Below are positions 1 to 64,000 of a stretch of 64,000 nt of DNA, in pieces. Made by a program: the position numbers and the translations under genes. Position 1 is the stretch's first letter. Each line of letters begins with the position of its first letter. This stretch comes from Arenicola marina. Its lineage: Eukaryota > Annelida > Polychaeta > Arenicolidae. The stretch lies in contig OZ025263.1 of assembly GCA_964019135.1 (NCBI GenBank), forward strand, positions 34,512,133 to 34,576,132, in the 5' to 3' direction. The notes below the pieces were generated by a model, which was not told the origin of the DNA, searched no databases, and worked only from the letters and a program-made list of their open reading frames with translations.

Positions 1-13845: not shown

Positions 13846-14035
13846 AAGACACGTGGTGACGTCACAGGGTCGTTAAAGCACACTACGTGGTGACGTCATA
13901 GGATCCTTAAAGCACACTACGCGGTGACGTCACGGAGTCGTTAATACCTAATACGTGGTGACGTCACGTGATCGTTTAAGCACATAACGCGATGACGTCA
14001 GCACACTACGTTGTGACGTCACAGGGTCGTTACAA
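13846..14035. promoter_or_regulatory. Cluster of six perfect CRE palindromes, 34-bp spacing
   Basis: TGACGTCA occurs at 13857, 13891, 13925, 13959, 13993 and 14014. The first five are spaced exactly 34 bp; the last is 21 bp on, equal to a 13-bp deletion. The linkers (for example cgttaaagcacacta) differ between copies, yet the octamer is unchanged in all six, usually as gGTGACGTCAC preceded by acgtg or acgcg. This is either a homotypic bZIP (CREB/ATF) cluster or a short satellite whose core is best preserved. Confidence 0.6.
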
Positions 14036-14560
14036 CAACTGAAACGCCAATTTCGTTTAAGTCGCTATTACATGAAGTCGATTGGGTCACGTGACTCGTA
14101 CCGAGAACAATTTTGAACAAAGGCAGCGGGGATGGGGAGGGGGGGGGAGGGGGTCCACTTTGCGTAGACGGGATGAGCTTTCCAAAAATATTGCGACCGT
14201 AAATTTGAATCCTTAAATTTTGCATTGAAAACGGCCGAATGTGACATAAAAGATCCCGACAGACAGAACATACAGAAATACCAGAAATAGAAGACTAGAA
14301 TAGGTCGCGGCGCCTCCAGCAGGAAGTGGGAAACAATCAACAACGTCATCATTAAGATAAACGTTACCTTGACAATTATGTGGATTTCAGGTGAGCTGCG
14401 AGCTGAGAGCAGATGCCATTGTCACCAGTGTCACCATCACCCCTCCACCACCCCCCCCCCCTCCCCCGACCGGCTACGGCAATCTTGTCACTTGGTAGTC
14501 CAAACAAAGGCGACGTTAGCGTTATCAGATAGGAATACAATAGCAGGATGACATACCCTT
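14036..14560. other. Unique spacer, no gene recognised
   Basis: Mixed-complexity sequence with a G-rich run near 14133-14153 and a C-rich run near 14448-14468. The short frames at 14019-14642 have no recognisable domain. Confidence 0.5.
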
Positions 14561-14564
14561 CTGT

Positions 14565-14748
14565 ATGCATTATTATGGAAAACACACTGGCACACGAGAA
14601 CATTTGGGTTCCGCAAAAGGGAATTTGAAGGGTCATTTGCATAAGTCAAGATGTGGAAATCATGACGTCGCTACCGGGAATTGAATCCAGGACCGCCGGC
14701 TTGGCGCACCGGCAGCTCTAACCACTGAGCTATAATGACTAGGTGAAC
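14565..14748 (-). mobile_element. tRNA-derived SINE, copy 1 (head plus body)
   Basis: Read on the minus strand, this has a Pol III A box TAGCTCAGTGGTTAGAG (plus 14716-14732) and a B box GATTCAATTCC (plus 14677-14687). Between them is an anticodon-like arm with CCGGT/GCCGG stems around a 7-nt loop, GCGCCAA. Position 33 is C instead of U and the T stem has mismatches, so this is a SINE head, not a working tRNA. The body continues toward lower coordinates through gacgtcatgattt. Nucleotides 14565-14674 match a second copy at 15341-15458. Confidence 0.75.
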
Positions 14749-15340
14749 TGACCTCAAGGCCAGGGCATATATATATACGGTGTGCGACACTAACGCTAGA
14801 GCGGCGGCCCGAGTCGAGTGTTAATGCCGAGACACTGCACCGGCCGGCCGGTCTGGTACTATTTGGTCGCACTTCCAGCTCTATCAGATACGCTGTTTCA
14901 GTAAAACCAATCTTTATTAGCAAATACGGTGCGTGCGCGAGCTGCCTGACCTATTGCAGCTATAGGGCTGTACCGTGACCACGGGATCTGATAGAGACCC
15001 TACGAGACAGGGATACTTTTGCACAGTAGGAAGAAATGCGGCGCTTTGTGAAAGAGGACAAGCCCCCAAAGGCCCTAAAACCTGATGATATTCTGGGAAA
15101 GAAAAGTCCAAGTGACTGTGAAAAGCAAGAGATAATATTTGTTCAACTGTTTACATCAATAATGCAAGTAATGGCTTAAGTTTTTTGTTACGTGTATGTG
15201 TAGGAGCGGGGGGGGGGAGGGGGGGGGGGCCTTAACTCTGCATGGCCTCATCCAGCCTAGTGATACCACAGCCGGTCGAGTGTACTTGCTACCTTACAAG
15301 ACCGACCGGTCTTAAGGTTGCTTCACACACTGTTATACAC
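14749..15340. other. Unique spacer with G homopolymers
   Basis: Contains a short TA tract at 14767-14776 and G runs at about 15209-15230. I recognise no gene. Confidence 0.5.
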
Positions 15341-15458
15341 ATGCATACGTTTTTACGAAGAAACGCTCTGGCACAGGGGACTGAACCATTTGGGATTTAG
15401 AAAAGGAATTTGGAGCGTAATTTATACGAAAAAAGGGTGAAAATCGTGACGTCGCTAC
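15341..15458 (-). mobile_element. SINE fragment, copy 2 (body only, headless)
   Basis: Aligns with 14565-14674: shared atgcat, ctggcaca, catttggg, aaaaggaattt / aaagggaattt and gacgtcgctac in the same order and orientation. It stops exactly where copy 1 enters its B box, so the tRNA-like promoter is missing. Confidence 0.6.
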
Positions 15459-15606
15459 TTATAGGTATTTTACCCCTACTCTGAGAGGGGAACTGCGTGC
15501 CCGCCCCCCCCCCACCTATACGTGAAATATGTACCTCCTGTATATGTAATATATACCCCATATATATTTAACATATAACCCCCACCTACGTGATATGAAC
15601 CCCCCC

Positions 15607-15795
15607 CCCCCACCTATGCAATATGTACCGACCTATGTGATACGTACCGACCTATGTGATACGTACCGACCTATGTGATACGTACCCACCTATGTGATAC
15701 GTACCCACCTATGTGATACGTACCCACCTATGTGATATGTACCCACCTATGTGATATGTACCCACCTATGTGATATGTACCCCCCTATGTTATGT
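15607..15795. repeat. 19-bp tandem array
   Basis: About nine units of cctatgtgatacgtaccga or its ccc variant, each with a TACGTA hexamer palindrome that mutates to TATGTA in the later copies. Looser cctatgt / atgtacc remnants occur on both sides. Confidence 0.85.
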
Positions 15796-16368
15796 AATAT
15801 GCACCCACCACCTATGTAATATGTTCACCCCTATATATGCACCTTTTACACCCCTATCTATGTACCATGGCAATGATGATGGAAGCAGGTATGTTGGGCC
15901 CCTGAGACACCCCAGCCTGGGGTGGCGGGAGGACAGGCCTCCAGTCACAATGATTGTGAAGCCACACGCTCTCGGGGAACATGTGACCAGTCAGATTAAC
16001 ATAGTCCGTCAGGTTGGTGACATGTGTGACTGACCAGCCCGCCCCGACTAACGTTTAGCCTCGAGATGAATGACCCACGTGTGTCCTTCTTATGACCTTG
16101 AATACAGAACGCCGGTAGCCCGCCCCCACCCCCCCACACCCCCCCGTCCACCTCTCCCCCGACTTGATATGCATAGACAAGAGGATCTGAGATTGCGTAA
16201 GCAATTCAAAACGACCACGCGGTCAAGCTCCCCGCACGGTGGCGCTGCGCAAGCTAGCTTTTACCGCTGCTGTCGGCCGAGGGCAAATTTCAAGATTTTT
16301 GAAAAATGCTCAAATCAGCTGTAATTTTTCGCAACAGTTTTCAAGAATAAAACATAGAAATAACGAGT
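15796..16368. other. Unique spacer, no gene recognised
   Basis: Contains ggtggcgctgcgcaa at about 16239-16253, the near reverse complement of ttgcgcagcgccgcc at about 16529-16543 inside the adjoining interspersed repeat. This may mark an inverted-repeat element spanning 16.24-16.54 kb. The frames at 15770-16324 have no recognisable domain. Confidence 0.4.
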
Positions 16369-16630
16369 TTTGTGTATTTCATACAGCAAAAAACATCTTG
16401 TACCCTTTCAAAAAAGTGATAATTGTGACAGAACTCTTTCTTTTCATCACCTGATTTCATGTGTTATTCGGCTTAGGCTGGGTCCCAGCACTAATTTGTA
16501 GAAATGTGCGACGTATTTTTCCTATCGATTTGCGCAGCGCCGCCCTGTCGAGCGAGTGTGAAAATGCATTGAGGACGTTGGCTACAACAGAGATATAATG
16601 GAGCCCTAGCGGAGTGAGTCGAAGGCAGAG
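16369..16630 (+). mobile_element. 262-bp interspersed repeat, copy 1
   Basis: Matches 50035-50295 over its whole length at roughly 85% identity by eye, in the same orientation, with shared blocks acagcaaaaaacatcttgta, ttgcgcagcgccgccct and gccctagcggagtgagtcg. Flanking sequence differs at both ends, so this is a dispersed element. It has no coding potential and no Pol III box that I can find. The family is unknown to me. Confidence 0.75.
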
Positions 16631-17356
16631 AGAGCCACGCGGTTTGCGGTGGTCCAGTAGACGCGTCGTGACGTCCTGCGGCCTTAAGAGGTGATATGTG
16701 GAGAGCATGTAAGGAGGGACTCGAAGGGTAACGAAGGTGGAACGGGGGTAGTGGTGCGAGTGTGGGATACGGCTATCTCATCAGGTCCTTTAGATCGTGT
16801 TCGTGTCTTTAGGAACACGCAAAATACACAAGGACCCAAGCGGAAGTTCCCGATGACCGACACCACAGTAACTGACTCGGCAGGCCATTCTTCAATATAG
16901 GTGGCGCCCTTGCGCCCTTGTATGCTTTGTTCTAGATAGGCGTAAACATGTCGGCCCGACGTCTAGCAGTTATTAAAAGTGTGAACAATCTCCCCATTAC
17001 AATGGTCAATCATTATCGAGAGAAACGTGGTTCTCTTCACCTACCCAGAACTGTTTCGTTCCTGACGCAAACTTTTAATTAAGGTTAAGACATAGCCTTA
17101 TTATAAACTGTCAAATAAGGTCAGGTCATAACTTTTTTTTATACACCATCAAATCAGGTTAGATCAAGGTCAAGGTCAAGGACGCTTGGACCATTCCTAG
17201 AATCTTGTAACATGCCAATGCGTCCTGTTCCGCCGAAGGTCAGTGAATACAGATAACATTACAGATACCGGTATTATATAACATTGTATACAAATGAATC
17301 CCACAAGCGCGATATCTCCGAACGGAAATCATATCCAGGTTGTCATGGTGACACGT
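16631..17356 (-). other. Spacer; start of the intron downstream of the zinc-finger exon
   Basis: On the minus strand the intron following the zinc-finger exon runs leftward through here. I find no second CxxC…HxxxH exon in this stretch or in the unique segments further left. A short ggtcaag repeat lies near 17166-17180. Confidence 0.4.
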
Positions 17357-17358
17357 AC
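17357..17358 (-). other. Splice donor (GT) of the zinc-finger exon
   Basis: The minus strand reads AAG|GTACGT at this boundary, a close match to the metazoan donor consensus. The cut follows codon 203 exactly (phase 0) and falls within the start of a second zinc finger, just after its first Cys. Reading through instead gives only nine more residues before a stop. Confidence 0.65.
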
Positions 17359-17967
17359 CTTGCACTTGAACAGCTTCCTGCCGAGATGTGACGCCAGGTG
17401 GCGCTTCAGTTCGCTCCGCTTGGCACATGTCTTGCTGCAGAGGCTGCACTTAAGGCCCCGCCCGGGAGACTCGCTCCCTGCCTGGCCCTTGGTGGGGGGG
17501 GCAGGCGGGCTCCCCGCCTCCTCCCGCTGCTCGTCTCTCACAACACTCTCCTCCGCACACTCCTCCGTGTCTCTGGCCGCCGCGGCGACGACGGTGGCGC
17601 CATCCGACGGGCTGTTTGGCGGCGAGTGGTCGCTGATGGACTTCAGGGTGGCGTGGGGGTGGGGGTGGGGGTGGGGGTGGACGTGGAGGTGGGGGTGGGG
17701 GTGGCGGTGGTTGGGGGCGCCGTACCCGGCCTCGTCCCGGCTCAGGGCGGTGGCGGCAGAGGACTTGGCGGCAAGGATGTTGTTGTTGTTGTTGTTGATG
17801 GGGGACTCCGATCCTGACTGGCCCGGCGGGCAGGATCCAGGCTTGTTGTCGCCGTCCGGACGGTCCACGTCCGGGGCGCTCGAGTCCGGGGCGCTGACGC
17901 TTCTCCTGGCGGCCGCTAGGTGGAGTGAGGACGCGTCATTGTTGTCGCCGGCGGCTACCGAGTCCAT
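17359..17967 (-). CDS. First coding exon of a C2H2 zinc-finger protein (partial)
   Basis: This probably encodes the N-terminal 203 residues of a nuclear DNA-binding protein. Residues 1-170 look disordered: a Ser/Ala/Asp-rich start, poly-Asn at 58-63, a His-Pro repeat at about 87-105, then an acidic and Pro-rich stretch. A canonical C2H2 finger follows: C174-x2-C177-x12-H190-x3-H194, with the hydrophobic residue of the finger helix at L187. The linker LGRKLFK (195-201) is a degenerate TGEKPF-type linker. C202 starts a second finger, which must be completed by the next exon. The start ATG at 17967 is the first after an in-frame TGA and has A at -3 and G at +4. The exon lies in CpG-rich DNA, unlike most of the window. 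I do not recognise the orthologue. The downstream exons are not visible, so the gene is either incomplete here or has a long intron through satellite DNA. Confidence 0.65.
17645..17715 (+). repeat. GGGGGT-type G-quadruplex motif within the exon
   Basis: Repeated ggggtg on the plus strand, which is the template strand of the zinc-finger exon, encodes the His-Pro repeat on the minus strand. Many runs of four or five G satisfy the standard G-quadruplex pattern. A separate gtt run at 17779-17799 encodes the poly-Asn tract. Confidence 0.7.
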
Positions 17968-17974
17968 CCTCCGC

Positions 17975-18001
17975 TTAAGGCCGGGGCATCCTCAGAATCA
18001 T
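17975..18001 (-). promoter_or_regulatory. uORF of 8 codons ahead of the zinc-finger start
   Basis: On the minus strand an ATG at 18001 opens a frame of eight codons (with an internal ATG) that ends in TAA at 17975, seven bases before the main ATG and in another frame. If transcription begins upstream, this uORF would be translated first and could damp the main frame. Confidence 0.4.
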
Positions 18002-18064
18002 TCTCCTCTCGGGCGACGGCGGGGCCCGGGCGTCCCCTGGCGGGCTCGGCTGGCTGGCGATTAA

Positions 18065-18072
18065 CTTCTATA
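18065..18072 (-). promoter_or_regulatory. Candidate TATA-like box of the zinc-finger gene
   Basis: The minus strand reads TATAGAAG, one change from TATAAAAG. It would place a start site near 18042 and give a 5' UTR of about 75 nt containing the uORF. The segment is CpG-rich, so a dispersed TATA-less promoter is equally possible. Confidence 0.3.
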
Positions 18073-18428
18073 GTGGGAGGCGACCCCTGGCGAGCGGGAA
18101 GTAGAGCGGGTGCGTTGGAGAGTGCGTCGGAGAGTGCGGTGCGAGGCGAGCAGGGCGCCTAGCGGCGTGGTCACCAGGCAGGCAGGGGCGCGAGGTCGTT
18201 GGCGGCGAGGGGCCAGGCAGGGCGGCGGCCGGGTGTTGGCGGCGGCAACGTGCAGCCCGCCTCCCTCAGGCTGGCGGGCAGGCAAGCAGGGTATGTGGGG
18301 TCGCGTGCCCCGTCCCTCAGGCTGGTAGGGTGGCCACTTCCTTCCCCCGATCCCTCTGGTTCTACGTATCCTGATCGCGCCTGCAAACACACAAGACACA
18401 CAGACATATAGCTACCTAGATATACCAA
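18073..18428. other. CpG-rich segment upstream of the zinc-finger exon
   Basis: Dense CpG (gtgcgtcggagagtgcggtgc and neighbours) continuous with the exon, consistent with an unmethylated promoter region. The proline- and arginine-rich frames crossing it are compositional and are not called. Confidence 0.5.
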
Positions 18429-18516
18429 GACAGACAGACAGACAGACATACATACATACATACATACATACATACATACATACATACATACATACATACA
18501 TACATACATACATACA
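18429..18516. repeat. (CAGA)n then (CATA)n microsatellite
   Basis: About five cagA units run straight into about seventeen perfect cata units. Confidence 0.97.
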
Positions 18517-19640
18517 CGTATCTCCGGACACGAGACCGCGGCGACTTCCATCAATCTACCACGGATAAATAAGGAAGCAGCTTTCCGGGGTAAGCGCTGG
18601 CCAGATAGGCCTGGCTTGGCGGGGCTTGGCGGGGCTTGGCGGGAACCAATTAGCTCTGATAGGACGTGTGGACACCCACGTCCTTATCACCAGCCTCGCA
18701 AAGGGCAGACGACGCACATCGCGCGCTCAAATCATAAAACACCGCCACCACCAGCCACCATCCATCCAATATCGAAACCACGCGGAGGTGCTGACCAGCG
18801 CACCCCGCGACCGGCGTACACACACACACACACATACATACATACACACACACCTTGTTACATACATGCAGACATACATCTATGTGTACAGCCGCCCTGT
18901 ACGGAGTTTACATGTGGCACTGGCGTGTATTGACTGCTCACGCTGGCTGCCCGGCTCATCTCCCCATCGATGGCACGATTTGAAGACAGTGAATAGATTA
19001 AAGGCTGAGTCTGGCGAGCGGGCGGGCAGGGGGGTGCGGGTGGGTGCGGCGGGCGGGCGGGCGGGAGCCGTCCCTCCCCCCTCCCTCTCGCTGGCTACAG
19101 TGGCGCGGCGCGGGCTCTCGGTGCACGGTCTACGCCCGCCCCGACCGGCAAGGCTTCTCCAAGCCGCGATAAATTAACATATATATTTAAAACGTTCATC
19201 CCCTCCCCTAACCCCCCTCCACCCCCAACCCCCCACCTCACCTCACCCTCCCCTCCTCCATCATCCCACCCCCGCGCCCAGCACCCCATATCACTTCTTT
19301 CCTCCACAAGAAATAAAATAAATGAATAAAAAAGGAAAATGGGGAAAAAAATGAACCAAAATATATATTATAGACCATATCGCGATATCTCGCGCACAGC
19401 GCCAATTTCATGACATCTCGGCGGAGTTGTGGGGACGACATGGGGAATCTGAGAGCGGTGGTGAGACCGAAGCCCCCGGTGGACATGGTGGGAGGGGGCA
19501 GCGGGGGAGGGGGGGGGGTAACACTCTCCACTGGTATACGTAGCTCCACCGCCACCACGTGGTACACTGGAACATGGTAGCAACGCCATGCTATAAAACC
19601 GAAATTACTGTCCCTTTTTTGTTTTTACATCATTTGATAG
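18517..19640. other. Spacer with microsatellites and C-rich tracts, no gene recognised
   Basis: Includes (tggcggggct) copies at about 18613-18642, a (CA)n/(CATA)n tract at 18818-18854, a C-rich stretch at 19200-19275 and a G run at 19501-19518. A 183-codon plus-strand frame at 18626-19177 crosses these simple repeats and has no recognisable domain. Confidence 0.5.
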
Positions 19641-20023
19641 AATAGTATATGTCTCGATCTATATGTATGAAAGAAGGCGACCAGATGTAGAGGCCGGTTC
19701 CCCGCCGACCAGATGTAGAGGCCGGTTCCCCGCCGATCATCACCGCCGCTACGCACCCTTCGCTGGCTGTGAGGCTGAGCCTGCACGCATCGCCCGACAC
19801 GACACGGACTCGCCGCGACCAGGCCACAACAACAGGAAACGAAAAGAATGGGTGTTCTGGGCCCCAGTTGGGCACACAATGACTATAACCTGGGCCACTG
19901 AACCCGAGACGATGACAGTTGAGCGGATGAAACATGCCTTAGTTTACGTGCCTCGGCTCGGATTCGAACCCACAACCAATTGACCTGCGGTCCAATGCGC
20001 TAACCACTACACCAGGGAGGCCC
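19641..20023 (-). mobile_element. tRNA-derived SINE with intact A and B boxes
   Basis: On the minus strand the head runs from GGCCTCCCTGG, through A box TGGTGTAGTGGTTAGCGC (plus 19997-20014), to B box GGTTCGAATCC (plus 19960-19970). The GCCTC start pairs with GAGGC after the T arm. It most resembles Gln/Glu-type tRNAs in its D-arm. About 300 bp of unrelated body follow toward lower coordinates and end near an A-rich tract. The body contains a perfect 28-bp tandem duplication (19679-19706 and 19707-19734). The 5' half of this head is the unit of the adjoining 54-bp array. Confidence 0.75.
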
Positions 20024-22040
20024 CTAGGACCTACTGATCTGCGGTCTAATGCGCTAACCACTACACCAGGGAGGCCCCCAGGACCTACTGATCTGCGGTC
20101 TGTTGCGCTAACCACTACACCAGGGAGGCCCCCAGGACCTATTGATCTGCGGTCCAATGCGCTAACCACTACACCAGGGAGGCCCCCAGGACCTACTGAT
20201 CTGCGGTCTGTTGCGCTAACCACTACACCAGGGAGGCCCCCAGGACCTATTGATCTGCGGTCTGTTGCGCTAACCACTACACCAGGGAGGCCCCCAGGAC
20301 CTATTGATCTGCGGTCCAATGCGCTGACCACTACACCAGGAAGGCCCCCAGGACCTACTGATCTGCGGTCCAACGCGCTAACCACTACACCAGGAAGGCC
20401 CCCAGGACCTACTGATCTGCGGTCCAATGCGCTAACCACTACACCAGGGAGGCCCCCAGGACCTACTGATCTGCGGTCGGTTGCGCTAACCACTACACCA
20501 GGGAGGCCCCCAGGACCTATTGATCTGCGGTCTGTTGCGCTAACCACTACACCAGGGAGGTCCCCAGGACCTATTGATCTGCGGTCTGTTGCGCTAACCA
20601 CTACACCAGGGAGGCCCCCAGGACCTATTGATCTGCGGTCTGTTGCGCTAACCACTACACCAGGGAGGTCCCCAGGACCTATTGATCTGCGGTCGGTTGC
20701 GCTAACCACTACACCAGGGAGGCCCCCAAGACGTATTGATCTGCGGTCTGTTGCGCTAACCACTACACCAGGGAGGTCCCCAGGACCTATTGATCTGCGG
20801 TCTGTTGCGCTAACCACTACACCAGGGAGGTCCCCAGGACCTATTGGTCTGCGGTCTGTTGCGCTAACCACTACACCAGGGAGGCCCCCCAGGACGTATT
20901 GATCTGCGGTCCAACGCGCTAACCACTACACCAGGAAGGCCCCCAGGACCTACTGATCTGCGGTCCAATGCGCTAACCACTACACCAGGAAGGCCCCCAG
21001 GACCTATTGATCTGCGGTCTGTTGCGCTAACCACTACACCAGGGAGGTCCCCAGGACCTATTGATCTGCGGTCTGTTGCGCTAACCACTACACCAGGGAG
21101 GCCCCCAGGACCTATTGATCTGCGGTCTGTTGCGCTAACCACTACACCAGGGAGGTCCCCACGACCTATTGATCTGCGGTCTGTTGCGCTAACCACTACA
21201 CCAGGGAGGTCCCCAGGACCTATTGATCTGCGGTCTGTTGCGCTAACCACTACACCAGGGAGGTCCCCAGGACCTATTGATCTGCGGTCTGTTGCGCTAA
21301 CCACTACACCAGGGAGGCCCCCAGGACGTATTGATCTGCGGTCTGTTGCGCTAACCACTACACCAGGAAGGCCCCTAGGACCTACCGATCTGCGGTCCAA
21401 CGCGCTAACCACTACACCAGGAAGGACCCCAGGACCTACCGATCTGCGGTCCAACGCGCTAACCACTACACCAGGAAGGCCCCCAGGACGTATTGATCTG
21501 CAGTCTGTTGCGCTAACCACTACACCAGGGAGGCCCCTAGGACCTACCGATCTGCGGTCCAACGCGCTAACCACTACACCAGGAAGGCCCCCAGGACCTA
21601 CTGATCTGCGGTCCAATGCGCTAACCACTACACCAGGGAGGCCCCCAGGACCTATTGATCTGCGGTCTGTTGCGCTAACCACTACACCAGGGAGGTCCCC
21701 AGGACCTATTGATCTGCGGTCTGTTGCGCTAACCACTACACCAGGGAGGCCCCCAGGACCTATTGATCTGCGGTCTGTTGCGCTAACCACTACACCTGGG
21801 AGGTCCCCACGACCTATTGATCTGCGGTCTGTTGCGCTAACCACTACACCAGGGAGGTCCCCAGGACCTATTGATCTGCGGTCTGTTGCGCTAACCACTA
21901 CACCAGGGAGGTCCCCAGGACCTATTGATCTGCGGTTTAGTGCGCTAACCACTACACCAGGGAGGTCCCCAGGACCTATTGATCTGCGGTCTGTTGCGCT
22001 AACCACTACACCAGGAAGGCCCTCAAGACCATTGATCTGC
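20024..22040 (-). repeat. 54-bp satellite made of the SINE 5' half (about 37 A boxes)
   Basis: Each unit, read on the minus strand, is the start of the neighbouring SINE head: GGCCTCCCTGG, the A box TGGTGTAGTGGTTAGCGC, and the anticodon-arm region ending near AGGTCCTGG. It then restarts before reaching a B box. Variation is concentrated in the anticodon-arm segment (attggacc, aacagacc, gttggacc), while the A box is almost invariant. Because 54 is a multiple of 3, minus-strand frames of 310 and 380 codons (18-residue repeat LPGVVVSATDRRSIGPGD) stay open; I treat them as artefacts. Confidence 0.9.
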
Positions 22041-22160
22041 GGTCAGAACCCCGCACCGGCAGCTTGGGAAGGTCTAACAGACAAAAGCGGACTGTCCACG
22101 GGGTGAACCCACTGTGTCTCGAACCCCGGACCTCGGCCACTGCTCAACAACACAACATAC
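22041..22160 (-). mobile_element. Decapitated SINE remnant with B box
   Basis: A 120-bp unique bridge between two arrays. The minus strand has GTTCGAGAC, matching the B-box core GWTCRANNC (plus 22116-22124), but no A box upstream, where the 30-bp satellite begins. It may be the body of a second SINE that lost its head. Confidence 0.35.
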
Positions 22161-24507
22161 CCCCCATCCCACCATCCACCTCTCGCACACATCACATCCC
22201 ACCATCCACCTCTCGCACACATCACATCCCACCATCTACCTCTCGCACACATCACATCCCACCATCCACCTCTCGCACACACCACATCCCACCATCCACC
22301 TCTCGCACACATCACATCCCACCATCCACCTCTCGCACACATCACATCCCACCATCCACCTCTCGCACACATCACATCCCACCATCTACCTCTCGCACAC
22401 ACCACATCCCACCATCCACCTCTCGCACACATCACATCCCACCATCTACCTCTCGCACACATCACATCCCACCATCCACCTCTCGCACACATCACATCCC
22501 ACCATCCACCTCTCGCACACATCACATCCCACCATCCACCTCTCGCACACATCACATCCCACCATCCACCTCTCGCACACACCACATCCCAGCATCTACC
22601 TCTCGCACACATCACATCCCACCATCTACCTCTCCCACACATCACATCCCACCATCCACCTCTCGCACACACCACATCCCACCATCTACCTCTCGCACAC
22701 ATCACATCCCACCATCCACCTCTCGCACACATCACATCCCACCATCCACCTCTCGCACACATCACATCCCACCATCCACCTCTCGCACACATCACATCCC
22801 ACCATCTACCTCTCGCACACATCACATCCCACCATCTACCTCTCGCACACATCACATCCCACCATCCACCTCTCGCACACATCACATCCCACCATCTACC
22901 TCTCGCACACATCACATCCCACCATCCACCTCTCGCACACATCACATCCCACCATCCACCTCTCGCACACATCACATCCCACCATCCACCTCTCGCACAC
23001 ATCACATCCCACCATCCACCTCTCGCACACATCACATCCCACCATCTACCTCTCGCACACATCACATCCCACCATCCACCTCTCGCACACATCACATCCC
23101 ACCATCCACCTCTCGCACACATCACATCCCACCATCTACCTCTCGCACACATCACATCCCACCATCTACCTCGCGCACACATCACATCCCACCCTCTAAC
23201 TCTCGCACACATCACATCCCACCATCTACCTCTCGCACACATCACATCCCCCCATCTACCTTTCGCACACACCACATCCAACCATCTACCTTTCGCACAC
23301 ATCACATCCCACCATCTACCTCTCGCACACATCACATCCCACCATCCACCTCTCGCACACATCACATCCCACCATCCACCTCTCGCACACATCACATCCC
23401 ACCATCCACCTCTCGCACACACCACATCCCACCATCCACCTCTCGCACACATCACATCCCACCATCCACCTCTCGCACACATCACATCCCACCATCCACC
23501 TCTCGCACACATCACATCCCACCATCCACCTCTCGCACACATCACATCCCACTATCCACCTCTCGCACACATCACATCCCACCATCTACCTCTCGCACAC
23601 ATCAAATCCCACCATCCACCTCTCGCACACATCACATCCCACCATCCACCTCTCGCACACATCACATCCCACCATCCACCTCTCGCACACATCACATCCC
23701 ACCATCCACCTCTCGCACACATCACATCCCACCATCTACCTCGCGCACACATCACATCCCACCATCTACCTCTCGCACACATCACATCCCACCATCTACC
23801 TCTCGCACACATCACATCCCACCATCTACCTCTCGCACACATCACATCCCACCATCTACCTCTCGCACACATCACATCCCACCATCTACCTCTCGCACAC
23901 ATCACATCCCACCATCCACCTCTCGCACACATCACATCCCACCATCCACCTCTCGCACACATCACATCCCACCATCCACCTCTCGCACACATCACATCCC
24001 ACCATCCACCTCTCGCACACATCACATCCCACCATCCACCTCTCGCACACATCACATCCCACCATCCACCTCTCGCACACATCACATCCCACCATCCACC
24101 TCTCGCACACACCACATCCCACCATCTACCTCTCGCACACATCACATCCCACCATCCACCTCTCGCACACATCACATCCCACCATCCACCTCTCGCACAC
24201 ACCACATCCCACCATCTACCTCTCGCACACATCACATCCCACCATCCACCTCTCGCACACATCACATCCCACCATCCACCTCTCGCACACATCACATCCC
24301 ACCATCCACCTCTCGCACACATCACATCCCACCATCCACCTCTCGCACACATCACATCCCACCATCTACCTCTCGCACACATCACATCCCACCATCCACC
24401 TCTCGCACATATCACATCCCACCATCTACCTCTCGCACATATCACATCCCACCATCCACCTCTCGCACACATCACATCCCACCATCCACCTCTCGCACAC
24501 ATCACAC
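22161..24507. repeat. 30-bp satellite, about 78 units, no indels
   Basis: The unit contains ccatcyacctctcgcacac and then atcacatccca. Every copy is exactly 30 bp across 2.3 kb. The commonest differences are C/T in ccatcYacc and in cacaYcaca. Several frames on both strands are therefore open, the longest 830 codons on plus at 22064-24556 with the decapeptide HIPPSTSRTH. The absence of stops follows from the unit, and rare substitutions are mostly amino-acid changing, so I do not call a gene. Confidence 0.95.
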
Positions 24508-24514
24508 CCTGTAC

Positions 24515-25170
24515 AAGTCTGTGCCCTACAACACACAAGGCCAGGTGAGTCTGTAGCCTACAATACACAAGGCCATGTGAGTCTGTACCCTACAATACAC
24601 AAGGTCATGTGAGTCTGTACCCTACAATACACAAGGCCAGGTGAGTCTTTACCCTACAATACACAAGGCCAGGTGAGTCTGTACCCTACAATACACAAGG
24701 CCAGGTGGGTCTGTACCCTACAATACACAAGGCCATGTGAGTCCGTACCCTACAATACACAAGGCCAGGTGAGTCTGTACCCTACAATACACCAGGCCAG
24801 GTGAGTCTGTGCCCTACAATACACAAGGCCACGTGAGTCTGTACCCTACAACACACAAGGCCACGTGAGTCTGTACCCTACAATACACAAGGCCAGGTGA
24901 GTCTTTACCCTACAATACACAAGGCCAGGTGAGTCTGTACCCTACAACACACAAGGCCAGGTGAGTCTTTACCCTACAATACACAAGACCATGTGAGTCC
25001 GTACCCTACAATACACAAGGCCAGGTGAGTCTTTACCCTACAATACACAAGGCCAGGTGAGTCTGTACCCTACAATACACAAGGCCAGGTGGGTCTGTAC
25101 CATACAATACACAAGGCCAGGTGAGTCTGTACCCTACAATACACAAGGCCAGGTGGGTCTGTACCCTAAA
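24515..25170 (+). repeat. 32-bp array carrying splice-donor consensus
   Basis: About 20 units of ggccaggtgagtctgtaccc followed by tacaatacacaa. Eleven units contain CAGGTGAGT, the optimal metazoan 5' splice site (CAG|GTGAGT). Others have catgtgagt, cacgtgagt or caggtgggt. Confidence 0.93.
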
Positions 25171-25177
25171 GACGGCC

Positions 25178-25256
25178 TGGTGTAGGGTGGGGTTGGGTAG
25201 GGTAGTGTGGGGTAGGGTGGGTGTGGGGTAGGGTGGGTGTGGGTGTGGGGCGGGCT
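25178..25256 (+). repeat. G-rich GGGTA/GGGTGT tract
   Basis: Irregular ggggtagggtgggtgtgg repeats. They meet the G-quadruplex pattern and look faintly telomere-like, but contain no TTAGGG run. Confidence 0.7.
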
Positions 25257-25720
25257 GACCTCAGGGTGTCACGGTGCCACACTGACCCACAGTCGCTCTG
25301 CACGCGGTGACGAGGCACCCTAGAGACTGACCGCCAAGGTGGGTGTAGAGTGTATCTATTAGAGGGGGTAGAGAGTGTCTGGTAGAGGGGGTAGAGAGTG
25401 TCTAGTAGAGGGGCAGAGGGTATCTAGAAAAGGAGGGGGGCGTCTAGTAGAGGGTGTCTAGGGAGATATATGGTGGGTGAGTTGAGAGAAACACGCAGAG
25501 ATGGCAAGAGGCATAGAGTTGAAGCAGAAAGAGATGGGTAGAGCCAGAGAAAGGTAAACATCGATAGAATATTAAAACAAATCACGAAGAGAGAACAACA
25601 TGCGCCACACGTGCAAGACATGAGGGGATACCAGACTGGGGGGGGGGGGGGGGGGGGCTAGCGAGGATGGGAGCGGGGACTGGAGAGGGTGAAAGAGAAC
25701 AGGACACAGCCGAAAGGGGG
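25257..25720. other. Short spacer with gtctagtagagggg repeats and poly-G
   Basis: Includes four or five loose copies of gtagagagtgtctagtagag (25345-25460) and a long G homopolymer at about 25639-25657. No gene recognised. Confidence 0.6.
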
Positions 25721-26271
25721 GAGAGCACAGGCTAGAGAGTGCGAGAGCTCAGGCTATAGGGTGCGAGAGCTTAGTATAGAGGGTGCGAGAGCTCAGGCGA
25801 GAGCTCAGGCGAGAGGGTGCGAGAGCCCAGGCTAGAGGGTGCGAGAGCTCAGGCTAGAGGGTGCGAGAGCTCAGGCTAGAGGGTGCGAGAGCTCAGGCTA
25901 GAGGGTGCGAGAGCTTAGTATAGAGGGTGCGAGAGCTCAGGCTAGAGGGTGCGAGAGCTCAGGCTAGAGGGTGCGAGAGCTTAGTATAGAGGGTGCGAGA
26001 GCTCAGACTAGAGAGTGCGAGAGCTCAGGCTAGAGGGGGCGAGAGCTCATGATAGAGGGTGCGAGAGCTGAGTATAGAGGGTGCGAGAGCTCAGACTAGA
26101 GGGGGCGAGAGCTCATGATAGAGGGGGCGAGAGCTGTGTATAGAGGGTGCGAGAGCTGAGTATAGAGGGTGCGAGAGCTCATGATAGAGGGGGCGAGAGC
26201 TCATGATAGAGGGTGCGAGAGCTGTGTATAGAGGGTGCGAGAGTTGACGATAGAGAGCGTGAGAGCTCAGG
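25721..26271. repeat. 22-bp tandem array
   Basis: About 25 units of gagggtgcgagagctcaggc plus ta, with alternates ttagtata, catgata and gtgtata in the last third. Each unit holds a GAGCTC or GAGCTG core. Confidence 0.93.
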
Positions 26272-28877
26272 TGCAAGTATGAATGGAGAGAGGACCAGGT
26301 AGAGGGTAGGGAGAGGAGAGAGGGTGGAGAGCAAGTGCATGACTGTCTGGGAAGAGGGAGGCGGGTGAGCAGGGCAGTACCCGGCGGGGTGGTGCCCGGT
26401 GGGGTGGTGCCCGGTGCGGTGGTGCCCGGTGCGGTGCCCGGTGTGGAGTACCTTACAGTGTCCTCAGCTGTCCCCAGGTCGGTCGGTCTGTGTGTCAGTG
26501 GGTGGGTGGGTGCCCGCCTCCCTGGTGGGGGGCCCCGTGGCGTGCTGCAGGCTGCCCGGTGGGTGCCGTGCCGTGCCGTGGCGTGGCGTGGCGTGGCCGA
26601 CCTACCCCCTGTCAGACCGGTCGTGCGGCCTCCCTGCCTTCCCGTCCACTACTCGCGCTCACAATAAGAATTACCGACGGACTTCCAACGGAGCAAAATT
26701 TCTAGAAAATTATATGCGGCAGGGAATGCGAGAGGGTGGTGGTGGTGGTGGTGGTGGTCAGGAAAGCGGCGGCGGGGAGGGTGGTGCGGAGGGGAGGGTG
26801 GGGGAGGGGTGGTGGTCGTGTTAGAGAGGGGGTTCCGTTGCGGTGGTGAGAAACTGCGCAGCGGGTCACACGACGGGGATATTGGGTCAGTCCCGGGGGG
26901 TGTGGGGGATATGGGTGGGAGGGGAAGGAGGGGCGGTGGGGGGGGGCGGAGGGTGGGGGTTAGGACCGAAGGACGGGCGGGCGGGCGCTTGGCCAGCGAG
27001 CAGCTGACCACCGCCTCCACCCCCGCCCACCCCCACTCCCCCTCACCGGGTGCGTCCGTCCGCCCATGCGGCCGCCGGCGGCACGTACACGGCGGCTCGG
27101 TTGGTTGGGGGGGGGGGCGGTCACGAGGCGCGCCCGCCGGTGGGTGAGGGGAGGGAGGAGGGAGGGGGGTGCATTATGGACGCGGCCGCCCGCCCGTGAT
27201 GGATGTAAGCCGGCCGCTGACCTCAGCTGGCCTCTCGCGCCCGCCGCCCGGCCACAACCCGCCAGCCAGCCGCGCACTACGTCACAGCGTGCAAATCAGC
27301 ACCCAACCCCCCCATCCCCCCAACCCCTCACCCAACCCTCCCCGTCAGTTTGTGAGCAAGCAGCACCCGAGTGATCTCCCGCAGACTGAGCGGCCGGGGC
27401 CCGGGGGAGGCCCGAGGGGGCCCGGGGGCAGCACGTACCGCTGACCGCCCACCGCCGGACAACCCGGTGTACCGCTCGGCGTACCGCTCGGTGTACCACT
27501 CGACCCCCCGCCTGGACGGAGAGAGACGGGCGAACGGCCGAGCGTCCAGCGGCCAAATCACTGCACCTACCTCCAGCGTCCGTCCGACACGCGCCCGGGT
27601 AATCCGGCCAAATAAGGGGGAATGCTGGCTGGCTGGCGCCGCGGCCACCCCAGTGCCAGCCGGATTGGGGGTGGGGACACCGGGAGCGGCGACACAGACA
27701 GGGGCGGCGGCGGCGGCGGCGGCGGCGGAGGGGGGGTGGGGGCGACAGGGGGGACAATAGGGGGGCGGAATGCGGGTGTAGGTAGAGAGGACGAGGGGGG
27801 GGGCGGGAGGAGCGGGCGGGGGAGGGGTACACTGCACGGATCACGCAGTCTGACGAGAATGCCGCGTATTGATTTTATTCTTCCGACACACGCTTCGCGC
27901 GGTCGCCGCCTCCACGGCCCCAGCGCCAGTGCACATTACAGCCACTGGCCGGCACGAGACGCACCCACGTCACCCCCACGGCGCCCCACCCCACCACGCC
28001 CCACCCACACCCCGCCACGACCTCACCCTCCCACCAACTCAACCAAACCCCTCCAACCAGCCCACAAACACACACCCCAAACCCACAACCCACCCCCATC
28101 AACACTCGCCGCCTCTTCTTTTCTTGCCTCCCCCTCCACCCCCCCCCCTCCCTACCCCCGGCCCCCGGCCCCCTTCCTAACTCCACTCCCAGCCCCTCGA
28201 ACAACTTTTCAGCAGCCTCCTCCTTGGAAGCCTCTGACCAGAGCCGGGTTCACTCACTGCAGGCAGGCACCGGGGGAGGGGTGGCGGGGGCGGGAGAGGC
28301 GGGGAGGTGGCCGGGAGACGGGGGGGGGGGGCGGGGAGAGGAAGGGAGGCGGCCGGGGGACGGGGCCGGGGGACGGGTGGGGAAGGGGGCGGGGAGAGGC
28401 GGGGAGGCAGGCGGGGAGCGGGGAGCGGGCGGGAGGCGGGAGCGGGGAGCGGGCGGGAGACGGGAGCGGGACATTCCGGGATAAGGGTTCCCCTCTTTTC
28501 TTTCCCTCTCTCGCGCTGCCCTCGGACTCGCTGCCTTGGCTGGCTGCACCGCCGGAGGGGCCAGTGGCCGGCCAAAACCGTGCCCACTGCCCGCAAAACC
28601 AATATACCAGACCCCCTCCCCCCAACCCCCTCCCTCCGCCCTCCAGCCCCACACTCCCATTTCACTGGTCTTCTTTTTAAGTCCCCGCCCTCCATGCTCC
28701 CACCCCCTCCCCACGCCGGCCCCCCGACCCCCCTGGCCCTGACGCGGGCGGGGCAGGAGGTCCTTTGGCCCCCCCGACGCGGCGCCCCATCTCGACCTCT
28801 CCCGACGTGTGCTCGGTTATCGCGTGTGCTCGCACATGAGTCGATTGAATATAGTCGTCACTGCGGGCCGATGGCGC
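26272..28877. other. 2.6-kb GC-rich, CpG-rich block
   Basis: Long G-rich and C-rich stretches with simple repeats: (ggt)n at 26732-26759, (ggc)n at about 27703-27729, cggggagcgggcggga at 28390-28470. Frames up to 352 codons (27622-28680) are Pro/Gly/Arg-rich on both strands, the signature of base composition. CpG density and the TATA box at the right edge make it a candidate promoter island. Confidence 0.5.
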
Positions 28878-28885
28878 TATAAATA
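28878..28885 (+). promoter_or_regulatory. Candidate core promoter: TATAAATA
   Basis: Perfect TATA box preceded by ggcgc at the downstream edge of the CpG-rich block. The expected start is near 28908-28914 (ccctgcaca). The transcript would run into the N gap within about 150 bp, hiding any first exon. Confidence 0.4.
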
Positions 28886-29039
28886 ACCCCCGGAACCGGC
28901 GGGCGGCCCCTGCACATCCCTGGAGAGATTAGTGCGCACAGCCCAAATCTGCAACGTCAGCGCGTTTCGCCGGCTGGCGTGCGTTGCGGGGTCTGTGGCT
29001 GCGGTTCTGCCGCCACAGTGGAAGCCCCAAATGGCAGTG

Positions 29040-29239
29040 NNNNNNNNNNNNNNNNNNNNNNNNNNNNNNNNNNNNNNNNNNNNNNNNNNNNNNNNNNNNN
29101 NNNNNNNNNNNNNNNNNNNNNNNNNNNNNNNNNNNNNNNNNNNNNNNNNNNNNNNNNNNNNNNNNNNNNNNNNNNNNNNNNNNNNNNNNNNNNNNNNNNN
29201 NNNNNNNNNNNNNNNNNNNNNNNNNNNNNNNNNNNNNNN
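29040..29239. other. Assembly gap (200 N)
   Basis: Exactly 200 Ns. A round number implies a scaffolding placeholder, so the true gap length is unknown. Confidence 1.
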
Positions 29240-29902
29240 CAACGGAGAAGTTTGGCCCCGGTGTACACACAAGTGGCGTTAAAGGCCACCACATTCATCC
29301 CTCCAGCCAGCCACAAGGTGCCACACCACATTCCGTTTAACGACCAGGGTCTCAGTTCACTAAGACCTCGCAACTTTTGCTGTGAAATTAAAAAATGGTA
29401 TTGCCGACCCGAAAATACATGAAAATGTACAATTTGTCGGAAATGTATGGCAAACATGCGTCCGAATAATACTGGCGGAAAATAAATTGCACAACGATGG
29501 CTGCACCCAATAAACGATGTACAAAACTCTTTTATTTCCGTCGCTCGTAAATTTACGATTTGTCGTTAAAATAGCATGTAAGATACGTTTACGAGCTCGT
29601 AACTCCTAGTGAAACGATCCCCAGTGGGATCCGATAACCAGGGTGTCTTCGTACCGACAACAGGCGACTGAGACTGGCGATTAGAACTATTTAGGCGCCG
29701 ATCACGATCGCTCTCTGTGTCCAGTTCCCCGTGCCAGAGGTGGGTGAGGACACCCTGGATGAGTCTCAGCCGATGGAATACAATATCTTTGTCAAGCACT
29801 AGTAAAGTCTTTGGTGACATATTTAAGAAGCGTAGAACAGCTGTTTCTTTCAAACAAGTTTTCGGTCTCAACGATGCTTATGCTCCATGGACAAATCAGT
29901 CT
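29240..29902. other. Unique, relatively A/T-rich segment with two 14-bp palindromes
   Basis: No recognisable gene. A minus-strand frame of 101 codons (29566-29871) has no domain I know. Perfect palindromes TCGTAAATTTACGA (29545-29558) and TTACGAGCTCGTAA (29589-29602) share the half-site TTACGA. Confidence 0.5.
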
Positions 29903-30010
29903 AACCTCAAACCAAAACGAGGCGACACTTGTGTAACCTCAAACCAAAACGAGGTGACACTTGTGTAACCTCAAACCAAAACGAGGCGACACTTGTGTAA
30001 CCTCAAACCC
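29903..30010. repeat. 32-bp tandem repeat, three copies plus a fragment
   Basis: Units starting aacctcaaaccaaaacgagg begin at 29903, 29935 and 29967. A truncated and diverged copy starts at 29999. Confidence 0.9.
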
Positions 30011-30784
30011 CGGTGAGGCGGCAAGCCTACGACTACCCACAAACACTGATGATCACGGATGAAATCCTACTCCCCCCCCCCCCGCCCCCCTACCCCCACC
30101 GACGGGAATCCCACTGTTGAAAGGTGAGAAATACGGAGCGGGAATGATGCAAACAGCAACAACAACCTGACCATTAAGATATGTTAGTAATTATAAAATT
30201 ACTAAGGTTCCCTCTGGATAAACCATCGAAAAATCCCACCACCACCCTCTTCCATGTAAGCCCTGCAACCCTCATCCCGCACCCTCAAAACGACACCCAA
30301 GACCTCAGGGCCAGCCACGCCCCCTACCCCCCACCCCCCTCCCCAACCCTCCCCCCAGTCATCCGCATCCCGAGCACCCACCCATCCACATCGCTCAGCC
30401 GACAGCCCTCGTGAAAGCACCAGCGACGCCTGGAGGATAATCCTCATCCCTACTCCACCCCCCCCCCCCCCTATCCTCACCACCCTCTCTCGACATCAAG
30501 GATGGGAGGAGGGAGGGGTGTGCACCGGCGGCTGGGGTAGGTGGGTGTGGGAGATGGCGGGGTGGGGGTGGGGGGTGTACTGGAAGTTGTTTTTAGGGTG
30601 GACAGACACTTGCCCTGGCCAAGTGCCGGTTCAGGCACACCGAACCCTATTGATACAGCCGACCAGGCGAATCGAAATGGACAGACATACATTACACGCC
30701 TGGTGGTGAACTCGCCAGGAGCCCCAAAGCCGACCTCGACGCTCTCGTCCCACCCCTGCCCTCTACCCGCGGCCACCTCCCGGC
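30011..30784. other. C-rich and G-rich spacer, no gene recognised
   Basis: Homopolymer C runs at about 30071-30091 and 30460-30472, and ggtgggggtggggggtgta near 30560. Only compositional frames. Confidence 0.5.
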
Positions 30785-31683
30785 CCACTGGTGCCAGCCC
30801 ACCCACTGGTGCCAACCCACTGGTGCCAGCCCACTGGGGCCAACCCACCCACTAGTGCCCGCCCACCCACTGGTGCCAACCCACCCACTGGTGCCAACCC
30901 ACTGGTGCCAGCCCACTGGTGCCAACCCACCCACTGGTGCCCGCCCACCCACTGGTGCCAACCCACCCACTGGTGCCAGCCCACCCACTGGTGCCAACCC
31001 ACTGGTGCCAGCCCAATGGTGCCAACCCACCCACTGGTGCCAACCCACTGGCGCCAACCCACTGGTGCCAACCCACTGATGCCAACCCACTGGTGCCAAC
31101 CCACCCACTGGTGCCAGCCCAGTCACTGGTGCCAGCCCACTGGTGCCAACCCACTGGTGCCAGCCCACTGGTGCCAACCCACTGGTGCCAGCCCACTGGT
31201 GCCAACCCACCCACTGGTGCCAACCCAGTCACTGGTGCCAGCCCACTGGTGCCAGCCCACCCACTGGTGCCAGCCCACTGGTGCCAGCACACTGGTGCCA
31301 ACCCACCCACTGGTGCCAGCCCACCCACTGGTGCCAGCCCACCCACTGGTGCCAGCACACTGGTGTCAACCCATCCACTGGTGCCAGCCCACCCACTTGT
31401 GCCAGCCCACCCACTGGTGCCAGCCCACTGGTGCCCACCCACTGGTGCCCACCCACTGGTGCCAGCCCACTGGTGCCAACCCATTCGTGCCAGCCCACTG
31501 GTGCCAACCCACTGGTGCCAGCCCACTGGTGCCAACCCACCCACTAGTGCCCACCCACTGGTCCCAACCCACCCACTGGTGCCAGCCCACTGGTGCCAAC
31601 CCACCCACTAGTGCCCACCCACTGGTGCCAGCCCACTGGTGCCAGCCCACTGGTGCCAACCCACTGGTGCCAGCCCACCCACC
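30785..31683. repeat. 15/19-bp array
   Basis: Units ccactggtgccaacc or ccactggtgccagcc (15 bp) are mixed with units carrying an extra ccac (19 bp). About 55 copies. It abuts the next array within one unit and shares its ggtgcca core. Confidence 0.93.
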
Positions 31684-33500
31684 GCCGGTGCCATAACTAT
31701 TCACCCCGCCGGTGCCATACTATTCACCCCACCGGTGCCATAACTATTCACCCCGCCGGTGCCATAACTATTCACCCCGCCGGTGCCATAACTATTCACC
31801 CCGCCGGTGCCATAACTATTCACCGCGCCGGTGCCATAACTATTCACCCCGCCGGTGCCATAACTATTCACCCCACCGGTGCCATACTCTTCACCCCACC
31901 GGTGCCATACTAGTCACCCCACCGGTGCCATACTATTCACCCCACCGGTGCCATACTATTCACCCCACCGGTGCCATAACTATTCACCCCACCGGTGCCA
32001 TACTATTCACCCCACCGGTGCCATAACTATTCACCCCACCGGTGCCACCACTATTCACCCTATCGGTGCCATAACTATGCACCCCCTGGTGCCATAACTA
32101 TTCACCCCGCCGGTGCCATAACTATTCACCCCACCGGTGCCATAACTATTCACCCCGCCGGTGCCATAACTATTCACCCCGCCGGTGCCATAACTATTCA
32201 CGCCGCCGGTGCCATAACTATTCACCCCACCGGTGCCATACTATTCACCCCACCGGTGCCATACTATTCACCCCACCGGTGCCATAACTATTCACCCCAC
32301 CGGTCCCATAACTATTCACCCCATCGGTGCCATAACTATTCACCCCCTGGTGGCATAACTATTCACCCCGCCGGTGCCATAATTATTCACCCCACTAGTG
32401 CCATAACTAATAACCCCACCGGTGCCATAACCATTCACCCCACTGATGCCATAACTATTCACCTCACCGGTGCCATAACTATTCACCCCACTGATGCCAT
32501 AACTATTCACCCCACTGATGCCATAACTATTCACCCCGCCGGTGCGATAACTATTCACCCCACCGGTGCCATACTATTCACCCCACCGGTGCCATAACTA
32601 TTCACCCCGCCGGTGCCATAACTATTCACCCCACCGGTGCCATACTATTCACCCCACCGGTGCCATACTATTCACCCCACCGGTACCATAACTATTCACC
32701 CCACCGGTGCCATAACTATTCACCCCGCCGGTGCCATAACTATTCACCCCGCCGGTGCCATAACTATTCACCCCGCCGGTGCCATACTATTCACCCCACC
32801 GGTGCCATAACTATTCACCCCGCCGGTGCCATAATTATTCACCCCACCGGTGCCATACTATTCACCCCACCGGTGCCATACTATTCACCCCACCGGTACC
32901 ATAACTATTCACCCCACCGGTGCCATACTATTCACCCCCTGGTGCCATAACTATTCACCCCATCAGTGCCATAACTAATAACCCCACCGGTGCCATAACT
33001 ATTCACCCCACTGATGCCATAACTATTCACCTCACCGGTGCCATAACTATTCACCCCACTGATGCCATAACTATTCACCCCATCAGTGCCATAACTAATA
33101 ACACCACCGGTGCCATAACTATTCACCCCACTGATGCCATAACTATTCACCTCACCGGTGCCATAACTATTCACCCCACTGATGCCATAACTATTCACCC
33201 CACTGATGCCATAACTATTCACCCCACTGATGCCATAACTATTCACCCCACTTATGCCATAACTATTCACCCCACTGATGCCATAACTATTCACCCCATC
33301 GGTGCCATAACTATTCACCCCACTGATGCCATAACTATTCACCCCACTGATGCCATAACTATTCACCCCACTGATGCCATAACTATTCACCCCACTGATG
33401 CCATAACTATTCACCCCACTGATGCCATAACTATTCACCCCACTGATGCCATAACTATTCACCCCACTGATGCCATAACTATTCACCCCACTGATGCCAC
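31684..33500. repeat. 23/24-bp array
   Basis: Unit core ccccaccggtgccataacta then ttca (24 bp), or the 23-bp form with ccatacta. The left two thirds use CACCGGTG or CGCCGGTG; from about 32990 the variant ccactgatgccataacta takes over. About 75 copies. Confidence 0.95.
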
Positions 33501-33549
33501 ACACCCACTTCTTCATTCCATCCATTCGCAGCACACCTATTCCAATCAG

Positions 33550-33774
33550 CTACAGCGCGGGTATTATTGCAGAGCGACATACTGTCTGTGGGAAAGACAT
33601 TATCAAGTAGGGATCTTTAGTCCACTGCTGGCATGTAATCTCGGAGTATGGCCCCAGATAGCCGGTGCCCAGTAAATTATTGCGCAGCCTCAACGTTATC
33701 TCCTTGAGCTGGGCTCTAGCCTTCACCGCCTCACCGAATCTCCTCACAACATTCCTCGGTATTAAAATTGTCAT
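33550..33774 (-). CDS. Possible short coding frame, unidentified
   Basis: A 74-codon frame in a non-repetitive island just right of the 24-bp array. Unlike the satellite frames it has varied composition, with a basic amphipathic-looking segment (RRFGEAVKARAQLKEITLRL) and then Tyr/Trp/Pro-containing sequence. I do not recognise a family. It may be an exon, a gene fragment, a retroelement remnant or chance. Confidence 0.15.
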   Translation of the reverse strand: MTILIPRNVVRRFGEAVKARAQLKEITLRLRNNLLGTGYLGPYSEITCQQWTKDPYLIMSFPQTVCRSAIIPAL

Positions 33775-34635
33775 CAGTTAATTAAAAACTATTCATTCTG
33801 CTTCTTGATTATTTCTTCCGGAGACTATATATTTTTTCCCCTCGTCGGGTCATTGTGACTCGATAGCTGAGGCAAGAGAGAGAAAAAAAAAGAACCCGGT
33901 GAGGTTCTGCGTGGACGCATGCTTTGTCTGGGGCTCCGGCACACGCGGCCACTGGAATCCCCTCCCCCCACCCACCCGCCGGGGTAGGTAGGGAGGGAGG
34001 GGGGGGGGGGTACGTAGGCTGGTGCCCTGTCCACGTCCCCGGTCCGAACGACCCCGGTCCGAACGACCCCGGCAGGGCACGCCGCACCCCCACCCTCCAC
34101 CCTCCCACACACACCAAGCCCAACCTAGCCCATGTCGGCCTGACCCGCCCGCCGCCCGCCCTGACCCGCACGCCCTGCCCGCACTGGCCGTCGGCTCGCC
34201 CGGGGGCTGGGAGGGAGATGGGGGAGGGGTGAGGGGGTGGAGATATACGGCACGGGGTGGCGAGTAATGGGTATGGGAGGGAGGGGGGGGGGGGTAGAGC
34301 GGCGGGGGCCCGACGCGGGCTGGTGGCTGAGATACGGCAGGGGAGACAACCCTCGCCTATCAGTCCCCATCCCTCTCTCTCTCGTCACCCTGTCTGCCCG
34401 CCCCCGCCCCCGCCCCCAACCTGCTCCCCCCTCCCCCTAACGCCCTTTCGCCGGCTGTAACCCCACGCTGACGACTCACTTCCCAGAGTTACTGTCCTCT
34501 CGTTGGTTGACCGTCCCCGAGGCCGCCAAGCACCCCTCACCCTCACAGCACCCCACCCCTCTCCCCACGCCCGCCATGGCGCCGGCGGCAGGGGTGGCGC
34601 CCACCGGTTGGTGGTATCTGTGGTGCCTCAGCCTG
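33775..34635. other. GC-rich spacer, no gene recognised
   Basis: Contains two copies of ccccggtccgaacga (about 34038-34072), G runs at 33998-34010 and 34284-34294, and C-rich runs near 34390-34440. Confidence 0.5.
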
Positions 34636-34853
34636 TTGGTGGTGGTGGTGATGGTGGTGGTGCTGGTGGTGGTGGCGGGGTGGGGGTGATGTTGGTTGTG
34701 GTTGTGGTTGTAGAGGTGGTGGTGGTGGCGGGGATGGTGGTGGTGGTGGTGGTGGTGGTGCCGGTGGTGGTGGTGGTGGTGGTGGCGGGGATGGTGGTGG
34801 TGGTGGTGGTGGCGGTGGTGGTGGCGGAGTTTGTGGTGGTGGTGGTGATGGAG
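34636..34853. repeat. GGT trinucleotide array with interruptions
   Basis: (ggt)n/(tgg)n broken by ggcgggga, gttgtggttgt and ggtgatg. Encodes only Val/Trp or Thr runs. Confidence 0.93.
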
Positions 34854-35670
34854 CCCTCCCCTTTCCCCGGTATGGAGGCCAGCGCTCTCCCCCTTCCCCG
34901 GTATGGAGGCCAGCGCTCTCCCCCTTCCCCGGTATGGAGGCTAGCGCCCTTCCCTTTCCCCGGTATGGAGGCCAGCGCTCTCCCCCTTCCCCGGTATGGA
35001 GGCCAGCGCCCTTCCCCTTCCCCGGGATGGAGGCCAGCGCCCTCCCCCTTCCCCGGTATGGAGGCCAGCGCCCTCCCCTTTCCCGGTATGGAGGCCAGCG
35101 CCCTTCCTCTTCCCCGGTATGGAGGCCAGCGCCCTTCCCATTCCCCGGTATGGAGGCCAGCGCCCTTCCTCTTCCCCGGTATGGAGGCCAGCGCCCTTCC
35201 CCTTCCCCGGTATGGAGGCCAGCGCCCTCCCCCTTCCCCGGTATGGAGGCCAGCGCCCTTCCTCTTCCCCGGTATGGAGGCCAGCGCCCTTCCCATTCCC
35301 CGGTATGGAGGCCAGCGCCCTTCCTCTTCCCCGGTATGGAGGCCAGCGCCCTTCCCCTTCCCCGGTATGGAGGCCAGCGCCCTCCCCCTTCCCCGGTATG
35401 GAGGCCAGCGCCCTTCCCCTTCCCCGGTATGGAGGCCAGCGCCCTTCCTCTTCCCCGGTATGGAGGCCAGCGCCCTTCCCCTTCCCCGGTATGGAGGCCA
35501 GCGCCCTTCCCCTTCCCCGGTATGGAGGCCAGCGCCCTTCCCCTTCCCCGGTATGGAGGCCAGCGCTCTCCCCCTTCCCCGGTATGGAGGCCAGCGCCCT
35601 TCCCCGGTATGGAGGCCAGCGCCCTCCCCCTTCCCCGGTATGGAGGCCAGCGCCCTTCCCCTTCCCGTCA
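34854..35670. repeat. 31-bp tandem array
   Basis: About 26 units of ggtatggaggccagcgccct plus ttccccttccc. Occasional shorter units lack one tcccct block (near 35080 and 35595). The 31-bp period keeps shifting frame, so the 316-437-codon frames here are products of the repeat. Confidence 0.94.
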
Positions 35671-36367
35671 GGGGCTCAGTTCCACCAATGGAAACGGTCA
35701 CGCCGCACTTTCCTCGCGATCGGTACCCCCCCCCCCCCCCCCCCCTCCGGTGCACCCTGCCCGCCGCTCATTTCGCCCGCCGTCACATACCCTCATCACA
35801 GGTATCATATTGGTAGTCTGCAGCCCTGCCCAGTCCGCCATCACAACCCAATCACTGTTCACCCCCTTTACCCCCACCCCACCCCACCCCACCCCGCCCA
35901 CCAGCGGCGGGAGGGAGACAGTAGACCCCCGGTAGACCCGCGGTAGACCCGCGGTAGACCCCCGGCATACCAATGGCCGAGGTAACCCCGGGCGACAGTT
36001 GGCAGTTTGATCGCGCAGGCGGCGGCAGATAGCGATCAATCACCTGGCAATTAGATTCGTTTGCCTCCCTTCCTAGTCTTGCTAACAGACTATGTCTCAG
36101 CGCACGATGAGCCAAGACCAAGTATATACGCGACCAGCCTCGGCATAGACCCAGCCAGATTTATGAGCTACACACCAAGCGTCTGGCTAAAAAATGGCCT
36201 CATCTTGTGTCCTTAAGGTAAAATCACTTACAAAACTAAAGCTTAAGTATGCCGAAGAAATATCTTCGACAAGTGACGCGGTAAATATCAAGATCAGGCC
36301 TATTGCGATACGTCTAAACTTGTGACCAATGGTCAACATAATGGGTAATCAGAAAGTTTGAGACACA
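35671..36367. other. Spacer with poly-C and a 12-bp repeat
   Basis: Poly-C at about 35727-35745, and four copies of a 12-bp ggtagaccc(c/g)(c/g)c-type unit at about 35920-35970. The remainder is unique and I recognise no gene. Confidence 0.5.
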
Positions 36368-37262
36368 TCGTCATCTACCATCTATCCTCATCCAGCAACT
36401 ATCGTCATCTACCAACTATCGTCATCTAACAACTATCGTCATCTAACAACTATCGTCATCTACCAACTATTGTCATCTACCAACTGTCGTCATCTACCAA
36501 CTGTCGTCATCTACCAACTATCGTCATCAACCAACTATCGTCATCTAACAACTATCGTCATCTAACAACTATCGTCATCTAACAACTATCGTCATCTACC
36601 AACTATCGTCATCTAACAACTATCGTCATCTAACAACTGTCGTCATCTACCAACTATCGTCATCTACCAACTATCGTCATCTAAAAACTATCGTCATCTA
36701 CCAACTATTGTCATCTACCAACTATTGTCATCTACCAACTATCGTCATCTACCATCTATCGTCATCTACCAACTATCGTCATCTACCATCTATCGTCATC
36801 TAACAACTATCGTCATCTAACAACTATCGTCATCTACCAACTATTGTCATCTACCAACTGTCGTCATCTACCAACTATCGTCATTCAGCAACTATCGTCA
36901 TCTACCAATTATCATCATCCAGCAACTATCATCATGTACCAACTATCGTCATCCAGCAACTAGTGACATCTACCAACTATCGTCAACTACCAACTATCGT
37001 CATCTACCAACTATCGTCATCCAGCAACTATCGTCATCCAGCAACTATCGTCATCTACCAACTATCGTCATCCAGCAACTATTGACATCTACTAACTATC
37101 GTCATCCAGCAACTATCGTCATCCAGCAACTATCGTCATCTACCAACTATCGTCATCCAGCAACTATCGTCATCTACCAACTATCGTCATCCAGCAACTA
37201 TCGTCATCTACCAACTATCATCATCTACCAACTAACGTCATCCAACAACTATCGTCGAATGT
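36368..37262. repeat. 17-bp tandem array
   Basis: About 52 units of caactatcgtcatctac, drifting to atccagcaactatcgtc from about 36880 onward. Confidence 0.94.
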
Positions 37263-37389
37263 CTAACAACTACGTTCAAATGTCTTCCACGGATTTCGAA
37301 CAAAAGAATATACTATAAATCGATAATTGCTAGATATTTCAGCCTTTTCCTTTTATATTATTATCATATGAAGAAACATATAGCCAGTG

Positions 37390-40300
37390 ACTGTAGGGGA
37401 CGGACCGCTGTCCTGGCGTAGGTGTCTGTAACTGTAGGGGACGGACCGCCGTCATGACGTAGGTGTCTGTGTGGCTGTAAGGGACGGACCGCCGTCATGA
37501 CGTAGGTGTCTGTAACTGTAGGGGACGGACCGCCGTCATGACGTAGGCGTCTGTGTGGCTGTAAGGGACGGACCGCCGTCATGACGTAGGTGTCTGTGAC
37601 TGTAGGGAACGGACCGCCGTCATGACGTAAGTGTCTGTGACTGTAGGGGACGGACCGCTGTCATGGCGTAGTTGTCTGTTTGGCTGTAAGGGACGGACCG
37701 CCGTCATGACGTAGGTGTCTGTGACTGTAGGGGACGGACCGCCGTCATGACGTAGGTGTCTGTGACTGTAAGGGACGGACCGCCGTCATGACGTAGGTGT
37801 CTGTGACTGTAGGGGACGGACCGCCGTCATGACGTAGGTGTCTGTGTGGCTGTAAGGGACGGACCGCCGTCATGACGTAAGTGTCTGTGTGGCTGTAAGG
37901 GACGGACCGCCGTCATGACGTAGGTGTCTGTGTGACTGTAAGGGACGGACCGCCGTCATGACGTAGGTGTCTGTGTGGCTATAAGGGACGGACCGCTGTC
38001 ATGACGTAGGTGTCTGTGTGACTGTTAGGGACGGACCGCCGTCATGACGTAGGTGTCTGTGTGACTGTAAGGGACGGACCGCCGTCATGACGTAGGTGTC
38101 TGTGTGACTGTAAGGGACGGACCGTCTGTGTGACTGTAAAGGACGGACCGCCGTCATGACGTAGGTGTCTGTGTGACTGTTAGGGACGGACCGCCGTCAT
38201 GACGTAGGTGTCTGTGTGACTGTAAGGGACGGACCGCCGTCATGACGTAGGTGTCTGTGTGACTGTTAGGGACGGACCGCCGTCATGACGTAGGTGTCTG
38301 TGTGACTGTAAGGGACGGACCGCCGTCATGACGTAGGTGTCTGTGACTGTAGGGGACGGACCGCCGCCATGACGTAGGTGTCTGTGACTGTAGAGGACGG
38401 ACCGCCGTCATGGCGTAGGTGTCTGTGTGGCTGTAAGGGACGGACCGCCGTCATGACGTAGGTGTCTGTGTGGCTGTAAGGGACGAACCGCCGTCATGAC
38501 GTAGGTGTCTGTGAATGTAGGGGACGGACCGCCGTCATGACGTAGGTGTCTGTGTGACTGTAAGGGACGGACCGCCGTCATGACGTAGGTGTCTGTGACT
38601 GCAGGGGACGGACCGCCGTCATGACGTAGGTGTCTGTGACTGTAGGGGACGGACCGCCGTCATGACGTAGGTGTCTGTGTGACTGTAAGGGACGGACCGC
38701 CGTCATGACGTAGGTGTCTGTGTGACTGTAAGGGACGGACCACCGTCATGACGTAGGTGTCTGTGTGACTGTAAGGGACGGACCGCCGTCATGACGTAGG
38801 TGTCTGTGACTGTAGGGGACGGACCGCCGTCATGACGTAGGTGTCTGTGTGACTGTAAGGGACGGACCGCCGTCATGACGTAGGTGTCTGTGTGGCTGTA
38901 AGGGACGGACCGCCGTCATGACGTAGGTGTCTGTGTGACTGTAAGGGACGGACCGCCGTCATGACGTAGGTGTCTGTGTGGCGGAAAGGGACGGACCGCC
39001 GTCATGACGTAGGTGTCTGTGTGGTCAGTGGCTGTAAGGGACGGACGGCCGTCATGACGTAGGTGTCTGTGTGACTGTAAGGGACGGACCGTCGTCATGA
39101 CGTAGGTGTATGTGTGGCTGTAATGGACGGACCGTCGTCATGACGTAGGTGTATGTGTGGCTGTAATGGACGGACCGCCGTCATGACGTAGGTGTCTGTG
39201 TGGCTGTAAGGGACGGACCGCCGTCATGACGTAGGTGTCTGTGTGGCTGTAAGGGGCGGACCGCCGTCATGACGTAGGTGTATGTGTGGCTGTAATGGAC
39301 GGACCGCCGTCATGACGTAGGTGTCTGTGTGGCTGTAAGGGACGGACCGCCGTCATGACGTAGGTGTCTGTGTGGCTGTAAGGGGCGGACCGCCGTCATG
39401 ACGTAGGTGTATGTGTGGCTGTAATGGACGGACCGCCGTCATGACGTAGGTGTCTGTGTGGCTGTAAGGGACGGACCGCCGTCATGACGTAGGTGTCTGT
39501 GTGACTGTAAGGGACGGACCGCCGTCATGACGTAGGTGTCTGTGTGGCTGTAAGGGACGGACCGCCGTCATGACGTAGGTGTCTGTGTGACTGTAAGGGA
39601 CGGACCGTCGTCATGACGTAGGTGTATGTGTGGCTGTAATGGACGGACCGCCGTCATGACGTAGGTGTCTGTGTGGCTGTAAGGGACGGACCGCCGTCAT
39701 GACGTAGGTGTCTGTGTGGCTGTAAGGGGCGGACCGCCGTCATGACGTAGGTGCCTGTGTGGCTGTAAGGGACGGACGGCCGTCATGACGTAGGTGTCTG
39801 TGTGGTCAGTGGCTGTAAGGGACGGACCGCCGTCATGACGTAGGTGTCTGTGTGGTCAGTGGCTGTAAGGGACGGACCGCCGTCATGACGTAGGTGTCTG
39901 TGTGGTCAGTGGCTGTAAGTGACGGACCGCCGTCATGACGTAGGTGTCTGTGTGGCTGTAAGGGACGGACCGCCGTCATGACGTAGGTGTCTGTGTGGCT
40001 GTAAGGGGCGGACCGCCGTCATGACGTAGGTGTATGTGTGGCTGTAATGGACGGACCGCCGTCATGACGTAGGTGTCTGTGTGGCTGTAAGGGACGGACC
40101 GCCGTCATGACGTAGGTGTCTGTGTGACTGTAAGGGACGGACCGCCGTCATGACGTAAGTGTCTGTGTGGCTGTAATGGACGGACCGCCGTCATGACGTA
40201 GGTGTCTGTGTGACTGTAAGGGACGGACCGTCGTCATGACGTAGGTGTATGTGTGGCTGTAATGGACGGACCGCCGTCGTGACGTAGGTGTCTGTGTGGC

Positions 40301-43300
40301 TGTAAGGGACGGACCGCCGTCATGACGTAGGTGTCTGTGTGGCTGTAAGGGGCGGACCGCCGTCATGACGTAGGTGCCTGTGTGGCTGTAAGGGACGGAC
40401 GGCCGTCATGACGTAGGTGTCTGTGTGGTCAGTGGCTGTAAGGGACGGACCGCCGTCATGACGTAGGTGTCTGTGTGGTCAGTGGCTGTAAGGGACGGAC
40501 CGCCGTCATGACGTGGGTGCCTGTGTGGCTGTAAGGGACGGACCGCCGTCATGACGTAGGTGTCTGTGTGGTCAGTGGCTGTAAGGGACGGACCGCCGTC
40601 ATGACGTAGGTGTCTGTGTGGTCAGTGGCTGTAAGGGACGGACCGCCGTCATGACGTGGTTGCCTGTGTGGCTGTAAGGGACGGACCGCCGTCATGACGT
40701 AGGTGTGTGTGTGGTCAGTGGCTGTAAGGGACGGACCGCTGTCATGACGTAGGTGTCTGTGTGGTCAGTGGCTGTAAGGGACGGACCGCCGTCATGACGT
40801 GGGTGTCTGTGTGGCTGTAAGGGACGGACCGCCGTCATGACGTAGGTGTCTGTGTGGTCAGTGGTTGTAAGGGACGGACCGCTGTCATGACGTAGGTGTC
40901 TGTGTGGTCAGTGGCTGTAAGGGACGGACCGCCGTCATGACGTAGGTGTCTATGTGGTCAGTGGCTGTAAGGGACGGACCGCCGTCATGACGTAGGTGTC
41001 TGTGTGGCTGTAAGGGACGGACCGCCGTCATGACGTAGGTGTCTGTGTGGCTGCAAGGGACGGAACGCCGTCATGACGTAGGTGTCTGTGTGGCTGTAAG
41101 GGACGGACCGCCGTCATGACGTAGGTGCCTGCGTGGCTGTAAGGGACGGACGGCCGTCATGACGCAGGTGTCTGTGTGGTCAGTGGCTGTAAGGGACGGA
41201 CCGCCGTCATGACGTAGGTGTCTGTGTGGTCAGTGGCTGTAAGGGACGGATTGCCGTCATGACGTGGGTGCCTGTGTGGCTGTAAGGGACGGACCGCCGT
41301 CATGACGTAGGTGTCTGTGTGGTCAGTGGCTGTAAGGGACGGACCGCCGTCATGACATAGGTGTCTGTGTGGCTGTAAGGGACGGACCGCCGTGATAACG
41401 TAGATATCTGTGTGGCTGTAAGGGACGGACCGCCGTCATGACGTAGGTGTCTGTGTGGCTGTGAGGGACAGACCGCCGTCATGACGTAGGTGTCTGTGTG
41501 GCTGTGAGGGACAGACCGCCGTCATGACGTAGGTGTCTGTGTGACTGTGAGCGACAGACCGCCGTCATGACGTAGGTGTCTGTGTGGCTGTGAGGGACAG
41601 ACCGCCGTCATGACGTAGGTGTCTGTGTGACTGTGAGCGACAGACCGCCGTCATGACGTAGGTGTCTGTGTGGCTGTAAGGGACGGACCGCCGTCATGAC
41701 GTAGGTGTCTGTGTGGCTGTGAGGGACAGACCGCCGTCATGACGTAGGTGTCTGTGTGGCTGTAAGGGACGGACCGCCGTCATGACGTAGGTGTCTGTGT
41801 GGCTGTGAGGGACAGACCGCCGTCATGACGTAGGTGTCTGTGTGACTGTGAGCGACAGACCGCCGTCATGACGTAGGTGTCTGTGTGGCTGTAAGGGACG
41901 GACCGCCGTCATGACGTAGGTGTCTGTGTGGCTGTGAGGGACAGACCGCCGTCATGACGTAGGTGTCTGTGTGGCTGTGAGGGACAGACCGCCGTCATGA
42001 CGTAGGTGTCTGTGTGGCTGTGAGGGACAGACCGCCGTCATGACGTAGGTGTCTGTGGGGCTGTGAGGGACAGACCGCCGTCATGACGTAGGTGTCTGTG
42101 TGGCTGTGAGGGACAGACCGCCGTCATGACGTAGGTGTCTGTGTGGCTGTGAGGGACAGACCGCCGTCATGACGTAGGTGTCTGTGTGGCTGTGAGGGAC
42201 AGACCGCCGTCATGACGTAGGTGTCTGTGTGGCTGTGAGGGACAGACCGCCGTCATGACGTAGGTGTCTGTGTGGCTGTGAGGGACAGACCGCCGTCATG
42301 ACGTAGGTGTCTGTGTGGCTGTGAGGGACAGACCGCCGTCATGACGTAGGTGTCTGTGTGGCTGTGAGGGACAGACCGCCGTCATGACGTAGGTGTCTGT
42401 GTGGCTGTGAGGGACAGACCGCCGTCATGACGTAGGTGTCTGTGTGGCTGTGAGGGACAGACCGCCGTCATGACGTAGGTGTCTGTGTGGCTGTGAGGGA
42501 CAGACCGCCGTCATGACGTAGGTGTCTGTGTGGCTGTGAGGGACAGACCGCCGTCATGACGTAGGTGTCTGTGGGGCTGTGAGGGACAGACCGCCGTCAT
42601 GACGTAGGTGTCTGTGTGGCTGTGAGGGACAGACCGCCGTCATGACGTAGGTGTCTGTGTGGCTGTGAGGGACAGACCGCCGTCATGACGTAGGTGTCTG
42701 TGTGGCTGTGAGGGACAGACCGCCGTCATGACGTAGGTGTCTGTGTGGCTGTGAGGGACAGACCGCCGTCATGACGTAGGTGTCTGTGTGGCTGTGAGGG
42801 ACAGACCGCCGTCATGACGTAGGTGTCTGTGGGGCTGTGAGGGACAGACCGCCGTCATGACGTAGGTGTCTGTGGGGCTGTGAGGGACAGACCGCCGTCA
42901 TGACGTAGGTGTCTGTGTGGCTGTGAGGGACAGACCGCCGTCATGACGTAGGTGTCTGTGTGGCTGTGAGGGACAGACCGCCGTCATGACGTAGGTGTCT
43001 GTGTGGCTGTAAGGGACGGACCGCCGTCATGACGTAGGTGTCTGTGTGGCTGTGAGGGACAGACCGCCGTCATGACGTAGGTGTCTGTGTGGCTGTAAGG
43101 GACGGACCGCCGTCATGACGTAGGTGTCTGTGTGGCTGTGAGGGACAGACCGCCGTCATGACGTAGGTGTCTGTGTGGCTGTGAGGGACAGACCGCCGTC
43201 ATGACGTAGGTGTCTGTGTGGCTGTAAGGGACGGACCGCCGTCATGACGTAGGTGTCTGTGTGGCTGTAAGGGACAGACCGCCGTCATGACGTAGGTGTC

Positions 43301-44415
43301 TGTGTGGCTGTGAGGGACAGACCGCCGTCATGACGTAGGTGTCTGTGTGACTGTAAGGGACGGACCGCCGTCATGACGTAGGTGTCTGTGTGGCTGTGAG
43401 GGACGGACCGCCGTCATGACGTAGGTGTCTGTGTGGCTGTAAGGGACAGACCGCCGTCATGACGTAGGTGTCTGTGTGGCTGTGAGGGACAGACCGCCGT
43501 CATGACGTAGGTGTCTGTGTGACTGTAAGGGACGGACCGCCGTCATGACGTAGGTGTCTGTGTGGCTGTGAGGGACAGACCGCCGTCATGACGTAGGTGT
43601 ATGTGTGGCTGTAAGGGACGGACCGCCGTCATGACGTCATGACGTAGGTGTCTGTGTGGCTGTGAGGGACAGACCGCCGTCATGACGTAGGTGTCTGTGT
43701 GGCTGTGAGGGACGGACCGCCGTCATGACGTAGGTGTCTGTGTGGCTGTGAGGGACAGACCGCCGTCATGACGTAGGTGTCTGTGTGGCTGTGAGGGACA
43801 GACCGCCGTCATGACGTAGGTGTCTGTGTGGCTGTGAGGGACAGACCGCCGTCATGACGTAGGTGTCTGTGTGGCTGTGAGGGACAGACCGCCGTCATGA
43901 CGTAGGTGTCTGTGTGGCTGTGAGGGACGGACCGCCGTCATGACGTAGGTGTCTGTGTGGCTGTGAGGGACAGACCGCCGTCATGACGTAGGTGTCTGTG
44001 TGGCTGTGAGGGACAGACCGCCGTCATGACGTAGGTGTCTGTGTGGCTGTGAGGGACAGACCGCCGTCATGACGTCATGACGTAGGTGTCTGTGTGGCTG
44101 TGAGGGACAGACCGCCGTCATGACGTAGGTGTCTGTGTGGCTGTGAGGGACAGACCGCCGTCATGACGTAGGTGTCTGTGTGGCTGTGAGGGACAGACCG
44201 CCGTCATGACGTAGGTGTCTGTGTGGCTGTGAGGGACAGACCGCCGTCATGACGTAGGTGTCTGTGTGGCTGTGAGGGACAGACCGCCGTCATGACGTAG
44301 GTGTCTGTGTGGCTGTGAGGGACAGACCGCCCTCATGACGTCATGACGTAGGTGTCTGTGTGGCTGTGAGGGACAGACCGCCCTCATGACGTCATGACGT
44401 AGGTGTCTGTGTGAC
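37390..44415. repeat. 7-kb array of 43-bp units (with 38-50-bp variants)
   Basis: Unit core is ggacggaccgccgtcatgac followed by gtaggtgtctgtgtggctgt. Roughly 165 copies. Each has the 10-bp palindrome CGTCATGACG and a TGACGT half-CRE. The left part has mixed shorter units (gtgactgtagg) and 50-bp units with an extra gtcagtg; from about 41.46 kb the variant gtgagggacagacc dominates and is almost uniform. Full TGACGTCA octamers appear near 43633, 44073, 44336 and 44388, where ATGACGTC is duplicated. Confidence 0.96.
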
Positions 44416-44555
44416 GTTCTCGTCTCACTCGAGCGCACTAAATATTGAATATAAAGACGCCGGGCTCTCCTATGAATTATTCATGAGGGGGATCTTCGTC
44501 TTCCTCAGTCTAATTTGGCGCCGGATCAGTGACATTGAAAGTGAACACCACGACA

Positions 44556-45010
44556 GTGACAACCCGACACTGACGGTGACATTAATGGCATTGACGGTGA
44601 CAGCAATGACACTGCCGGTGACAGCAAAGACACCGTCAGTGGCATTGCTGTCACCGTCAGTGTCATTAGTCACCGTCACGAGGGTGACAGCAATGACACT
44701 GACGGTGACAGCAATGACACTGACAGCAATGACACTGACGGTGACAGCAAGGACAATGACGGTGACAGCAATGACACTGACAGCAATGACACTGACGGTG
44801 ACAGCAATGACACTGACGGTGACAGCAATGACAATGACGGTGACAGCAATGACACGGACGGTGACAGCAATGTCACTGACCGTGACAGCAATGACACTGA
44901 CGGTGACAGCAATGACACTGACGGTGACAGCAATCACACTGACGGTGACAGCAATCACACTGACGGTGACAGCAATGACGCGGACGCTGACGGTAATGAC
45001 GTGACTGTCA
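44556..45010. repeat. 21-bp array with an inverted block
   Basis: Units of gacactgacggtgacagcaa plus t, with 15-bp forms lacking ggtgac. One block around 44630-44667 is in the opposite orientation and forms a long hairpin with the next units. The 162-197-codon frames come from the repeat. Confidence 0.93.
44644..44715. other. Perfect 24-bp inverted repeat (hairpin)
   Basis: Positions 44644-44667 are the exact reverse complement of 44692-44715. The 24-nt spacer has its own complementary ends (gtcacc and ggtgac), so the stem can extend further toward a small loop. Confidence 0.85.
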
Positions 45011-45077
45011 CACTGACTGTGACAACGGCAATGACCTTAGAAGCCCAGGAAGCGGTTACGTAACAAGCAAGATCCTT

Positions 45078-45845
45078 AGGCTGCGATCACCATGGTATGA
45101 CCCTTGACGCCTTCACCCTCAGGCTGCGATCACCATGGTGTGACCCCTGACGCCTTCACCCTCAGGCTGCGATCACCATGGTGTGACCCTTGACGCCTTT
45201 ACCCTCAGGCGGCGATCACCATGGTGTGACCCTTGGCGCCTTCACCCTCAGGCTGCGATCACCATGGTGTGACCCTTGACGCCTTCACCCTCAGGCTGCG
45301 ATCACCATGTTATGACCCTTGGCGCCTTCACCCTCAGGCTGCAATCACCATGGTGTGACCCTTGACGCCTTCACCCTCAGGCTGCGATCACCATGGTATG
45401 ACCCTTGACACCTTCACCCTCAGACTGCGATCACCATGGTGTGACCCCTGACGCCTTCACCCTCAGGCTGCGATCACCATGGTGTGACCCTTGACGCCTT
45501 TACCCTCAGGCTGCGATCACCATGGTGTGACCCTTGGCGCCTTCACCCTCAGGCTGCGATCACCATGGTGTGACCCTTGACGCCTTCACCCTCAGGCTGC
45601 GATCACCATGTTATGACCCTTGGCGCCTTCACCCTCAGGCTGCAATCACCATGGTGTGACCCTTGACGCCTTCACCCTCAGGCTGCGATCACCATGGTAT
45701 GACCCTTGACACCTTCACCCTCAGACTGCGATCACCATGGTGTGACCCTTGACGCCTTCACCCTCAGGCTGCGATCACCATGGTGTGACCCTTGACGCCT
45801 TCACCCTCAGGCTGCGATCACCATGGTGTGACCCTTGGCGCCCTC
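45078..45845. repeat. Second 43-bp array with 301-bp higher-order period
   Basis: Unit core is gctgcgatcaccatggtgtg then acccttgacgccttcaccct cag. About 18 copies. Each carries the 10-bp palindrome CACCATGGTG. Seven successive variants repeat as a block: the catgttatgac variant recurs at 45301 and 45602, an offset of 301 = 7 x 43. Confidence 0.94.
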
Positions 45846-46052
45846 AGGATTCCCGTTGCCATGTATTTTTGCAGATTCGAACTCGTGACTGAGTGAATAA
45901 TTAGCCTGGCGCCCCCAGTCCGCCCAGACACAATGAGGGAACGGGCCACGGGAGGAGGGGTGAGGGAGTGGGGGGGGGAGACTGGCGGGATCGGAGAGGC
46001 AGGCAGGGGCGCCTGACGTCCTGCACACCCACACCGGTTTACCCCGCGGCAG
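45846..46052 (-). other. Unique flank with a Pol III B-box-like site
   Basis: The minus strand has GTTCGAATC (plus 45874-45882), a perfect B-box core, and reads on directly into the 43-bp array units. I see no convincing A box upstream, so an SINE origin for the array is only a suggestion. Confidence 0.3.
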
Positions 46053-46178
46053 GGCGGCTGGGGCTGGGGCTGGGGCAGGGCGGCTGGGGCTGGGGCTGGG
46101 GCAGGGCGGCTGGGGCTGGGGCTGGGGCTGGTGCTGGGGCTGGGGCTGGGGCTGGGGCTGGGGCTGGGGCTGGGAACA
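46053..46178. repeat. GGGGCT hexanucleotide array
   Basis: About 18 units of ggggct, including ggggcagggcggct blocks; G-quadruplex-compatible on the plus strand. Confidence 0.95.
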
Positions 46179-48588
46179 CCACACGAAAGTATGCGGTAGA
46201 GGGCGCGGTGTACAGGGCCGCGTACACGAGGGTATACGGTAGAGGGCGCGGTGTACAGGGCCGCGTACACGAGGGTATACGGTACAGGGCGCGGTGTACA
46301 GGGCCGCGTACACGAGGGTATACGGTACAGGGCACGGTGTACAGGGCCGCGTACACGAGGGTATACGGTACAGGGCGCGGTGTACAGGGCAGTACACGAG
46401 GGTATACGGTACAGGGCGCGGTGTATAGGGCGGTACACGAGGGTATACGGTACAGGGCGCGGTGTACAGGGCCGCGTACACGAGGGTATACGGTACAGGG
46501 CGCGGTGTACAGGGCGGTACACGAGGGTATAGGGTACAGGGCGCGGTGTACAGGGCAGTACACGAGGGTATACGGTACAGGGCGCGGTGTACAGGGCGGT
46601 ACACGAGGGTATACGGTACAGGGCGCGGTGTACAGGGCCGCGTACACGAGGGTATACGGTACAGGGCGCGGTGTGCAGGGCGGTACACGAGGGTATAGGG
46701 TACAGGGCGGTACACGAGGGTATACGGTACAGGGCGCGGTGTACAGGGCCGCGTACACGAGGGTATACGGTACAGGGCGCTGGTGTACAGGGCAGTACAA
46801 GAGGGCATACGGTACAGGGCGGTACACGAGGGTATACGGTACAGGGCGCGGTGTACAGGGCGGTACACGAGGCTATACGGTACAGGGCGCGGTGTACAGG
46901 GCGGTACACGAGGGTATACGGTACAGGGCGCAGTGTACAGGGTGGTACACGAGGGTATACGGTACAGGGCGCGGTGTACAGGGCGGTACAAGAGGTTATA
47001 CGGTACAGGGCGCGGTGTACAGGGCGGTACAAGAGGGTATACGGTACAGGGCGCGGTGTACAGGGCGGTACAAGAGGGTATACGGTACAGGGCGTGGTGT
47101 ACAGGGCCGCGTACACGAGGGTATACGGTACAGGGCGCGGTGTACAGGGCGGTACACGAGGGTATACGGTACAGGGTCGCGTACACGAGGGTATACGGTA
47201 CAGGGGGCGGTGTACAGGGCGGTACACGAGGGTATACGGTACAGGGCGCTGTGTACAGGGCCGCGTACACGAGGGTATACGGTACAGGGGGCGGTGTACA
47301 GGGCCGCGTACACGAGGGTATACGGTACAGGGCGCGGTGTACAGGGCGGTACACGAGGGTATACGGTACAGGGCGCGGTGTACAGGGCGGTACACGAGGG
47401 TATACGGTACAGGGCGCGGTGTACAGGGCCGCGTACACGAGGGTATAGGGTACAGGGCGTGGTGTACAGGGCGGTACACGAGGGTATACGGTACAGGGCG
47501 CTGTGTACAGGGCCGCGTACACGAGGGTATACGGTACAGGGGGCGGTGTACAGGGCCGCGTACACGAGGGTATACGGTACAGGGCGCGGTGTACAGGGCG
47601 GTACACGAGGGTATACGGTACAGGGCGCGGTGTACAGGGCGGTACACGAGGGTATACGGTACAGGGCGCGGTGTACAGGGCCGCGTACACGAGGGTATAG
47701 GGTACAGGGCGTGGTGTACAGAGCAGTACACGAGGGTATACGGTACAGGGCGCGGTGTATAGGGCGGTACACGAGGGTATACGGTACAGGGGGCGGTGTA
47801 CAGGGCGGTACACGAGGGTATACGGTACAGGGCGTGGTGTACAGGGCGGTACAGGAGGGTATACGGTACAGGGCGCGGTGTACAGGGCGGTACACGAGGG
47901 TATAGGGTACAGGGCGTGGTGTACAGGGCGGTACACGAGGGTATACGGTACAGGGCGTGGTGTACAGGGCGGTACACGAGGGTATACGGTACAGGGGGCG
48001 GTGTACAGGGCGGTACACGAGGGTATACGGTACAGGGCGGTACACGAGGGTATACGGTACAGGGCGCGGTGTACATGGCGGTACACGAGGGTATAGGGTA
48101 CAGGGCGTGGTGTACAGGGCGGTACACGAGGGTATACGGTACAGGGCGCGGTGTACATGGCGGTACACGAGGGTATACGGTATAGGGCGTGGTGTACAGG
48201 GCGGAACACGAAGGTATACGGTACAGGGCGTGGTGTACAGGGCGGTACACGAGGGTATACGGTACAGGGCACGGTGTACAGGGCCGCGTACACGAGGGTA
48301 TACGGTACAGGGCGTGGTGTACAGGGCGATACACGAGGGTATACGGTACAGGGCGCGGTGTACAGGGCCGCGTACACGAGGGTACAGGGTACAGGGGGCG
48401 TTGTATAGGGCCGCGTACACGAGGGTATACGGTACAGGGGGCGGTGTACAGGGCCGCGTACACGAGGGTATACGGTACAGGGCCCGGTGTACAGGGCGGT
48501 ACACGAGGGTATACGGTACAGAGGGCGGTGTACAGGGCGGTACACGAGGGTATACGGTACAGGGGGCGGTGTATAGGGCGGCAGTGCG
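46179..48588. repeat. 41/43-bp array with ~252-bp higher-order period
   Basis: Unit core is gagggtatacggtacagggc then gcggtgtacagg, ending gcggtacac (41 bp) or gccgcgtacac (43 bp). About 57 copies. The variant gcgctgtg recurs at 47246 and 47498, and the ggtatagggt variant recurs with the same 252-bp offset. Both strands stay open for hundreds of codons (965 on minus) because the common units lack stops; not called as genes. Confidence 0.95.
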
Positions 48589-50034
48589 TGGCATCGACTT
48601 GAAATGCATACACTTCTTCGACCGTCGGCTAACGAGTCCGGAGAGAGACGGGGAGGGTGAGGGGGTGGGGAGGGGAGGGAGGGAGAGACTCGGGAACCGG
48701 CCACCGGAGCAACCCGGGCGGAGCCTGCTTAGTTTTCTCCAGAAGTGGACAGCAACTGACCCGTTTTGGCCAAAGGCGTTTTTTTCTGTTGCGAGCGCCC
48801 GACTCTGCCGGGGGGGGGGGGGCGGGATGGGCGGGGCGGAAAATCCAATCTGAATCCGGACGGTGAGGGGTGGGGGGGGGTCTGCTGGGGTCTGCCATGG
48901 CCGGCGGACAGTCGGGGAGGGGAGGGAGAGGCAGAGGGAGGGAGGGAGGGGCAGTCGGGATGTGGGGGTAGGGGAAGGGGTGGGCGGCTGGGACAAGAGG
49001 GGGGGGGGGGGGTGCCGGGGAAGGCGGAAGGGGGCGCTGTCGTGCCGTTACACCGGGCGGCAGGGGCGGCGGGCACGTGGTCATGTGATAAATGACGTAG
49101 GTCATTGTCTAGAGCGGACTAGGGCCGACAGACAAACAGCTCCCACCGCCACAGGCCGGCTACGGCGGCTCCGCCCCCCCCCACACACCCCTATCACCAC
49201 CAGCGGCCCCGCCCCAGCCACTAATCATTCCGGACTCCCCCTGCCACCATCCCCCCCCCTATGGAACCTTACTCCCCCCCCCCCACGCGGTGCCGATAGG
49301 GGCGCGTGGAAACATCACCTGGCAGCGTAAGTGCACATACATACATACATGGTGGGTGGGGGGGGGGGGGCTGTGAGGTGCTCCCCACCCCCCCGCCGCG
49401 TCCCGCCTTCTTTAATGCCCTTAACAGTCACCACCGACACCGCAGCCCCCCACCCCCAATCCCTGCGCCGACCCCTTAATGCCCTCAGCAATCACCCCCG
49501 ACATTGCCCCCAGCCCCAACCCCCGCCCCGACCCCCGCCCCGACCCCCTGCCTATCCACCGTCAGATGACCAAAACCGGCGTACCACCCACCGACAAAAA
49601 CACTTTCGCTGCTCCTTGCGCCTAAACTTTCATTTGGAGTCCCGAATCCCGCCCAATCGGTCACACGTCTTCGTGAACAGAAGGTCAAAGTACGTAGATT
49701 CCAGAATGTTCCCGAAGAGACGCCGACGAAGAAGGACAATGATGATAATATGCACACTTTTTTGTCCTCAGAATTCTTCAAGATACAAGAATAAAATTAT
49801 TAGAATGCTTCAAGTATTCCATCCTCTGTAAACATGGATGGAATCAGTAAAATAAAAGAACATTTTGCCCATTTAGTATGCTGTTTTTGATTATTTTTCT
49901 GATGGCTAGATTGGGCCAATAAACCGGGACAATGAAATAGGGTTTTATAAAACATGTCATAGACGGAGGTACCAGCGCCACCCGCTTACTGACTGAGATA
50001 GCAAGCTCCCGAACCAGTAAACGAATCCCCGGGC
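48589..50034. other. G-rich then mixed spacer, no gene recognised
   Basis: G homopolymers at 48810-48822, 48999-49012 and 49358-49371, ccccgccccgacccc copies at 49518-49550, and an A/T-rich part at 49690-49900 with AATAAA-like motifs. No domain or splice structure is visible. Confidence 0.5.
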
Positions 50035-50295
50035 TTTGTGTATGTAATACAGCAAAAAACATCTTGTACCCTTTCGAAAAAGTTCTAATTGTGACAGAAC
50101 TTCTTTTCATCACCTGATACCGTGTGTTATTAGGCTTAGGTTGGCTCCCCTGCGCTGATTTGTAGAAATGCACGACGCATTTTTCCGATCAATTTGCGCA
50201 GCGCCGCCCTGGCGAGCGAGTGTGAAACTGCATTGAGGACGTAGGCAACAACAGAGATATAATTGGAGCCCTAGCGGAGTGAGTCGAAGGCAGAG
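50035..50295 (+). mobile_element. 262-bp interspersed repeat, copy 2
   Basis: Full-length match to 16369-16630 in the same orientation. Small indels (for example ttcttttc against ctctttcttttc) and scattered substitutions separate the copies. Confidence 0.75.
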
Positions 50296-51678
50296 ATTGT
50301 GGGTTCAGCTCACCACGCCATGCACGGCGGAAGTGAGGACCAGGTGCGCCACCTACCGACGGCACCCGCGCCACCGGAAGAGGTCAATCGCCTCCCTTTC
50401 CGGCAAATTGGGAAGGAGGCACTAGCCTCGTTTTTTCATCATGTCACCGCGGGTTATTTTGGTCATTTTTTTGCGGTCGGCGGGGTGGGTGGAGGTGGGT
50501 GGAGGGGGGGTCGTTGAGGGGTCGGGCGTCCCGAGGTCGGGGATGATAGGGTACCTGTCCAGCCACCTCCACCCCCATATCGGCTTCTGGAATCCGCCGG
50601 ATATGTTGTCGAGATCCCTAACGGGCGGGGCAGGGGGGGGGGGGGGGTGGAGATGGACACACACACCCTGGGATGAGGGTTATCTTCGGAACTGTCCGGA
50701 ATAAGAGCAAACAAAGCATTTAAGCCGAAAATATTTTCCTGGCTAATTGCGACAGTTTGTGTACACGTGAAGGGTTCAGGGGAAAGAGGTGAGAGGGGTG
50801 ATGGGTGATCTCTGGCTATATACGGGTAATATGTGCTGGAGAGCTGGGTGGGGCTGGTGGCACACATTGGGATGTGGAGTGGAGGTAGCGGGTGGGTGGT
50901 GTCTCCCGGCTGTGGGGCGGCCGGTGCAGGGTGCGGCGGCGGCGGCGGCGGAGGCGGGCGGCGGCCAGCGCCCTAAGACTGGGGCACTGTCAGATAGCAT
51001 GCAGACTGGCCGTTGTGACGTCGGCGGCTATCACATGGACTCTCGGTCACCAGGCAGGAAGCCGCCAATCTGCAGCTGCTATCTAAACGACCAGTGACCC
51101 CCTCCCCCACCCACTCCCACCCCCCTCTCCCCTTCCCCGGGACACAAACACCACCCGACGCCTTCTCCCATCTCTCACCAGCCCCCACACCCCCCACCCC
51201 CGTGGCTTCAACGCTGCTAGGATGCTCTAAGACGGTGCCAGGACAACTGCTGCATGGCCCGCCCACAGGACGGGGGAGGGCAGAGAGGAGGGGAGGGGGG
51301 TAGCGGAAGTTATAAGAGGGAGGGGGATGGGGGGGGTTTGTCAATGTGGCGGGATCCAGGCTTGAAATGTGGCGGGGAGAGGGCACATACAATTTGGTAG
51401 GAAGTGGGCAGCCCTCCACGTTATAACTCCGGTGGCGCAGCCCCCCCCCCCCCCCTCTGCCCTCTACCCCCTACCTCTTTTTTTCTCCTGCCCACAAAAA
51501 CTGACGTACGTCTTTCCTTTGGTCGAAGCAAGGAAATGCAAAAATTAAATTGACTTTGGCCACAAAAGGTCATCCGAGTCGTCAGATGGCCGGAGAATGG
51601 CGAGGTCCGGAGTCAGGTACAATAAGCAGTCCGGAGAATAGCGGGACCAACAATATCTAGCCAGCACGCTCGGCAAAA
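50296..51678. other. GC-rich spacer, no gene recognised
   Basis: Contains G runs at 50631-50647, (cgg)n at about 50934-50958 and poly-C at 51440-51456. Only compositional frames. Confidence 0.5.
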
Positions 51679-51802
51679 GTGGTGCCAGCTGGTGCAGAAG
51701 GCAGGTCTCTGTGGTGCCAAGTGGTGCCATGTGATGCCAAGTGGTGCCAGCTGGTGCAGAAGGCAGGTCTCTGTGGTGCCAAGTGGTGCCATGTGGTGCC
51801 AA
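51679..51802. repeat. 62-bp direct duplication built from ggtgcca
   Basis: The blocks at 51679 and 51741 are almost identical. Inside each, gtggtgccaa / gtggtgccat repeats occur at 10-11-bp spacing. Confidence 0.85.
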
Positions 51803-52404
51803 ATGGGACACACGATATGTAGGTCGAGGAATTGAGAAAAGAAAAACCACCCAGGAGCACAGTGCCGCGTCGCTAATTAACGGAGATGTTCATGGCATGG
51901 CCTCCACCTGAGAGTCTACAGGCACGTGGATCGGTGGTTCACGCCCCGCTGTGGCCATGTCAGTGTGGTCGCAGGATAAAGATCCCATGTCTTTCTTCGT
52001 AAAGAGTAGGGGGTTACCCCCGGGGACATGGCTCCACTCTCCCTTCCGTCTCCCATTGACGCGATATGACCAACAGTGGTTGAAGCGTCCTGAAGATACA
52101 ACCAACCAACCATGGCAAGCTTGCTTTATTCAAATCCTTATGAGCGATTTCTTGTATTTGGCGTGAATAGAGAATGCCACCAGATATCACGCAACGAATG
52201 CCGTGCGATGATCCATCGATGGTTCCACGGATCCCGGGAAATCCATAGATCCCGATACAGTCCACACATTCCGGGACAGAATCCATGGATCCCGAGCTCA
52301 GGGTCGATGGATCCCGGGGACACAGACCTTGGATCCCGGGTGAGAGTCCACCAAAGGACGAAAACCTATCAATATCAAGACGCTATGACGGAGGGCATCA
52401 ACCA
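51803..52404. other. Unique flank left of the large satellite
   Basis: No recognisable gene. At 52205-52345 a degenerate ~20-bp repeat centred on ggatcccggg or gatcccga occurs about seven times. Confidence 0.5.
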
Positions 52405-52429
52405 CTATTATTGGGTTATTACACCTGGA
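52405..52429 (+). repeat. Left arm of the inverted repeat flanking the satellite
   Basis: 25 bp beginning ctattattgggtta and ending cacctgga. It is the exact reverse complement of 61670-61694 and lies about 10 bp from the first satellite units. Confidence 0.85.
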
Positions 52430-52439
52430 GTGACGGACA

Positions 52440-55400
52440 CGGTGCCCCCAGGGTGTGGGCGGTGTCACCAGGGTAGCGATGCCCCCAAGGTGTGGGCGGT
52501 GACACCAGGGTAGCGGTGCACCAGGGTAGCGGTGTCCCCAAGGTGTGGGCGGTGACACCAGGGTAGCGGTGACACCAGGGTAGCGATGCCCCCAAGGTGT
52601 GGGCGGTGTCACCAGGGTAGCGGTGCACCAGGGTAGCGGTGCACCAGGGTAGCGGTGACACCAGGGTAGCGGTGCACCAGGTTAGCGGTGCACCAGGGTA
52701 GCGGTGTCACCAGGGTGTGGGCGGTGACACCAGGGTAGCGGTGCACCAGGGTAGCGGTGCACCAGGGTAGCGGTGACACCAGGTTAGCGGTGCACCAGGT
52801 TAGCGGTGCACCAGGGTAGCGGTGACACCAGGGTAGCGGTGCACCAGGGTAGCGGTGCACCAGGGTAGCGGTGACACCAGGGTAGCGGTGTCCCCAAGGT
52901 GTGGGCGCTGTCACCAGGGTAGCGGTGCACCAGGGTAGCGGTGACACCAGGGTAGCGGTGTCCCCAGGGTGTGGGCGGTGACACCAGGGTAGCGGTGTCC
53001 CCAAGGTGTGGGCGGTGTCACCAGGGTAGCGGTGTCCCCAAGGTGTGGGCGCTGACACCAGGGTAGCGATGCCCCCAAGGTGTGGGCGGTGTCACCAGGG
53101 TAGCGATGCCCCCAAGGTGTGGGCGGTGTCACCAGGGTAGCGGTGCACCAGGGTAGCGGTGACACCAGGGTAGCGGTGTCCCCAGGGTGTGGGCGGTGAC
53201 ACCAGGGTAGCGGTGTCCCCAGGGTGTGGGCGGTGACACCAGGGTAGCGGTGCCCCAAAGGTGTGGGCGCTGACACAATGGTAGCGGTGTCCCCAAGGTG
53301 TGGGCGGTGACACCAGGGTAGCGGTGCCCCCAGGGTGTGGGCGGTGACACCAGGGTAGCGGTGACACCAGGGTAGCGGTGCACCAGGGTAGCGGTGACAC
53401 CAGGGTAGCGGTGACACCAGGGTAGCGGTGACACCAGGGTAGCGGTGTCAACTGGGTAGCGGTGCCCCCATGGTGTGGGCGGTGACACCAGGGTAGCGGT
53501 GACACCAGGGTAGCGGTGACACCAGGGTAGCGGTGACACCAGGGTAGCGGTGTCACCAGGGTAGCGGTGACACCAGGGTAGCGGTGACACCAGGGTAGCG
53601 GTGACACCAGGGTAGCGGTGACACCAGGGTAGCGGTGACACCAGGGTAGCGGTGACACCAGGGTAGCGGTGCACCAGGGTGTGGGCGGTGACACCAGGGT
53701 AGCGGTGCACCAGGGTAGCGGTGCACCAGGGTAGCGGTGACACCAGGGTAGCGGTGACACCAGGGTAGCGGTGACACCAGGGTAGCGGTGACACCAGGGT
53801 AGCGGTGCACCAGGGTAGCGGTGACACCAGGGTAGCGGTGACACCAGGGTAGCGGTGTCACCAGGGTAGCGGTGCCCCCAGGGTAGCGGTGCACCAGGGT
53901 AGCGGTGCACCAGGGTAGCGGTGACACCAGGGTAGCGGTGACACCAGGGTAGCGGTGACACCAGGGTAGCGGTGACACCAGGGTAGCGGTGACACCAGGG
54001 TAGCGGTGACACCAGGGTAGCGGTGACACCAGGTTAGCGGTGCACCAGGGTAGCGGTGACACCAGGGTAGCGGTGACACCAGGTTAGCGGTGACACCAGG
54101 GTAGCGGTGACACCAGGGTAGCGGTGACACCAGGGTAGCGGTGACACCAGGGTAGCGGTGACACCAGGGTAGCGGTGACACCAGGGTAGCGGTGACACCA
54201 GGGTAGCGGTGACACCAGGGTAGCGGTGACACCAGGTTAGCGGTGCACCAGGGTAGCGGTGACACCAGGGTAGCGGTGACACCAGGGTAGCGGTGACACC
54301 AGGGTAGCGGTGACACCAGGGTAGCGGTGACACCAGGGTAGCGGTGCACCAGGGTAGCGGTGACACCAGGGTAGCGGTGACACCAGGGTAGCGGTGACAC
54401 CAGGGTAGCGGTGTCACCAGGGTAGCGGTGACACCAGGGTAGCGGTGCACCAGGGTAGCGGTGCACCAGGGTAGCGGTGACACCAGGGTAGCGGTGACAC
54501 CAGGGTAGCGGTGCCCCCAGGGTGTGGGCGGTGACACCAGGGTAGCGGTGCACCAGGGTGTGGGCGGTGACACCAGGGTAGCGGTGCACCAGGGTAGCGG
54601 TGACACCAGGGTAGCGGTGACACCAGGGTAGCGGTGCACCAGGGTAGCGGTGACACCAGGGTAGCGGTGCCCCCAGGGTGTGGGCGGTGACACCAGGGTA
54701 GCGGTGACACCAGGGTAGCGGTGCACCAGGGTAGCGGTGCACCAGGGTAGCGGTGACACCAGGGTAGCGGTGTCACCAGGGTAGCGGTGCACCAGGGTAG
54801 CGGTGACACCAGGGTAGCGGTGACACCAGGGTAGCGGTGCCCCCAGGGTGTGGGCGGTGACACCAGGGTAGCGGTGCACCAGGTTAGCGGTGCACCAGGG
54901 TAGCGGTGACACCAGGGTAGCGGTGCCCCCAGGGTGTGGGCGGTGACACCAGGGTAGCGGTGCACCAGGTTAGCGGTGCACCAGGGTAGCGGTGACACCA
55001 GGGTAGCGGTGCCCCCAGGGTGTGGGCGGTGACACCAGGGTAGCGGTGCACCAGGGTAGCCGTGTCACCAGGGTAGCGGTGACACCAGGCTGGCGGTGAC
55101 ACCAGGGTAGCGGTGACACCAGGGTAGCGGTGCACCAGGGTAGCGGTGACACCAGGGTAGCGGTGCCCCCAGGGTGTGGGCGGTGACACCAGGGTAGCGG
55201 TGCACCAGGTTAGCGGTGCACCAGGGTAGCGGTGACACCAGGGTAGCGGTGCCCCCAGGGTGTGGGCGGTGACACCAGGGTAGCGGTGCACCAGGTTAGC
55301 GGTGCACCAGGGTAGCGGTGACACCAGGGTAGCGGTGCACCAGGGTAGCGGTGCACCAGGGTAGCCGTGTCACCAGGGTAGCGGTGACACCAGGTTAGCG

Positions 55401-58400
55401 GTGCACCAGGGTAGCGGTGACACCAGGGTAGCGGTGCACCAGGGTAGCGGTGACACCAGGGTAGCGGTGACACCAGGCTGGCGGTGACACCAGGGTAGCG
55501 GTGACACCAGGGTGTGGGCGGTGACACCAGGGTAGCGGTGCACCAGGGTAGCGGTGCACCAGGGTAGCGGTGCACCAGGGTAGCGGTGCACCAGGGTAGC
55601 GGTGCACCAGGGTAGCGGTGCACCAGGGTAGCGGTGTCACCAGGGTAGCGGTGCACCAGGGTAGCGGTGCACCAGGGTAGCCGTGTCACCAGGGTAGCGG
55701 TGCCCCCAGGGTGTGGGCGGTGACACCAGGGTAGCGGTGCACCAGGGTAGCGGTGACACCAGGGTAGCGGTGCCCCCAGGGTGTGGGCGGTGACACCAGG
55801 GTAGCGGTGCACCAGGGTAGCGGTGACACCAGGCTGGCGGTGACACCAGGGTAGCGGTGACACCAGGGTAGCGGTGACACCAGGGTAGCGGTGACACCAG
55901 GGTAGCGGTGCACCAGGGTAGCGGTGACACCAGGGTAGCGGTGTCACCAGGGTAGCGATGCCCCCAAGGTGTGGGCGGTGACACCAGGCTGGCGGTGACA
56001 CCAGGCTGGCGGTGCACCAGGGTAGCGGTGACACCAGGCTGGCGGTGACACCAGGGTAGCGGTGCACCAGGGTAGCCGTGTCACCAGGGTAGCGGTGACA
56101 CCAGGCTGGCGGTGACACCAGGGTAGCGGTGCACCAGGGTAGCGGTGCACCAGGTTAGCGGTGCACCAGGGTAGCGGTGCACCAGGATAGCGGTGCACCA
56201 GGGTAGCGGTGCACCAGGGTAGCGGTGACACCAGGGTAGCGGTGACACCAGGGTAGCGGTGTCACCAGGGTAGCGGTGCCCCCAGGGTGTGGGCGGTGAC
56301 ACCAGGGTAGCGGTGCACCAGGGTAGCGGTGCACCAGGGTAGCGGTGCACCAGGGTAGCGGTGCACCAGGGTAGCGGTGACACCAGGGTAGCGGTGCCCC
56401 CAGGGTGTGGGTGGTGTCACCAGGGTAGCGGTGCCCCCAGGGTGTGGGCGGTGACACCAGGGTAGCGGTGCACCAGGGTAGCCGTGTCACCAGGGTAGCG
56501 GTGACACCAGGCTGGCGGTGACACCAGGGTAGCGGTGCCCCCAGGGTGTGGGCGGTGACACCAGGGTAGCGGTGCCCCCAGGGTGTGGGCGGTGACACCA
56601 GGGTAGCGGTGACACCAGGGTAGCGGTGCCCCCAGGGTGTGGGTGGTGTCACCAGGGTAGCGGTGCACCAGGGTAGCCGTGTCACCAGGGTAGCGGTGAC
56701 ACCAGGCTGGCGGTGACACCAGGGTAGCGGTGTCACCAGGGTAGCGGTGACACCAGGGTAGCGGTGACACCAGGGTAGCGGTGCACCAGGGTAGCGGTGA
56801 CACCAGGGTAGCGGTGACACCAGGGTAGCGGTGCACCAGGGTAGCGGTGACACCAGGGTAGCGGTGACACCAGGGTAGCGGTGCACCAGGGTAGCGGTGC
56901 ACCAGGGTAGCGGTGCACCAGGGTAGCGGTGACACCAGGGTAGCGGTGCCCCCAGGGTGTGGGCGGTGACACCAGGGTAGCGGTGCACCAGGGTAGCCGT
57001 GTCACCAGGGTAGCGGTGACACCAGGGTAGCGGTGCCCCCAGGGTGTGGGCGGTGACACCAGGGTAGCGGTGCACCAGGGTAGCGGTGACACCAGGGTAG
57101 CGGTGACACCAGGGTAGCGGTGCACCAGGGTAGCGGTGACACCAGGGTAGCGGTGCACCAGGGTAGCGGTGACACCAGGGTAGCGGTGACACCAGGTTAG
57201 CGGTGACACCAGGGTAGCGGTGCACCAGGGTAGCGGTGTCACCAGGGTAGCGGTGACACCAGGGTAGCGGTGACACCAGGGTAGCGGTGCACCAGGGTAG
57301 CGGTGACACCAGGTTAGCGGTGACACCAGGGTAGCGGTGACACCAGGGTAGCGGTGACACCAGGTTAGCGGTGACACCAGGGTAGCGGTGCACCAGGGTA
57401 GCGGTGTCACCAGGGTAGCGGTGACACCAGGGTAGCGGTGCACCAGGGTAGCGGTGACACCAGGGTAGCGGTGACACCAGGTTAGCGGTGACACCAGGGT
57501 AGCGGTGACACCAGGGTAGCGGTGACACCAGGTTAGCGGTGACACCAGGGTAGCGGTGACACCAGGGTAGCGGTGACACCAGGGTAGCGGTGCACCAGGG
57601 TAGCGGTGACACCAGGGTAGCGGTGCACCAGGGTAGCGGTGACACCAGGGTAGCGGTGACACCAGGGTAGCGGTGCACCAGGGTAGCGGTGACACCAGGG
57701 TAGCGGTGCACCAGGGTAGCCGTGTCACCAGGGTAGCGGTGACACCAGGGTAGCGGTGCCCCCAGGGTGTGGGCGGTGACACCAGGGTAGCGGTGCACCA
57801 GGGTAGCGGTGACACCAGGGTAGCGGTGACACCAGGGTAGCGGTGCACCAGGGTAGCGGTGACACCAGGGTAGCGGTGCACCAGGGTAGCGGTGACACCA
57901 GGGTAGCGGTGACACCAGGTTAGCGGTGACACCAGGGTAGCGGTGCACCAGGGTAGCGGTGTCACCAGGGTAGCGGTGACACCAGGGTAGCGGTGACACC
58001 AGGGTAGCGGTGCACCAGGGTAGCGGTGACACCAGGGTAGCGGTGCACCAGGGTAGCGGTGACACCAGGGTAGCGGTGACACCAGGTTAGCGGTGACACC
58101 AGGGTAGCGGTGACACCAGGGTAGCGGTGTCACCAGGGTAGCGGTGACACCAGGGTAGCGGTGCACCAGGGTAGCGGTGCACCAGGGTAGCGGTGACACC
58201 AGGGTAGCGGTGACACCAGGGTAGCGGTGACACCAGGGTAGCGGTGACACCAGGGTAGCGGTGCACCAGGGTAGCGGTGACACCAGGGTAGCGGTGACAC
58301 CAGGGTAGCGGTGCACCAGGGTAGCGGTGCACCAGGGTAGCGGTGCACCAGGGTAGCGGTGCACCAGGGTAGCGGTGCACCAGGGTAGCGGTGCACCAGG

Positions 58401-61400
58401 GTAGCGGTGACACCAGGGTAGCGGTGCCCCCAGGGTGTGGGCGGTGACACCAGGGTAGCGGTGCACCAGGGTAGCGGTGCACCAGGGTAGCGGTGACACC
58501 AGGGTAGCGGTGCACCAGGGTAGCGGTGACACCAGGTTAGCGGTGACACCAGGGTGTGGGCGGTGACACCAGGGTAGCGGTGCACCAGGGTAGCGGTGCC
58601 CCCAGGGTGTGGGCGGTGACACCAGGGTAGCGGTGCACCAGGGTAGCGGTGACACCAGGGTAGCGGTGCCCCCAGGGTGTGGGCGGTGACACCAGGGTAG
58701 CGGTGCACCAGGGTAGCGGTGACACCAGGGTAGCGGTGCCCCCAGGGTGTGGGTGGTGACACCAGGGTAGCGGTGCACCAGGGTAGCGGTGACACCAGGC
58801 TGGCGGTGACACCAGGGTAGCGGTGACACCAGGGTAGCGGTGACACCAGGGTAGCGGTGACACCAGGGTAGCGGTGCCCCCAGGGTGTGGGCGGTGACAC
58901 CAGGGTAGCGGTGCACCAGGGTAGCGGTGCACCAGGGTAGCGGTGCACCAGGGTAGCGGTGACACCAGGGTAGCGGTGCCCCCAGGGTGTGGGCGGTGAC
59001 ACCAGGGTAGCGGTGCACCAGGGTAGCGGTGACACCAGGCTGGCGGTGACACCAGGGTAGCGGTGACACCAGGGTAGCGGTGACACCAGGGTAGCGGTGA
59101 CACCAGGGTAGCGGTGCACCAGGGTAGCGGTGACACCAGGGTAGCGGTGTCACCAGGGTAGCGATGCCCCCAAGGTGTGGGCGGTGACACCAGGCTGGCG
59201 GTGACACCAGGCTGGCGGTGCACCAGGGTAGCGGTGACACCAGGCTGGCGGTGACACCAGGGTAGCGGTGCACCAGGGTAGCCGTGTCACCAGGGTAGCG
59301 GTGACACCAGGCTGGCGGTGCACCAGGGTAGCGGTGCACCAGGGTAGCGGTGACACCAGGGTAGCGGTGACACCAGGGTAGCGGTGTCACCAGGGTAGCG
59401 GTGCCCCCAGGGTGTGGGCGGTGACACCAGGGTAGCGGTGCACCAGGGTAGCGGTGCACCAGGGTAGCGGTGCACCAGGGTAGCGGTGACACCAGGGTAG
59501 CGGTGCCCCCAGGGTGTGGGCGGTGACACCAGGGTAGCGGTGCACCAGGGTAGCGGTGCACCAGGGTAGCGGTGACACCAGGGTAGCGGTGCCCCCAGGG
59601 TGTGGGTGGTGACACCAGGGTAGCGGTGCACCAGGGTAGCGGTGACACCAGGCTGGCGGTGACACCAGGGTAGCGGTGACACCAGGGTAGCGGTGACACC
59701 AGGGTAGCGGTGACACCAGGGTAGCGGTGCCCCCAGGGTGTGGGCGGTGACACCAGGGTAGCGGTGCACCAGGGTAGCGGTGCACCAGGGTAGCGGTGCA
59801 CCAGGGTAGCGGTGACACCAGGGTAGCGGTGTCACCAGGGTAGCGGTGACACCAGGGTAGCGGTGCACCAGGGTAGCGGTGCACCAGGGTAGCGGTGTCA
59901 CCAGGGTAGCGGTGCACCAGGGTAGCGGTGACACCAGGGTAGCGGTGACACCAGGGTAGCGGTGCACCAGGGTAGCGGTGCACCAGGGTAGCGGTGCACC
60001 AGGGTAGCGGTGACACCAGGGTAGCGGTGCCCCCAGGGTGTGGGCGGTGACACCAGGGTAGCGGTGCACCAGGGTAGCGGTGACACCAGGCTGGCGGTGA
60101 CACCAGGGTAGCGGTGACACCAGGGTAGCGGTGACACCAGGGTAGCGGTGACACCAGGGTAGCGGTGCACCAGGGTAGCGGTGACACCAGGGTAGCGGTG
60201 TCACCAGGGTAGCGATGCCCCCAAGGTGTGGGCGGTGACACCAGGCTGGCGGTGACACCAGGCTGGCGGTGCACCAGGGTAGCGGTGACACCAGGCTGGC
60301 GGTGACACCAGGGTAGCGGTGCACCAGGGTAGCCGTGTCACCAGGGTAGCGGTGACACCAGGCTGGCGGTGCACCAGGGTAGCGGTGACACCAGGGTAGC
60401 GGTGACACCAGGGTAGCGGTGCACCAGGGTAGCGGTGACACCAGGGTAGCGGTGACACCAGGGTAGCGGTGACACCAGGGTAGCGGTGCACCAGGGTAGC
60501 GGTGACACCAGGGTAGCGGTGACACCAGGTTAGCGGTGCACCAGGGTAGCGGTGACACCAGGGTAGCGGTGACACCAGGGTAGCGGTGACACCAGGGTAG
60601 CGGTGCACCAGGGTAGCGGTGCACCAGGGTAGCGGTGCCCCCAGGGTGTGGGCGGTGACACCAGGGTAGCGGTGCACCAGGGTAGCGGTGCACCAGGGTA
60701 GCGGTGCACCAGGGTAGCGGTGACACCAGGGTAGCGGTGCCCCCAGGGTGTGGGTGGTGTCACCAGGGTAGCGGTGCCCCCAGGGTGTGGGCGGTGACAC
60801 CAGGGTAGCGGTGCACCAGGGTGTGGGTGGTGTCACCAGGGTAGCGGTGCCCCCAGGGTGTGGGCGGTGACACCAGGGTAGCGGTGCACCAGGGTAGCCG
60901 TGTCACCAGGGTAGCGGTGACACCAGGCTGGCGGTGACACCAGGGTAGCGGTGCCCCCAGGGTGTGGGCGGTGACACCAGGGTAGCGGTGCCCCCAGGGT
61001 GTGGGCGGTGACACCAGGGTAGCGGTGACACCAGGGTAGCGGTGCCCCCAGGGTGTGGGTGGTGTCACCAGGGTAGCGGTGCCCCCAGGGTGTGGGTGGT
61101 GTCACCAGGGTAGCGGTGTCACCAGGGTAGCGGTGCACCAGGTTAGCGGTGCACCAGGGTAGCGGTGACACCAGGGTAGCGGTGCCCCCAGGGTGTGGGT
61201 GGTGTCACCAGCGTAGCGGTGCCCCCGGGGTGTGGGTGGTGACACCAGGGTAGCGGTGCCCCCAGGGTGTGGGTGGTGTCACCAGGGTAGCGGTGCACCA
61301 GGGTAGCGGTGCCCCCAGGGTGTGGGTGGTGTCACCAGGGTAGCGGTGCCCCCAGGGTGTGGGTGGTGTCACCAGGGTAGCGGTGCCCCCAGGGTGTGGG

Positions 61401-61650
61401 TGGTGTCACCAGGGTAGCGGTGACACCAGGGTGTGGGTGGTGTCACCAGGGTAGCGGTGACACCAGGGTGTGGGTGGTGACACCAGGGTAGCGGTGCCCC
61501 CAGGGTGTGGGTGGTGTCACCAGGGTAGCGGTGCCCCCAGGGTGTGGGTGGTGTCACCAGGGTAGCGGTGACACCAGGGTGTGGGTGGTGACACCAGGGT
61601 AGCGGTGCCCCCAGGGTGTGGGTGGTGACACCAGGGTAGCGGTGCCTGGC
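52440..61650. repeat. 9.2-kb satellite of 16/17-bp units with longer interruptions
   Basis: The two main units are agggtagcggtgacacc (17 bp) and agggtagcggtgcacc (16 bp), interspersed with gggtgtgggcggtgacacca blocks. They differ by one A at the centre of a palindrome: GGTGACACC against GGTGCACC. About 500 units. Minor types include gttagcgg, gctggcgg and gtagccgtgtcacc. Large blocks are duplicated: a module starting gatgcccccaaggtgtgg recurs at 55957, 59163 and 60214. Right of about 60.7 kb the gggtgtgggtggtgtcacc type dominates. Minus-strand frames reach 1,022 codons but are repeat-derived. Confidence 0.96.
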
Positions 61651-61669
61651 CTGTGGAGAGCGATACCAA

Positions 61670-61694
61670 TCCAGGTGTAATAACCCAATAATAG
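61670..61694 (-). repeat. Right arm of the inverted repeat flanking the satellite
   Basis: Exact reverse complement of 52405-52429. Similarity extends loosely a few bases outward (catcaaccac against catacaccaa). Confidence 0.85.
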
Positions 61695-62500
61695 TTGGTG
61701 TATGGGCGCGGGGTGAGGCTGGGGGGGGGTGAAGCTGGGGGGGGGGTGATCAAGGTTGAGGGGCGGTAATTATACCAATGACACCGAGCCCCTTATCACT
61801 GTTACGGGTGAGGGGACGTGCGGCCGCCACTCACCCCCCCCCCCACCCCCCAACGCCGGGACATAGGGACGGACACCTGCCCGATGCGGCCAGCCAGATG
61901 GCGGGCAAACAACAAACAAAGTCGGACTTGGCAACCGAAAGGAGCGGGACACTTATAGTCCGGAGCCCATTGTGGCATAATCAATAATCAATTAAACCAC
62001 CCCGTGAAGTAATGAACCGGCAAGGGAAGGTGCCGGCAAGCCGGGCGTGGTGTCTGGGCCAGCACCCCCCCCCCACCCTTCCCCGCCTGGGGGGTAGGTG
62101 GAAGGGAGGGAGGGACGGAGGGGCGAAGGGGGCGGGCGGGCCCGGGGGTAGCCCCCCTACAGAGAGAGGACGGGGGATAGCATCCATATTGGTAAGGCCG
62201 ATAAACCAGGCAGGGAGGGGTTATATGTACCAACAGCCACGCTCTACGCCGTACACATACATATATGGGTCCCAACCGGCCGAGACCCCCCCCCCACTCC
62301 CTCACCAACCTGACCCCCCCCCCCCCACCCCCCCACAACGCCCCGCAGAAATCTGCTTTTGGATATTAAAAATGGAAGTAACAATGAGATGCTTTGGGCG
62401 ACGGCGGCCGGTTAGGGGGGGGGCGGGTGACAGTAGGGGGTGGGGGGAGAGCCCGCGGCGTCGATTTAATGGTGGGTACTGAGACAGGGAATAAGAGAGA
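61695..62500. other. G/C homopolymer-rich spacer, no gene recognised
   Basis: Runs such as ctgggggggggtgaagctgg at about 61719-61748, and poly-C at 61836-61845 and 62312-62325. No supported coding region. Confidence 0.5.
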
Positions 62501-62735
62501 GGGATGAGGGTGGTGGGTGCCAGGGTGGGAGGGGGTGGCGTGATGGGGTATACGGGAGCGGGATGAGGTGGTGGGTGCCAGGGTGGGAGGGGGTGGCGTG
62601 ATGGGATATACGGGAGAGGGATGAGGGTGGTGGGTGCCAGGGTGGGAGGGGGTGGTGTAATGGGGTATAAAGGAGCAGGATGAGGGTGGTGGGTGGCAGG
62701 GTGGCAGGGGAGGATGTGGTGTGATGGGGTTCACT
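62501..62735. repeat. ~59-bp tandem repeat, four copies
   Basis: Units starting gggatgagggtggtgggtgc begin near 62501, 62560, 62618 and 62677. The last is partly diverged. Confidence 0.88.
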
Positions 62736-63454
62736 TTATGGATTAGCAGCGAGAGCAAGACTCAGGATTTGGGGTTTATGTTAGAGGAGGAGGAGGATAT
62801 GGGTGGGTGGAGAAGGCGGGGATGAGGCGGGGGGGTGGGGGGGGGAGGAGCCTGGAGGTACGGAAGGGGCCCCCGAGCGATTGGTACTCATTACCCCGAC
62901 TGGGGCAGGCGGTCTGGTCCCGCCTGCGCCCCCTCCTCCATAAGCCACCTCACACATACATCCAGACATACAAGCACCCCTGCCTGCCTTCCTCCCCTCC
63001 CGCGTGGCCCGTCCCCATGCCCGTCCCTCCCCGGCCAGCCGAACCCCGTTGACGGCTGACGACTGCCAATCTTTGCCAGCCACCAGTCCCATTACGACAC
63101 CCTGCACCGAGACAAGCGGCGGTAAGCGGGTGAGCGCCCCACGGTACCCCGCCCCCGGCTCCACAGCCCCCGGCCCCCTCAGCCCCCGGCCCCAGTCCCC
63201 GGCCCCCCAGCCCTCAGCCCCAGCCCCCTTGGCCCCCCAGCCCCCGGCCCCGGCCCCAGCCCGCCGTCAGCCGTCAGACACCGGGCAGCAGGCAGGAGGA
63301 AGGGAGTAGCAAACCTCCTCCCCCTTGCTCCGGCCCCTCACACCCTCAGCCAGACACCAGGCGGGAGAGAGCGCGAGAACATCCCCCCAACCCCACCGCC
63401 CGCCGTCAAACGTCGGGCCGTAGGCGCGGCCGGGGGGAGCGGGACGCGGGCCGC
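62736..63454. other. GC-rich spacer, no gene recognised
   Basis: Includes a cccccggcccc(a/t) low-complexity stretch at 63160-63262. The short Pro-rich frames follow from composition. Confidence 0.5.
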
Positions 63455-64000
63455 GGGCAGGTGACGGGCGGGTGACGGGCGGGTGACGGGCGGGTGACGG
63501 GCGGGCGACGGGCGGGTAACGGGTGGGTGACGGGCGGGTGACGGGCGGGCGACGGGCAGGTGACGGGCGGGCGACGGGCGGGTGACGGGCGGGTGACGGG
63601 CGGGTGACGGCCGGACGGGTGACGGGCGGGTGATGGGCGGGTAACGGGTGGGTGACGGGCAGGCGACGGGCGGGTGACGGGCGGGCGACGGGCGGGTGAC
63701 GGGCGGGTGACGGGCGGGCGACGGGCGGGTGACGGGCGGGTGACGGGCGGGTGACGGGCGGACGGGTGACGGGCGGGTGACGGGCGGACGGGTGACGGGC
63801 GACGGGCGGGCGACGGGCGGGTAACGGGCGGGTGACGGGCGGACGGGTGACGGGCGGGCGACGGGCGGGTGACGGGCGGACGGGTGACGGGCGGGCGGGT
63901 GACGGGCGGACGGGTGACGGGCGGACGGGTGACGGGCGGGTGACGGGCGGGCGACGGGCGGGTGACGGGCGGGCGACGGGCGGGTAACGGGCGGGTGACG
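63455..64000. repeat. 11-bp GC-rich array, truncated by the window end
   Basis: Units gacgggcgggt or gacgggcgggc, with interspersed gacgggcgga cgggt forms. About 50 copies within the window, continuing beyond it. Confidence 0.94.

What the first reader, a model, noticed from the sequence alone, without database searches (positions are those of the whole stretch)
19949..22040. A satellite grown from the promoter half of a SINE: about 37 tandem Pol III A boxes beside one B box
Seen: the 54-bp unit is the 5' half of the adjacent tRNA-like SINE head (acceptor start, D arm with A box TGGTGTAGTGGTTAGCGC, anticodon region), and the only complete A+B promoter is at the downstream end (minus strand). 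Known: TFIIIC binds A and B boxes, with the B box giving most of the affinity, and isolated sites can act as chromatin boundaries. Inference: the array is either an expansion by unequal exchange within the SINE head or a platform of partial TFIIIC sites. The A box seems better conserved than the anticodon-arm part of the same unit, which neutral decay would not predict.
Basis: partly seen in the sequence, partly recalled or inferred. Interest (0 to 1): 0.72.

Follow-up and report, generated by a model that had tools for sequence, protein, structure and literature searches.

The report
Satellite built from a SINE head
A short piece of a common mobile element, its front end with half of its promoter, has been copied head to tail dozens of times here and thousands of times across the genome; it looks like ordinary satellite DNA growth, not a special control region.

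Summary
The array is real. On the minus strand there are 37 tandem 54-bp units plus one complete SINE head, with 38 A boxes (36 exact) and one exact B box. The unit is the SINE 5' end up to the first bases of the B box, joined at a GGG microhomology.

The parent SINE is real. The 867-Mb genome has 2,066 exact A+B heads, and 24 of 25 headed copies sampled by their body have target-site duplications. The same unit forms arrays elsewhere: 4,859 exact adjacent A-box pairs, 0 in the control, at 28 or more places, one with 80 heads. This is a SINE-derived satellite.

The A box is unusually quiet in this window (pi 0.006 vs 0.106). In other arrays the A/rest ratio scatters from 0.09 to 2.90. In eight arrays not taken from the A-pair listing, 43 of 135 singleton variants fall in the A box's 18 of 54 positions (32% against 33% expected), so new mutations are not depleted there.

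Best explanation: neutral satellite growth from a SINE head, a kind known from squamate reptiles (PMC10702118). A TFIIIC platform is not supported.

The parts
20030..22028 (-). 37 tandem 54-bp units (one carries a 1-bp insertion), each with one A box
22029..22044 (-). partial unit at the 5' edge of the array; the boundary lies in mid-unit (at GACCG), not at the SINE 5' end
   Evidence: sequence by eye; TRF end
19949..20021 (-). complete tRNA-like SINE head, 3' terminal copy of the array; tRNA covariance score 18.2 bits, below the gathering score of 29
19997..20014 (-). A box of the terminal head (core TGGTGTAGTGG fits TRGYNNARBGG)
19960..19970 (-). the only exact B box in the window, GGTTCGAATCC, spacing 33 bp from the A box
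19842..19948 (-). diverged SINE body, ending next to a TTTT run (AAAA on + at 19842) that could end a Pol III transcript
   Evidence: alignment to family member L011, score 93 vs shuffle maximum 29 of 300; TTTT position

Best explanation
It is a SINE-derived satellite. A tRNA-derived SINE, about 0.2 kb long, has the 5' end GGGG(G)CCTCCC and the internal sequence CCTGGGTTCGA at the start of its B box. A join between the two at the shared GGG made a 54-bp duplication of the promoter's A-box part (junction and microhomology are seen; the joining event is inferred). Unequal exchange, slippage or similar turnover then lengthened and shortened the duplication at many loci (inferred from locus-specific variants and shared segments). 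The last copy stays attached to the rest of the SINE. At most that complete head is a Pol III promoter of normal spacing; the other A boxes are passengers. The A box is quiet in this array by chance of which variants spread.
For: Dispersed SINE: 24 of 25 headed copies of the body-anchored sample have duplications of 9 bp or more; all 11 single-head copies of the first sample have flanking direct repeats, of which four (L006, L008, L010, L019) may be site repeats. Same unit and junction register in the array loci displayed, most often AGGTCCTGGGGGCCTCCC, with point variants at C4, C11 and C20. Counts: 4,859 adjacent exact A-box pairs vs 0 control; 2,717 pairs of another 17-mer of the unit at the same period. 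Groups of 80, 19, 11, 11, 7, 6, 3, 3, 3 and 2 heads at eight other loci. Terminal head linked to a SINE body. The rare variant in units 5 and 17 with like neighbours fits a 12-unit segment duplication (lag-12 P 0.017, uncorrected among 19 lags). A single-head SINE inserted into an array on C7 (by eye). Singletons in the A box 43 of 135. 71% of the window lies in TRF arrays.
Against: In this window a neutral growth simulation rarely gives a third of the unit as quiet: 1.8-3.5% of accepted runs for the quietest third after collapsing linked sites, and at most 0.6% for a third named beforehand. Among the nine tandem arrays of the window that I examined, this one has the lowest quiet/rest ratio (0.053; next 0.083). 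Over 13 other rows the mean pi is lowest exactly at the A-box arc (0.096 vs 0.127; median ratio 0.78), though one row (L022) joins two arrays and two loci came only from the A-pair listing. More exact A-box pairs (4,859) than mid-unit pairs (2,717) exist genome-wide. No clear target-site duplication was found at the window copy or at 8 other array copies; the best candidate (C7a, 11 bp, 0 of 60 shuffles as good) lies in unit-like sequence.
Confidence: 0.82

Rival explanations
1. Platform of partial TFIIIC sites: repeated A boxes are kept by selection and bind TFIIIC weakly, anchored by the one B box, as a boundary or decoy.
For: A box quiet in this array and rarely so by simulation; 36 of 38 A-box 18-mers exact; one good B box at normal spacing; A/rest ratio below 1 in 10 of 14 rows and mean pi lowest at the A arc, partly by selection of loci; B box kept in 8 of 10 groups.
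Against: Ratios 1.08, 0.76, 1.32, 0.85, 1.05 in arrays found by the head search; singletons in proportion, 43 of 135; unit has no B box; terminal B box altered or deleted at L063, L064 and L065.
Confidence: 0.07
2. Many-headed SINE: transcripts that start at an upstream head were reverse transcribed, so elements with several heads moved as such. Mid-unit 5' edges are 5' truncations.
For: Same junction register at the loci displayed, several with a terminal head reading GTGGG where the units read CTGGG; copies with 2 and 3 heads; no TTTT inside the window array or the C9 array; mid-unit 5' edges.
Against: No clear target-site duplication at 9 array copies or at L061; 0 of 29 other body-anchored copies have more than one head; the GTGGG link is biased, because the query itself carried GTGGG.
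Confidence: 0.2
3. Independent tandem duplication of the head at each locus, by recurrent use of the same GGG microhomology.
For: Microhomology is built into the SINE; terminal heads share locus-specific variants with their own array, e.g. L023, L025.
Against: The same junction register, mostly with the same five G, is more simply explained by one or few origins.
Confidence: 0.3

Closest known systems
SINE-derived satellites (sSat) of squamate reptiles, Vassetzky et al. 2023, PMC10702118 (abstract, passages and Discussion seen)
   Same: Short tandem unit cut from a tRNA-derived SINE; longer terminal unit continuing into the SINE; many loci; from few to hundreds of units; locus-specific subvariants.
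   Different: Different SINE and genome. Here the unit is the first 54 bp with the A box and no B box; the major snake unit (67 nt) covers the 3' part of the head with box B and part of the body. Some gecko variants do use the 5' or tRNA part.
Amphibian tRNA-related tandem repeats (Xenopus OAX/satellite 1, Hydromantes Hy/polIII, Cynops, Rana), as described in PMC10702118 and the table of PMC9659126 (passages seen)
   Same: Tandem units with a tRNA-like part.
   Different: Units of about 200 nt or more where a length is given; link to a known SINE doubted by PMC10702118. Here the parent SINE is shown.
ETC (extra TFIIIC) sites of yeast, PMC5356446 (passages seen)
   Same: Sites considered because of TFIIIC-type promoter elements outside ordinary genes.
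   Different: Those loci are defined by TFIIIC occupancy, which was not measured here; the array units hold A boxes only.

Membership tests
tRNA-derived SINE (parent element) | tRNA-like head with A and B boxes at Pol III spacing | tested here: met
   Exact consensus boxes, spacing 33 bp; weak tRNA covariance match 18.2 bits, E 2.2, below gathering
tRNA-derived SINE (parent element) | Dispersed copies flanked by target-site duplications | tested here: met
   24 of 25 headed copies; direct repeats at 11 of 11 in the first sample, four of them possibly site repeats. At the window copy itself none was found
tRNA-derived SINE (parent element) | Shared body and short-repeat 3' tail | tested here: met
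   Common body ending in ATTTC/ATTCC repeats; window body homologous
SINE-derived satellite (sSat) | Tandem unit is a portion of a SINE, more than four units | tested here: met
   37 units here, 80 heads on C9
SINE-derived satellite (sSat) | Longer terminal unit continuing to the SINE terminus | tested here: met
SINE-derived satellite (sSat) | Several loci of the same unit | tested here: met
SINE-derived satellite (sSat) | Preference for subtelomeric regions | not tested
   Listings were cut to the first places; the window lies at 34.5 of 38.4 Mb of its contig
TFIIIC/ETC-type site | TFIIIC occupancy | not testable with these tools
   No ChIP data
TFIIIC/ETC-type site | B box in the repeated unit (B box as main affinity site: recalled, from the finding, not from a call) | tested here: not met
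   Best match in the array has 3 of 10 mismatches; same on C9

The most novel reading that the evidence does not exclude
Many-headed SINEs: a SINE lineage whose promoter front is repeated, with upstream A boxes used together with the single distant B box, so that transcripts grow in 54-nt steps and elements with varying head numbers were themselves mobile, seeding satellites across the genome.
Probability: 0.12. Interest if true: 0.65.

Novelty: new member of a known kind. Interest (0 to 1): 0.33.

Why it matters
It gives a clear case, in a genome of about 0.87 Gb that is not named to me, of a SINE turning into a satellite. The parent element, the junction, the microhomology and copies with 1, 2, 3, 7, 11, 19, 38 and 80 heads are all visible. 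PMC10702118 left open whether such satellites are restricted to squamates. Arrays built only from A boxes would also be a natural test of whether an A box without a B box recruits TFIIIC.

Tried and rejected
Constraint on the A box. First tests in the window alone were mixed: Fisher 0.030 on variable positions; singletons 2 of 8 (P 0.47); a scan over an event list made by eye gave 0.32; neutral simulations gave 0 to 1.4% for the quietest third and 1.8-3.5% after collapsing linked sites. I rejected a family-wide constraint after looking at other arrays. The 13 non-window rows give 77 of 246 singletons in the A box. By how they were found: head search L021, L023, L024, L025, 35 of 107; mid-unit-pair listing only L060-L063, 8 of 28; both listings L059 and L066, 15 of 47; A-pair listing only L064 and L065, 2 of 16; L022, 17 of 48, joins two arrays across a gap and was left out of the 43 of 135 (first two groups). 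L025 joins array parts and an inserted SINE and was kept. One search tested an earlier grouping (53 of 156 and 7 of 42) that wrongly counted L059 as A-pair only; it is replaced. That mend, the ratio tally (below 1 in 10 of 14) and the B-box count made me lower the best explanation from 0.85 to 0.82 and raise the platform from 0.05 to 0.07.

Single-head divergence (A 0.011 vs rest of head 0.033, 25 copies) was not used: copies had been filtered on a recognisable A box and the rest included gap columns.

Target-site duplication at array loci: none clear in 9 of 9, with weak candidates at C7a (0 of 60 shuffles as good) and C17 (3 of 60), nor at L061. RNA folding of head and units: no unusual stability. 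Pfam on 10 open frames of the window: no match above a curated cut-off. The 20-mer CCTGGTGTAGTGGTTAGCGC has no exact match in the viral or prokaryote contigs scanned. Paper searches for the sequence found none; those for tandem A boxes or SINE-derived satellites gave PMC10702118 and PMC12692304, the latter seen only as a listing. The organism was not identified. A pair count for a third 17-mer (junction) did not complete.

Full report
What is there. On the minus strand of 19842-22044 lies a SINE whose front end has been repeated. Tandem Repeats Finder reports 19975-22044, period 54, 38.3 copies. The 18-mer with the A box occurs 38 times, 36 exactly and 2 with one mismatch, against a shuffle mean of 0.07. 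All spacings are 54 except one of 55. The only exact B box of the window follows the last A box core by 33 bp, within the 32-34 bp seen for 86% of 359 human tRNA genes (PMC10137851, passage seen). The complete head scores 18.2 bits as a tRNA, below the curated 29.

What the unit is. Compared with single-head family members, the unit starts at the SINE 5' end, GGGG(G)CCTCCC, and runs through A box, anticodon part and GGTCCTGGG, that is, into the first bases of the B box, where it jumps back to the 5' end (read by eye). The shared GGG at both ends is the microhomology. So the unit holds nearly all of the head up to the B box. The 5' edge of the array meets unrelated sequence in mid-unit.

The parent SINE. 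With the head as query the genome search gave 59 matches from 40 scored of 573 first-look candidates. An exact A+B pattern occurs 2,066 times (1,012 + 1,054; control 0). All 11 single-head copies of the first sample have flanking direct repeats better than 60 of 60 shuffles; in four of them (L006, L008, L010, L019) the aligned repeat is 41-46 columns long and may be a repeat of the site. In a second sample anchored on the SINE body (30 loci cut out of 40 listed matches; one is the C9 array), the other 29 have one head (25) or none (4), and 24 of the 25 have duplications of 9 bp or more. The window's own body aligns to a family member with score 93 (shuffle maximum 29 of 300). The window copy shows no target-site duplication.

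Other arrays. The first search returned array-bearing SINEs on C4, C7 (two places), C9, C11 (two), C17 and C20. One search shows ten groups of 2 to 80 heads there; 8 of the 10 have a B-box site 43 bp after the last A box by the pattern used. Of the other two, one (C7b) has GGTTCAAATCC, which still fits the degenerate consensus, and one runs into an inserted SINE. The query contained the B box, which favours this. Exact adjacent A-box pairs at 53-55 bp number 4,859 (1,622 + 3,237; control 0), and pairs of another 17-mer of the unit 2,717 (790 + 1,927). From the listings I count by eye 28 separate places; the last two listings stop on C2 and C3, so this is a lower bound. The junction register is common to the loci displayed. 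On C7 a single-head SINE sits inside an array, with array sequence repeated on both sides of it, so that array is older than the insertion (by eye).

Is the A box under constraint? In the window it is quiet: pi 0.006 vs 0.106; 2 of 18 vs 15 of 36 variable positions (Fisher 0.030). Neutral growth simulations reach this rarely, and none of eight other arrays examined in the window has so low a ratio (0.083-0.33 vs 0.053). Singletons, the newest mutations, are not depleted (2 of 8). Other arrays of the same unit found by the head search give A/rest ratios of 1.08 (79 units), 0.76 (18), 1.32 (11), 0.85 (9) and 1.05 (5); a sixth has no variation. Eight further loci gave 0.33, 0.69, 2.90, 0.21, 1.12, 0.17, 0.09 and 0.75 (L059 to L066). 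L064 and L065 (0.17, 0.09) came only from the listing of exact A-box pairs, L059 and L066 from both listings, the rest from the mid-unit listing. Over the 14 rows the ratio is below 1 in 10, median 0.77 (0.78 without the window), and the mean over the 13 other rows is lowest at the A-box arc (0.096 vs 0.127); one of these rows, L022, wrongly joins two arrays. Exact A-box pairs outnumber mid-unit pairs, but counts per locus point both ways (window 35 vs 13, C9 19 vs 33). Singletons, less shaped by which variants spread, fall in the A box in proportion: 35 of 107 in the four arrays of the head search, 43 of 135 in the eight arrays outside the A-pair listing (P 0.78), 58 of 182 with the two in both listings (P 0.70). 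I conclude that the local observation is right, that a mild average quietness is possible, and that constraint is not supported.

How it most likely works. Shown: a dispersed SINE; a fixed 54-bp unit with one junction register; arrays of many sizes; locus-specific variants; an attached terminal SINE. Inferred: an original misjoining at GGG, and growth by unequal exchange or slippage. In a window where 71% of bases lie in TRF arrays, amplification needs no special property of A boxes. The complete head might be a Pol III promoter, with a TTTT run at the SINE end, but its head and body are diverged. Inner units have no B box (best 3 of 10 mismatches). Of the eight loci the 3' end could be read in four: L061 keeps an exact B box, L064 and L065 have two changes at best match, and in L063 the array runs straight into late body sequence without one.

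Comparison with the known. SINE-derived satellites of squamates (PMC10702118; abstract, passages and Discussion seen) have the same architecture, including the longer terminal unit. My searches for tandem A boxes or SINE-derived satellites in print gave that paper and one review not read (broader searches); the library holds open-licence papers only.

Noticed in passing
14666-14739, minus strand: A second, different tRNA-like sequence (Rfam tRNA 38.9 bits, ARAGORN tRNA-Gly GCC), with exact A box and a B box with one mismatch at 34 bp spacing; its flank has a 75% match at 15387-15458. It may be another SINE.
   Followed up: partly
1-64000: About 71% of the window lies in TRF arrays, e.g. 29 bp x 335 at 736-10213, 43 bp x about 161 at 37387-44392, and 17/33 bp units at 52459-61644.
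   Followed up: partly
L006, L008, L010, L019: Single-head SINE copies whose flanking repeats align over 41-46 columns, as if inserted into pre-existing repeats.
   Followed up: no
L025 (C7, about 35.355 Mb): A single-head SINE nested in a 54-bp unit array, giving a relative age of array and insertion.
   Followed up: partly
34853-35666: The 31-bp array also has a very quiet third (pi 0.008 vs 0.092); I know of no promoter element in it and did not look for one.
   Followed up: no
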